A DNA stretch of 64,000 bases, taken from Porogramme epimiltina (Eukaryota > Basidiomycota > Agaricomycetes > Polyporales > Polyporaceae). The position numbers were made by a program, and so were the translations under genes. Positions 1 through 64,000 of the stretch are shown one piece after another (the first letter of the stretch is position 1; each line of letters starts with the position of its first letter). The notes beneath the pieces were generated by a model. It searched no databases. It saw only the letters and a list, made by a program, of their open reading frames with translations, and was not told the DNA's origin. The DNA lies in the NCBI GenBank assembly GCA_900155495.1, contig FTLJ01000391.1:1-64000 (forward strand), read 5' to 3'.

Positions 1-265
1 ATTTGGTGTGCCTCTGTCGCTAAAATTTGGATATATCTATGCTATTTGCGGGGTTTTGACTCGAACATGCTATAAGTCTGCCATGACTTGTGCAGCCAGG
101 GTTGGAGTACCACAGTCAGTGTGGCTTGTCTCCTTGTTTAAATCGCTTGAAAGTTGGCTTCATTTGAATCAAGTATGTAAAGAGGTAGTTATATATAGCA
201 CATAGCACTTGAGACACACAACAACTTCTCCGTTTTGGTTCCCTCTTAGCCTCAAGTGATATGAG

Positions 266-466
266 CGCTAGTGTGGCAGTGCGCACGCAGCCGCGCACGT
301 CCGCGCACGGCCGCGCAAGCCTCTACACTCTGCCGCGCACGCCGCGCACGCCGCTATACTCTGCCGCGCACAGCCGCGCATGCCGCGCAAGCCTCTCTAC
401 TATACCGCGCATGCCGCGCATGTGGTATACGAGTGCCGCGCACACCGCGCACGGTCGCCGCGCATG
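266..466. repeat. CCGCGCA minisatellite array 1
   Basis: About 13 copies of the 7-base unit CCGCGCA lie in one orientation, separated by 2-15 nt spacers such as CG, TG, AAG or longer CTCTACACTCTG-like segments. Open frames here translate to low-complexity Arg/Ala/Pro/His text in every frame, so no gene is supported. A lone unit lies near 750 and a second array near 1,140. The rest of 1-900 shows nothing recognisable. Confidence 0.85.
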
Positions 467-940
467 CACCATGTAGAATTAGTGGATTTGCTTCTGACAT
501 CCATATATTATTCCTGTGTAAACTCTATCAATGGTCAAGCACGTATTAATGGTAGTATAGTATGTACTCACCTCTCTCTTTTGTGGGTGATTATCGCGCA
601 TGTATACAGTGCATCGATTTCAATTGATGTATGTGTGTGTATCCATTATAGCTACGTTGCCGTCAAAGTGAGTATTGAGCAGGAATAGAGGGCATTCTAA
701 TATTCTATTGTGAGTCGGAGGCTGACCACGTCAGATGCCACTGGCAGAGCCGCGCACACGCTAAAAAAGGAAGGCGCGACAAAGCAGGCTACACCTCACA
801 ATGAGTGAATTCTCCGCTAACTCTGGTGCATCATAGAGAGATATCAACTTGTTTCAGCTACTCTAATACCTCGTGCTCATTCAAGGAAATTGGTTTGAGG
901 GGATAAAATCTTATCTCCACTCAGATAGGAGGGGTTCACT

Positions 941-1001
941 GAGGCCACTAACGGCGTCTAAGAGCTGATTACACGCGGGTTCGAGTCCCTTTAGGGCCCA
1001 C
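941..1001 (+). other. tRNA-like / Pol III B-box remnant
   Basis: The segment contains GGTTCGAGTCC, a perfect match to the Pol III B-box consensus (the T-arm of tRNAs), followed about 10 nt later by GGGCCCA. I could not fold a full cloverleaf: the T-stem has a mismatch and no 5' strand pairs with the apparent acceptor end. It may be a tRNA-derived SINE scrap or a decayed tRNA gene. The call is weak. Confidence 0.25.
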
Positions 1002-1135
1002 TCTAATTTCATTCCTGTCTCATATACAGTATCTACATCTGCATTCAAAAACAGTAGTATGTAGCTTCGTAAAAATACTAGTACAGTATTGTAGCTACTA
1101 TGCATAGCTGCACCCGAACTCTGAGTACTCTCTGT

Positions 1136-1247
1136 GCGCCGCGCACGTATGCCGCGCATGCCGCGCACGTATGCCGCGCAAGCCGCGCACGTCCCCGCGC
1201 AGCCGCGCACCTCCGCGCACCTCCGCGCACCGCCGCGCAAAATTCCG
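1136..1247. repeat. CCGCGCA minisatellite array 2
   Basis: About 10 copies of CCGCGCA in the same orientation as array 1, with spacers CGTATG, TG, AG, CGTC and CCT. It abuts the point where the truncated MFS gene on the minus strand loses homology, inside what should be the intron after the seventh or eighth membrane segment. That suggests the array was involved in the break. Confidence 0.85.
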
Positions 1248-1249
1248 CC

Positions 1250-2460
1250 AGCCCACCTATTGGCAATTGAGCCTGTGCACTTGAAGCATTGTAGTCGACT
1301 CACTGTGCGGCCACCGAGCCAAAACCTTTCCGCCACAAAGAAAGCGAATATTGCCATCGCCCCGACAATTAGAGGGACGAGGACATTAGCTGAGCTCCAA
1401 GGAAACGAGAGTCCGCCAAACGTAAGCGCCAGGGACATCGACACAGTGCCACCAATAATAAGTGACATCCCGCTGCACGAGCCAGGTAACAGGTGAGTCA
1501 TAACGCCAGTATACCAATGACGTAAATACGCACATCCAGTCCATTTCTTTCACTGTCTCGAGTAGGGGAGCCTTGGGGGTGTGTACTTGTAGGAAGACAG
1601 AGGACAGGAAGATAGCGATACCGCAGAGCGGGAGGTTGAGGAAGAAGAGCCAGCGCCATGCGCCTGAGGCAGCGAGCGCACCACCAATGGGAGGTCCGAT
1701 GGCACTGCGGGAAGGTGAGACCGATCTCCGATGACAGGGTGCGCTACATACCATCCTATGGCCCACACGCTGTGTACGTATCAGCTCGGTCTCTACATGA
1801 GAATGTGTCGACTTACCTGGCCGTAATGCCCTGGAACGTACCCCGCTCGGGAAGAGGGACTAGGTCCGCCAATACCACCTCTACGCATGCCAGACATCCC
1901 CCACTTCCCAATCCCTGGACCGCTGTATAGGCGGAGTTTAGTGTGTACCCGGTACGCGAAGGAAGCCCTTGGACGTACTTCTCCCTGCTATGAGCATGCT
2001 CATGTTCTGCGCAGCACCAGAGATAGCCGAGCCAATGGCGAAGGTGAGGACGAAAGAAAGCAGGACGGGTTTGCGACCGAATCCGGATACGGGGTCTCCC
2101 ACAAGAGGAATCACGGCAGTCGATGCGATGGTGTACGCACTTCCAGGCCAGATGAAGTCTGTGCCGTGGAGATGGTCGACAATAGTAGGAAGAGCCGTCG
2201 ATACCGCCATCTACATTCACAGATAAGTGGTCAGCGGGGTGTCGAAGACGGAAGGATGAGATATCTACCAGATCGAGCACCGACAGCAAATCGATCACGA
2301 GGTTTGACGCGATGACCATCCAAAAACCAATACCCCTCCTAGGAGGAGGTGTCGAAGTTGAACTTCGTCGCGACGCATGGCAAATGAGCAAATTGGATGG
2401 CGCATACACGTTTGCCACTTACCTCTGCTCCACTTCCGGAGGAATAGTTGTGTCACTCAT
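1250..2460 (-). pseudogene. DHA2-type MFS transporter, 3'-truncated (MFS1)
   Basis: Homologue of the intact MFS genes at 12.1 and 43.9 kb. The start is ATG at 2460 (MSDTTIPPEVEQR), with a first intron before an RGIGFWMV exon. Later exons give STALPTIVDHLHGTDF, the cytoplasmic-loop motif SGFGRKPVLL (TM2-3), an AIQGLGSGG-type exon, GPPIGGALAASGAWRW and LPLCGIAIFL. The last homologous exon ends ERFWLGGRT and its donor GTGAGT is present at about 1,310. After that the sequence runs into the CCGCGCA array, and the exons for the second half (VPLHFFTSRTTFGG onward in the paralogues) are absent from the window. The 5' half looks undamaged, so truncation seems recent. Related family members export drugs, toxins or metabolites by proton antiport at the plasma membrane; this copy is unlikely to work. 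Confidence 0.8.
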
Positions 2461-2794
2461 GACCAGGACGGATGGGGGAGGGACGACGTGGGGGGAGTGC
2501 AGAAACGTTCTACTATGAGAACACCCTGTGCCCTTGCCTACGCATCAAAGCGAGAGAAGATAAGAACACGCTGATGGAAGCAAGATGAATGAAACCTAGA
2601 CGTGCCTCTTCGAGTGGACTACTACGGAGCAGACGAACACCGCAGAAGGATAGACCACGCAGGAGCCGATGTCCCTACCGGCATATGAGCTTGTGCACCC
2701 GGCCGCTGAGGTAAACCTGTCTCTTGTGCGATGAATGCAAGGTAGAAGGTAGGGCGGAAACGATAGAACTATCTGGGATGCAGTTAGTCCGAAG

Positions 2795-4126
2795 AGGACC
2801 CGGGCAACTCCCCCAAGGGTCTGTCGCCCTCGGACCCCCCAAAACGCCCTCAAATACCCAAATTTAAGCGCCGAAAATCTCCAAATCGCGACAAGGGTCA
2901 TCACGTGCCCCTAAGCAGGCAGGAGAGAAGATAACTTAGGGCGAGTAACCTTGAAGCGTTCCATACTCTGGACGGCTCCTGAAGCCCTGGAAAGTCCTCT
3001 AAGATGGAAGGGGAAGTTCTCCCCTGGAAATGTCACTAGCACCTCGTCAGATGCGCCCATCGCGCTTGGAAGACGTGTCGACGGAGGTGCGGCAGGCCCC
3101 CGGAGCTCCCGGGAGCGAATTCGATGTGCCCATCGCCCGCTGTCCGCCACGCGCTTCGCAAAGGAGACGACGAGCCGGCGGGCGGCGGGGTGTGCGCCCG
3201 CTCGACGTGCGCGTGCGGATGCAACGACCGTGTTGATGGGTCTGTCCCTCTCATCCCCAATCCCTCGACCATTATGTCGCTCACCCCCTGCCTCGCCCAG
3301 GCCCACCTCAACACCAGTCGGCGGTCAATTTACTTCAGGAGCACAGAAGACCTCTTCGAACGCATCCAGCTCCTCCAAGCGTACAACAAGTATGTCGGGC
3401 TATTTGCATCACCAGTGATTGAGTACAGTGCTGCAGACAAGGGCAAGCAAGGGCAAAGAGATCCCACCACGAGATTCCCTGGCTCGTCAGCGGCCGCACC
3501 CATACCTACGGCTGATGATGATGGAGACGATGACAACGGAGGAGAAAGTGTGGCGTCCCAGTAGCGGCGTAAGAGGCGAGTGTGAACGGCTTGCGCCCTC
3601 GCCCCGTGACCAATGGACTTGAGAGACTCCGGATGAGATCAAATCGGAGCGGCGTTGCTCGATAGCATATTGTAATGGGAAGTGCGTTGTATATATCAAA
3701 GACGAGGAGGGACATTCATCATATTCAGGAGACGCAGCTAATGCGTCCCCAAATTAGAGACAGTTAACTAGGGACCAAGGACTCAGTACTCAGTACTCGG
3801 TGCTGGCCGGCGGGGTCAGGCTCGAGCTTAGGAGCTGGGCTTAATGAGAATTTGGGCGCGTTGGCTCGGAATAAACATGTTAGGCAATGTGTTTTGTACA
3901 GCACTTTGAATACATCTACCACTGCATGGTATACATTAAGCGCCCGGCGCATGTCCCCAGCGCCGTCTCAAATCTCCAAATGTCAGACAGAGGTTATGGG
4001 CGCTTCACGGGCGCTTAGGGCATCTCGAGGCGTTGAATCCCCAAATCGCGACAAGGCCAGTTGCCTTTTTTGGTAATCTCAATCTCCAAATTGGCGACAA
4101 ACCCTTGGGGGAGTTGCCCGGGTCCT
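2795..4126. mobile_element. TIR DNA transposon with 8-bp target duplication
   Basis: The ends are inverted copies: the left begins AGGACCCGGGCAACTCCCCC and the right ends with its reverse complement, extending about 33 nt through AAGGGT-TGTCGCC. The octamer GTCCGAAG directly flanks both ends (2787-2794 and 4127-4134), a clean 8-bp target-site duplication. Subterminal motifs CTCCAAAT(C/T) and CGCGACAAGG recur near both ends (2878-2895, 4040-4055, 4082-4098). No transposase is visible, so the 1.33-kb element is non-autonomous. Eight-bp duplications fit the hAT, P or KDZ superfamilies; I cannot choose among them. It encloses a host-gene-like fragment. Confidence 0.85.
3274..3564 (+). pseudogene. 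Med19/Rox3-like N-terminal gene fragment inside the transposon
   Basis: An open frame starting MSLTPCLAQAHLN contains STEDLFERIQLLQAYNKYV followed by SADKGKQGQRD and the acidic stretch DDDGDDDNGGE. From memory this order (S/TEDL-x-RF-LL-AY-KYVRPF, then a K/G-rich and an acidic linker) is that of the N-terminal region of basidiomycete Mediator subunit 19 (Rox3). The conserved C-terminal half of that family is not seen before the stop at 3562. The reading may extend upstream in frame, without clear homology. If right, the transposon has captured part of a nuclear transcription-mediator gene. The assignment is tentative. Confidence 0.4.
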
Positions 4127-4134
4127 GTCCGAAG

Positions 4135-4939
4135 CAAATGGAGAATTGTCAGCAGGCGGGAGAAGCACTATGTGGGGAGCCATCACTCGGTGTGATGAGA
4201 AGACGTTCGCCGCTGTGCCCAAACGTGATGTACAGCTCAGGGGTCGCATTCCGTGGTGGTTCTCAAGATGCTCCCTTGGAAAAGATGGCGGTCGAGAAAG
4301 AAGTCACAGGCGCTTGCGGACCCTGCTGAGTCACTTGTATGGTCACGTGGGTAAGCCCGAAATGGAGCATTCTCACGCTCTTCAAAACTTACAGGTAGTA
4401 AATATTGTTTCCGAATCCCGGTAACCAATGCACTCTGTTTATCTCCTCCCGTCATTTGCTCATTGCGCTACTACCTCAGCATGATTTGTGTGATTACAGC
4501 TATGGAAATAGCATAAAAAAGGTAGCGCAAGTACTTGTAAGAATCTTACTAAGGAACATGCACCACGCTCATGAGTCATCAGTATCGCTTTGACTCATTT
4601 GAGGCGGCGTCCTACCAATGCCTCTTATACGTAGATTACACGTTAATACGATATTCCGAACATATATATATATGTATATGCAGCACTGAGGGCACGTAGT
4701 GGTGGCGTAGCGGGCCGAGGTTCCGCAGATCAGACTCGTGAGTGGTGTAAACGCCGGGAGACGATTTTCCTCTAGCCCCTCCCCCGGTCCTTCTCCTTCC
4801 TCCTCAATTACACCATGCCTCCTATGCGCTTCGCTCATACGGCTGCACTAAATCATGCCAACCCAGGCAGTGAAGTTTGAAGCTGAATATTGGGCTATTA
4901 GAAGCCACAAGTGCTACCCCCGCACGGTCCCTCCATACT
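4135..4939. other. Intergenic stretch without a recognisable gene
   Basis: No open frame here resembles a known protein or continues across plausible splice sites. A short AT microsatellite (CATATATATATATGTATATG) lies at about 4,660-4,680. The stretch ends where the duplicated 5' flank of beta-lactamase-like gene 1 begins. Confidence 0.5.
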
Positions 4940-5524
4940 GAGTGGCCCCCGATCAGGGGGCGCACGTGATCGTGCGACGAGCGCCATGGTCACCACTGCC
5001 GGGCACGAATCTCAAGCGACAGTTTCGTAGAAAATCACTACGTAAGTGCTACATCGGCTCTCAACGTTTCGACCCTTCTCTCTGCCACCATCCCTCGCCC
5101 TCGTGTGGTCGAGTCCGCCTGTTCGATCATCGGTAGGCCTCATGGAGGCCTGCCGCGGGATGACCAAACCGCAGCTAACTATAGGACTTCTTTCCTTGGC
5201 CTGTGTGCGCGCGGCCGGCTTATCCACATGGGCGCAAGTGCTTTTGTGGATACAAGGGTGTTGAAGTATTGGTAATAGAAACTACAGGACGGGAGTACTG
5301 GTCTTTACTTTTCCTGGGTTACGCCGGATGATTCGATTGGCAGGTAAGTTCTTAACGTCTCGCTCGAGTCCCGCTGGACGGGACACCTGCTACAGAGCGT
5401 TCTGAGGTTCTTTCCAACAGTTCCCACGGCCCACACGCTCATCATCGGTCTCCGCGAAGCCAGTCCCAGGCAGTTGCAGCTCCGCCTCCTCTCAGGATCC
5501 TCCCTGACGGTCCAGCAGCCCCCA
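4940..5524 (+). repeat. Duplicated 5' flank of beta-lactamase-like gene 1
   Basis: This noncoding block matches, in inverted orientation, 39,024-39,650 upstream of the second beta-lactamase-like gene. Shared landmarks include CACTGCCGGGCACGAATCTCA, CACTACGTAAGTGCTAC, GTGTGCGCGCGGCCGGCTTAT-like text, TGTCTCGCTCGAG-type text, and CTCCGCGAAGCC just before the start codon. The match runs up to the ATG, so the promoter was duplicated with the gene. This copy has a short insertion (CACCTGCTAC, near 5387) that the other lacks. Confidence 0.75.
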
Positions 5525-7484
5525 ATGCGGAGCCCTCACCCCGCCGCCGTCGCTCTCCTTTCCGTGCTGGCTGGTGGCCACTACTCTGGATACCTGCGTA
5601 TCCCATTTCTCTCTTCCTCAGACACTGTCAATGAATCCGAGCGCTGGAGCTGCAAGCCATTCCTCCCCAACCTCTTTGCCAACACGCCACCCTCGCTCGA
5701 CCATCCCTCCGTCAAGGCGGCAATAGGTTCTGTCAACTCCTTCTTCACGAACCGTTTCTCACAAGGCGACATCGACAGTCTCTCAGTCGCTGTGGTCACG
5801 GTCAATGGCGCGTTGTATGAGAAGAACTTCGGTGTTATGCGCGGGAATGAGTCCGCCTCATCCCCGCCTACTACCAGTCATTCCATGTACCGTATTGCGT
5901 CAGTATCTAAGCTGTTCACCGCATTAGAGGGACTGATTCTGGAAGAGCGTGGAGTTATATCGTGGTATGTATCCTCGTTCTCCTCGTTCGCTTATGCACT
6001 GAAACCGAAACAGGCACGACCGTGTCGACAAACATATCAAAGATTTCAAGTATCGTCTAGACGGCTTGCACCCCAACCTCCCTACGCAATCACGAGAGAA
6101 GACTCCCATCACACTATGGCAGCTGGCCACACACACTTCGGGCTTGGGCAGGGATTGGCCGCCCGGTATCGTCTCCGACTGGCCAGATAACATGTTTGGA
6201 GGAGGACCGCCCCCTACAAACGGTCACCCATTCCCATCGCACCGCGCTCTTTTCGACGCCATAGCAACATATCCCCTTACCTCACCACCCGCCACCTATC
6301 CCGCGTACTCCAACACCGGTACTGGACTACTTGGGATCGCTCTAGAAGCGGCGAATGCTGCATTATCAGGATCTGCGCCATCTCTCACTTATGCAGAGCT
6401 CCTCCAGCGGGACATCTTTGACCCCATGGGCCTCAACGGGAGCCACTTCCTGACAACGGAGGAGAATAAGAACCTCGTCATCGTTCCCTCGGTTGGGCCT
6501 GAGGTTGCTGTAAGCCTGGTATATATGCACCGTCCTCGCGACATACTCTGATTGCACCAAACAGGACCAGGACTTCCTCGACGCCATGAACCCTGCCGGC
6601 GGACAGTTCTCCTCTCTTTCCGACATGATTGTCGTCACACAGTCTCTCCTCAACGCACGTCATCCGAAGAGTCAAATATCCGAGTATTCGCTCGCTAAGT
6701 GGCTACAAACTGTGCACACCTTCGAGGAGGACGACTGGACAGAGATCGGCTTCACTTGGGAGATCATCAAGGCTCGCGACTCGAACGGCCGCCTGCGCAA
6801 GATCTACTGGAAGCGTAAGCCTCCCACTCCCTGTTCGTCTATCTTCACTGAATGACATACTGTTGCGTTGGTAGTGGGCGCCATGGCCGGATACCACGCC
6901 GCGATCGCGATCCACCCTGGCACCAGCTACGGCGTTGTCGTGCTCATGGGCGGGCGCTACCCAGATGCCGCGAAGCTCGCGTACGACACCTTCGAGCTCG
7001 TCCAGCCTGCGATCGACACCGCACTTGCAGAGGCCGCGACAGAGCTTTACGGGGGCGAGTGGGTTGACGCGGACGCGGAAGTGGCCAAGCCATCCGGCGC
7101 GCGAGTCTTGGTGGAACGGGGCACGCTGTACATCGAGCACTTCATGCTCCCGGGCGTCGACGTGCTCGCACGGTTCGGCTCACCGGGGCGACTTGCACTG
7201 CGTTCGAGCATGCGCAGGGATGAACTGAGGTCAGTGCTTTTGCGGGAGTGTGCTAGTATGTTTGTAGGGCGTTTGGCGCGCTTATACACGATCCCGTCAG
7301 AATCGACACCGGCATCCCAGGATACAACGGGGTTAAGCATATGGGGTGCTACCCGTACTGGAACGGACAAGACTTGTGGGGCGTGCGGAACAACGCAGCG
7401 ATCAACGCAATTTACTTTACGGGCTCTGGAGAGGACAGGAGGCTACGTGTTCCGTCCGTGTCTGTTGTGCTGAAGCGGAAGTGA
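5525..7484 (+). CDS. Serine beta-lactamase-like secreted protein, copy 1
   Basis: Five exons join in frame: 5525-5964, 6014-6509, 6565-6814, 6875-7229 and 7301-7484, giving 574 residues. The N-terminus MRSPHPAAVALLSVLAG looks like a signal peptide. The catalytic SxxK motif is SVSK at residues 126-129, the YxN motif is YSN at 245-247, and HPG at about 409-411 may be the third-motif equivalent. WQLATHTSGLGRDWP is the conserved loop of the beta-lactamase/transpeptidase fold (PF00144). The C-terminal region (IPGYNGVKHMGCYPYWNG) resembles the tail of fungal family members. These proteins are serine hydrolases or transesterases with varied substrates (esters, amides, peptides); the substrate here is unknown. 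Intact, with all key residues. It converges on DUF6534 gene A and is duplicated at 37-39 kb. Confidence 0.9.
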
Positions 7485-7711
7485 GTTTGTGTTCCGTACG
7501 AGATGACTCCGCCGCGTTTGCTCGTGCTTCGTTTATTATTTCACGTTCTCTGGACAATGTGTCATGTAATCGTGTTCGCATTATATACACTGAAGCTTGT
7601 AGAAAAAGCTGGCTCAATGTACATACAAGAGAATAGGCATATGTATACGAGGATGGACAGGAATAATGAAACACACCACAAGATGCCGAACTCATATTAG
7701 GAGTACCTCTC

Positions 7712-9906
7712 CTACTCGATGGCCGCCTTTGGAAGGTGCCCTTCCACACTGGATGCAACTTCCATCTCTCCCTCCCCTTCCACTTCAGTAGTCACCTTGA
7801 TGTCAATCATCGCCGGTTCAGTGTCCTCCGGCTCCTGCTCGGAGGCTATCATCAGATATATGTCCGCATAAGTTACGAGATAGGACCTACAGTAGGGAGG
7901 TTCCACCTCTCGATAGTTGCGAGGCGATTTGCGCGAGCGATGGCATGGTTTCCAAGCATGGAAGCGTTCACGATGTTGCGCTCCTGGGTCACATAGAACT
8001 TTCTTGAATTGAGGCTTTGCGAACGAACTCAGTATGGTATAAGCTAACGCTGGTTCGATTGCAACACTTACACGCTAAAGAACGTAGTGGCGCATACTAT
8101 GGGTAGAATACTGCGCCGTTAGAAGGCAGTCTATCAGGGGCCTGGCGCTGGAGCTTACTCACATCTGGTAGACACCAAGCTTGGGATTGCCCACCACGTC
8201 GTATCCCTCAGCGTGCACGCCTGGAAGTGAAGAATTTGTCAAATATAAGAAGAAGAAGTATGGAAGGGACTTACAAAGATTACAGTCAATCCATCACCAA
8301 CTCTGGATGCCATCCATTAAGTTATGAGCAATTTATAAGTTCAATGATGCGACGTCGCTTACGCAATTAGGGCTCCTGTGTTAAACATTTTCTTGAGTTC
8401 TCATCGTGCATGCATCTACAATATCACGCACCGGTGTTCACAACGTATACCATAAACTTATCTACCATAGACTCATTGCTAGCATAGAAGCGATTGGTGA
8501 AAGAGAAACCATATGTGACAAATAAAAGGCGTACATTGTTCGGTTTGCCCTACCCCGGCGCAGGACGCTGAGAAGAGATCCGGTCAGGGCCAAGTCCGCA
8601 AACAGACCGGCACCTGACGACAACGAGAGGAACAGCTATACGATGTAACCCATAAGCTGAAGTATGATCGAGGGACCTAAATCATGGTTTACCGTGTCTC
8701 TTCCAAGGAAATTGAGCGTGTTTTCCAGGACACTAATGCGTAAAAGGAATGAATATACGTTCGACCTTATTCAATCTGAACCAATCAGGCTCACGCATTG
8801 ACAGTAATATCTATCATTGGTGAAATGAGTCCATAGCCTACTCTAAAAACGCGTACTACTCACAAATGCTTATCCCTAACATTTGAGCAAAAGTGAGTGA
8901 GCTTCCCGATACCCCCCATATAGTGGACATACCAAGTTTGACGGCAAAGAAGACCCCCTAACTTGTAATTAGCTCCATCAACATCTGTCTGATAGCTCAC
9001 TCACGGTCATTGCTGCTGCAATCTTGTATTTCATAGACACTGTCAAAAAGGTTGTTAGTAACATCAAAATAAACAAGGGATCTTATTTACTATTCCCAAC
9101 TCGACAAGCGAAGAAGCTAGATCCTGAGGTTAGGACGTAGCCAAGTAGCAACAGATATAAGACGTACATTTGAGCTGTGATCGTAGCTAAAGCCTACAGT
9201 GTCCCGAGCAGCGTCAATGCCCGAGGTAACACAGGAGGAAGCCGCGATACGTACTGCACAAAGGTACACCAGCTAAGTAGGTCACATGTAGACCGTTTTA
9301 GACCATTAACTAGGTGCTCTCCGCAACGCATCTCACCTGAATAGACCTGGACATAGGTTGAGGAGTAGAACAGAGAATTGATTAGCATAATACAGACCAG
9401 CAAGACTTTCCAAGTGTCTCCAAGTTGGCGAAATTCGTTACCACAAGGACGTAGCTAAAACCATAGTGTTATGTCGTTATATGAAATGTTTAGAGGATGT
9501 GTCATACCTCGAATGAGCGATTAGTACTATCTCGAATGTCTGAAGTATGCTGAACATCCAGTTAGCTTCTCACCAAAGATCGAAGAAATAGTAGCCAAAA
9601 CCCCCTACAATATCAAAACGACCTATCCACCAAGAAAGGATAAATAAACTCGCCGAGGATGTGGCCCGATCATGGAAGCTTACCAAAATGCGGATGTATA
9701 TAGGATCCGTAGGCTGGGTGCGGACATATGTGTACGACTGGCGCAAAATCACCCCGTATAGTCTGGAGGAACATAAATTAGTGCTCAGCAGCCAATGCCG
9801 TGGATCGAGCTCACATTGCACTGAAGAACCCGCCGATAAGCATGTATCCAAGCGAGTCGACCACATGTTGAGCCACGGGTGGGATAGGGAAGGAGGTAGC
9901 GTTCAT
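7712..9906 (-). CDS. DUF6534 multi-pass membrane protein (gene A)
   Basis: The start at 9906 gives MNATSFPIPPVAQHVVD, leading into SLGYMLIGGFFSA (TM1). Exon 2 (9762-9684) encodes LYGVILRQSYTYVRTQPTDP, the family's TM1-TM2 signature. Further exons give TFEIVLIAHS and YVLVVTNFANLETLGKSCW (the YYYLVTxF motif). The tail carries RANRLATIERWNLP and then DIKVTTEVEGE before TAG at 7712. Middle exons lie in a region of many very short exons that I could not all place, so damage there cannot be excluded. DUF6534 proteins are agaricomycete membrane proteins of about 7 helices and unknown function. The gene is divergent from MFS2 at 12.1 kb. Confidence 0.75.
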
Positions 9907-12108
9907 GGTGTAGGCGACCTGCGGGAATCGTTGAAAGTTCCTCCCGGCATACTATATACTCCCTCAGGATGCATCATCGCTCCGGGGCTAAGCCTTGAGT
10001 CATTCCCAGGTCAGATGCACCAGCCCCAAATGTGCTATCGCACCTATTGCCATCGCATCATACGTCGGTGGTAAAATCTTACTCTGTTGCGAGCGCGAAT
10101 GTCTTGTTTAAACAAGTTGCCGGGCTTGTGTTGGCATCGAAACTTAGGTGGAGCGCGAAGCTAACCATGGAACCCATCCAACTTAAAACGAATGGGGAGA
10201 ATGCGTAGCATATCTTACTAGTTCGCTCGACTGTCACTGAGAGGGTGCTTTGATACTGATGAAGCTCACTATTTGCCCTGAAAGGGGCAGTAACCGGCGT
10301 ATTGCGCCTAGGTGCCACAAAACAGCTAAGACCCGGGTTCTCAAAGTGGACGAATGCCGTGATCGGAGCTACTGGGACCTGATACTGAACGAGGTATTTG
10401 AGCGCGGAAGCTTCTTCGGATCCTATCAGGATCAGGCCTGAGACGAGGGAGAGAAAGCGTCAAGGTTGTGCAGCCAGGCGCCACGCAAGCATCAACGGGC
10501 GCTTGTAGCACTGGGACAACTCCACATCGCTTGTCTCCAAGTCGTTCGCATTCTGTGGGACTACTCTTCGTACACCATATAAGATACTATAGCCTGTGCT
10601 CAATGAAAAAAGGACAAGATACAAGCTATACCCATCTTTACCCTTATATGTAAGAGCATGACATAGTCGAAGCCGACACTGCCAAGCATTGAGGCATGAT
10701 AGACAGGTTGCATGACCGACCGTGGGTTCAGATAAATTCAATTGATCGCCTCTTTCGGCGCATATATGCCATACGCGGCGTCGCACAGTACCGGGGCAGC
10801 TGGTGCGCAAGCACCGATTGGCAAGTCGCGGTACCGGCCACCAGGCCTCAGACACACGGGACCGCGCGGGCGGCAGGCACTGTGGGTCACCATCGTAGCG
10901 CTGTAACGTCGACAGGAACTGAGCTAGTGGAAAACTTGATCATACATACCACGGACAAAATCACGGTGGCATCGCCATACCGTGATCATATCTCCGACGT
11001 CACCGGGGCTTCTCAGGAAAAATATGGCGTCTGTGGGAGCTATCGCAGTAACATACACCGAGGACATAGTATATCGGTAGTTTTATTTCCTACTTTCAAC
11101 TCCCACAGTGATCATAACTGCTACTCAGGCGATGGTCGTCGGCCACACCATGAAGCCTAGGCCTGACCGAGTACTCCGCGAGGAGGCGAACCTACCTCAG
11201 AAGCGTACTACGCGTGCACCGGGCGGCTTCGGTCCGTGCGGTTCTACAAATTTCGGGGGTGCTCATCGCAAGTAGGGCGGCGTAGGGGGTGATCGGAAGA
11301 CGGGCGCCGCTCTTGCAGAGTAGCACAATCATCTCAGGGCGTGTCTGTGCGCACTACCCAGGTCTGAGCTCGCGCAATCTGTCCCAGTTATTCATATCTG
11401 TTTTATGCGAGGGGCCTTATGTTCAGTAAACATAAGGAGCGAGTGATGAATGTCCTAAGAGGGTATAAAACGGCAATGACGGGCATAGTATATTGCTCAA
11501 CTCTGTGGCTGCTGTATCACTCGTTGTCAGCCGCGGCCTGGAGGTGGCGGTCACGGCAACTAGCTAAGTCACCGGTTTTCTCACGCCGCGCCGCCGGTGC
11601 GTTGGGGAAACTGAGACGCCCAACATTTGAACCGTATACACGCCGCGGTCTCGAGTCGCTTTGCTGTGCCAATGCACAGACGGCCGCCGCCGGTTGAGGT
11701 AATTCGGGACCGGGGCCGGCGGCGCTGCATCGGATGAATGGTTCTTCCATCCAACTTCCTTGTCCAACGCCCACACTGACAGCTGCGCAACCGCATCCCT
11801 GAAAGATGCTGGTCCATTACCACAGACGACGGGCTCTTCTCCGCCGCGCTCACTGTCCGGTAGCGCGGCCCTGGGAGTCTAGGTTTGTTCCTAACTCTCG
11901 GTCGCGCAGAGCCCCACGTATGAGCACCTTGCCTTCGTAGGCTAGCGCATGTGAGGCCCAACACCGTCGTCAGCACACGCTGCCCCCGTCACACCGGCTA
12001 CATCCAAGTCACCGGTGCCCAAGTGTATACCAGCGCTGCTGGGGGCGGGTCGTCTGCACCAACCTTGCCCGCCCGCCCCCCTCACCATCACTCCATCCTT
12101 AGGCAGCT
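9907..12108. other. 2.2-kb spacer between divergent DUF6534 gene A and MFS2
   Basis: Frames up to about 150 codons exist (for example 10,696-11,160 and 11,581-11,976), but none has recognisable motifs or paralogues in the window. It should hold the promoters of the two flanking divergent genes. I see no tRNA, transposon ends or long repeats. Confidence 0.4.
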
Positions 12109-14309
12109 ATGGCAGACGACTCCGGGTGAGCATCAGCCCATCCCGCTGCCCTGTCCCGCCATCTGACTTCTATCCAGAACAATGACCCCCGCAGAGGACC
12201 AGGAGTTGAAGACCGTCTACACACGAGGTCTAGACTTCTGGATGGTTTACGTGTCCAACCTCATGGTAGACATGCTCTCTGTGCTCGACACGGTATACAC
12301 GTGCTCTTCTATTCATCATTGACATACGGTTGACACGTGCCTAGATGTCAATCTCTACCGCGTTGCCCACGATTGTGGAGCACCTCCACGGAACGGACTT
12401 CATATGGGCAGGTAGCGCATACACCATTGCCTCCACGGCGGTCATTCCCCTCGTGGGCGACCTTGTCTCTGGCTTTGGGCGCAAGCCGACGCTCCTTGCG
12501 TTCATATTGATCTTTGCGGTGGGGTCCGCCGTATGCGGTGGGGCCCAAAGTATGAACATGCTCATCGCAGGCAGAGGTAGGCTACCTCTGACCGGCTTTG
12601 TAGAGCAGTGCGCTGACAACACCCTAGCTATCCAAGGCTTCGGTGGAGGCGGGTGCCTTTCCATTACGGAGATCATCTACGCCGACATGGTCCCTCTCCC
12701 TGAGCGAGGCAAGTTCCAGGCCCTTATAGCTTCGTGCGTACATTCCACCTCTACTTAAGTAAACGCGCTATATGCTGATACATGCATTGTGCAGGGTTTG
12801 GGCAATAGGATGGTATGTGACGTGTCTCCGCTCTTGACAGTTCGCTAACACTCGTCAAGCGCTATGGGTCCACCCGTAGGTGGAGCTTTTGCCAACTCCG
12901 GACAGTGGCGGTGGCTATTCCTGCTTAATCTTCCTCTCTGCGGCATCGCGTTCATCCTCACGACCATCTTCCTTCGTGTCCATACACCGAAGTTTGAGTT
13001 CAAGAAGACGATCGCACGTATGGACTGGATGTGGGTCGTCTCGTTCAGCCTTCGTGGATACTGATACAAACGCAACCGTTTTCAGCGGAATTTCAATCAT
13101 GGTTGGCAGCGCTCTCATAGTCCTCATTGCGATGACTTGGGGAGGGATCCAATTCGCCTGGGACTCTACGCATGTTCTTGCGCCCCTGATCATCGGCAGC
13201 CTTGGTATTTTGGCTTTTTTCATCTATGAGAGAATCTGGACGGGAAACACTGTAAGCGCTCTCATACTCTCTGTGGACATCCATCTGATACTCTGTGCAG
13301 GTCCCACTTCACTTCTTCACGAGCCGCACCACGTTCGGAGGGTGCGTGCACACCATGATCTATGACATGTTTCTCATACTTATATCTTTCTTTAGTTACC
13401 TAGGAACGTTTCTTCACGGCATCACGTCGCTGTGTTCCATCTGTAAGCCAACTTCACCTAATTAGAGGGCTCTCAACACTCACGCATATACAACAGTCTA
13501 TCTTCCTGTGTACTTCCAAGCTGTCCAGGATGCTTCTCCTATCCTTTCGGGCGTTGACATCTTCCCTCTGACGCTCACCATTCCCTTGGCTGCGATCGTC
13601 GCTGGTCGGTCCACGAAGACGTTCAACTGCTACCTGCCCCAGAACTACATCGGCTGGACCCTGAGTGTCGCTGGATTCGTCGCGCTGTCGTACGTCACCG
13701 AGCACAGCTCCCGCGCCATGTACATCGGCACGCAAGTGCTCCCCGCGTTCGGCGTGGGCATGATGTGGGTCGCGACGCAGTTCCCCATCCTAGCGCCCAT
13801 GCCCATCTCCAACAACGCGCACGCGCTCGCGTTCCACGTCTTTCTCCGTCGATTCGCCCAGGTGAGTTCTCACACCGCCCCGACAGGCGTCCATCAGCTG
13901 ACCGCCCGACGCGCCTCGCTAGACGTTCGGCATCGCCATCGGGGGCACGATCATCCAGAACGTGCTCCGCAAGCAGCTGCCTGGCGGTTTCCTCTCCCTC
14001 TTCCCTGAGGGTGTCGAAATCGCGTACGCGGTCATCCCCGTCATCCCTGGGCTGCATAACCCGCTCAAGGACGAGGTGCGACACGCCTTCGCGCTGGCGA
14101 TGCAAACCGTATGGCGGGTGATGATCGGCATCTCTGGCGTAGGACTGCTTTCGTGCCTCCTTCTTCGGGAGGTGCCCATGCGCACGGATATGGACGAGCG
14201 CTGGGGGCTCCAGGAGCGGGACAAGGGCAATGACGCGACGACATCTCTCGAAGAGGCACGGGAGGGCAAGGGCTCGCCGCCTCAGCGGGTGGATGAGGTC
14301 ACCGCGTAA
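12109..14309 (+). CDS. DHA2-type MFS transporter (MFS2)
   Basis: Eleven exons keep frame and give 554 residues: 12109-12125, 12178-12292, 12345-12576, 12628-12733, 12795-12812, 12860-13030, 13086-13251, 13301-13341, 13396-13442, 13497-13861, 13923-14309. The start MADDSG comes from a 17-nt first exon; the paralogue MFS4 has the same design. Key features are STALPTIVEHLHGTDF (TM1), SGFGRKPTLL (loop 2-3, motif A), AIQGFGGGG (TM4), GPPVGGAFANSGQWRW (TM5, motif C region), and the hydrophilic tail after REVPMRTDMDERW. Length and organisation fit 14-TM proton antiporters that export drugs or secondary metabolites across the plasma membrane. It looks fully functional. It is divergent from DUF6534 gene A and closely related to MFS1 and MFS4. 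Confidence 0.92.
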
Positions 14310-17300
14310 GGGAGGTGAACTTTTCGTTCGTTGGGTTTTGGTATTCGGTGTAATCCCTCTACGTTTGGTATTCCTTGTCTTGCACTCCATGTTCCCTTTG
14401 TGAGCTATGGTGACGGTTTGGCTGTGTATCACAAGTAGTATGTTGGGCATGGGCAATAAATTGTATAAAATCAAGCACGGGAAATGAAACATTCGTGGGA
14501 GCACTTTCAAGCTATGCACAGTAAGATAGAGGACACACATTGAAGGCTCCGTTCGAGTTCGGTGACAGCGTATTTGTTCACCTGAGCCGAATATGCACAC
14601 ACATCTATAGCTTCCGGCGCATTCTCCTGGTGGCGCCTCACCGCAGTTGCGACCTGTGATGGACATTTCTGGACTTGCTGCGATGAAGCGTGGTTGAGGT
14701 CCGAGGGCCGATAATTGCATGTACATCAAACACTGAAGAAGGTTCATTTCAAAGATCGTCTATACACCCTGGTGATGCCCACCGCCGGATCCAACACCTT
14801 GTGGCAACAGCGCGCGGCGAAATCTTCCGCAGGCGGCATGCGCGCGCGCCGCGGGAAGGAGCTATCTTACGTATTTCGGCAGGCATTGAATAGAGTGGAC
14901 CCGGTCCTGGAGATACCGATTGTACAAGTACGATGGACGCTGGAGGTTCCGAGACTAGTGCACCTCTTCGGGACATGGCTCGCTAGATACCTAGTGGGGG
15001 AAGTGATCAACTTGATCATTGTTACAGAGAGAAGGCAGGCATATCCGGGTTATCCGGGAGCACTGCGCCCGTTGCACCCCTGAACCTAAGCACAAGAAGG
15101 ACGCGTATGATAGCTTCTTGGCTGTGAAACCTTTGGTGTGAAAAGCCTGCGAATATGAGTGTCGAGTCTCCCTGCTGCGGCTGAGAAGACACCATGCGGT
15201 ACCTGGAACTTCCAGGGGTGCGGTGCGGGAAGTGTCCTTCGTGTCAGCAACCGAGAGCCGCAGTGACAGCAGTTCATGTGAAGGGGCGGCGCTGCGGTGT
15301 GTGCGACTGCGGCCACACGTTGATTCGTGGCACTAAAGAAGCCCTCTACGGGGAGCGGGGAAGCAAGCACCATGCGGTACTTGACCACTTTATTCAGCCC
15401 CTTGGGCGGAAATGGAGGCTTCGATATGAATATTTCGGCCTCGCTTTCCGAAAAGACGCCCACCGGCTACTCAAATAGAGGCCGTGGCACTCCTGTTCGC
15501 CTCGAGGGTGACACTTCGGGTAAGTCTGTCCTTGATATTGAAAAGGCCGCTTACAATAATAACTCGGATCTTCCTATAGCGACGCAATGGCGGTTGTCAG
15601 CGGATGTTCAATCAGAGTAATACATGGGTAAGGCTGCAGCCATCGGACACTCTGCTCTTCGAGGGTATGTGAAGAACGTCAAGGTAAGGGGCTGGAAAAG
15701 CACGCGCCGAAACCGCACAATTTACTTCCGCTCCCAATCCGAGTGGTACGTCAGTTGGTCATTTTTGTTGTGGCAGACACTTGCTCCGCTGGGACTGCAT
15801 GCTTGGATAGAAGTCCAGGGCTGCCTTCTGTGGTACCGACGTGATCGGAGAAAGAGAAGGTCCCTTCAACCTAGGATAGCGGGGGGCAGTTCTACGAGGT
15901 ATTTGGTATTCGGGTGTTGTTCGAAATTACAAGTAGGCCTGAATTGTGAGGTACTGTGCATGATGGACGATGGGACGATGGTTTACACGTGTGCAGCCTG
16001 ACTACCGTGCAGGAGGGAACCCGAAGCACGACCCGGGAGTTAACGTAAGCCGCCGGCTCGACTTGCCGTGTCGGCATGCGCCGTCCCTTCACTCCCATTC
16101 TTGGATTCATCTCCTGGGCGCTCCGGGAGTAGCCGCCGCTCGCCCCTACTATCAATCGCAATGGGGAAAAACTGGAATCTCCTACGAAGGCTCTCACAAT
16201 TGCCCTACCCACTACTAGAAACAACACAGAGGAGGACTTTCTGCAAGTTCAGATTGTCAAATGGAGAACTCGGGTCATAAGTGTCAGGCGGCCACATAAT
16301 GATCGTGACCACGAGGAGTAACTTGGTACTCGTTTACGTCCGCATCTTCCCGCCATCCAGGGCACAGGACCGTCGCTTTCCCTAGAAGCCCACACGTCGA
16401 CAACTCTTCTCCGGTGGTGGATGCTCCCGATCGGACGTCGCTGATACACCGCCCATAATCAAGACGCCGGTAAGGCTTCGCCTGTCGCCCTACAAGTTGA
16501 CTTATCCGTCTTGCTCATGAGAGCCTTTTATCTCAGTCATCAGACATGATCTTTGGATATAGAGTCCGACGCGCTATAATGGCTTCCCGTCTACGTCAAC
16601 CTCGTATGAGGACCTTATCTCCTTGTTGGGGACACGTAGACCGGCGGATAGTACACACACACACAAATCTTCGTCATGTGGTCTGTCATGCAACGACGTC
16701 AGCTTGTAGTATTCTTCTCATCTCTGATGTCTAAGAGATCACATTAGCCCTGCTGTTAGCGAAATAGATCTTTTACTAGGCCGTCTCCACTCCCGTTATT
16801 CCTCCCGCCGTGCGCCACCATTCCATATGTGGTATGGATGAACAACGTCTTCATCAATCAGTTACTGATTCCTGCGTCCAGCGCAAGGTGCTTCCTCGCA
16901 TCTGTTTCGATCACTCAGCGAGCATGTCTCTGTTCACCGCTCTTGGACGCCCCAGAAGAGTCCCAGATGTGCCTTTTCCAGGGGGCGAAGGAGTCCTCGG
17001 TCACTAATTTAGATGCCTGACCCCACTCAACTTCCTACGTGCTGCACGCACGACCGAACTACATCCCCCACCCCCTGCATAGGCGGTATCCGCGCCGCCC
17101 AACCCAAGGCAAAAAGGAGACGCCAAGCTTGGTTCGATCTTACCAGAAACCGGACAGCGCCACTCATCTGTACGTATAATCCTCTGTTTGATAACTTGAC
17201 TGATACCTCCCTTAATCTTCTCCAGGCCCCTCTAAGCTTCGTCGCCGTCAAATCATATTGTTCAGCCCTTCTAATATAAGAATTCTGACGGCGAAGGTCA

Positions 17301-17323
17301 ACACCCTCACTCTAAACACCACC
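14310..17323. other. 3-kb gene-poor stretch
   Basis: Frames at 15,194-15,478 (Cys-rich, GVRCGKCPSCQQP), 15,327-15,620 and 15,624-16,001 reach about 95-125 codons, but I recognise no family and see no consistent splice pattern. A short CA run lies near 16,650. The last 100-200 nt should contain the promoter of DUF6534 gene B. Confidence 0.35.
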
Positions 17324-19441
17324 ATGGCGTCGCAACTAGTCGGAAACATGAACGACACGTTTGGCGCGTTGTTTCTTGGGACGTTTCTGTGCCTAATGTA
17401 AGCGCTATTCCGGATCCTTTGGATACACGCTAAGTGACGGAACCCCTTTCAGCCTTCACGGAGTCACATTGCATCAGGCTTACCGGTATATGCGTATGTA
17501 TCCCAATGACTCCGTAGCGCTCAAGTCTTATGTAGGTCGCCACGCGATCGATACAGCTCAAAGCTGATACTCTTACTAATTACCAGGTTGCAATTGTGGT
17601 GTAAGCGGAGTAACACTTCCCTCTTTCCCAACTTACCAATTATACTAGCCTCCTCGATCTGGTTACGTCAGCGCTTTGTATCCAGGCAGTGTAAGAACCA
17701 TTCCATTCGTACTAACACCTGGCATCTTATGGATTTAATAGTTATTATTACCTCATCTCAAGCTTTTTCTCACCGCGGCGCCTCCTGTATGGCCATTGGT
17801 AAGTCGGATGCCTGTCTACATTCGATTCCTTCGTATGATATTTACTCTCCCTACGACAGGTCGATAGACGTACGCTTTGATTTTTCCCTCACGAGATTCA
17901 CATACTTACTCGTCGGTCTCAGTGCCTTCCGGTTCTTGCGGTAAATACTGTTTATACAAAAATATCGCTTCTTCTGGCTCACGCAGAACAGGGGGTAACG
18001 ATGCTCCTGTGCCAAAGGTGAGCGTCTGAGACCAATTTGAAATATCGTCCAGCACTTTACTTTATTTCTAGCTACTTTGCGCGCCGCGTGTATCTGCGTA
18101 AGCCCCATGCCTAGTAGTTGAGGTATTATAAGATTCACTGCGGCTACAGTTGGCGGCCATTACAAGTTCCTAGTATCGGCCTTGGTAGAGTACTCATTTG
18201 TCTCGTTTGTGCGCGTAGGTTTGACCAGTTATCTCAGATACCCTGTATACTACTACAACTAGGTAATCTCAACCACTTCCAGCAGCAGCCAATGGGCGTA
18301 GGCTCATTCATCATGATTTCCCGCTTCTCAAACAGGATTTCTCATAGGTGGGTAGCATTTCGTATAATTTATTTTCTGTGACTAACTTCCGGAACAGCCG
18401 CAACTGCTGAAGCGTGCGTCGCCGTTTCCGTACAACGCAGACTATTCTTACCACTTCACCGTCACCAATAGCTTTTTAGCTGGCACGTTTCCTGAATACA
18501 CCAAGGAGACTGTGAGTAACATCTCTCCTTGCGCCTCATTCTCAGCTTATGTAATCCTGTCTGGTAGTGGCTGATCTCGGCATCATTTACGCTCGCGGTC
18601 TCTATCGATCTCATATTGACTGGGGTGCTGGTATACGCTCTTCACAATAGCCGTACAGGATTCAAAAGGTAAACCACGTTGGTCGTTCTACACCCCTGAG
18701 TCCAAACTCACGAGACAATTAGCACCGACTCCATGATCGACGTCATGATAATGTATGCTATCAATACTGGTGAGATTGGTCTCGCTCTGTGGCCGGCTCT
18801 GAGCTTAGAGAAACTCTTACAGGGATGATGACGGCGTAAGTGAACGTCTTCTTCAAGGTTACAGCTTCTCAACAGAAGTGCTGCAGAGTCTTGAGCTTCC
18901 TCGCGCTGTTATTCGTGCGTATTTCGACATATCCGTGTAGCCTACATCTAATATTTCTTCCTTTTATAGGCATACATACACCCGGAGAACTTGATATACG
19001 TAGCAATTATTTGTCCCGCTGTTAAACGTGAGCAATCGCGATAGAGCTTCAAAACAATCGCATCCCTCTGATGCACCCTGTATTCCACTTTTAGTTTACG
19101 CCAGCTCCCTAATGTCGGCGTGAGTCTGTGGTTCGTCGTTACCGTATACATATCTCACACTTACAGCTCTCTAGTCTAAACTCTAGGCACTCAGAGGAAA
19201 AGATGAACTGCTCCATGGAGGATGAAAATTCTGTGGGGAAAAGCAATTCCTTCCTTCACATTGTGAAACCTTTTGCGAACGGCACGGACACGGTTCTAGG
19301 TCATCGTAGCTCTGAGGTACGTACCCTTTTGTATTGCGAGCTTTACGATACATCAGCTGATCCCTGTACTTTTCTCTAAATCAGAGAATGACGGGCACGG
19401 GGTCCCCTGGAAGTGAGATCTTTGAGTTGAAGCCTATGTGA
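17324..19441 (+). CDS. DUF6534 multi-pass membrane protein (gene B)
   Basis: Starts MASQLVGNMNDTFGALFLG. Exon 2 gives LHGVTLHQAYRYMRMYPNDS. Later exons give LLDLVTSALCIQA, YYYLISSFFSPRRLLYGHW, YFARRVYL and VGGHYKFLVSAL, a microexon near 18,335 (GFLI), AATAEA, then WLISASFTLAVSIDLILTG with SRTGFK and TDSMIDVMIMYAINTG. The C-terminal part reads AYIHPENLIYVAI, VYASSLMSA, LSSLNSRHSEEKM and ends EIFELKPM. The order matches genes D and G exon by exon, which supports the model. Many introns are about 50 nt and some exons only 12-30 nt. Two middle exons (about 18,210 and 18,420) are uncertain. Function is unknown; the architecture implies about 7 helices. The closest relative is gene D. Confidence 0.8.
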
Positions 19442-19585
19442 TTGCAGGCTGGTATGGAAGAAGAGATGTAGGTTTGGAGGATGCAACACAGAGGGGGGGC
19501 GTATCCGCGTGATCAGTATTCAAAGGCATTCATCCCTGTGGTTCTTGGGCTGGATACGGGCATTCGATAATTATTGGTGGCTGCA

Positions 19586-19816
19586 TCATCTAAACAACAT
19601 GACATCTAGATCTGGGAGCCGTTTCCCATTGCACTTTTTTGAACGGGAGATAAGATGATGGCCCTCAGCCTGCTCCTTCAAATCTCTCATGGCGAGCTGA
19701 GTTGCCTGATTCTCTTCATGTGCAATTTCTTGGTTGAAGCCTTTTTTTGAAACTTCGGTGACGCTGAAGGAGTCATAATTTTTTTGGTATCCTCGTTTAT
19801 TGCCCTCGAGGGCCAA
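19586..19816 (-). other. Small open frame of unknown identity
   Basis: A 76-codon frame (MALEGNKRGYQKNYDSF to LPDLDVMLFR) is unusually hydrophilic and Lys/Glu-rich, unlike the shadow frames around it. I do not recognise it and see no paralogue or intron support. It could be an exon scrap of a dispersed gene or chance. The surrounding 19,442-20,170 holds nothing else I can name. Confidence 0.2.
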
Positions 19817-20173
19817 GCCCTATGGTAGGCGTGTACAGCGCGGTAGCTACGGTGTGGGGGGAAGCAGGGAGGTCACGAGACATAGGCCGAGAAGTCCCCC
19901 CCGATAAGGGGGGTTGTGGAGAACGCGGCGCCGGGAACGTCTGCGGCCCAGACGGCGCTCTCGCCATTATGGTGGTGTGTTATGTAGTAGGGTAGTGTGA
20001 GGGGAATGAAATGCTATCGTAAAAGTGGCTGCGCGACGCTTCCGACCCCAACGCCCTCGACCATCTAGTGGTAGGGCACATGGGAGTCATAATTTGCGCT
20101 ATTAATCCCTCCAAATACTCCTCCGTATATCTCCTCTCACATGTGTTCCACCGTCAACGTGTGTGATGCCTTA

Positions 20174-21400
20174 TCACCGCGGGGGTGACCGGCAAGTGTG
20201 AGCCTCTAGTTTGTGGTTCCAATCTACACGCTCGCCGCGGTCCTCCTCATGCACCTCGTCAAGGTGCGCACTGCGCACAACAGTTGTATTGACTGAAATG
20301 GTGCCGCGACATTGTGTGCTCGTGTTTGTACGGACGCCTATTGTCAATGACGTAGCCCCTTGATCCATGCCCTCGACCTTCCGTCGCGACTCACGCCTAC
20401 GACTCGGAAGAGGTGGCGGTAGTGTGACGACCACAGGGCTGTGCTCATGCTCCTCTAGTGCGCTTTCCTGAATCCCGTCCCACCCTTGAGCCATCATGGC
20501 AACAACATAGAGCAGCGCACCGGACCCTGGAAAGTACTGAGTGGTCACTCTAGCTTCGCCTACGGGCATGCCGACGTCGTTGAACTCGAACAGAGGGAGC
20601 AATGGCCACTCTATTGCTTTCTCTGTCTCCCTGTTTCGCGTAGCGGACATGGCGAGCATCGGGAAGTCCTATCTGCGAACGGTGCGTATTGGCGAGTTCT
20701 CTGCCGATCCTTCCACGAATCACGATAGGATCTCACACACTCACTCCCAGCAGTTGCTTATGATCCAGTTCGCCCACGTTTTCTTCGCTAGCGCCTCCGT
20801 CATGTCGAAGTTTACCTCTGCCGCTTGCAAAAGCCAGCCATACAACCCCACTAACGCAAGGGGATCGTTCCTATACGTCGGCGTATCACAGAAGTCGCTC
20901 AGGATCCCCTCGTAGACCGCACACAGCCCATCGTCGACAGGGAGCAGCGCGAGGTTGTCCCGGACATCCGTCCACGCCTCCAGCACCTCATCCCCGAGAC
21001 GCTCCATCCGCACCCCCGCGTGCTCGGGACCGAAGCGCCAATACGCAAGTTCGAACGTCGGGTTGCGTGTCGCGTTCGGCGCCGTGTCCTCGCTTGGCAA
21101 AACAAACATAGACGGGCCGAGGTCGTACGCACCCGTCGTCGCGTTCCGCCGTTGTACGCACGACGCCGCGCAACTTCGCATTGAGCGTCGCGCGCGTACT
21201 CGGCGAACCCGACAGGTCCGTCATCTTCGACCAGCGCGCGTCGGTCGCGTAGCACTCTTACACCTGCGTGCGCGTGGTGTACGACGCGAGGAAACGGTAC
21301 GTACCGCTCGTGCGGTCAATGAGGTTCCGGTTGTCCCAGGGCGCCCAGTGGGCGCTGTGTCAGAAGAATATCTCCATGTGAAACTTGCCGTACTATCTAG
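20174..21400 (-). pseudogene. Six-hairpin glycosidase-like gene, decayed C-terminal part
   Basis: Read on the minus strand, EIFF-stop-HSAHWAPWDNRNLIDRTSGT is followed after another in-frame stop by ARWSKMTDLSG. Then, in a different frame, come AYDLGPSMFVLPSEDTAPN, RNPTFELAYWRFG and LVGLYGWLLQAAEVNFD, and next FPMLAMSATRN, VGEARVTTQYFPGSGALLY and VAMMAQGWDG. From memory this order is that of large fungal six-hairpin (alpha/alpha)6 glycosidase-like proteins of unclear substrate. The break between MTDLSG and AYDLGP loses the EINELLIWQQP-type segment, and at least two nonsense changes are present, so the copy is dead. The N-terminal part is missing. It has no evident link to neighbouring genes. 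Confidence 0.65.
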
Positions 21401-21869
21401 AGGTGAGTGCTTAAAGGACGACGGCACTGACTCAAACGCGATGCTTACTACCCAACCGTGGTAAACAAGCCCGGACTATGAAGCATAAGTCACCTCCATC
21501 CTAACGACTCACACCCGCGCTCACCCCTTACGGCGGCGTATCACCGACTCCATCCACGCGTGACAAGTACTGAGAGAGGATGATCCGCCACTGGAGTTCG
21601 TCTGGGCGCGCAACGGTGGACCCACTCACAATATTGGCAAACCCATGGTCCGACCAGAACACTGCCTATGCCTCTTCCGAATTGCACTCTATCTCTTATG
21701 TCCCCGCCCATGCCTTTCATCTGCGCTGCGCGAGCCGCACCTTAATCACATACATACGAGAATCTCTCTGCCAAGCACTGTGGTGTGTTTGCGCTGCTTG
21801 CACTTGGTGAGCTTATGAAGAACATCTACGTTAACCTGTAGCTTTCGGGATGTCATATACTCTTTGACT

Positions 21870-21916
21870 ACATCCTGTAGTATCATATGTACATCCTGTA
21901 GTATCATATGTACATC
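21870..21916. repeat. Tandem duplication of a 21-bp unit
   Basis: ACATCCTGTAGTATCATATGT occurs twice back-to-back (about 21,870-21,912), followed by a partial third ACATCC. It lies downstream of DUF6534 gene C. No function is evident. Confidence 0.8.
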
Positions 21917-21935
21917 CGATTTCTCTAAGTTAGGG

Positions 21936-22070
21936 CATGTCACGGGTCGGGTAGACCCGCCACGGTTACGGGTATATACCCCGGGTGCGGGTACGGGTTC
22001 ATGGGGATGTACCCTGGCCAAACTCGTACCCGGAACTCGTTCGCGTCAATTTACCGGTGCCCGATCCCGG
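21936..22070. repeat. CGGGTA-rich low-complexity segment
   Basis: Irregular repeats of CGGGT, CGGGTA and their complement CCCGTACCC occur (ACGGGTCGGGTAGACCCG, GGTGCGGGTACGGG). Similar text lies at 40,130-40,200. Such runs are common at degraded retroelement ends in mushroom genomes, but no element boundary can be drawn here. Confidence 0.4.
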
Positions 22071-22185
22071 CTCATTCTGTACCAGAGGCAAAAAGTCCCC
22101 TTAGTTTATGCGCATACACTCTTTAACACCCAATGCAATGCATCGCTTAGCATATCTACGTAAAGTTCTGGCAGCCCAGGCGAAG

Positions 22186-24381
22186 TTACATCGTGTCTAC
22201 TGACGGAGCAGTCTCCTTTCCGTGCCGCTCTAATGCTCCATCTCCTTCCATTTCTGTGGTAACCTTGATATTGATCACCGCAGGGTCCGATGGGTCAGGT
22301 ATCTGCTCGACAGTCGCAATATCGGGATCAGCGCCTCTCCTCAAATGAAAAGCCAACCCACCTGTGGGACATTCCATTGCTCTTGTGCTACGAGGCGGTT
22401 TGCACGCGAGATGATGTGCAGACCCGCCGGCATGCCTTCGAAGACCTCCAGACCACGGCTCATATTGAGTTGCCGTGAGTTAAGGCTAGAGAATTCATGG
22501 GTATTAGCGGTCAGCGACAGGCTCTCAAGCAACTCAAGCAGGCACTGTCGAGTCTTACACAGCCAGCAAAACAATTGCATAGACTAGTGACATAAATTTA
22601 GCTCGAGGGGAAAGAGGTGATTGATACGTTCCGCTCACTTCTAGTCGTGATGACGTTGATACCGCTGTGGATAAGGAATGTCGGCCACGCCAAAGCCTAT
22701 AATAGTAGTCGTCAGTGGCAGACATAAGTAAAGGCAGGTGAATGCTCCTACCACAATCAGGGCGACGAGATTTAGAACACTGTCCGTATGCAATTAGTTT
22801 TGGGAAATAGCGGCGGCAACCCCCGTCACTGTACCTATGAAGCAATCCTGACTCCTGGTGAGTGCTACCCACAATGAGATCAGGACGTGCCGAGCGCACC
22901 TGTGTTGATTACGTAGAGACTGACAGACTCTAACAGCGATTCGTGCCTATTAACATGCAAAATAAGTGGGACAACGCAAGAGTTTGGCATTGCTATCCAA
23001 ATCTCACCGAGTGAGCCCCCTGCGGCTGTACTTAATCACGTGGAAGAGCACTCCTCCAAGAATGGTATCGCCCACTACTGCAGCACCAAAGGATGCTGCG
23101 ACAAGATACTGACGAAGTCTCAGAGAGAACGTTGAGATACTTGTGCATGCCTCTTACCGTCACCCCGGATAGATCGTTTATCGATGATATATGAATTCTG
23201 AAGGGGGTAAGTGGCTTAAGATCTCGTTGACTCATTGAGCAGATGACTAACCCCTTCCAGATTGCTCCTGGATACTCTATGGTGAGCGAGTACCAGTATA
23301 GAATATCAACTATTAAGCACCTCCTGATATCCCTGTTTTCAATAATAAGCAATCTACACCAGTGGCTGTTCAAAGGGAGATCACTTACCCAGCTGCATCA
23401 AGTAGAATCCCATCTAAATCTTCTGGTCAGAGTCGAGGCCTGTCTAGAAGACAATTTGACGCACAGAGATTATAACAGCCGCACGGTATCGGGGCCCGAC
23501 TAGGAGCTGATGAGTCGAAGTAGAAAGGGAGGTCAAAATGACTCACTAAGAAATACTCGGCGAGCGAAGAACCTGTGCATCTCTTCAGCGACAACACAAC
23601 CTCTCGCATCCTTGATGAACGCACAACTGAGTTATGAAGTCTACTAAGCCCTATGATGGTGTTATATCATCGAAAACTGGGTTTCAACGACGTTTTAAAA
23701 CTTACGATCAGGATGGGAGCATACTAATCAGAGCTTTGTGTTAGTCACGAGAATAGAGCATCCAGTCATGAACGCTCACTGAAAGAGACCTAAAGTGTAT
23801 GTAGATTCGGTTAGGTATGCAGAGTTGCGACTAGTATCTAGTACTCTAGGACATACCAAGTAGCCTTTTGCAACACAGACGGCTGGAAGAAATGAGTGAC
23901 AAGATAGTAGTAGCTGCGCACAGAGTCAGAGACTGGGGGAGAATCTGAAGTAACTTGTTACCATGTATGCATAGTCATAGCGGTGTGGGCAGTCTCAAGA
24001 ACCCTGAAAGAATCATTCATTCTCCGTAGTGTAACACAGCCGTTGTTTGTACCTACATGACTGTTATAACCTGGATATAGGATGACGATGGGGGGTCGAA
24101 AGATTGTTCATACGGGGTTCAGCTCGAAGGGCAACACTCATATGGCGGGACTCACGATAGTGCGAATGAACGGACCATCCGCAGGGAACAGTCGATAGTA
24201 TCTGTATGTTTGGTGGATGCTGATGCCGTATAAGCTAACAAAGGGTCAGAACTCGTGAAAATCTAGTCTAAGTGAGGCCCTACATTAGTGCAACAAACGT
24301 TGAGAGCAAATACGCGCCGTAGGTAGGTCCAAGTGACGACTCATCAGCAGCCATTGAAGCACTGATGCTTGTGGTGTTCAT
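22186..24381 (-). CDS. DUF6534 multi-pass membrane protein (gene C)
   Basis: The start at 24381 gives MNTTSISASMAADESSLGPTY and AYLLSTFVAL (TM1). The second exon encodes LYGISIHQTYRYYRLFPADG with a clear GTGAGT donor. Further exons give VLETAHTAMTMHT and YYYLVTHFFQPSVLQKATW. The C-terminus carries FSSLNSRQLNMSRGL, ISRANRLVAQEQWNVPQ and then INIKVTTEMEGD before the stop at 22186. The tail INIKVTTE-E- is shared with genes A and E, placing the three in one subgroup. Several middle exons between 22,550 and 23,850 could not be placed with certainty. Function unknown; plasma or endomembrane location is inferred from hydrophobicity. Confidence 0.72.
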
Positions 24382-25968
24382 GTTGTGTATGGGACACAGA
24401 CAGCAATGAGGGAGAGCATGAAGGGTGAGCACCGGGTCGATATATCAGTGGTTGCTGGCGTGGGAGCAGTGTGCCAGACTCACATCGCCTAGGACACAAA
24501 TATCGTCATACAGGGTGATATGATATCAATGCGGTACAACCGAGCGCGGCTGCGTCCTTCGACCAGTATCAAGGGTGGATCGAAACATGTCCGTACCGGA
24601 ACACACTCAAAGTTGACTCCTGGTCGAGCGCTCCTGATATCGGACGTCTGTGACGCCGACGCGAGGCGATGCCGGAGCTATGACAGTCCGCATTTAACAC
24701 TCATCGATCGGGTGTCACCCGTCTGTCCTATGAAGTAGGTTTGTTCAATGCACATTTGAATAGGAATGAGAAATGCCTAGTTTTACCAACAGAAGACGTC
24801 GCTTAACCAGTAAGGTTGAGACGCCAATGCGGCTTCATGACCTTCTGACGTGCACAATCACATTTTGTGGGATATTTCTATATCGAAAAACTAGGGTATA
24901 CAGGCACATCGTAATATGAGGGGATCCCCATCTGAGGGGTCTACATGGTCCAGAAACGGTGATGCCGGTGATGCACTAGAAGAAATTCTGAGGAAGAGCA
25001 ATTGGCTTGAGTCGTTGCCGTGATACATCCCAACACCACAACCTGTCCCAAAATCATCCAAAGATGTAAACTTTTGCATTAGCCAGTGGAGTTCATATGC
25101 AGTACATATCTCGATTTACATAGCATGTTTGCGTGAAAATAAGAGTCAGGCCGGCTGCTGTGGCGTTAAGCGCCACACATCGGTGATGACGTCGCGATGC
25201 GCGATTGACTGGCGACAGCGTAAAAATCGCCACTCCCTACCGCAGCTTACCGGTGAGATCTTGAGAGACGACGGGCAAAGTTGAGGGTGCCGGACGTGAC
25301 TCTATTCGCTTCCAAAAATTGTGAGTAAGCTTCATATCCATCGTTTTGGATTGGGTTCAACTTCTGAACAATAGCTTAAGACACTAAGCTTCGCCTGTCA
25401 CTGCGGACTCGGATGCCGGTCCCACTGGCTGCTTTCTAATGCTCTGCTCGCGCCGGACCCACTCGACCATGTGCTACAGGGATACACCCAAAATGCGTAA
25501 TACAGGAGTCTGGAATGTCTTTGAGTTTGTTGAGCTCACTGCTAAATGTCGCATATCCCAAGCCAGTAGCAACCACTCCAATATTCTTTTCTGATGTCTG
25601 TTGTCACGTAGATACACCGGGACCTCAGAATTTATCCAAAGAACGAACTTAATACCATAGCGTATCTATTCAGATACTGGAATGAGTCTAAAGGCTTACT
25701 TATCATAGCTTCTAACGCTGATTCAGTGCCAAGCATATCTAGAAATAGATATCCCTATCACCCCTGGCGTGCATGCCGCCCCGAGATGGCCGTGGTAGTG
25801 ACATAAACCACTCTTTTCAAGCCCATGTGCCCACGCAAACTGCTGATTCTATAGCACAGGCACTTTGCTTACTGCGATGTACGTCTCCAGCCGCAGAGTC
25901 ATCTTCTAAAATGTACGAGAAAGACCTGACGCCATACTCTTCCCTTCAGCCAGTGCGCAAGGCCGAAA
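24382..25968. other. Intergenic stretch between gene C and the 26-kb gene
   Basis: No frame shows recognisable motifs or splice-linked continuity. Divergent promoters for gene C (minus) and the 25,969 gene (plus) should lie at its ends. Confidence 0.4.
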
Positions 25969-26958
25969 ATGTCGCGATATACTCGTCTTCCAACTTCCCC
26001 CTCTCCCCTCTCTGCTATGGAGACTTTCGAGTACGGTGAAGATGGTGGCCTGGCCGGAGCCCCCAGTCGCAGAGGCGGCGCACTAGGAGTTTCCGATGCC
26101 ACCGCCTGGCGCATCTTTGCCTACACCGCTGTCCTGTCCCTCGCGCTCTCCGCCGCCAATATCTCTTTCCTCTCAGCCTCATCCACTATGGCCGCAGCGC
26201 GTAGAGCCGCAAATGCTTCGCGCCAGCCAGATGCTGCTCTCAAGCGTCCTAGTGTCTACATCGGCCTGGAGAAGGTCGTGTTCGACCCTCCATACTGCAG
26301 GAGCCGCGGCACATTCCCCAAGACGTTCTACACCTACGACGCCCATGACGGACCCCACGCGGAGCTCCACCGCGTGCACGCCCCAGACGACAAGACGACA
26401 CTCACGTTCGGCGGCCCCGTACGTCTGCAACTCCTCGCTCCTCCTCGCTCGTCCCCATGCGTTCACTGACACGTCCCCGCTTCTCCTTCCCTGGCCAGAT
26501 ACGCGCCGTCGTTGACGTGTACCTCCCAGATCACGGCCTTGAGAATTGCACGCTGAGCGCGCGCCGCATAGGGTCCGAGCCCGGACCCGCCGTCGACATC
26601 GACGTCTTCCTCGTCGCTTCCCCATCACCGTCGGACCGCGCGAATGGCGTTTTCTTAGGCAAGCTCGCATTCGTTCCGGGGGAGGAGAGCACCTCGCGCG
26701 CATTCCACTGCCCCGGCCGCTCCCACATATTCTTGGAGTGGCGCTGCGCCGCCGACGACTGTGAGGTCGTCGTGCCCCTTGAGGGAGTCACGAGTCTCAG
26801 TGAGTGCGCGCCCGCCCACGCCGCTGTCGTTGTGCACTCATGGATGCACCGCTAACGTTTGATCGATCCTGACAGCTGCCTCTGCGGAGTCGCTGCAGAA
26901 GACGGGCTTCAGGGTCACGCAGTACGAGGCGGAAAGGTGCATCCCGGGGGCGCTGTAG
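25969..26958 (+). CDS. Unrecognised single-pass membrane protein
   Basis: Three exons (25969-26418, 26499-26799, 26876-26958) keep frame and give 277 residues. The start MSRYTRLPTSPSPLSAM leads to a Gly/Ala-rich cytoplasmic N-terminus and one hydrophobic segment (AWRIFAYTAVLSLALSAANI, residues about 45-65). A lumenal or extracellular domain follows, with five or more cysteines (DPPYCRSRG, ENCTLSA, FHCPGRS, RCAADDCE), suggesting disulfides and a possible N-glycosylation site at NCT. Codon use is GC-rich and all introns have clean GT-AG ends, so it looks real. From memory, similar MSRY-starting type II membrane proteins occur widely in Agaricomycetes without assigned function. I see no catalytic motif. 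It lies upstream of convergent MFS3 and is not obviously part of the duplicated families. Confidence 0.75.
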
Positions 26959-27583
26959 GTGCGCCGTGGAGAACATATGTAAACGCCTGCACCCACAAAC
27001 ACAATCAATGTGTAATGTCGTTTGATGGAAAACATCAGTAGCGGGGATGTCCGCATTTTCTCACTCCACGTCGCGGCGAGAGCGCAGTAACTGCACCCGA
27101 TGAACCTTGCGCTCCATCAGAACTTCCTGCCGCCACCCGACAACGTAAGATGTGCACCATTCTAGAGCACTGCGGTATTGTGCAGGGTTCACAGTCTTAT
27201 TCGCTTCCGCCATTCCGGCAGGTTTAGTGCACACCACCGAATCTCGCGGTCCCTCCGAGAGCCGGCGGCAGCGACTTTGAGTTTGCCCGAGGTGTCCCCC
27301 CGGTAGCATGACATGATGGCCGAGCCCCCAGACCACACCGGGTGCTTGGCGCTCACTCATGCAAGTATTCCGATTTCTTTCCAACCTCCGCCGCGCCACG
27401 CCCGTGTGGTCTGAACTCTGAGCCTGCCCGTGAAGGCGCGGGACATCGTGTACAGCGGCCGTTCAAATATGGGCATTGAAAGAGAATCACGTAACGTAGA
27501 GGTACCCCAAACCACACAGTTTTCACATGTCCGATCTGGGGGCCGAACCCAGCCCGAAGCCCGCGCACCCCGCCCCGCGACGC

Positions 27584-29614
27584 TCAAACCTTGTTCAGCT
27601 CCACCTGCTCGGCCGGTGCCGGGCCCGAAGATGCCTCCCGCCCGTCCTTCTCGTGCAACCCCCAGTTATCGTCTGTCGCCCTCTGCATCGACACCTCGCG
27701 CATGAGCCAGGACGTCACGAACCCGACGCCCGCAATCGCAATCATCACCTCCCAGAGGACGTCGAGCGAGTCCGCGAACGCGGCGCGCACTTCGCCCTTC
27801 AGCGGCTCTGCAAGCGCCCGGATCTGCGGGATTGTCGCATAGGAGATCTCGACGCCGTCGGGGAGGAGCTGCAGGAACGTGCTTGGGAGACGGGAGCGGA
27901 GCTGGTTCTGTAGGACTGTGGCGCCGACGGTGATGCCCCATGCCTGAGACGCCGATAACGCATCAGCAGTGCTCAAGCCATGTATTACGTGAGCAAGCAT
28001 GCCTGGAAGAACGTGCGCACGAAGATGAAGAACGCTAGCGCGCTTGCATTGATCTCTACTGGGAGGGGCGCGAGGATAGGGAACGTTGTCGCAGTGAACT
28101 GAAGAAAGATGACTATATGTACAGCCGTTTTCAATCGGAGGCACTCACGAGCATGCCGAATCCAATACCAGGGATGATCTGGAAGCCGATCCAGTTTCTT
28201 GTTGCGCTGTCGGCGTGGAGAGTGCTCTGAAGACCCATTCCGAGGAAGATACAGCCCCATGCGATCACGTTCTGCGGCTTGTACTTGTTCATCGCGGTCG
28301 CTGTCCCCCCTGCAACAATCGCGAAAGGCGCAATGGATAGGCTGTAGGGGAGAACGTTGACGCCGCTGCCGACTGGGGAAGAATCCTTGCACGCCTGGAA
28401 ATAAACAGGGAGGTAAACTATGGTGATTATCGCAGGAGTGTTAGTGCATCTGCGATTCACGAATACTAAATATCACTTACACAATGCGGCCGCAATGATG
28501 AAGCCGTGAAGTGCAGTCCCCAGATATCCGCTGACGGTCGTTCGATTGGTGAGGAGACGGAACGGGATTGTGGGCTCGGTCGGGACTTTGATTTCGTACA
28601 CAACCCATGCGAAGATACCCACAAAGCCAACAATGAGCGGTACCAGCACTTGGGCGGATCCCCAAGGGAATTGGATACCGCCCCATGTGAGTCCGAGCAA
28701 GGCCGAAGTGGTACTCCCAATGATGAGAATATTGCCGCTGCACAAACCCCGCTGTTAGTTCGAGAAGAGTGCTGCAGTCAAGCACGCTTACAGCCAGTCG
28801 ATACGTCGGAAACGTTGTGAGAAGGGGTCGTGCGGGGTTTTGAGATTGAGGAAGAGCAGACAAAGAACCATGGATATGCCGGTCAAAGGAAGGTTGAGGT
28901 CTGCAAGCATCTTTAATGACTGAGAAATCAACATTAAGGTGATTCTGACGCACAGAAAAGCCCGCGCCACGTCCAGTCTTGCCGTGAAGCAAAACCTCCA
29001 CCTATAAGCGGACCGGAAATTGAGGCAATGGACCATACAAGACCGATGGCTCCTTGGTAAGCGCCGCGCTCTCGTAGTGGAACGAGGTCTGCAAGGATGA
29101 TCTCTGTCAACGCAAGGATGACACCCGAGCCGAGCCCTTGTATAGCTATAGCCATAACGGTCAGGCAAGTCCTAAGTCCAAACTAGAAGACGACGCACTT
29201 CGTCCGGCGATGAGCATCCCCATGCTTGTCGCTGCCCCGCATACAGCGCTTCCGACTGCAAATAGCGCCAGGCCGCCCAAGAGAATCGGCTTCCGTCCAA
29301 AGAGGTTGGCAAAGTGACCTGAGAGCGGTAGAAACGCGACGCCAGCCAGAGTGTATGCAGAACCTATCCATACGAACTGTTGGCCTTGAAAGTGGTTTAT
29401 TATCGTGGGCAACGCAGTGGAGACGGCACTCTGGTACAAAGTGTAGGTCAGCGGTGTCCGTCGCTTGTATGCACGTGCCGAAGCTCACCGTGTCAAGTGC
29501 AGCGAGGAATGTGGCAATGGTGATTGCGAGCATTGAGAGCCAGAAAGACGCCGTCTTCGGAGGAGACACATCCTCGCGAACGTGTGGCACGACGCTCGTT
29601 TGCACGTCGGCCAT
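27584..29614 (-). CDS. DHA2-type MFS transporter (MFS3)
   Basis: Start MADVQTSVVPHVREDV at 29614 (an in-frame ATG at 29665 is also possible). Exon 1 ends ATFLAALDT and exon 2 begins SAVSTALPTI. Motifs in order: QFVWIGSAYTLAG, ANLFGRKPILL (motif A), TIQGLGSG, GPLIGGGFAS (motif C region), INLPLTGISM-type TM6, LGLTWGGIQFPWGSA, YFQACKDSSPVGSGV, and the C-terminal GITVGATVLQNQLRSRLP with a hydrophilic tail ending EQVELNKV. Fourteen TM segments are expected. The sequence is clearly more distant from MFS1, 2 and 4, with a longer N-terminus and no LHGTDF motif. It lies next to the peptide/UstYa block, so export of that product is a reasonable but unproven role. No frameshift was noticed. Confidence 0.88.
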
Positions 29615-30549
29615 GGTGGGGATGAGGGGGAAGGGTGTAGCTGGTGAAGTTGGGGGAAAAGACACTGGGGTCTCCGAGTGCGCGAGGCGGCGCGAAGGTT
29701 TGTGTCCATCGCGGCGCTGTCGGAGGAACGCAGCGCCTCACTTCGCCCGCCATGGGGCTCCTTCTCTTCTGGGCGGCGCTGCCGTGGGCGTCGGGATGCC
29801 ATTGGTAGAGGCGAGCAGTGACGGGTTTGGACCCAGGCTCGGAGCATGACTGCGACCTGTTGTATGCAACCACAGAAGCCTCCTGTCATGCCGAGATCGT
29901 GAGGTAGCTTGGAGAAGATGCGGTTCATCCCTGTATCCGATGATGCGTTGCAATTGACGGCCCCGCCACGCTCGATGTGACCATGATAGATGTAGGACGT
30001 AAACGGGCTGTTCCACCTGGCCGCACTTTCAACACTGCTGGATGCGAGAGGGAGCGTGGGAAAAGCAAAAATTGCGGCACTTTGATGGCTGTGAACGCAT
30101 TACATAATCTTATTCATCACATGTTACGTGATCGTCGTGACGAGAATCCTCTATCGTGAAAGTCAGACCTCTCACACCGACTTGAAGCTAGTTATAGCTC
30201 TCGAGTCCCAATGGGGTATCCGAAAAGTGCATGCCATAGATACAGGGTGTACCGTGGATGCTCTTAGGAGGCTTCGGGACTCGGTATGTAGTGATTCTCA
30301 TTCGACTCGCACGACAATTATCAGACTGCAGCATTCCCTCATAGCGTATTCCAACGTTCGTCCATGTGACTCGAGAGTCTAGAGAATGGCATACAGGACA
30401 TAGTATGCACCAATGATGAAGTGGAATGCAGAGTAATATCCAAAACACGCAAGCTTTCCCTCGTAAGCCCTTCCATCTCGAAGTACTGGCCCGATCTGCC
30501 TATACGTTCGTTAAAGGAGTAGAATACTAATACATCATCATATTTCACC

Positions 30550-30816
30550 TTAGTACTTCTTGTCCTTGCAAGGAATGCCGGGGATGGGCACGTTGATGTT
30601 AAGACCAGGAGCCGGCTTCATGAGCGCCGGGACGGCAACGAACCATCCGACGCCATCGTCCTCATCGCCCTGGCGAGCGACGACATCCTCCCTGACCTTG
30701 TCTACGGAAGTATGTTAACCTCCATCAGGGTGCCCTATCGTACCGTTCGAACACCTACCAACGGGTGCTGCCAGAACCAAGGAGACAAAGAGTAAAAAGA
30801 TGACGGATGCGCGCAT
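30550..30816 (-). CDS. Small secreted peptide (69 aa), possible RiPP precursor
   Basis: Two exons: 30816-30759 and 30701-30550, with a 57-nt GT-AG intron (donor GTAGGT, branch-like GTTAACA, acceptor CCGTAG). The N-terminus MRASVIFLLFVSLVLAAP is a textbook signal peptide, probably cut after LA or AAP. The mature part is about 50 residues: an acidic segment (RQGDEDDG), then GVGWFVAVPALMKPAPG, and a C-terminus NINVPIPGIPCKDKKY. It has one Trp (39), one Cys (64) and a terminal Tyr (69). Basic residues at KVR, AR and KK could be Kex2-like sites, but there is no repeated core. The gene is divergent from UstYa-like gene A and shares its roughly 570-nt promoter region. I do not recognise a homologue. 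The exon model is strong; the precursor role is inferred only from the neighbours. Confidence 0.7.
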
Positions 30817-31387
30817 GTTGTCTGTTGCGAGTACGTTCTGTGGTTGGGTCTGCGCGCAAGCTCTCGACGAGGCAGATGGGAGGTTCTTCGTTGACCCTCT
30901 CCAAACAAGATATATGATCCGGAGAAAGCAGACATCTTGGTAATCGGGCACACCGCCTGCCCGGCAGCATAGCTGTGCCTAGGTCAAGAACTGCATGAGG
31001 ATTCACTTAGTGGGTACGGCAGACGTAATTCTATATCTAACGTTTTGGTGCCACTAGTGAGCTGTCTCCGCTCGGCATCTGACCCGTCGGATCTTCCGGG
31101 TATACCTATCTATCTGATCATTTAGAACCATCGAACCGCCATACGCTGCAACCCACTCTCGGCGCGACGCTCGTATTCAATAAGCATCCCATTTCAGGAG
31201 AGAGAGGTACGACGTAGGGGCCTATTTTCAGTAGCGTAGCTCTGTTGACATATCGGGTAGGTCCCGCTGTCTACATGCACCAATGCTCCACAATGGGTCT
31301 CCGTGCAAATGCCGAACCCGTAAAGATCCCTGGGCACCCTCCACGGCGATAGCGTGAGGGGACGTCTGCCCGTAATCCCTTGTACTG
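30817..31387. promoter_or_regulatory. Shared divergent promoter region of the peptide and UstYa-A genes
   Basis: The 571-nt gap separates two genes transcribed outward. A TATATC-type box on the minus strand lies at about 30,911-30,917, roughly 95 nt upstream of the peptide start. No tandem operator is seen. Co-regulation of the two genes is inferred from the arrangement. Confidence 0.4.
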
Positions 31388-32121
31388 ATGCGCTACTCGT
31401 CGTCCACTCACCCTGTTCTGCGGAGCTCCATCCTCGCTACAGGCCTCACCTTTGCGGCCCTTGTGCTCGTACTCGTGACAGCAATATCTCTCGCGACTCA
31501 AGTATGGCTTTATTGGGCATACCCAGAGCTACCTGTTATACCGCTTGAGAAGACGCTCGCTGAATATTGTGAGCATGCACTCTCCCCGAAGAACTGCTTA
31601 CGAGTTTATATACTAATAGATCGTCTCCACCAGCGTACATTAGTGACGACTACCCTCAGTATTATCCTATCGACCTTGGGGACGTCTCACTCACCCCAGA
31701 GAACACCATCCACTACCAGATCTTTACCGAGGACGCCTCGCGCGAGTGGGAGTCCATCTTCCCACCGGGCGGCGGATTCGTCTACCTGGGACCAGAACAG
31801 CGGCCCTTCGGCCTCGCGCTCTTCCACCAGATGCACTGCCTCGCTCGCATCCGCCGCGCGATGAACTTGCGCCAGTCATCGGAGCACGTTCACCACTGCT
31901 TCAACTACATCCGGCAGGCGATCCTCTGTGAGGCGAACCCAACCATCGAGCCCGTCATCCCCATCCTCGGCCGGCGGAGCGTGAACGCGGAGATCCCGCG
32001 TACGTGCCGCGACTGGACCCAGGTATACGACCTCGCCACGGCACACTTCCGCAATGCGTCTGCGGTAGCCGGAGGAGGAAGAGCGGAGGGAGCGGCGAGG
32101 CCTGAGTTGATGTACGTGTAG
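31388..32121 (+). CDS. UstYa-like (DUF3328) oxidase/cyclase, copy A
   Basis: Two exons (31388-31568, 31634-32121) give 222 residues. A hydrophobic anchor lies at about residues 15-40 (GLTFAALVLVLVTAISLA). The two HxxHC motifs that define the family are intact: HQMHC at 125-129 and HVHHC at 145-149, the latter in the frame HVHHCFNYIRQAILCEAN. Upstream, TIHYQIFTEDASREWESIFPPG matches the usual pre-motif segment, and RTCRDWTQVYD is the conserved C-terminal motif. UstYa/UstYb proteins carry out oxidative cyclisation of ribosomal peptides in ustiloxin-type pathways and act in some NRPS and polyketide pathways. Length is normal. It is divergent from the small peptide gene and convergent with copy B. 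Confidence 0.9.
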
Positions 32122-32313
32122 CTACCGGTGATCGGGCGAAGCACTACTGTGGGCGGCTGGGTGTATTAATGCAGCGGAAAGAGGCTGTAATTTCTAATGG
32201 GGATGCATGAGAAGTCGTGCGGTTCCCCCTCGCACGTCGAGCTTCTACATACTATCCGCGCACTGGGGCCCTGTGCACTGTCAAAATCGGAAGAATGAAT
32301 TCATTAACTCCAG

Positions 32314-33020
32314 TTAAGGGTAGGCATCCGCGGGCCATCTTAGGAAGTTGGCCTCCGCCTCCGTACGAAGAATAGTCCAGTCCCTACAGCGGTGCTCTAA
32401 ACCCAACCCGTCCACTTTTAGGCTCTCTTCCCCTGCTTCCGGTGCCTCCTTGACGGGCTCAACCCGCACGCTCGCGGCGCACAGGAGCATCTGCCGGACA
32501 TAGTTCAGGCAGTGCTGTGTGTGCCAGCTTTCCCACTCGCTGTCGGGCGAGCGCACGACCGCGCGCCGCATCTTGTCGAGACAGTGCAGCTGGTGGAACA
32601 TCGACACGCCGAAGAGCCGATTGTGCGGGCCGAGGCGGACGAACCCGCCCGACCCCGCAGGGAAGAGCGACGCCCACTCGGCAGAGACGTTGGGCTGGTA
32701 GTGCACCGTGTCTTCCACCATTAGGGCTGCGTCGCGCGGGTGCCTCGAGAGCGGTATGAGCGACGGTGGGAAGTCGGTCTCGAGGAAGGCTGCGTTGCGA
32801 GGGGAGTCGTCAGAGCAGTTCATCCCTCCAGGGATGTCACTAAATGAGTAATAATCTTACTGTAGTCCTCGGACTTCCACTCGTCCGACGGGGAGGCAAC
32901 ACGCCAACTATCAACGGCCCTGTGCGCGGACATGTTGGCGAAAATGGCGAACGCTAGAATGAGCGCGGAGGAGAGGTAATAGAGCCATCCCCGGCGCGAG
33001 GAAGGCAGAATCGTGGTCAT
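32314..33020 (-). CDS. UstYa-like (DUF3328) oxidase/cyclase, copy B
   Basis: Start MTTILPSSRRGWLYYLSSAL at 33020, with a TM anchor at residues 12-30. A very short intron (about 35 nt, 32826-32860) is needed to join DEWKSEDY to MNCSDDSPRNAAF; its size is unusual and the boundary should be checked. The protein is 223 residues. HxxHC motif 1 is HQLHC at 131-135 and motif 2 is HTQHC at 155-159 (HTQHCLNYVRQMLLC), both intact. HRCRDWTILR is the C-terminal motif. Outside the motifs it differs clearly from copy A, so the two may catalyse different steps, like the UstYa/UstYb pair. It is tail-to-tail with copy A, about 190 nt apart. Confidence 0.88.
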
Positions 33021-33619
33021 GCTAGTGGGCGCTGAAAATACTTCAAACGTGACTGCCTGCTATATATCATCAAGGGCACAGCTGCTCATGTGTGTCGAAG
33101 TTGAACCCTATTGTGTTGCACGGCGCGCTGACGGTTGGGGGGGGGGCGCACCGGGGGTGCCGGGGGCGGCAATGGCGACGGAGTTTGTATATTTGCGCCC
33201 AGCGAACCACCGGCGCTTGCTGGCGGAATTAGAAGGTGAAATGAGTTGAAGGCGAACGCTAACCTTGTGCAACTTGTGTCCGATCAGCAACGGGTGCGTT
33301 CCTTGTGGAGTCTAGAAGGGGATGCTTCACAGCGTCCGCGTCGTGACGTTCTCTCGGAACTCAATTGCGATAAGAGGCACGGCATGCCATGAGTGTCGCA
33401 CAGGAGAGACGTGGCGGGCATGGTGGTCGAAAGAGACCCGATGTGCTGCGCCCTAACTGAGCTCATGGAGACCGTCATGTTAGCCACCCAATGGAGCTCT
33501 GGAAGGACGGCAGCTTCAAAGAGGAGGATACAGCGTCGTGCCCCTTATAAGGATAGCACTCCCTCCTCCCCTTGGCCGGCCCGCTCAGAGTACTTCCTCG
33601 CTCCGACTCAACACACGAC

Positions 33620-34794
33620 ATGGCCTCACTTACCGCCGCGCGCATGAGCTATGCTGCCGCCCTCGTGGCATCAGTTACTTTCGGTCCGTTTTTACTCTTT
33701 GTGCTGCGTCATTTGATGCGATCGTGATACCCAGGCCTGTATGTCGCCATTGCGGCTCAGACAGCATACAAGATTCTCGCCAGTCCGCCCCGCCACCGAG
33801 TGGGAAAGAAGATCCTCCTGGCATGGGTTGTAACGGTCTTTATTCTTCAGACGATCTACTTCGTCGCGGGCTCCAAATGGAGCGAAATCGAGTTCGTCGA
33901 GTCGACCGAAGACCCCGGTGTGTTTGCGGGGCAGCTCTCGTCTAGACTTGCTGTGCTGAAGGATACTACGTATACTGTGACTATATGGATGGCGGATGGA
34001 TTTATCGTAAGTCTTCCTCTACGGATCAGGGTTTTTAATCTTTGCCGACCGTACGTGCCGCAGTTGTATCGTGCGGTTGCAATATACGCGGACAGGCTTT
34101 ACATAGCGGTGGTACCAGCGCTCCTGTATCTGGCTACATTGGGTATGTCCCTTCCGACTTGTTCATTCACGGGCTTATTGAATCTCCATAGCTTCCGGAA
34201 TTGGTCTCCTAGTCGAGACCGCTAAGCCCGGAGCGGCCTTCGGCCAAGTCTCCGTCATCGATTTTGGCACTCCCTTCTGGTCCCTGTCGGTCAGCATGAA
34301 TGTGTTGACCACACTACTCATCGCTGCTCGGCTCTTCTACCGCCGCCGTTCCCTTGTCGACTGCTACAATGAACACAAGACTAGCTCATACTCCCCTGAA
34401 GTTGCCATTTTCCTCGAGAGCGCGGCACTCTACGCGATTTGTTCGATCATCTATATACCCATGTTCTCCAAGAATATCCCGCTTCAATTCCCTTTCTCTG
34501 CCCTTTTGGGATCAGCTGCGGTAAGCGGTTAATGGCGCTTCCATGGGAGTCACGAACGGCGCTGACTGTATGTATTCCAGGCCATCGCGCCACATCTCAT
34601 CATCTTACGGATGGTAGGCGGGCAGTCGTCGAGGCTCGAGATGAGCTTGATACCGCTCCAGAATCGCGGCGGAGATGCGGAATCAAGTGCAGTGCAGGGG
34701 GGACGTAAGGTTAGTCACAAGGCACCCTTCCATTGACGCGTTTACTCATTTAATTTAGTCCGCAGATGGGAGTAGTTCTTTGGGCAAGAACTAG
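33620..34794 (+). CDS. Multi-pass membrane protein of unknown function (copy A)
   Basis: Exons give MASLTAARMSYAAALVAS, GLYVAIAAQTAYKILAS, ILLAWVVTVFILQTIYFVAG, then SKWSEIEFVESTEDPG, KDTTYTVTIWMADGFI, LYRAVAIYADRLYIAVVPAL, SGIGLLVETAKPG, FWSLSVSMNVLTTLLIAARL and VAIFLESAALYAICSIIYIP, and end AIAPHLIILRMVGGQ plus a Ser-rich tail (SADGSSSLGKN). Seven hydrophobic segments and a cytosolic tail are apparent. From memory this belongs to an agaricomycete family with GSxWSEIEFVES and LYRxWxI(W/Y) motifs, lacking a function. The 7-helix layout is receptor-like, but no standard GPCR motif is seen. It is a tandem paralogue of the next gene. TATAAGG at about 33,545 may be the TATA box. Confidence 0.78.
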
Positions 34795-35371
34795 GCTTAT
34801 CCAGACCTTTTGGACATCACCTTGATTACGCTGTGCGTTCTCTGAGTGTCCCAGAGTGTCCGTAAATGTTGCGAAGCCTCCGATGTAATTGTTACCCTGT
34901 GCGGGCTTTGAGATATCCATGATCCCGTCGAACGATTACCACCATCAAATCGTGTACTCAAACAATCTGCTTCTATTCATCCTGTATAGCGCTGCCGCTA
35001 GTGACCATGACGCCAGCGACACAATACTCGGTTTGGTTGAAGCGAACCATCAGTACGCCCTCGGAAACAGCGAATAACAGCGATCTAGGTACGTGCGTAT
35101 GTGCGTTCGTCAACAAGAGAGCACTTCTTCTGAACGCGGAACCGCATCAAATCCAAATTCAGCGGCCAAGAGAAAGTGGGCACGTCAAGAGCATCATGAG
35201 ATCGCGGGGAAAGCGTCAAACCTCCGACAGTTTGACATTTGCCGGAAAGTCCTCACCCAGGCTACGTTTTGCGGAAGGCTATGCACCGCCCATGTGGCTT
35301 GTTTATATACATTAGCCTCATGGACAGCCATGGTTGCAGCCCCAGTCGAACACCACCAAGATTCGTCCTCA

Positions 35372-36683
35372 ATGGCCAATGCAAGCCTTCAAAGCGCTCG
35401 TCTGAGCTATGCCGCCGCCGTGATTGCATGCATTATGTACGGTACGACCCTGTTGATCTTGTAACATCATTCCATCCTGCTAATCACTTTAATACATACA
35501 AAAGGAATGTATATAGTGCTTGCATTAATATGCATTCACTTCCTGTTGTCACGGAAGAAGAATTACCGGTCCAGAAACATTCTCCTGGCATATACGGTCC
35601 TCATGCTTGTCGTGAACACGATATACTTCGTGACTGGCTCAGTTTGGGCTGAAATCGAATTTGTCGAGTCCACTGCTAGCATAGGAGCATATGATACAGC
35701 TCTCAGCTCGGTGACAAGCATTTTGAAGGATACTTTTTATGTTATCGACATATGGCTTGCTGATAGTCTGCTGGTAATGCCCCCTTACATACGATAACGG
35801 AGCATTGAGCTGACTGAGCACTTAGACATATCGTCTGTGGATCTTGTGGGGAGGTAACCTCCTCGTCATTGCAGTTCCATGCATATTGTGGGCGGCCACC
35901 ATAGGTAAAGAAGCCATTCTCCATCTTCGATCATCCATGCTAACTCTGCAATGCAGGAGCCGGAATAGCACTTTTGGTAGCCACTGCAAACCCCAATGCA
36001 CAGTTAACATCTACTTCAGTGATTCACCTCCTCACTACATTCTATTCCCTCACCGTATCCCTCAACGTGATTTGCACCGTCCTTATTGCTGGCTATCTAT
36101 GGCACCAGCACTGCACCATACAGAAGTACAAGGCTGTCCGCTCTTTCAGCTACACCTCAGTGGTCACGGTCCTCGTCGAATCTGCAGCACTCTACTCCAT
36201 TGCAGGCCTCGTATACATCCCGCTCGTAGTCCGCAAGCTCCCGCTCCAGTTTCCCATCACCGCCTTCGTTGGCGGGCTCACGGTGCGCTACCGCCTCCTC
36301 ACCAGGTCTCCTTCCCATTTTGCTGACCATCACCCGCGCGCTCGCAGGGGATATCACCAAACCTCATCGTGCTCCGCATGGCGCTGGGGACGGCTGCGGT
36401 GCCTACGGACGTGCGCGGCACCCACGGCGTGGGGCACTCCGGCTCCGTTGCGCTGCAGCTCTCGCCACTCGCGAGCCCTCCGACGTCCTTCTTGAGCCAA
36501 AGCGCAACTGCGGTGGGGGAAGGTAGCCCACGGCTCGGCATGTCGTTCTCGTCCGAGGTCAAGCCCGGGTGGGGCGCGCAGCCTCTCGGGATTGGGCTCG
36601 GCGCGGGCGTGGGTACGCCGAGGCGTGAGGGGCTCCTGTCCGAGTCGCTGCCGTCTGTGCATGACTGTAGCATCATTGTTTAG
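35372..36683 (+). CDS. Multi-pass membrane protein of unknown function (copy B)
   Basis: Paralogue of the 33.6-kb gene in the same orientation. It starts MANASLQSARLSYAAAVIAC; an in-frame ATG at 35330 adds 14 residues but lacks a counterpart in copy A. Motifs in order: GMYIVLALICIHFLL, NTIYFVTGSVWAEIEFVES, KDTFYVIDIWLADSLL, TYRLWILWGGNLLVIAV, GAGIALLVATANP, FYSLTVSLNVICTVLIAGYL, VTVLVESAALYSIAGLVYIP, then GISPNLIVLRMALGTA. The cytosolic tail is longer than in copy A, rich in Ser/Gly (GVGHSGSVALQL to LPSVHDCSIIV). Introns sit at the same sites as in copy A, so tandem duplication is clear. A TTTATATACA box lies near 35,300. Function unknown. Confidence 0.78.
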
Positions 36684-37066
36684 GGAAGTGGCGGGTCACA
36701 CAGGAAAGGAGCTTCTTTCGCATTTATGAGCGAACTGTGTCGTGGACCTAGGAACGCTACACTGGACTTCATGTGTCATTGTTATTGGAGGTCGTTGTCT
36801 GTATGCTTGTCACTGGCGGGTTGTATTTATGGTGTACAGGACGAAGCAAGCATCTGCCTTTGCCAGTCAACATCGGGTGATTTCCAAGGTGGTTGAGAGG
36901 AAACAGGTAAATGCTTGGATGGAAGAGGAGAACAGCGCATATACCAAGGTGAGAAGTTATAATACAATACTTGATTGCATTGCACGTAACGCATTGTCAA
37001 GAAAATGTAACCAGATACATGAAACACGAGAAACCTCGGGGAAGTAATCCGATTAGAAACATGAAC

Positions 37067-39023
37067 TCATTTCCGCTTCAGCACGACAGACACAGAGGGA
37101 ACATGGAGCCTCCTGTCCTCCCCAGAGCCTGTAAAGTAAATTGCGTTGATCGCTGCGTTGTTCCGCACGCCCCACAGGTCTTGTCCGTTCCAGTACGGGT
37201 AGCATCCCATATGCTTAACCCCGTTGTACCCTGGGATGCCGGTGTCGATCCTGACGTGACCGTGTATCAGCGTCCCAAACGCAACACAAACGCACTGGAA
37301 CGCTCCCGCAGAAACACTCACCTCAGTTCGTCCCGGCGCATGCTCGAGCGCAGTGCGAGTCGCCCCGGTGCCCCGAACCGCGCGAGCACGTCGACACCCT
37401 GGAGCGTGAAGTGCTCGATGTATAGCGTGCCCCGTTCCACCAAGACTCGCGCGCCGGATGGCTTGTCCACTTCCGCGTCCGCGTCAACCCACTCGCCCCC
37501 GTAAAGCTCTGTCGCGGCCTCCGCGATAGCGGTGTCTATCGCGGGCTGGACGAGCTCGAAGGTGTCGTACGCGAGCTTCGCGGCATCTGGGTAGCGCCCG
37601 CCCATGAGCACGACGACGCCGTAGCCGGTGCCAGGGTGGATCGCGATCGCGGCGTGGTATCCGGCCATGGCGCCCACTGCCAACGCAACAGCATGTCACT
37701 CAGTAAAGATAGACGAACAGAGAGCTGGAGGCTTACGCTTCCAGTAGATCTTGCGCAGGCGGCCGTTCGAGTCGCGAGCCTTGATGATCTCCCAGGTGAA
37801 TCCAATCTCTGTCCAGTCGTCCTCCTCGAATGTGTGCACAGTTTGTAGCCACTTAGCGAGCGAGTACTCGGATATTTGACTCTTCGGATGACGTGCGTTG
37901 AGGAGAGACTGTGTGACGACAATCATGTCGGAAAGAGAGGAGAACTGTCCGCCGGCAGGGTTCATGGCGTCGAGGAAGTCCTGGTCCTGGTGGGTGCGGA
38001 ATCAGAGCGTGTCTCGAGAAGTGCATATATGCACTTACAGCGACCTCAGGCCCAACTGAAGGAACGACGACGAGGTTCTTGTTGTCCTCCGTTGTCAGAA
38101 AATGGCTTCCGTTGAGGCCCATGGGGTCGAAGATGTCGCGCCGGAGGAGTTCTGCATAAGTGAGAGACAGTGCAGACCCTGATGAGGCAGCATTTGCCGC
38201 TTCTAGGGCGACCCCAAGAAGTCCAGTACCAGTGTTGGAGTACGCGGGATAGGTGGCGGGTGGTGAGGTAAGGGGATATGTTGCTATGGCGTCGAAAAGA
38301 GCGCGGTGCGATGGGAATGGGTGACCGTTTGTTGGGGGCGGTCCTCCTCCAAACATGCTGTCTGGCCAGCCGGAGACGATACCGGGGGGCCAATCCCTGC
38401 CCAAGCCCGAGGTGTGTGTGGCCAGCTGCCATAGTGTGATTGGAGTCTTCTCTCGTGACTGCGTAGGGAGGTTGGGGTCCAAGCCGTCTAGACGATACTT
38501 GAAGTCTTTGATATGTTTGTCGACGCGGTCGTGCCTGTTTCGGTTTCAGTGTGTGAGCGAACGAGGATAACGAGGATACATACCACGATATAACTCCACG
38601 CTCTTCCAGAATCAGTCCCTCTAATGCGGTGAACAGCTTAGATACTGACGCAATACGGTACATGGAATGACTGGTAGTAGGCGGGGATGAGGCGGACTCG
38701 TTCCCGCGCACAACACCGAAGTTCCTCTCATACAATGCGCCATCGACCGTGACCACAGCGACTGAGAGACTGTCGATGTCGCCTTGTGAGAAACGGTTCG
38801 TGAAGAAGGAGTTGACAGAACCTATTGCGGCATTGACGGAGGGATGGTCGAGCGAGGGTGGCGTGTTGGAAAAGAGGTTGGGGAGGAAAGGTCTGCAGCT
38901 CCAGCGCTCGGACTCGTCGACAGTATCCGACGAAGAGAGAAATGGGATACGCAGGTATCCAGAGTAGTGACTTCCAGCCAGCACGGAAAGGAGAGCGACG
39001 GCTACGGGGTGAGGGGTCCACAT
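37067..39023 (-). CDS. Serine beta-lactamase-like secreted protein, copy 2
   Basis: Inverted paralogue of the 5.5-kb gene with the same five-exon structure. The start is MWTPHPVAVALLSVLAG at 39023 and the end SVSVVLKRK at 37067. SVSK, YSN and the HPG motif are all present. The exon encoding MNPAGGQFSSLSDM to RLRKIYWK is identical to copy 1 over 76 residues, and the following intron is also very similar. Substitutions elsewhere are few (for example MWTPHP for MRSPHP, HFTLQG for HFMLPG). No frameshift is seen, so both genes should be active. Upstream, 39,024-39,650 is a duplicate of the copy-1 5' flank. The gene converges on the multi-pass pair. Substrate unknown. Confidence 0.9.
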
Positions 39024-39650
39024 TGGGTGCTGCTCAACCGTCGAGGGGGGGGCGTCCTGAGAGGAAGTCTGAGCGGAGGGGTGAGCTACAGGTGCCTAGG
39101 TGCGGCTTCGCGGAGATCGAGGATGAGTGCTGAGCGCATGGATCGTGGGAACCGCCGGACAGAAGCTCAGAACGCTCTGTCCCGTCCAGCGGGTCTCGAG
39201 CGAGACATTAAGATCTTACCCGCCAATTGAATCGCCTTCACCAAATCCGGTACAACCCTGGAACAGTGAAGACCAGTCCCGACCGGGTGGTGGGGTCTGG
39301 TCCTGTAGTTTCTATTATTAATACTACAATGCCCCTGTATCCACAAAAGCGCTTGCATCCCTGTAGATAAGCCGGCCGCGCGTACACAGGCAAGCGGAAG
39401 AAGCCCTGCAGTCAACTGCGATTTGGTCATCCCACGGCAGGCCACCATGAGGACTTGCCAATGATCGAACAGCCGGACTCGACCACAGAAGGGAGAGGGT
39501 GGCTTCGTTAGAATCAGTGAGAAGGGTGCAGACGCTGAGAGCCGAGGTAGCACTTACGTAGTGCTAGTGAGCGCTGAGCTTCCACAAAACGATCGGTTGA
39601 GATTCGTGCCCGGCAGTGTTGACGGTGGCGCCTGTCGCATGATCACCCCC
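39024..39650 (-). repeat. Duplicated 5' flank of beta-lactamase-like gene 2
   Basis: Inverted counterpart of 4,940-5,524. Shared blocks end at the start codon on one side and at about CGCCACCGTCAACACTGCCGG on the other, beyond which similarity stops. Together with the gene this makes an inverted duplication of roughly 2.5 kb. Confidence 0.75.
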
Positions 39651-40574
39651 CAATCAGGCCCCCTTCACCATGGAAGGGCCACGTACGGATGGTGTTTGTA
39701 GCTTCTAGTCGCCACCTCTTCGAACGTGAAATTTCCAAGGAAGATTTTTCGCTAGCAGTAATTGTGACAGACCCGGCATACGGGAGATTAAATATAACAG
39801 ATTTCATCTGACTAAATCGCTCTTACATAACGCACTCTTGATTGAGTCATTTGGGATGACTAACGGAACAAAACTCATCCTATAGAATATAAACTGATGA
39901 AGAACATCATGTCGATGCCGCCCAACATAGGACCACTGGACAGCACCCCATCTCTACAACGAACACCGCCTTGCGTTCGCATGGTTGTAGAAATGGATGT
40001 CATTGTCAACGCAGCGAGAGTTACCGACGACGTACCACGCACAAGCTGGTGACGAAAGTGAACCATGTCAGCGAATTAACATAGCTACCTGAAGAAGAAC
40101 ATGTGTCTAGCGGCCGGCACTGCAGTTGGTGCGGGAGCCCGGCGCCCGCACGGGTCCGATAGGGGTAGACCTTAATCTACCCGTACCCTACCCGTGCTAT
40201 GTGACTACCCTAGGGCTCACCGTGTGCTGGGCCAAATCACGGTGATTTCAAGCCTCTCGCTTATGGTTATAATATACACGGTAGTCGTGCCCTTTACGTA
40301 CTTACTCAAGCTGCACACAACACGTAGTCAGTGCACTAGATTGGTATATTCGCTCCTGGGCCTTGCTGTGCTACGACTACCGACACTTAGCTAGTCGGAT
40401 ATCATGATTAGTCGGACCCTGTTATACAATATTGGCGGTATCATCGGTTACGCCTCTTCTACTCTATGTCATTGGCGGTCTCACTCATGAGAGATGGTAA
40501 GTAATAGATAAGAATGGACCACCGACAAACAGGAGCACTTCCGGAAGCCAAAGTTGCCTCTTCTGTGGGTGCTG
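39651..40574. other. Intergenic stretch with a CCCGTACCC-rich patch
   Basis: No gene is recognisable. Near 40,130-40,200, CGCACGGGTCCG and CTACCCGTACCCTACCCG resemble the low-complexity run at 21,936-22,070. Confidence 0.4.
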
Positions 40575-42740
40575 TCAAACAATGAATCCCCTTTGCATCA
40601 TCCTAGTTGGTAGGGGCTTAAGCTCTATCGCGTCGCTTCTCGAAGACCTGGTGGCTCTGGAATGCTGAAATAGCAAAGTCCGTATCTGTCTCAGGTAGTT
40701 GTTGCATAGATGGGCTGTGAAATGTTCCATACCTCGGATATGCGACTTTCAAAACCCTCCCCTCTGTTCATGGATTGGCCGTTCTCCCTGTGAAAGAGAG
40801 AATACCCTAATGGTAAAGATATTTGATTATTTTCGCTTTCTGCAACGCTCGATTGTCTTGTATTGAGTCTGAGCGGCCTTGAGATAACCTCTACCTGTGA
40901 AATTTACACACACTCACGCAGACATAACGGATACAGCGTAAACTGATCACACCTCTATCAGTGTAGGGCATATCGTGGTAGATAAGGAGGTTCTTACACT
41001 TCGTTGCGGGATAGGATATTCCAATGTAAATGAAATTTTCTGGTTGTAGATAGGCCTATGTAAAAGGAGACATCAGCGCCAGGTACAGAACTTTATGTGC
41101 TACTTACGAAAAAGAGTGAGAAGAAGCTGAACATTCTACTAGGTTGTTAGATTTGCTACAAATGTTGTAATGGAAGTGTCGTTACGTCGTAATCATCCCT
41201 AAGAAATCACATTCAGGTGTGAAGGAAATAGGCTGTTAGGATGAACGCACCGGTGTTGATCGTGTACATTATCATGACATCAATGAGAGAGTCTGTCCTA
41301 TAGTCCGGTGAGGGGCAGTATCCTGGAATATACGAACAACTCACCCCTTGAACCCGGTCCGACTGTGATGGAGCGCATAAACCAAGATCAATACCAGCAT
41401 GATATCTAGAATCACAGTGATTGTGAATGCGGCTGAGATGAGCCACTATGAATAAAGTAAATGATATGATTACAGCGAAGTAGGTGTTAAAAAGTAGGTG
41501 TACCGTCTTCCCGATGAACTTAGTGAAGAATTCGACAACAAACCTAGAGTATCATGGGTGTGAGATATTATACCACTGACAGGAGATCTGAGCCTAATAA
41601 CTTACGTGTCTGCAGTAGCAGCTGAGGTTCTTGTTAGGGTATTTATAACATTGATCGACAGATTACTCACCTGCAAGGAGGCCTGAAAAATGGACGAGGA
41701 AGACATGGCATGATTAGACTAGTCGTGCTGAGATACGTCGCTGTGTATACCTAGCTGTAGTATACACAAGGGGACCTAATATGATGTTAGCAAGGGTTAA
41801 AATGGAAGGTGGAAATATATGTTCGCACGCAAGCTAATACGATGATCCTGTATCTCCCTCCAACTTCTCCTCGTGTCAGTCGTGATGGTGTCTGTAACGA
41901 GGGCAGCCCACTCACGGAGATATACACGGCGAGAGAAGAAACTGAAGAATAATCAGATAACGTTCTGGAGGATCTTATAAACTCCACCTTTGACAGATTG
42001 AAATCGTCAAGCCCTTCGAGGCTTTGTTATCAGAAATGTCATGATGCTGCAACGAAGTGTCTCACAGCTATCAAAGGGAAACACTTGGTCCCAAGCATTA
42101 GCGCATACCCAGCATAGAATGATCAAGCTTTACATCAATTGACCTTTGCACGAATAAGTAACGAAACAGGGATGGTGTGGAGAAAGGTGGGCTATTTAAC
42201 GCACCAATGGCCTTTAAGGAGACGCTGAGGGTGGAAATAGCTTGATACAAGATAGTAATAGCTGGTTTTCCCATGGTAAACCAAATTGATACCGACCCCA
42301 GCATAACACTGGGCTTACTCAGCTTGAACGATGAGAATGGATGTCACAACATCCAGGGATCTGAGAAGCTCCCTTAGCATAGAATATAGAACGACTTGCT
42401 AGCGGACACTATTTACACTACAATCACTACCTGTTGTTTGGAATATAGAAGATCAATTTGAGTTGTGGGGATATAGGAAAATAACTTACGTAAAGTTTCA
42501 ACACAAGTGAGTCATTGGGGTACATACGCATGTAGCGATAAGATTGATGTAGAGTTACTCCGTGCAATCTTTTGGCAATAAACTGGTGCGTGGGTTGAAA
42601 ACCTATGAGGGAAATTACATCACTCACAAGAGGCTTATGAATGTCCCTATGAGCACGGCTCCGAACGTGTCGTCCAAGGGGGGTATCTTTATGAAAGGGG
42701 TAGGGAAAATAGCTTCGCTCGAGTTTGTTGGGGGGTCCAT
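40575..42740 (-). CDS. DUF6534 multi-pass membrane protein (gene D)
   Basis: The start at 42740 gives MDPPTNSSEAIFPTPFIK, then LDDTFGAVLIGTFISLL (TM1). Subsequent exons: LHGVTLHQSYRYMRMYPNDS, SLDVVTSILIVQA, YYYLVSSYFHPQRLLKGHW, FFSRRVYL, VGGRYRIIVLAC, a microexon near 41,670 (LLA), TSAATAD, FVVEFFTKFIGKT, WLISAAFTITVILDIMLVLI with HHSRTGFKG, TDSLIDVMIMYTINTG, GMITT, AYLQPENFIYIGISYPATK, VYAVSVMSA, LRLNTRQSSVAE and FESRISE. The last exon ends SDAIELKPLPTRM before TGA at 40575. Every exon has a counterpart in gene B, supporting an intact gene. Exons of 12-20 nt are notable. Function unknown. Confidence 0.82.
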
Positions 42741-43948
42741 ATTGACAAATGGAGTGGGGGGCCATTCCTTGGAGCCAAAGGTCTTTATACATGTACCAGT
42801 ACATCATAGTATCATAGCCCCTTGTTTTCTATCTTAGCTTACACATCTTCCCACCACCGTAACAGAGCAGACGCGAAGCGTACGGTTTACGATGCCCTCT
42901 TCTCTCATCCTTCAGGCCTGATAGCAGATACTTGAAGTAGCCACTATTACGTAGATGACACCTAGATAAGGCATAACCTATCCTCAATGGTCTCTCTTGG
43001 AGTAATTTATTGGGACGATGCGGTGACAGGAAAACAAACCTGCTGTTGACATCAACATGGAAGTACAAAATTTCTGAGAGATTGATTCCACGAGGATGTT
43101 CTAAACGTTATCTGCGACAGGAAAGATAGGTTAAATCATAACTTTAGTAATAATGTGATGGACTCATCATGATATGTGACGCACAGGTACTTCAGAAGAA
43201 TAGAACGACTGAGACAGGCTTTTTTGACAGCTTCGACACCTTTTCCATTCCCCGGTGCCTCACACCCATCCCCTCCCTTTGATAAACCGTTGATTCATCA
43301 GCGAAGCCATTACAACCGGTACTTATACCAACTATTCCTCCCTATTTCGCGCTATTTCCTGCTCACATGCAGAAAATAGTACGAAATAGGGCAAAATAGC
43401 CAGAATTAGTTGTCAAAAGTGGCACTTGTAACAGTGACCTTTTACTGATGGCCTTGTTTACTTGACGTGTAGGTGATAGCTAATTTTTTGGAGCGCTACT
43501 TGAAACCGCGGGCCATTAACATCGTTTGAGCCCTGCTATTCATGTACAATTGTTCTACAACAGTCATGTAAATGATACTGCGCTCGAATATCGTGCGATA
43601 GAATACTACTTGTGGCATTTTGGACATCCACGTGTCTCTTTAATCTCAGTATCTCCCATTTGAGATGGATCGTTCAACCCACTGTACATATATGCTACTG
43701 GAGGGGACTGGTGCCTTCTATCGAGGTTCATACTGAGCTCACTGACTGTCAAGCTTGGTGGTGTTCAACGATGGACCGACCGCCCGGAACGAACACACTT
43801 GTATACCAGATGTTACAGCCCGTATGCCATAATATAAAAGTACACACAGTTGAAACGTACACCTGAGAGTGCTATAAGGCATGCACCGTCGACATGTCAA
43901 CTACAATCACCAAGATTCAAAAGTTAGGGAACCTCCTCAGACCCATGA
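42741..43948. other. Intergenic stretch between gene D and MFS4
   Basis: No open frame shows family motifs. It should contain the gene D promoter at its left end and the MFS4 terminator at its right end. AT-rich imperfect repeats of GAAATAG/CTATTTC lie around 43,320-43,400. Confidence 0.4.
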
Positions 43949-46206
43949 TCACTCCGCCTCTTCGATCGCGCACACTGTTCCGGGGCGCGAGATGTCGGCC
44001 CTCTTCCCCTCCTCCAGCACTATACCCTGATCCTTCTCTCTCTCCTCGTTCTGTTGCAGGGCCCAGCGCTCGTCCATATCCTTTCGCATTGGCACCTCGC
44101 GTAGGAGAAGGCACGAAAGCAGACCCGCGCCGCACACCCCGATCATCACACGCCACACCATCTTCATGGCGAGTGCGAACGCGTGGCGTACCTCCTGTTT
44201 GAGCGGGTCATGAAGGCTGCTAATCGTCGGGATGACCGCGTATGCAATCTCGACGCCCTCCGGGAAGAGCGCGAGGAAATTTTCAGGGAGGTGTTTCTGG
44301 AGGACGTTCTGTATAATCGTGCCCCCGACTGCGATACCGAACGTCTGGGGTAGCGGGACCTGCGATCAGCAAACTTTCCCACAAAATATGAGGGCCGAGC
44401 CCGGAGGCCGTTGAGAATACGGAGCCTTGATGCGGTGGGGACCCACCTGTGCGAAGCGACGTAGGAAGATGTGAAAAGCGAGCGCGTGCGCGTTGTTTGA
44501 GATGGGCATTGGTGCCAAAATTGGAAATTGGGTGGCGACCCAGATAATTCCAACACCAAACGCAGGGAGAACCTGGATGGCGAGGAACTTTGCGCGAGTG
44601 CTGTGCTCGTCGACAGTTGATAGAGCCGCAAAGCCCGCCACGCTCAGGATCCAGCCGATATAATTTTGTGGCAGGTAGCGGTTGAATGCCTTCGTGGACT
44701 GCCCCATGATTATTGCTGCGACGGGGAGGGTGAGAGTTAACGGAAATATGTCAACTCCTGAGAGTATCGGAGATGCTTCTTGAACGGCCTGAAAGTACAC
44801 AGGAAGATAGACTAGAACATGTCAAAGTGTCGCCCAGCATCTTTATATCCAGTTGACTCACATATTGAACACAGTGAAACTATTCCATGGAAGAAAGTTC
44901 CCAAATATCTTCCCGAAAAAATAAGTATTAACACGTTATATGTACATATACCGCAAACGTACCCGCCAAATGTCGTTCGACTCGTGAAGAAGTGCTCTGG
45001 AACCTGTTGGAATCAAATACTGTAATGATATATTGATATTAGATCGCCAACGTACAGTATTTCCTGCCCACATCCTTTCGTAAACGAAGAAAGCCAAGAT
45101 CCCCCCACTTCCAACAATCAAAGGGGGGATTACGTGTGTGGAGTCCCAGGAGAACTGGATTCCCCCCCAAGTCATGCCGATGAGGACTGAAAGGGCGCTA
45201 GTGACCATAATCAGGATCCCTCTGAGATCTATCCCGTCAGCACACTATCCGAAGGCGATGACAGATACATCTCACATCCAGTCCATGCGTGCCATTGTCT
45301 TCTTAAACTGGAATTCTGGCGTGTGGACTCGCAGGAATATTGATGCCAAGATAAATGCTATGGCACAAAGCGGAAGGTTGAGAAAGAAGAGCCACCTCCA
45401 TTGCCCGGAGTTGGCAAAGGCACCGCCGACGGGTGGCCCTATTGCGCTACAGAGCAAATATTAACCCCATAATTGTACTCTGATAACCCACAACTTACCA
45501 CCCAATCGCCCACACACTGTGAAAGAGACAAGATTGAGTCTAGGGACGCTAAGAAACCACAACAGGAAACGCTTACGAGGCTATTAGCGCTTGAAACTTT
45601 CCACGCTCCGGGAGAGGTACCATGTCTGCATAAATGATTTCAGTAATCGCGAGACAGCCACCGCCTCCGAACCCTTGGACAGCTAATACATCGTCAGTAA
45701 AATTGGGATTGTACACTTGTGCACGGAATAATACACTTGCCTCGCCCAGCGATGAGCATGTTCATGCTCTGAGCTCCCCCGCAAATCGCAGATCCCATAC
45801 CGAACACTGATATGAATCCCAAGAGCGTCGGCTTTCGTCCAAAACCCGAGGCCAGGTCGCCAACCAGGGGGATAATGGCTGTAGAGGCGATGGTGTAAGC
45901 GCTACCTGCCCATATGAAATCTGTGCCGTGAAGGTGCCCTGCAATTGTCGGTAATGCGGTGGATATTGCTAGCTATAATCACGCGTGAGACACACTCGAA
46001 TGTAGAGGACAGTGTACGACTTACGACATCCAGCACAGAAAGCAAGTCTACAGTGATGTTGGATACATAGACCATCCAAAAGTTGAGCCCCCGCTTATAA
46101 ACCGACTTCAACCTGTCGTCTTCTGGAGTGGGCGTCGTGCTAAGCAAATCGTTGGTGGTCGGGAATATGTGAATGAGGTTGGAACGCACTCGTAGTCGCC
46201 TGTCAT
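43949..46206 (-). CDS. DHA2-type MFS transporter (MFS4)
   Basis: The start MTGDYD is from a 17-nt first exon at 46206, as in MFS2. It continues TTPTPEDDRLKSVYKRGLNF and WMVYVSNITVDLLSVLDV. Further exons give ISTALPTIAGHLHGTDF-type TM1, ASGFGRKPTLLG (motif A), IGPPVGGAFANSGQWRW (motif C region), LPLCAIAFILASIF, MTWGGIQFSWDSTHV, VPEHFFTSRTTFGG, YLGTFFHGIVSLCSI, YLPVYFQAVQEASPI and QNVLQKHLPENFLALFPEGV, and end REVPMRKDMDERW with a charged tail. All splice sites used have GT-AG ends. It is closest to MFS2, about 550 residues, 14 TM expected. It is divergent from DUF6534 gene E. Likely a plasma-membrane proton antiporter; substrate unknown. Confidence 0.88.
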
Positions 46207-47990
46207 GACGACCTGATACTCTGGTGGAGTGGAGAGTTGGATGAGAGAAAGAAACTATGCAAGCTCCTGGCCACGCCCCGGCCGCGCAACCACGACAGGA
46301 ACCTGTGTGACGGACTCAGCGTGGGCAACAAACTACGGGGCTCACATGGGATTACAATATCAGAAGACGAAGACCCGGAAGCACATGCCCTTCCCGCATC
46401 CCGATATTGATAATAACCCTGCAATTTGGGGAATGGACGGAGGACCGTTATCGGAGAGTTCTCTTCCCGTACTGTCACTCACAAGCTTAGGAGTGTATGA
46501 TAATAGTGGAGTGCCTCGGCGGAGGAAGCCCGTCTGACCACAGAGTGTGATATGATCCTTGCCTTTCCATCGACTGCACAGGCCCGCCTCCGAGGGAAGG
46601 CACCCGAGGCAGTATACCTACCATTGTGGCACCCCTCAAGCCTGTGGGCTACGTAGACGGAACTGGCAATATCAGCGTTTCTCCCTGGTCAATATGGAGG
46701 TCCTACTGCCAAAATGAGGAGAAGCTTAGCTCCTTTTAGGGGCGACACTCTACTCGGGGAAGCCATGCGGTACTGATATGCACCGCTACGGGAACAAATC
46801 GAGAGCCCGCCTCGCCGATAGAAGAATTCAGGTATACAGATGTGTAGAAGTCTCCGAGAACGCCGGCAAGCCGAGGGCATAGATCTGGCGTGCCTTCAAA
46901 CCTTCACTTGGTCGCATCGTTCCGGCAATGCATATCCAGCTACTTTAATGATTAGTACACATTGAATGGCTCCACAATGACTGCGGGCGGAGAGAGGGCC
47001 CCCTCCTCGAACTGGCGAGCAGCATCGACACCCCACTCCATTGTAGCTTACCTCACGCCATCGAGAGTGCCGAATAGCTGTGTGGATAGAAGGCCCCTAC
47101 GCGAGAAGTTAGGTCACAGGCATGGTCGCGTCAACATGAGGTAGAAATACCAAACTCACCTATCACGACTGGCATACAGATAGTTCCATAGTATCTGCTG
47201 AGGCGTAAGATGTCGCAGCGTTGCTGCTAAAGCAAGTGCGCTCCAATTGCCCCTTCGGCCTGAGGCCTGAGGCCTGATGACGTGAGTATTTTTAGCCATC
47301 ACTGGCTGATTGAGCCTTCTTTGCATAATGTGGTAGCTCACGCCGGATCGTGTTGCACTGTGCACGATTCTAACCTTGGTGTGACCGGACCAATCTTTCA
47401 GGGAGATATCATAGTTCAATTCAAGCACTATGGAGTCGCATCCGACTCATGGCGCCATATGCGTGCCTGGGCTGGACCTATATGACGTCATTGAGTCTGG
47501 CAGTAGGATAGGCGCGCGATACTGCGTTGCGGCAGCTTGCCATCCATCGCCACGCCTCTCTGTCCTTATTGCGGAACTACAGGACCCGTATCTCCACTGA
47601 AGCTTCCAGCATGACAGATGCCATCGTCGCAGATACTGAGACCTCTCCGAAGCTGATGGAGACCGTTTGTATCAGCTGCCAAGGTGCTGTACATGTCAAT
47701 AAGGCACTTGGTCCTCCACTTCCACCACAGGAAACCTCGGGGGGTGGATGCCGGTGAGTCCCTACATATCTAGCAAACATGGAAATGTCCTGCGAGTCAC
47801 TTCTTTAATAATGGAAGCTTCGATAACTGCCCCTGTTCCGCCTCCCCCGAATTCGTTGGATTTGTGGGAGTGTGATGTGATGCTTGCGGACGTGCATCAT
47901 ACATGTCTTCGGGCTGTTTATCACTACCAATGCTGATATTGTATAATAGGATGGATCGTGGGGCTTTTCTCATGACAGTACCTTTCTACC
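46207..47990. other. Spacer between divergent MFS4 and DUF6534 gene E
   Basis: No recognisable gene. A short GCCTGAG triplet repeat lies at about 47,262-47,280. Frames such as 47,527-47,757 have no counterpart elsewhere in the window. Confidence 0.4.
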
Positions 47991-50139
47991 ATGAGCGGAC
48001 TCCTCTACTTCCACATTGCGCTGGACGACACCTTTGGGGCGATGATTGTTGCCGGATTCTCGAGCACTGTGTGGGTACATCCAACATCGAGGCCGTTCCT
48101 CCAGTCCTAATCTCAGCCTATCAGCCTCTATGGCACGGTGCTGCACCAGTCCTACAGATACGCCCGCGCACATTCCACCGATGACCTACTTATACGCATC
48201 CTTGTACGTCCACCCCTTGTGCCCACACATAAGTACAAATACTGAGTTTGTTCACGATAAGGTATCTACAATCTTGTGGGTGTCCTGAGCTCGCACACTC
48301 TGTTTGGACTACGTTTAAAGCACACCCAGTGCATTTCAGACGTGGGAGATGGTTCTCATAATTCATACAAGGTATGTCCGGCTCGAGTCTCCGCAAGATA
48401 CAATGGAGTGATGTGGTCCATAGTTACATATTCCTAATCAAGAATTTCGTCAACATTGCGAAGTTGGGAAAACCAGTCTGGTACTCTTTTCCGTATGCAT
48501 GTACAGGTAGTACGTGCTCAACAATCTTTTCAGGTCACTTCAGGTATCGTCGTATTCTGAACAAGGTGTAAAAGGCTAATTCCCTCTTCCAAGCTTATCT
48601 ACCTTTGCGGAGTACGTACGCTAATCAGTAATCCATAATCTCCCTTCCTTCAGCCTCATCTCATACTACTCAGGCTGGCGCTACTATCACTGCTCAAATG
48701 TATGTCTCTCTTCTCTCTCTTCTTACCTTAACTGAAATATCTTCGCTAGTTTCTTCGCTTGTCGAGTGGCAAAGAGTGGGATTTCCCTTGATGTTTCCGT
48801 ACAATTTGTCCTTACAACCCAGCAGTGTCCGCCAAGTACAGGGCAGCGGCTGCAGTGACAGTGAGTCTGTTATCAACCGCTTCGGCATGAGCCTGACGAC
48901 ACACGTAGGCTCTGCTCTTCTCCGCCAAACTAGGTGATAAAACCCAAGAAATCTTGCTATCGTTGAGTAACTGACTGACTCCGCGGGACTGTAGGAATCA
49001 GTGTTCGTGAGTGAACTCATATCACACGCCAGACAGTTGCTCACCGCATCGGGAAGTAATAACAATCAAAGCGTACGTTACAAAGCTCGTAAAACGTGCC
49101 TTAACATCAACTTCCTGCCGTCTGTTATAGGTTTACATCTGATAATTTGGATTTCTTGCTACATGATCTGGTAAGGAATGATGCATGTACAGATGTAGAA
49201 GCATTTAGGTTCACATTTTACCTAGTCACTAGTTGCATCATCCTCTAGTGTGGGGCTGCTTGCAGACCTCGTTCTCACTATCTCCCTTCTCAGTGTGTTG
49301 CGTCGCAGCAGCGGGAAGTGTACTGTGTATGAAACCACTGGCGCCCCTCAGCATCGACTTAACTGACATGGGATTCAGTAAAAAAGAGACCGGGCTCGAT
49401 AAGTTCATGATCTATGTTGTAAACACAGGCCAGTGATATTGTGTTAGCTGCGATGCCGGACACTAACGTTCACTCAGGCGTCATTATTGTGTTAGTTTTA
49501 TGGACACTTTGACGACTGCACACAAACTTATCTGCAAAATCTAGCATCGGGGATTTGCTAACCCTAATTCTTGTAAGCCGCATAACTCTTCACATCTATA
49601 CCAGTTCAACATGCACCTCTAGGTATGCGCCCTCCCAAATACACTGTGGTGGACTATTCCGAGCATGTGTACGACTCGACGTGAGTACTCAATGCCTATT
49701 TTATTATAGTAGTGATTAAGCGTATTATTTAGTGTGCGCGAACACCCTCTTCAGCGTGTCCGTCTCTCCTCTCGATTCATTTGTTTTCGAGCAACACTGA
49801 CGGGGCACGCACAGCCTGAATTCGCGCAGGTTCTACGTCGCACAGGAGCGCTGTATGCTCAACGCCACCACACTCGGCCGACATGCCATCACACGCGCTC
49901 ACCGTCTCGCGACGATCGAGCGATGGAACCTCCCTATAGTACGTCTTCGTCTTGCAGAGAGTCTCAAAAAGTGCGCCACTAACAGGTGTCCCAACGGGAC
50001 ACGCAACGTTTCTCAGGTGGCGGAGGAAGCACCGCCAGATATCATAGACATAAAGGTCACCACAGAAGTCGAAGGCGAGGCCGAAGGCACATCAAGCGTG
50101 GAAGGCTGTGCTACTAAGATACATCTCGAGTCTGCTTAG
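47991..50139 (+). CDS. DUF6534 multi-pass membrane protein (gene E)
   Basis: Start MSGLLYFHIALDDTFGAM then IVAGFSSTV (TM1). Exon 2 (48122 to about 48203) gives LYGTVLHQSYRYARAHSTDD. Later exons: SAKYRAAAAVT, ALLFSAKL, a GISVF microexon, LASSSSVGLLADLVLTIS with SVLRRSSG, KETGLDKFMIYVVNTG, CANTLFSVS, LNATTLGRHAITRAHRLA and TIERWNLP. The tail is IDIKVTTEVEGEAEGTS, ending HLESA at 50139. The tail groups it with genes A and C. The exon around 49,624-49,680 does not match the family cleanly and may be altered. The exons between 48,210 and 48,820 could not be placed. It is head-to-head with MFS4. Confidence 0.7.
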
Positions 50140-50642
50140 CACAACGCGGTGAATGGCGAGCGGCGGCTTTGTTGGGTGGTGTCGAGTGGCTTATGAGCCT
50201 CAACGATTACGTATATATTTATTCATTCTGCAAGGCAGGTTCTCGAGATGCTAGCTAGTCTTACGGTATACAATTCTGGAGGCAACAAAGAGTCTGTGTC
50301 TTGTGCGCCAAGATGAAGTACCACTACGTCCTGAAACCGAGCGAGTCAGACTCTGGAATGATACATAACAGTGAGGTATTGAGATAAAATTTATATTTGT
50401 ACACGTATTAGCAAAAGCGGGCGTGCCGACCATGTCCGAGGAACTGGTAAGTCAAACAGTAAAACGAGAACTACATACAAGAAAGCGTGTCCATAAAAGT
50501 AAATGTTAGCGCGGGAATAGTGCCTCATGCGATGCGCTCAGCCGAAAGGCATCCCAGCCACTTCTAAGCAGTGCCTACAGGGCCGCATTATATAATGTTT
50601 GTAATGCAGAAGCATATCTACATCAGTAACAAAAATGATCGG

Positions 50643-51190
50643 TACATCATAACCACACCTCGCCTCGCCATTAAGATTGGGAGAGGCCGCAGGGTGCGTT
50701 CGGGCGCCGGGACAGCCCATCGTTCGTCCATGTCGGAGCTCAATCTCCGCATGAAGGACAGGAGAGCACGCCCACGACGGATACGCCTATCGTGATGTAC
50801 CACGGGCCGCACGCCGCGCGCGCGCAAATGCCTGCCGCACCACTGTCCTCAGCAGGCATGCCAAGCCAGGTATCTCCGGGATCAAATTTCAAAGTTGGAG
50901 CGCAGGCAGTCTCGGCGCCCTACTGGGTGCACGTGCGTCGACGTCGGTCAGCTCCAGCAGCAGGTCGGGCTGCAGCACTGTTCAAGACCACCGTCTCACC
51001 GATTTCGACGCCGAATGTTTGCGGCGGAGGAGGAGAGGGGGTCATCGGGGTCTGCAATAGGTAGAAGGCAGAGGAGGGGTGCACCTGAGGCCTGTAAGAG
51101 GTGCAGCACAAAGGTGTCGAAGACAAGCGCGTGGGGGCCGCCAGTGACGGGTAGTGCGACCTTGGGGTGTGTGACGCACGTTTCCCATCT
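50643..51190 (-). pseudogene. MFS transporter 3' fragment (decayed) 1
   Basis: On the minus strand, VTGGPHALVFDTFVLHLLQ matches the ISNNAHALAFHIFLRRFAQ exon of the intact MFS genes. TFGVEIGETVVLNS matches TFGIAIGGTIIQNV. VWYITIGVSVVGVLSC, then after a frameshift RLSSDMDERWAV, matches VWRVMIGISGVGLLSC to DMDERW. The order is preserved but frames are broken and everything 5' is missing. It lies just upstream of DUF6534 gene F on the opposite strand, in the position an intact MFS gene holds next to gene E. Confidence 0.75.
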
Positions 51191-52111
51191 CTTCATGCGA
51201 CTTGTTTTCTACTGAGACAGCGTTTAGGCCGAGACAGATGCGACTTTGGAGGTATTAGAGTATAGGCATCAAGACCTAATGGCCGCGGCGCTCGACGCTT
51301 GTTGGGCTTCCGCCAGAAGTCAGAATAAGCGCTAGCGCCTGGTCACATGACTGCTTACAGGCTTCGATTTTGCTTATATCGTACGTCCTACGCAGGTGTG
51401 GGACGGTAGCAACCAACGGCTTCATGCCTGATGGCGTGTAGTATGTAGAATCCGGTGCGTATAGTTGTAGGTACCCTCAAGAATATGCTTCCCTCCCTAA
51501 CTATCATCTACTTGTGATACGTCATTAGTCAGCGCTTTGGCGCGCTGAAGAACTGAGGTCCGGGAGACTGTCGGCCGCTCCTGCGCCGCTCGACATACTT
51601 ATGGAAGGCAATGATTGGATCCCGCTTGAGCGTTTCGTTGCCAATATTGGACAGTAGGATGTTCAAACAGTATTTATTGCTCCCGACGCGATCCCTCGTG
51701 GTGATGCCGGTACTAACACCCCCGTTACACGCACCGGCTCCGTGTCCGATCTCCCCGATTTAGATGCGAACGCAAAGATCATTGCGGTTTTGCAGCGTCA
51801 TTCAATGCTAGCCGTCCTTCCTCTCCTCTGCTACATCAACGTTAGTCTTAATGATTCTTGCATATGCCCTCATGGTGGGTCAGTAGCTTTACGCCCACTG
51901 ATAACAAGACTTGCAATCGCGTGCAGGCTTATCCCGACCAACCGGACGTTGCGCCCTCTCGGGTACCCTAGATCATTGCCACCGGTGGCTCCGTCTCCGG
52001 TGGAGAGTTCTGTGAACTCAATGTGGGTCTATATCCGTATACACCTCGGCGTCCACCACGTAGGCATAGCTCCTCCTTCCCGCGTAGGTTCCTCTGACCA
52101 CTTCCGACCTC

Positions 52112-54136
52112 ATGGCCGTCGTTCAACCTGCTCAATTCCTGGGAGGACTGTTGCTGGAGCTCATGTTCTCGTGTATGTGAGTACCTAGAATCTGAAAATA
52201 AACTGCTTTTGTGCGGCTGTTTACGCCTGATCTTCACCAAGGTTATATGGAATAACTACCCTGCAAGCCTTCATATATTACCAGACATATCCCGATGATC
52301 AGAATTTGTTGAAGTTCTCGGTGCGTAGTTACCCCGTACGTGGGTCGTATGTACATACAGTTCTCAAGCATAGCCCCAGGTCGCTATCATCTGGTATGTA
52401 AAGGAGCACAGGTCACCAAACGCTGTTACAATCTGGAGACAGGCTTCTGGAGACAGCGCAGACTGCGGCATGCATGAAATATGTATACGCATATCTGATC
52501 AACGGGTTTGGCAACTATGAAAAGCTGCTTGAGGTCGATCCGTATGTTTCTAGACTTCTATCATATTGTTGAGCTGAATACTCAGTGTCCCCTTAGTGGA
52601 GTTGGTGTGGGTGTTGCTTCGATCAAATCTCCAGCTAGTACACTAATGGTAGAGGGCATTCTAGGCATATGTCTTACTTTCAGTAAGTCATTGTGCTAGA
52701 GTAGCTCTATATCCAAGCTAAATGACGCTCTCACTATAAGGTACTCGTCTCACTGTGCGCACAAAGGTAAATTGTCTTTTACGTAGTGTTTCCTTCTGTT
52801 ATCTGAACGATGGTCTATACAGCTACTACATCCGGAGGATTTGGATCAGTATGCCCTCAAGCTGTTTCGCCATAAGTCTCATATGCTGATTGAGTTGTAG
52901 TGAGCAGGAACTCTCTTCTTTTTACTTCCATTTTGGTATGTTTTCACTCCGAAGTGGAGCTTTGTGCTGTGATTGACATTCCTGGACACTCCAGGTAGCA
53001 GTGAATCTAGTGCGAATCGGTAAGCTTTTCACTCAAAATCTATATGATTAACTTTATCTGAAACCAGTTCGGATCTCACAGGGTTTGGCTTTGGTGAATA
53101 AGCTTCCGCAGTCTCGTAACATGACCATACGACACTCATCGCTACTTTTACCCAGGGTCCACTGTACTCTGCTACATCTTTGGAAACTGGGAGACATTGC
53201 AAGATTCTAGAGCTGCGCTGGTAAGGATACACGTAAATCTTAATTCTTACCCCCTACTTAGGAATCTTCGAAACTTTCTTAGATCACCGTCAGCGGCTCT
53301 CTTGGCTGCGGAGCACTTGCTGACCTCCTCGTACCCCTCATACTCACGTTCTATCTGAAGTTCCGAGGAGCGGAGTACCACGAGTATGATGTTGTCCGTG
53401 TTGCCCCTGTGGGAGCGCGCTAACCCAAGTCGCAGGTCTTCGGCTAGCATGATCAACCGGATCCTAGTCTACGCTGTACATACCGGCGCACTCACCGGGT
53501 ACGTTTTCTCGACGATATACCCTGACGTTATCTCAAGCTATCTTCTCAGAGCCGTATCTTTGTCTGCTCTACTATTGGTGCGTAATATTTTCATAATCAT
53601 AGTGACAGATATCGTAATGACACAACACTAGTTTGTGTTTAAGAAGGGCAGCCTCGACTTTCTCGGACTCGTCTCCATTCAGGTCAAGCGTAGGTTTGCT
53701 CTACCACCCGCCCATATGTGCCGCTGCCTATGCTAACTTCCCTAGTGTATGCCAATTCCTTCCTCGGTTCTCTGAACACTAGGGGTTACATGCGGAATGG
53801 TGGCTCCCGTACCTTCGACAGTAGTGCTTGCACTCGTTGCGGGGCAAGATCTCACTTGGTATTCAAGTCAACTGTAAGGTTTGTTATGTGCGCTAGCATC
53901 ACGTGACTCATGGATAGATCATTCTCAGACCCGGCCGCCCTTGTTTGTAGGCGTTTCGCATAGCACAACAATAGAGACAACTCCACCTGTATGTGTTCGC
54001 TGCACGGAAATATCTTGCGAAAGAAGACTGATTCGAATACACTCTATCACAGGACGTCCTCGAGATGAATTCTATGGGAGGTGCGAAGGGAGAGGGTTTG
54101 GGAGAGCCAAGAAGAGGGAGCGAATACGCAGCATGA
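52112..54136 (+). CDS. DUF6534 multi-pass membrane protein (gene F)
   Basis: Start MAVVQPAQFLGGLLLELMFSC, then LYGITTLQAFIYYQTYPDDQ. Further exons: LLETAQTAACMKYVYAYLIN with GFGNYEKLLEVDP, YYIRRIW, VAVNLVRIG, STVLCYIFGNWETLQDSRAA, then ITVSGSLGCGALADLLVPLI with TFYLKFRGAEY, SSASMINRILVYAVHTGALTG, AVSLSALLL, and VYANSFLGSLNTRGYMRNGG, the hallmark C-terminal motif of the family. The tail exons read TRPPLFVGVSHSTTIET and DVLEMNSMGGAKGEG, ending SEYAA. An intron must remove a stop after the FRGAEYHEYD exon (about 53,430); the acceptor AAGTCGCAG fits. Closest paralogue is gene H; F and H form a subgroup with a W-poor second loop. Function unknown. Confidence 0.8.
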
Positions 54137-54469
54137 TACGATACGTGTTATACCCCTACTCCTACGTTTGGTCGATCCTCTTGCAGCCTGAGGGTGCTGA
54201 GGGGGCTGAATACCGGAGAATGCCCCATACCCATAACCAGACAGCACGAACATGTACCGTGCACCTACAACTATATTAGATCGCTACCGATGAATGCAAG
54301 GCCTAGAGCGAAGACATCCCAACTGTACTCTCGGCGAGCCTCGCTTGTAGATCCCTGATGGTAACATCCATTTACGCAGTTCCGAACCGAGGAAAGCACG
54401 CTCAAAGAACACTCATAGACTTTGTTGCATCCAAATAATCCAATAACATTCCCATTGCTTACATACATA

Positions 54470-54712
54470 CATCAAAGATTATGTCACTTCCTCTTCTCCG
54501 CTGCGGATATCCACGTGCGGCGTGCTTCCATTCACCTCGCACCGCCCGCCTCTTCACCAGACTCAAGGAAAGCCGCGGGGTCCCTTTCTGGCCCCTGTAT
54601 GGCCACCGCTCGTCCACATCCTCCCGGAGCTCAATCTCCCGCATGCAGAGACAGGAGAGCAAGCCCACGCCAGACACGCAAATCTTCAAGCAGCTGAGAG
54701 ATGATTGATGAT
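54470..54712 (-). pseudogene. MFS transporter 3' fragment (decayed) 2
   Basis: The minus strand encodes CVSGVGLLSCLCMREIELREDVDERWPYRGQ, matching the last TM and tail start (ISGVGLLSCLLLREVPM then DMDERW) of the MFS paralogues. Nothing else of the gene is found within the next kilobase. It sits upstream and opposite of DUF6534 gene G, with F immediately on its other side. Confidence 0.75.
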
Positions 54713-55903
54713 CATTAGAGTGACGAGGGGGCCCATGTAACGTTGTATTCGTTAGTAGAAGCATAGCTAGGTAGACGGGTGGGCATGCTGGGCTCATCCG
54801 TCCAATGCGCACCTGGTCAGCGACCACTGACAAGCCGCGTATGGCCCGCGTCCCCCGTCGGTGCTTGATACCGTACCAAGGCGCCCGTCGTGCTACGTCA
54901 TTGGGGGATAAATGATAAATCACTATGACTGATCACCCATTTATAATAGTGTCGGCGCTTAAGCCGCTTACAATTCGCTGTATGCTCTATGCTGGCAGGA
55001 GCACTGTGATTACTATCCGCGGCTTGCTCTCCACTAGGCGTAAGTGACAACGGTATCTAACTTACAGCTTCTCCCGCCAAAGTATCCAAACAAGCTCTTC
55101 AGCATCTGATCATCTCAGTCAAACGATGCGCTCACTACACACAGTATAGGCGCGCCGTCGAACAACATTAACTCCTGGCAACCCCCGCGGCCCCAGCCAT
55201 CCTCAATCATGTACGACCCACGCATGATCAAAATCGAGCGGTAAGACCCCTCCGTGGTAGGTCCCATGCTTCTTCTGTCCGGGGCCCCGCGGCTAGCTCC
55301 CGGAGTCACGGAACTTCCGGTGCATCGCACATGGAACTGATTGGGACCGCTTTCTCCGCGCGCGCAGGTGTCAGAGGAGAGCCAGCCGCCGTTATTCGAC
55401 GTCAAGGTGACCATTAAGGTCGGGGACTTGGAGGAGGGGTGGAAGGTAGCGTCAAGAAGCCGCGTCTAGCTCTGTTGCCGTATCTGCGGCGCGGCTCCAT
55501 AAGCCGTGCTATTCTGCAGCCGAGCGCCACGGTGTCTCCTTGGTTGACCGTGATATCACGGCCTGGGCAATACACCACTGTACACAGGACGCTAGGCGTT
55601 GCGCATACACCCTACAGGCTCGGTATCTACTCATTATTAGCTCACCTATTGAGCCGCAGTAGTCGTCGTTCTGACGCTGAGCCGCATCATCCAGCTAACA
55701 TTAGATAAGGTTCTCGGGACACAAGGTGGTCCGAGGTGCCCGGAGCATATGCAGCCACAAGGCACCTGTTTCGTCTGTCGCCGACCGAGCATTTTGCGGC
55801 GTTCAAGCAATAAGCTCTTGGCCCTCAACCAACAACTTCTCCTCCTCACAGAAGGCTCGAGACCTCTATCATCTCCAGTTATATAGCCCTGTTCCTGTCA
55901 ACT
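54713..55903. other. Intergenic stretch upstream of gene G, with a possible tail exon
   Basis: At about 55,367-55,469 an acceptor-like CAG is followed by an open segment coding FDVKVTIKVGDLEEG and a stop, which resembles the DIKVTTEVEGE tails of genes A, C and E. No other DUF6534 exon precedes it. It may be a leftover of a ninth copy. The rest shows nothing recognisable. Confidence 0.3.
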
Positions 55904-58082
55904 ATGCCTCTTTCCCTGAACAACACATACGGCCCCATACTTCTCGGTACATTTGCGGGTCTTTTGTGAGTGCTAGTATCCATCTTTTCCACTGGTAGAT
56001 TCAACGGCCTTGCAGAGTCTACGGGGTGACAATCAATCAGTTGTTCAGTTACCTTTCTCGCTCGTCTCCCGGGAAAGACACCACGTACATTCGAGTTACG
56101 GTGTGTAGCTTACGCTCATCGCCTACTCTATTCTCCCCTCATCCATGTCATGCAGGTCGCAGCTGTGATGTGAGATGCTTCGTACAGCAATCATGCACTG
56201 CCAGATGTTCTCTTACCACCCTCTGGGTAGGATCTTAGAGACGATTCACAGCGCGATTTCCATGCATTCGTGGTGCGTACAACTATGCGCCTATGCCCTT
56301 CAGTGCTATTTATCTCATAGGCTTCCGCTCTCAGCTACTATTACCTGATCTCCAGCTTCTTCACTCCTGAGCGCCTCTACCACGGTGTATGGTGCGTCCC
56401 TTACAGTCATATATTCCCATGCCTTTGGTTGACGTGCTCAATAGGTCTCTAAATGTTAGTTTCTATGCTTTGCTCTAGAATGAGCCATGTACTAACACAG
56501 ACTAACCTCTCAAGATGAACTCTATAGTCACGGTACGCAACGTCAGTTCTCCTGATTCCTTCCTCGTGTATCCTGACGTTCGCGATAGGGTATTTTGATT
56601 GCAGCCTCCCAAAGGTGCGTACATTGGTGGCGAAAACAGTCACCTCCACTTATCAGCATATTCACCCAGTTTTTTTGCTCGTCGACTGTGGCTCAGTGAG
56701 TCTCTGAGAACATCTCGGTTGCACTTATATCTCACCGGTCTCTAGTCAACAGAAGGTTCAGATACCTAGTGGTCATAATTGTGAGCCCACATGGCGCGCT
56801 GCATAATGACCTATTGACTAACTGGATAATCGCAGGGGATTCTTCTCGTCGCAGAGCTCGGTGAGTGCACAACCTTGCGTATCCATTCCCTTCCGTGAAC
56901 TCACGATTACTTAATTAAGGATTCTGTTTCGGTATGTAAACTCGTATTAGACAACTACTGGGATGCACTATGCTCACACCGAAGTCCAGCGACCTCAATC
57001 GAAGCGTTGGTAGTTTGATTCATACAAGAGTTCAGCATTGACGGGATACGCGTTCACCCTTAGGTTCATACAACCAGACCTTGCACACTTCAATAGATAC
57101 TCCGTAAGTATTTAAGACTCTATTCGTACTCTGGGGACTGAGGTGCGACTTTTTTCAGTGGACAGTCTTAGCGACGCTCGGCTGTGCTATTGCAGCGGAC
57201 GGGCTAGTTTGCATCCTCCTTACGACCGTGCTGCTACAGAGCAGGACAGGCTTCAAACCGTGAGGCGGCGTGCTTTTAAAGGGAGTTAGCACGCTGATAC
57301 CTTTAATCAGGACCGACTCCACCATTTCAACTCTTACCATATACACCATCAACACAGGTATAGCTTTTACTCAGGAGTAGTCTCTCACATTATAACCTCA
57401 CGGAGCGCTACAGGGCTCGCTACAGGGTATGTCTAAACAACGACTCAATTTGAGTTTTGTGATCGACCTCGCTTGTAATCAGTATTCTCACTGTCGCCTC
57501 TCTCGTCGTGGTGAGTACAATTTGATGAATTATATGTTGTAACTGACATGGAAGCGTTATAGGGGCTGCTGTATCCTGATACCCTGATCGACGATGCAAT
57601 CAACATGTGCGCTACTAAGTGTAAGCCACCGCCCCTCTCCCGTGTTCTCGGATGCTCACAGCTGCGCCAAGTATATGCAACTTCTCTTCTCGCAGCGTGA
57701 GCACGTTCACTCCTTGCCCATCGAGAGAACAGATCTGATGCGTCGAAAAAGCCTCAACGCTCGTCAATTCTTGTCCGATCAGCCCAGCGCAGGCGGCAAC
57801 GTACTCACTCTCACGCAGACCCGCCAGGGGTCTGTGGCTTTCCGCCAAAACCGTTGTTCGCAAGGCATAACTTCGGGTGACAACTTCTCGTGCGTGTTTC
57901 ATAATGTTTCTCGAGAGCTTGCTTGACGTTCTAGCTTCTACAGTGCTTATGAGTTGGTTCCGATGGAGACTTCTCCTAGGAATCTACTTACACGATCGCA
58001 TCAAGTGAAACAGCCCAGTAACAAAGAGCGTAAGATTGGTTCTCTCGGAAGCATTATATCCACGGAGGAATGGATTGAATAG
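55904..58082 (+). CDS. DUF6534 multi-pass membrane protein (gene G)
   Basis: Start MPLSLNNTYGPILLGTFAGLL, exon 2 VYGVTINQLFSYLSRSSPGK. Then ETIHSAISMHS, YYYLISSFFTPERLYHGVW, ILIAASQ, FFARRLWL, VNRRFRYLVVII, GILLVAELG, a GFCFG microexon (12 nt), ATSIEAL, FIQPDLAHFNRYS, WTVLATLGCAIAADGLVCIL with LQSRTGFKP, TDSTISTLTIYTINTG, GLATG, ILTVASLVV, GLLYPDTLIDDAINMCATK, YATSLLAA, LNARQFLSDQPSAGG and AYELVPMETSPRNLL, ending GSIISTEEWIE. The exon pattern follows genes B and D. At least 15 exons occur in about 2.2 kb. No disabling change was seen, but a few micro-exons are guesses. Function unknown. Confidence 0.8.
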
Positions 58083-59186
58083 TTCTCGCTAATACTATCT
58101 CCTCGAAGATTTATATACTCATATTAGATCTTGCTTTCATGCGCCTATTGTTTACTACCGCAGGAAGTGTATTCGAGACGCAGGCTTCGAAGAATACATA
58201 GTAAAGGCGATGAATTGTAACTGCCAACGGAACGACGGACGAGGCTCACCTGATCAGAAACTCGCCCGTAACGGCGTTTCTGAGCCCGGTGCACGCTGTG
58301 TCGGTCCCGGCGCTCTATAAGGTGACATTACGACCACGTGAACACGATGCTACGTGGAACGCGCCTCGACACCCCAAGGCAAGTTGCAATCTGAATCTTC
58401 CAGAGACTAGGAATTGTTCAAGGGCATCACCTGTAGACTGTTCGGCACAGGGTAGCTTAAAACTACTGGGTAGGGGTGGATCCTCCTCACAAGCTCGTTA
58501 GGCTCGAAGACCTAAAGCATCCGGTGCGCATAGTTCTCGGGAGATCCTTCTGGCATTGACGTTTACCCGCTATCAAGGTACCATCCTTCTGTTTATATGC
58601 GCTGAGAGACTGAGATTCGGGAAGCTTTTGTATCAGGGGATAGTAGATTTTTGCGCTGCTCGGCATCGCTCAAACGAAGATTAGATCCTACTGGCGCGTG
58701 TCGTTTCCAAAATTAGTGCTCAAATAGTTTCTCTCCCAGCCCGACCGGTGATGCTGACATCAACCGCCCAACCACGCGCCCGAACACCATCTTCGGCGAA
58801 GCGATCGCGAAGACCGTCCAGCCGCTAAGCAACTTTTTTTACAACTCATTGTGAGTTCTCAACGCAGCAGTGCTTCCTCTCCTCTATTATATCTACGATC
58901 GTAACCAAATGGCTCACAGCTTCTATGATAGTAGTTCAACAACATCGGATTTGCTCATACCGGGGCGGGTGAGCAGACTTATGCCAACCAACCGGACATT
59001 GCGACCTCCCGGGCACCCTAAATCATTACCTCCGATCGTTTCGCTCCGGATGAACAGCGTTGCAAACTCAATCTGGGCCTATGTTCGTATCCCCTATATC
59101 TGCGGCCACCGCCTGGCCGTATGAGCTCAGCTCTCTCCCTCCACTTTCATCTAGGTCTTGTAGGTTTCTTCGCCGCCATAAGCTTC
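58083..59186. other. Spacer upstream of gene H with a block shared with gene F
   Basis: 58,890-59,100 resembles 51,800-52,040 upstream of gene F: CTTCCTCTCCTCT(A/G)(T/C)TA, then PTNRTLRPxGxPxSLPP in one frame. The similarity implies the tandem duplication included at least 300 nt upstream of the start codons used here. It could be a conserved promoter or an unannotated 5' exon. Confidence 0.45.
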
Positions 59187-61214
59187 ATGGCTGTCGTTCA
59201 GCCTGCACACTTCGTGGGAGGCTTGCTGCTAGAGCTCATGTTCTCGTGCATGTGAGTGCTAAGTATCTGTATATGAGCTGCTACCGTTGCTTACGTCCGG
59301 GTTGCGTTAAGGTTGTATGGAATAACTACTCTGCAGGCCTTCATTTACTACCAGACATACCCCCATGATCAGCCCCTATTAAGGTTCTCGGTACGTACTC
59401 AATTCATGTTACGATTGTACATACGAAACTCAAACATCGTTCCAGGTTGCTGTCATATGGTATGTAAGAACGGACACCATCGAATACCGCCATAAGTATC
59501 ATATTCCGGATATAGGCTTCTGGAAACAGCGCAAACTGCGATATGTATGAAATACGTATACGGGTACCTGATCAATGGATTTGGCAACTATGACAAGCTC
59601 CTTGAAGTCGATCCGTATGTGTCCGGATTTCTATCGTGTTGTTAGGCTAATCACCAAGTGTCCTCTTAGTGAAATTGGTGTAAGTGTCACCCCGATCCCA
59701 TCTCCACCTAGTGTACTTATCGCAGAGGGTGCTCTAGGCCTACATTTTCCTTACGGTAAATCATCGTGTCAGAGGAATCCTGGGGCCTAGCTAAGAGACG
59801 CTATCACCAGGTGCTCATTTGTCAGTGCGCACAAAGGTAAGTCGTCTCTAGGATTGAGTCTGTCTCCACAATATGAATGATGAGCCGCACAGCTACTATA
59901 TCCGAAGGATATGGATTAGTACGCCACCAAACTGTTTCGTCGTCAGACTCGCTTACTTACCTATCCACAGTGAGCGGGAATTCCTTGCTTGTTACATCTG
60001 TTCTGGTATGTGGACCCACTTTTAAGGGAGGTTTTGGGCTGCGTTTAGCGTTCTCCAACGCTTAAGGTGGCCGTGAACCTGGTGCGAATTGGTAAGCATT
60101 CTCCTTAGCCTCCTTCCAATTGGCTTCCTCTAAGGCTAATTCGAATCTGTTAGGATTTGGCCTTGGTGAATGGCCTTCCATGGTCTCATGACATGACTGC
60201 ACGATGCTCATTGTCCCTTCTACCTAGCATCTGGCGCGCTTTGCTACGTCATTGGAAATTGGGAGAAGTTGCAAGATTCTAGAGCTGCACTGGTGAGTAT
60301 ACATGTATAATTCAACCCTTAGTTCCTTACTCAGTAGTTGTGCGATTTTTATCAGATCACCGTCAGCTGCTCGCTAGGCAGTGCGGCGCTCGCGGACCTC
60401 CTTTTACCCTTCATGCTCACTTTCTACCTGAAGTTCCGAGGGGCAGAGTACCAGCAGTACGCTATTACTCTGGGCACCTCTACGAAATGCGCTAATCCTA
60501 GCCGTAGGTGTTCCGTCGATATGATCAACCGGATTCTGGCATACGCTGTCCATACGGGTGCATTGACTGGGTAAGCATCCTCGATGACATACTCCATCCT
60601 TGTCTTACATTATCTTCTCAGGGCCGTCACTTTGTTAACTCTACTATTGGTACGTCATAGGCTCATAATCGTGATAGATCATCTCACGATTCCATGGCAT
60701 TAGTTTGTGTACAGGAAAGGCAGTCTTGATTTCCTCGGACTCATATCAATTCAGACTAAATGTAGGTCTGTCATACCTCAGCACACATGCGTCGCTCCCT
60801 ACACTAACTCCGCCAGTGTACGCGAACTCCTTCCTCGGTTCTCTCAATACTAGAGGATACATGCGGAGTGGCGGTTCCCGTTGCGCAGATAGTACCGGTT
60901 GTCCTAGCTGCGGCAGGGGGACCCATTTGGTATTCAGGCCAGCTGTAAGTAGGTCGCCGCTCGTACCAGCATCACGTGGCTCATATACATGATATTCTTC
61001 CAGATCAGGCCGACTTTGTTTGTAAGGGCCTCACAGAGCACAGCAACAGAGGCGGATCCACCTGTATGTGCTCGTCGAGCCACTGTATATTGCATTGGAC
61101 GAAAGCTGACCTAATACAACCTTTTTACAGGACATCCTCGAGATGAATGCGGTTGGAGACGCGAAGAAAGAGTGTCTAGGGGAACCTAGAACAGCAACCG
61201 AAAGCACACGATGA
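59187..61214 (+). CDS. DUF6534 multi-pass membrane protein (gene H)
   Basis: Start MAVVQPAHFVGGLLLELMFSC, then LYGITTLQAFIYYQTYPHDQ, nearly as in gene F. Further exons: LLETAQTAICMKYVYGYLIN, GFGNYDKLLEVDP, YYIRRIW, VAVNLVRIG, SGALCYVIGNWEKLQDSRAA, then ITVSCSLGSAALADLLLPFM with TFYLKFRGAEYQQY, SVDMINRILAYAVHTGALTG, AVTLLTLLL and VYANSFLGSLNTRGYMRSGG. The tail ends DILEMNAVGDAKKECL and TESTR at 61214. Exon sizes and intron positions match gene F throughout, so the two are a recent tandem pair separated by gene G. It converges on the PKS gene with only about 130 nt between stops. Function unknown. Confidence 0.8.
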
Positions 61215-61346
61215 TACACTACATGCTATAGTACTAGAATATACCTCGCGCAGCATACCGGGCGATCCAAAGACAGTATAGCGTTGTATAAAAACATGTA
61301 CCGTGCATATACAACTGTGGTACGTCGTTCCGTGGGAATGTAAGAC

Positions 61347-64000
61347 CTACAGAGAAGATATCTCAATTGTACCCTGAACAAGCCTTGCTTGAAGATCCCT
61401 GATGGTGACATCCACAAGGAGCTGGACTTGGGACACGACAAGCAGCGGCCTCAGCGCGAATGATAGCGCTGCAGCGGACAGCGAGTCTAGACCATACGTC
61501 GTGAGCGGAACGTCGATCGAGATCTCTTCCGCTTTCAGCGCCAGGATGCGGCACACAATCTCTAGCAGAGAGGTCGCCATATCCTCGCACCAATCTGTGA
61601 GCGACTGTTCTGCCTTCTTGGGGACCAGATGGTCGTATAGGTACGACGGCCCCATGTTCTCCCGGACGGCAGCCCAGTCGAAGTCGGGGACGTATTGCCA
61701 CCCTCCTGCCTCCCCACTTTGCAGTCTAGTAATTCCGTCACCAATGCAGTCACAAAGTTCTGAAAGCGTTATGTGAACTTTGCATCAGCACGTTCGCAAG
61801 AAACGCCGCCTACCTCGCGCCGTCATTCCCCAGTTCAACAGATGCCTCAAGTTCTTCTTCGAGGTGGCATCCATCAGGGTCAGCTCTCCAAGATCGGTGA
61901 TTGCAGGAGAGACAATACTGAACGCGTTTGAGTATTCCTTCGTCATTCCTGCTAGTGCCATGTTGGCACTGCGAGCACGTTATCAGCAAACGGCGGCGCC
62001 CATGAAGCACTGGAGAAGCTTACGCAGCATAGTTGGTCTGTCCTGCATTCCCGAACAGCCCACATACGGACGAGAATGTGACGAAGAAGTCGAGGGAGCC
62101 GATGTCCACGACGTTCTCGATGACTTGGAAGGCGTCAATCTTGGGTGGGAAAACGCGTTCGAAGGCCTCTTCAGTAAGCGAGGTGAACATTCCGTCAGAG
62201 AGCACCACGGAGAGCAGTGCACATCCTGCAAGAGGTCGTTTGACAGCACGTATTACGCCCTCCATGTCCTCGAGCGACGATGCATCCACTGCTGCAATCT
62301 CTATGGCGAGATCGACACGGCTTTGAAGATACTTGAGGATGCGCATAGCGACGTAGTCGCCGCGACGCTCGAGGCTTTCCGGGCCGCCCCTAGATGTCAA
62401 AACAAGGAACCGCGCGCCATTCTACATATTCATGTTACAATCATAGAATAATGTTTCACAATATGTCAGAAATCTTACCTCATACATCCACAGCGCCACT
62501 TGAAGCCCGAGCCTTCCGATGCCGCCGACAAGAACGTACGACTTTTCAGCGTCGAATAGAGCCTGCGCTGAGGAAGCCGCTTGCGGGATGCGTTCAATGA
62601 TAGAGAGAGCCGGGGTATAAGAAACCGAATGTGAGTGCTGGTGGGTCACTGCGTAGCGAAGAGCGCTTCCCAGGTGCCACGGCCGGTTTGCGGTGAAAGC
62701 AGCCACGCCGTCGTCTGGATGGTTCCACAGCACGATACTTCCTCCCGGATGCAGAATTCCACGCAATATATCCCACAAAGAGGGATCCGTAGATCCAGAG
62801 AGTATGAACAAAGGTTTCTTGTCGTAGCGAACTTCGAGGACCTGTGGAGAGAGAGCTGCGACTGCGATGGCATCCATCCCGAGACGTACACAGATGTCTT
62901 GAAGTTGCTCTCGAAGCGTGATGTCCTCTTCCACAATCATGGCCGTAATCCCATTCAGGTTTTCGGGGGTTGAGCACACGAGAGGGCCCAAGGTAAGCGC
63001 GGCTAAGGTGGCGGCAAGGAGCGGAGGACCAAGGTCGTTTTCAAACGCTTGGGGATCGACGTCGGCAAGAGAACTCTTGTGAGAGAGGACGTGAGAAGTT
63101 ACGGTCCCGGACGAGATACCGACGACATTGCGTGCGTTGACATTGCCAACGAAGGTCCAGAGATCGCCGTGGCGGGGCCCGACGCGGTTGACGCGCACGA
63201 TGACGTCATCGTCGTGTTGCTGAGGAAGCGAAGTTTGCACGACGTGCCCATTGTCGATCTTCCACGGACGACCGGTGTCGATGGAAACCGCATCGCTAAT
63301 CGTGTACATAGGCTCTATACGAGGGTAGAGGGCAGTGCCGTCGCCGTCGACGTACAACTCGGGCTCGTCAAGCGACATTTTCCCGAGAGCTTGCAAGGCC
63401 TTGATACGCTGCCCGGCCGTCCACACTGACTCGAAGATGATAAGGCGAGTGGACCATCCAAGGAATTCCTTCCGAAGAGCGCGTGTGAATCCCTTCGCAG
63501 CATCACCGTCGAGGCCTGCAGAAGAAAAGAACAAGAGTGAGAGTGGTTGGAGGGGATCATGTTCCATGAGGGATCGCTGGATATCTGCTTCCTTCCCTCT
63601 AACGTAAGGCAGGACCAACGTATTGGGGGGCAGGATCGAGAATCCATCGTGGTTTTCGACGAGGACCTCATTGGTAACTTGGCAGATGTGTCCATTGACG
63701 AATCCATTGCGGTGTTCGTGCGCGATAGGCTGATACAGGGAAAGAGAGATCTTGCTCGCGATCGGCTGGTACACTTCGTTGTAGCATTTCTCGGGACACT
63801 TCAGACGGTACCCGTGAAGTGTTACTTCGGCTCCTTCGATGACACAGAGAGGAATTCCTGTCTGGTCTGTAATTGCGAAGTCGTAAACCAGCGTCTCTGA
63901 TCGTGAAGCTAAAGATTAGAGATAGCTGAGACGCATATTATGGTGAACTCGCCTGGAGTCCACCGCACAAACGTGGCATGAGAGAAAACAGTATTCGGGG
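61347..64000 (-). CDS. Reducing polyketide synthase, C-terminal half (partial)
   Basis: The gene enters from the right edge, so KS and AT would lie outside. In order: end of a DH hot-dog fold (ATFVRWTPGEF, intron, LVYDFAITDQTGIPLCVIEG); a linker with GFTRALRKEFLGW and ELYVDGDG; an ER-like region (63.3-62.6 kb) without a recognisable GGVGxAA cofactor motif, so probably inactive; a KR domain with YVLVGGIGRLGLQVA, FLVLTSRGG and TFSSVCGLFGNAGQTNYAA then ANMAL (Ser, Tyr and Asn of the active site present); and a C-terminal ACP with YGLDSLSAAALSF (phosphopantetheine Ser). No thioesterase follows; the stop is at 61347. Introns fall near 63,905, 62,420, 62,035-61,980 and 61,790-61,760. It would build a reduced chain as an iterative type I enzyme in the cytosol. 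Product unknown. Confidence 0.88.

Follow-up and report, generated by a model that had tools for sequence, protein, structure and literature searches.

Proteins of the UstYa (DUF3328) family modify peptides that are cut from secreted precursors in the ustiloxin, asperipin and phomopsin pathways, and the asperipin cluster is described as comprising just the precursor, one UstY, a transporter and a reductase. Repeated cores are typical of such dikaritin precursors, and KK, KR and RR are the cleavage sites named for them in the KEP, UstYa and dikaritin literature consulted (PMC7329392, PMC8893723, PMC12186524, PMC12048977, PMC9233826, PMC6514808, PMC9769878, PMC12409109, PMC10512285). UstYa proteins also work in pathways that do not yield RiPPs, and for UstYa clusters that lack repeats a lichen study has named a single core as one possible explanation. 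In a survey of 1461 strains, only 103 of 1680 basidiomycete KEPs (6.1%) had UstYa genes nearby, and scarce cyclisation in Basidiomycota was offered there as one of two possibilities. For Pleurotus ostreatus (eLife 2022), 16 UstYa genes are reported, six of them developmentally expressed, and are called probably dikaritin-related; the sections of that account consulted name no precursor.

Several UstYa genes per genome were likewise observed in the agaricomycete Porogramme epimiltina (19 matches on 10 contigs), showing that mushroom genomes can carry many of them. In contrast to the P. ostreatus account, a precursor candidate lies beside a UstYa pair in the window, by which we mean the whole stretch of 64,000 nucleotides that was analysed. 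The features of the locus are as follows.

27590..29614, minus strand: MFS transporter gene with several exons, assigned by Pfam, ends approximate; connected with the pathway by position only
30550..30701, minus strand: exon 2 of the peptide gene (short pro-region, conserved core, KK, Tyr and stop), from the sequence and the alignment
30556..30561, minus strand: Lys-Lys, a KEX2-type dibasic site, 1–2 residues after the Cys in 12 of 12 family members by a count of flanking residues
30562..30672, minus strand: predicted core of 37 residues, QGDEDDGVGWFVAVPALMKPAPGLNINVPIPGIPCKD, between Arg29 and Lys67-Lys68, placed by the alignment and the basic flanks, with inferred ends
30702..30758, minus strand: intron of the peptide gene, 57 nt, phase 1, GTAGGT...CCGTAG, at a position conserved among homologues
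30759..30816, minus strand: exon 1 of the peptide gene, signal peptide MRASVIFLLFVSLVLAAPV, from the sequence
30817..31387, no strand: divergent intergenic region between the peptide gene and UstYa1, 571 bp, from the gene models
31388..32121, plus strand: UstYa1, 222 residues, intron 31569-31633, hydrophobic TM-like N-terminus, HQMHC and HVHHC (PF11807 and motifs)
32314..33020, minus strand: UstYa2, 211 residues, intron 32790-32860, HQLHC and HTQHC (PF11807 and motifs)

The models bear out most of what the first-pass annotation had read at this locus. The two-exon minus-strand gene at 30816-30550 encodes a predicted 69-residue peptide, MRASVIFLLFVSLVLAAPVDKVREDVVARQGDEDDGVGWFVAVPALMKPAPGLNINVPIPGIPCKDKKY, with one Trp, one Cys and a terminal Tyr, which would be secreted, judging from its sequence. 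The divergent region that it was said to share with UstYa1 is the 571-bp gap, and the MFS gene expected beside it runs from about 29614 to 27590, where one exon matches MFS_1 (E 1.6e-11). UstYa2 is present as well, convergent with UstYa1 and 192 bp further on; its description as diverged holds for the overall sequence but not for the motifs, since two intact HxxHC motifs are found in each protein. The PF11807 scores of UstYa1 and UstYa2 were 59.3 and 63.5 bits (cut-off 25). For UstYa2, the 71-nt intron was chosen for its phase-1 junction and for a downstream motif like that of UstYa1 (Y-[TS]-[YF]-[LI]-x-x-D-[FY]-P). An alignment of 58 sequences (exon 2 of the window's UstYa1 with 57 of the 132 UstYa proteins found) gave the invariant columns G47, H64, C68, C88, C98, E105 and C124. 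The 161-residue exon-2 part of UstYa1 was modelled with AlphaFold2 at a mean pLDDT of 84. No significant match of this part to the PDB was obtained by fold (best E 1.0) or by sequence (two matches, best 0.24), and the structure therefore offered no mechanism. UstYa enzymes may use copper, a lead given by the title of a 2025 paper by Chiang, Ohashi and Tang.

In principle, the UstYa pair and the MFS protein could serve a small-molecule pathway with the peptide as an accessory for self-protection, as a chaperone or as a regulator, and UstYa proteins have indeed been found in polyketide and nonribosomal-peptide clusters. However, the 20 ORFs scanned with Pfam, out of 482 stop-to-stop ORFs of at least 60 residues in the window, gave no match to a PKS, an NRPS or a terpene cyclase, and we consider this explanation quite improbable.

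A search of 5.8 billion proteins, of the kind that the first-pass annotation had proposed, returned 13 candidates, of which 11 were homologues of the peptide (E 2.8e-21 to 2.6e-13). At these values the peptide gene is more than a chance reading frame, and the peptide is a member of a conserved gene family. Four of the 11 carry species names: Trametes coccinea, Trametes sanguinea, Polyporus arcularius and Ganoderma adspersum. Homologues were absent from the bacterial and archaeal genome, viral and plasmid collections searched, and the peptide was found once in its own 41.9-Mb assembly, with no paralogue detected elsewhere in it. Some of the 12 aligned sequences are partial or intron-containing models, which affects the termini and leaves the core intact. 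Three pairs of homologues (P0004/P0010, P0002/P0003 and P0005/P0009) each combine a model spliced after the signal peptide with one that reads through there, from which the conserved intron position was deduced; P0010 corresponds to P0004 (P. arcularius) with the intron read through. Searches of Pfam and NCBIfam with the 12 family members gave no significant match (best E 0.029, for one member, and 0.19).

In the 12-sequence alignment, about 33 residues (DEDDGVGWFVAVPALMKPxP..INVPIPGIPC) form a nearly invariant block. Met1 included, 27 columns are invariant: DEDDGVGWFVAVP, LMKP, then P, N, PIPG, PC and one Lys. These comprise Trp39, Phe40 and Cys64. Tyr behaves differently from these three residues: no Tyr is invariant inside the core, several homologues lack Tyr, and a C-terminal Tyr, taken earlier as a feature of the peptide, ends only 5 of the 12 sequences. 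The earlier proposal of a single-core precursor with a modified Trp/Tyr region thus stands for the single core and for the Trp, to which Phe and Cys can be added, but not for the Tyr. A basic residue shortly precedes the core in all 12 sequences (Lys in P0004 and P0010, Arg in the other 10), and in 8 of them the core is led by RQG. The stretch between signal peptide and core is variable across the family.

The layout resembles that of the dikaritins (ustiloxin, asperipin-2a, phomopsin and victorin, with epichloecyclins similar) in that a signal-peptide precursor lies beside UstYa/DUF3328 genes with double HxxHC motifs. The differences concern the precursor. Dikaritins have repeated short cores and many dibasic sites, whereas the window peptide, read from its sequence, is free of repeats and holds one long core of about 37 residues, bounded by one basic residue and one KK stretch; the absence of the repeated cores of known precursors, pointed out in the first-pass annotation, is real and conserved in the 12 sequences. 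In dikaritins a Tyr (Phe in victorin) is cross-linked in the core, Tyr being the usual target, while Trp and Phe are invariant in the core of the present family. The near-invariance of the core between genera and the basidiomycete host also set the peptide apart. Ustiloxin and phomopsin clusters contain a tyrosinase or an S41 peptidase. No S41 match was obtained in the window, the only one being on contig C508; the tyrosinase profile PF00264 gave no match anywhere, its controls likewise giving none. A secreted precursor next to UstYa genes is thus found (secretion by sequence only) and repeated cores separated by dibasic sites are not, and because of the latter we did not file the locus as a dikaritin. 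With the KEPs of Agaricomycetes the peptide has in common a secreted precursor, a KEX2-type dibasic site and, in 8 of the 12 sequences, a likely N-terminal Gln. KEPs have repeats flanked by KEX2 sites, however, and the window peptide, which has adjacent UstYa genes, lies outside their definition for want of repeats.

We regard it as reasonably probable that the 69-residue protein is a single-core KEX2-type precursor whose core is modified by the UstYa pair. The signal peptide would direct the precursor into the secretory pathway. Cleavage at the basic residue that precedes the block and at the KK that follows, together with KEX1-like trimming, would then release a peptide of about 37 residues that begins with Gln in 8 of the 12 sequences. 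By analogy with known UstYa chemistry, both membrane-anchored enzymes would act as oxidases on this peptide in the same compartment. Trp39, Phe40 and Cys64, being both invariant and oxidisable, would be the most likely targets, and cross-linking, hydroxylation or desaturation the likely reactions. The neighbouring MFS protein, to judge by its position, may export the product. The near-invariant core, the conserved basic boundaries, the apparent linkage described below and the intact HxxHC motifs speak for the precursor reading, which is strengthened by the conserved KK behind the core, a feature absent from the first-pass annotation; the lack of an invariant core Tyr and the occurrence of enzyme orthologues in fungi with no detected peptide count against it. 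We infer a modified-peptide (RiPP) identity, and the conserved peptide beside two likely oxidases is probably the source of a new kind of modified peptide.

The main rival to the UstYa-modified precursor is a secreted signal or defence peptide that is released by KEX2 and stays unmodified or is capped with pyroglutamate, the UstYa pair having another substrate and the linkage being accidental. Near-invariance of the whole core would be expected for a signalling peptide. The KEPs of Agaricomycetes, in the accounts consulted, are called minimally modified, with an N-terminal pyroglutamate upon expression in Pichia, and the RQG before the core in 8 of the 12 sequences fits such a cap. The divergent arrangement of the peptide and UstYa1 genes in the window and the apparent linkage to UstYa1 on three contigs of other fungi argue in the opposite direction, and we judge this explanation unlikely.

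Whether peptide homologues adjoin UstYa genes, the question put in the first-pass annotation, was read from locus tags and equal contig sizes rather than from the DNA of the relatives, and the outcome is favourable as far as the analysis was run. An orthologue of UstYa1 is apparently linked to the peptide in 3 of the 11 homologues, and one of UstYa2 as well in 2 of the 11. In Ganoderma adspersum, the peptide (V8D89_001587) and UstYa1 (V8D89_001591) share a contig size of 1,336,178. The peptide P0010, UstYa1 P0018 and UstYa2 P0065 share a contig size of 19,899, and P0006, P0026 and P0066, in the same order, one of 22,731; two contigs and the same sources are recorded for each protein of these two sets. 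The contig of 19,899 is probably from P. arcularius or a close species, given the correspondence of P0010 to P0004. The chance of a UstYa1 gene on a random 20-kb contig of a genome of about 40 Mb would be about 1/2,000. The three linked UstYa1 proteins group with that of the window in a set of eight rows within a UstYa tree (support 90/77, below the star level of the tree tool). The only UstYa2-like match listed for G. adspersum, V8D89_008728, has 47% identity and lies on a different contig, so the peptide cluster of this species may lack UstYa2, or the gene may have escaped annotation there. For three further homologues the contigs (588, 828 and 1,408 bases) are too short to show linkage, and five (contigs of 277,095, 1,851,424, 109,518, 15,713 and 13,819) gave no UstYa match of equal contig size. 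The proteins were clustered at 90% with one contig listed for each, and these five may still be linked.

The apparent linkage also argues against a conserved small structural or surface protein with no relation to UstYa, as do the basic boundaries in 12 of 12 sequences; such a protein would agree with the lack of significant Pfam or NCBIfam matches, and we regard it as very improbable. Proteins like UstYa1 and UstYa2 were also matched in Mycena, Hysterangium, Obba and Lentinula, among others, and the four peptide homologues with species names all come from fungi of a different kind. Pairs of UstYa1 and UstYa2 with equal contig size and no detected peptide were found in Cubamyces (30,613), Trametes meyenii (2,720,596), Hysterangium (391,809), Mycena galericulata (1,272,249), Mycena maculata (1,262,182), Ganoderma leucocontextum (660,438) and G. 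sinense (2,256,307). The pair is therefore more widespread than the peptide as detected. Small genes frequently go unannotated.

Other UstYa loci of the same genome were covered by 13 stretches of 10 kb and a crude scan for a signal peptide, a phase-1 intron and a short second exon. The profile of the window peptide gave weak matches only in these stretches, the best of which (E 0.23) overlaps by its coordinates a UstYa gene on the opposite strand. We counted 12 other loci, treating C403a and C403b, which lie 8 kb from each other, as one. At seven of the 12 (C403a/b, C113, C26, C223a/b, C223c, C326b and C293), a plausible candidate for a tiny secreted peptide lies no more than about 5 kb away. 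No plausible peptide was seen by the crude scan at the remaining five (C326a, C99, C226, C782 and C403c); hits at C99, C226 and C403c were judged spurious or unclear. The peptides were grouped as follows.

Family A: the window peptide, WFVAVPALMKP
Family B, ..WLE..: C403 at 23338, 24899 and 26626, and C113 at 51899; 0.6–0.8 kb from a UstYa match
Possible further members of family B: C403 at 22368 and C26 at 58855 (..EYLE)
Family C, W..N..HVxV, tentative: C223:25978 (minus strand) and C326:47339; similar signal peptides, near UstYa genes
Family D, [WY][LV]GAA[VI]E: C223:20292 (unusual GTCCGT donor) and C293:10298; apparently related, near UstYa genes

On C403, three, perhaps four, tiny secreted two-exon peptides stand in a row by UstYa genes.

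The crude scan gave 16 candidates in 130 kb, whereas 150 dinucleotide shuffles averaged 2.6 (sd 1.8, maximum 9); for candidates with W-[LIVFM]-[ED], the count was 4 and the shuffle mean 0.027 (maximum 3). Shuffling destroys real genes, so these controls flatter the result; the same scan of the real 64-kb window returned the peptide and 3 other candidates. Under a stricter filter, which was set once the data had been seen, the UstYa stretches (141 kb) gave 10 hits and the control (104 kb) gave 1 (p 0.02), the control being the window, with its own peptide excluded, and four other stretches. Two of the 10, at C99 and C403c, are probably spurious, and C223:20292 passed via an acceptor other than the preferred one; the C293, C326 and C403:22368 peptides are outside the 10. 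In a core-only shuffle test of 55 pairs, two family B pairs scored higher than all 2000 shuffles. The p value was 0.0005 for family D and 0.08 (not significant) for family C, and pairs regarded as unrelated reached 0.012. The WLE pattern had 5 matches genome-wide versus 2 for the reversed control pattern, and 3 of the 5 are the peptides that define the pattern. The match at C704, when translated, appears to belong to a longer frame with no relation to these peptides, and the one at C67 was judged unrelated by eye from the raw sequence.

Enzyme lineage and peptide family may go together, to which two trees lend weak evidence. C223b and C293b group with support 99/69 in the first and 80/55 in the second, and C326b and C223c with 99/94 in the first, being unresolved in the second. 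The first tree, which also holds the eight-row UstYa1 set, is missing 6 of the 19 UstYa rows of this genome, which the pattern had missed; the second is without C403c and has a C223a row that is probably in the wrong frame, as it lies on the opposite strand, shows no motif and has a very long branch.

Overall, these crude gene models suggest that mushroom UstYa enzymes often use non-repeat precursors. A broader proposition, that Agaricomycete UstYa proteins generally act on tiny single-core two-exon secreted peptides, each lineage with its own family and at least four families here, is put forward tentatively, at somewhat below an even chance. If true, it would explain why few UstYa-linked precursors appeared in the basidiomycete survey of repeated cores, and non-repeat precursors, if common, would be missed by searches for such cores. 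Topic and core-string searches of open-licence PMC papers found no description of a conserved family of single-core UstYa-linked precursors; the single-core idea is already known, and such a family appears to be undescribed in those papers. The conserved non-repeat precursor and the conserved UstYa pair provide a concrete candidate substrate, and the question can be tested with three genes.

In the window, stretches resembling MFS transporters were noted by eye at 914-2418, 13466-14005, 27590-29614 and 44167-45208. Pfam confirms 27590-29614; the ORFs tested at 13466-14005 and 44167-45208 gave no Pfam match. Two similar multi-exon genes for hydrophobic, multi-TM-looking proteins lie in tandem at 33620-36490 on the plus strand, with no Pfam match in the three ORFs tested. 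Genes for beta-lactamase-like serine hydrolases at 5348-7470 (plus strand) and 37856-39095 (minus strand) are nearly identical over about 60 residues and apparently represent a duplication inside the window.
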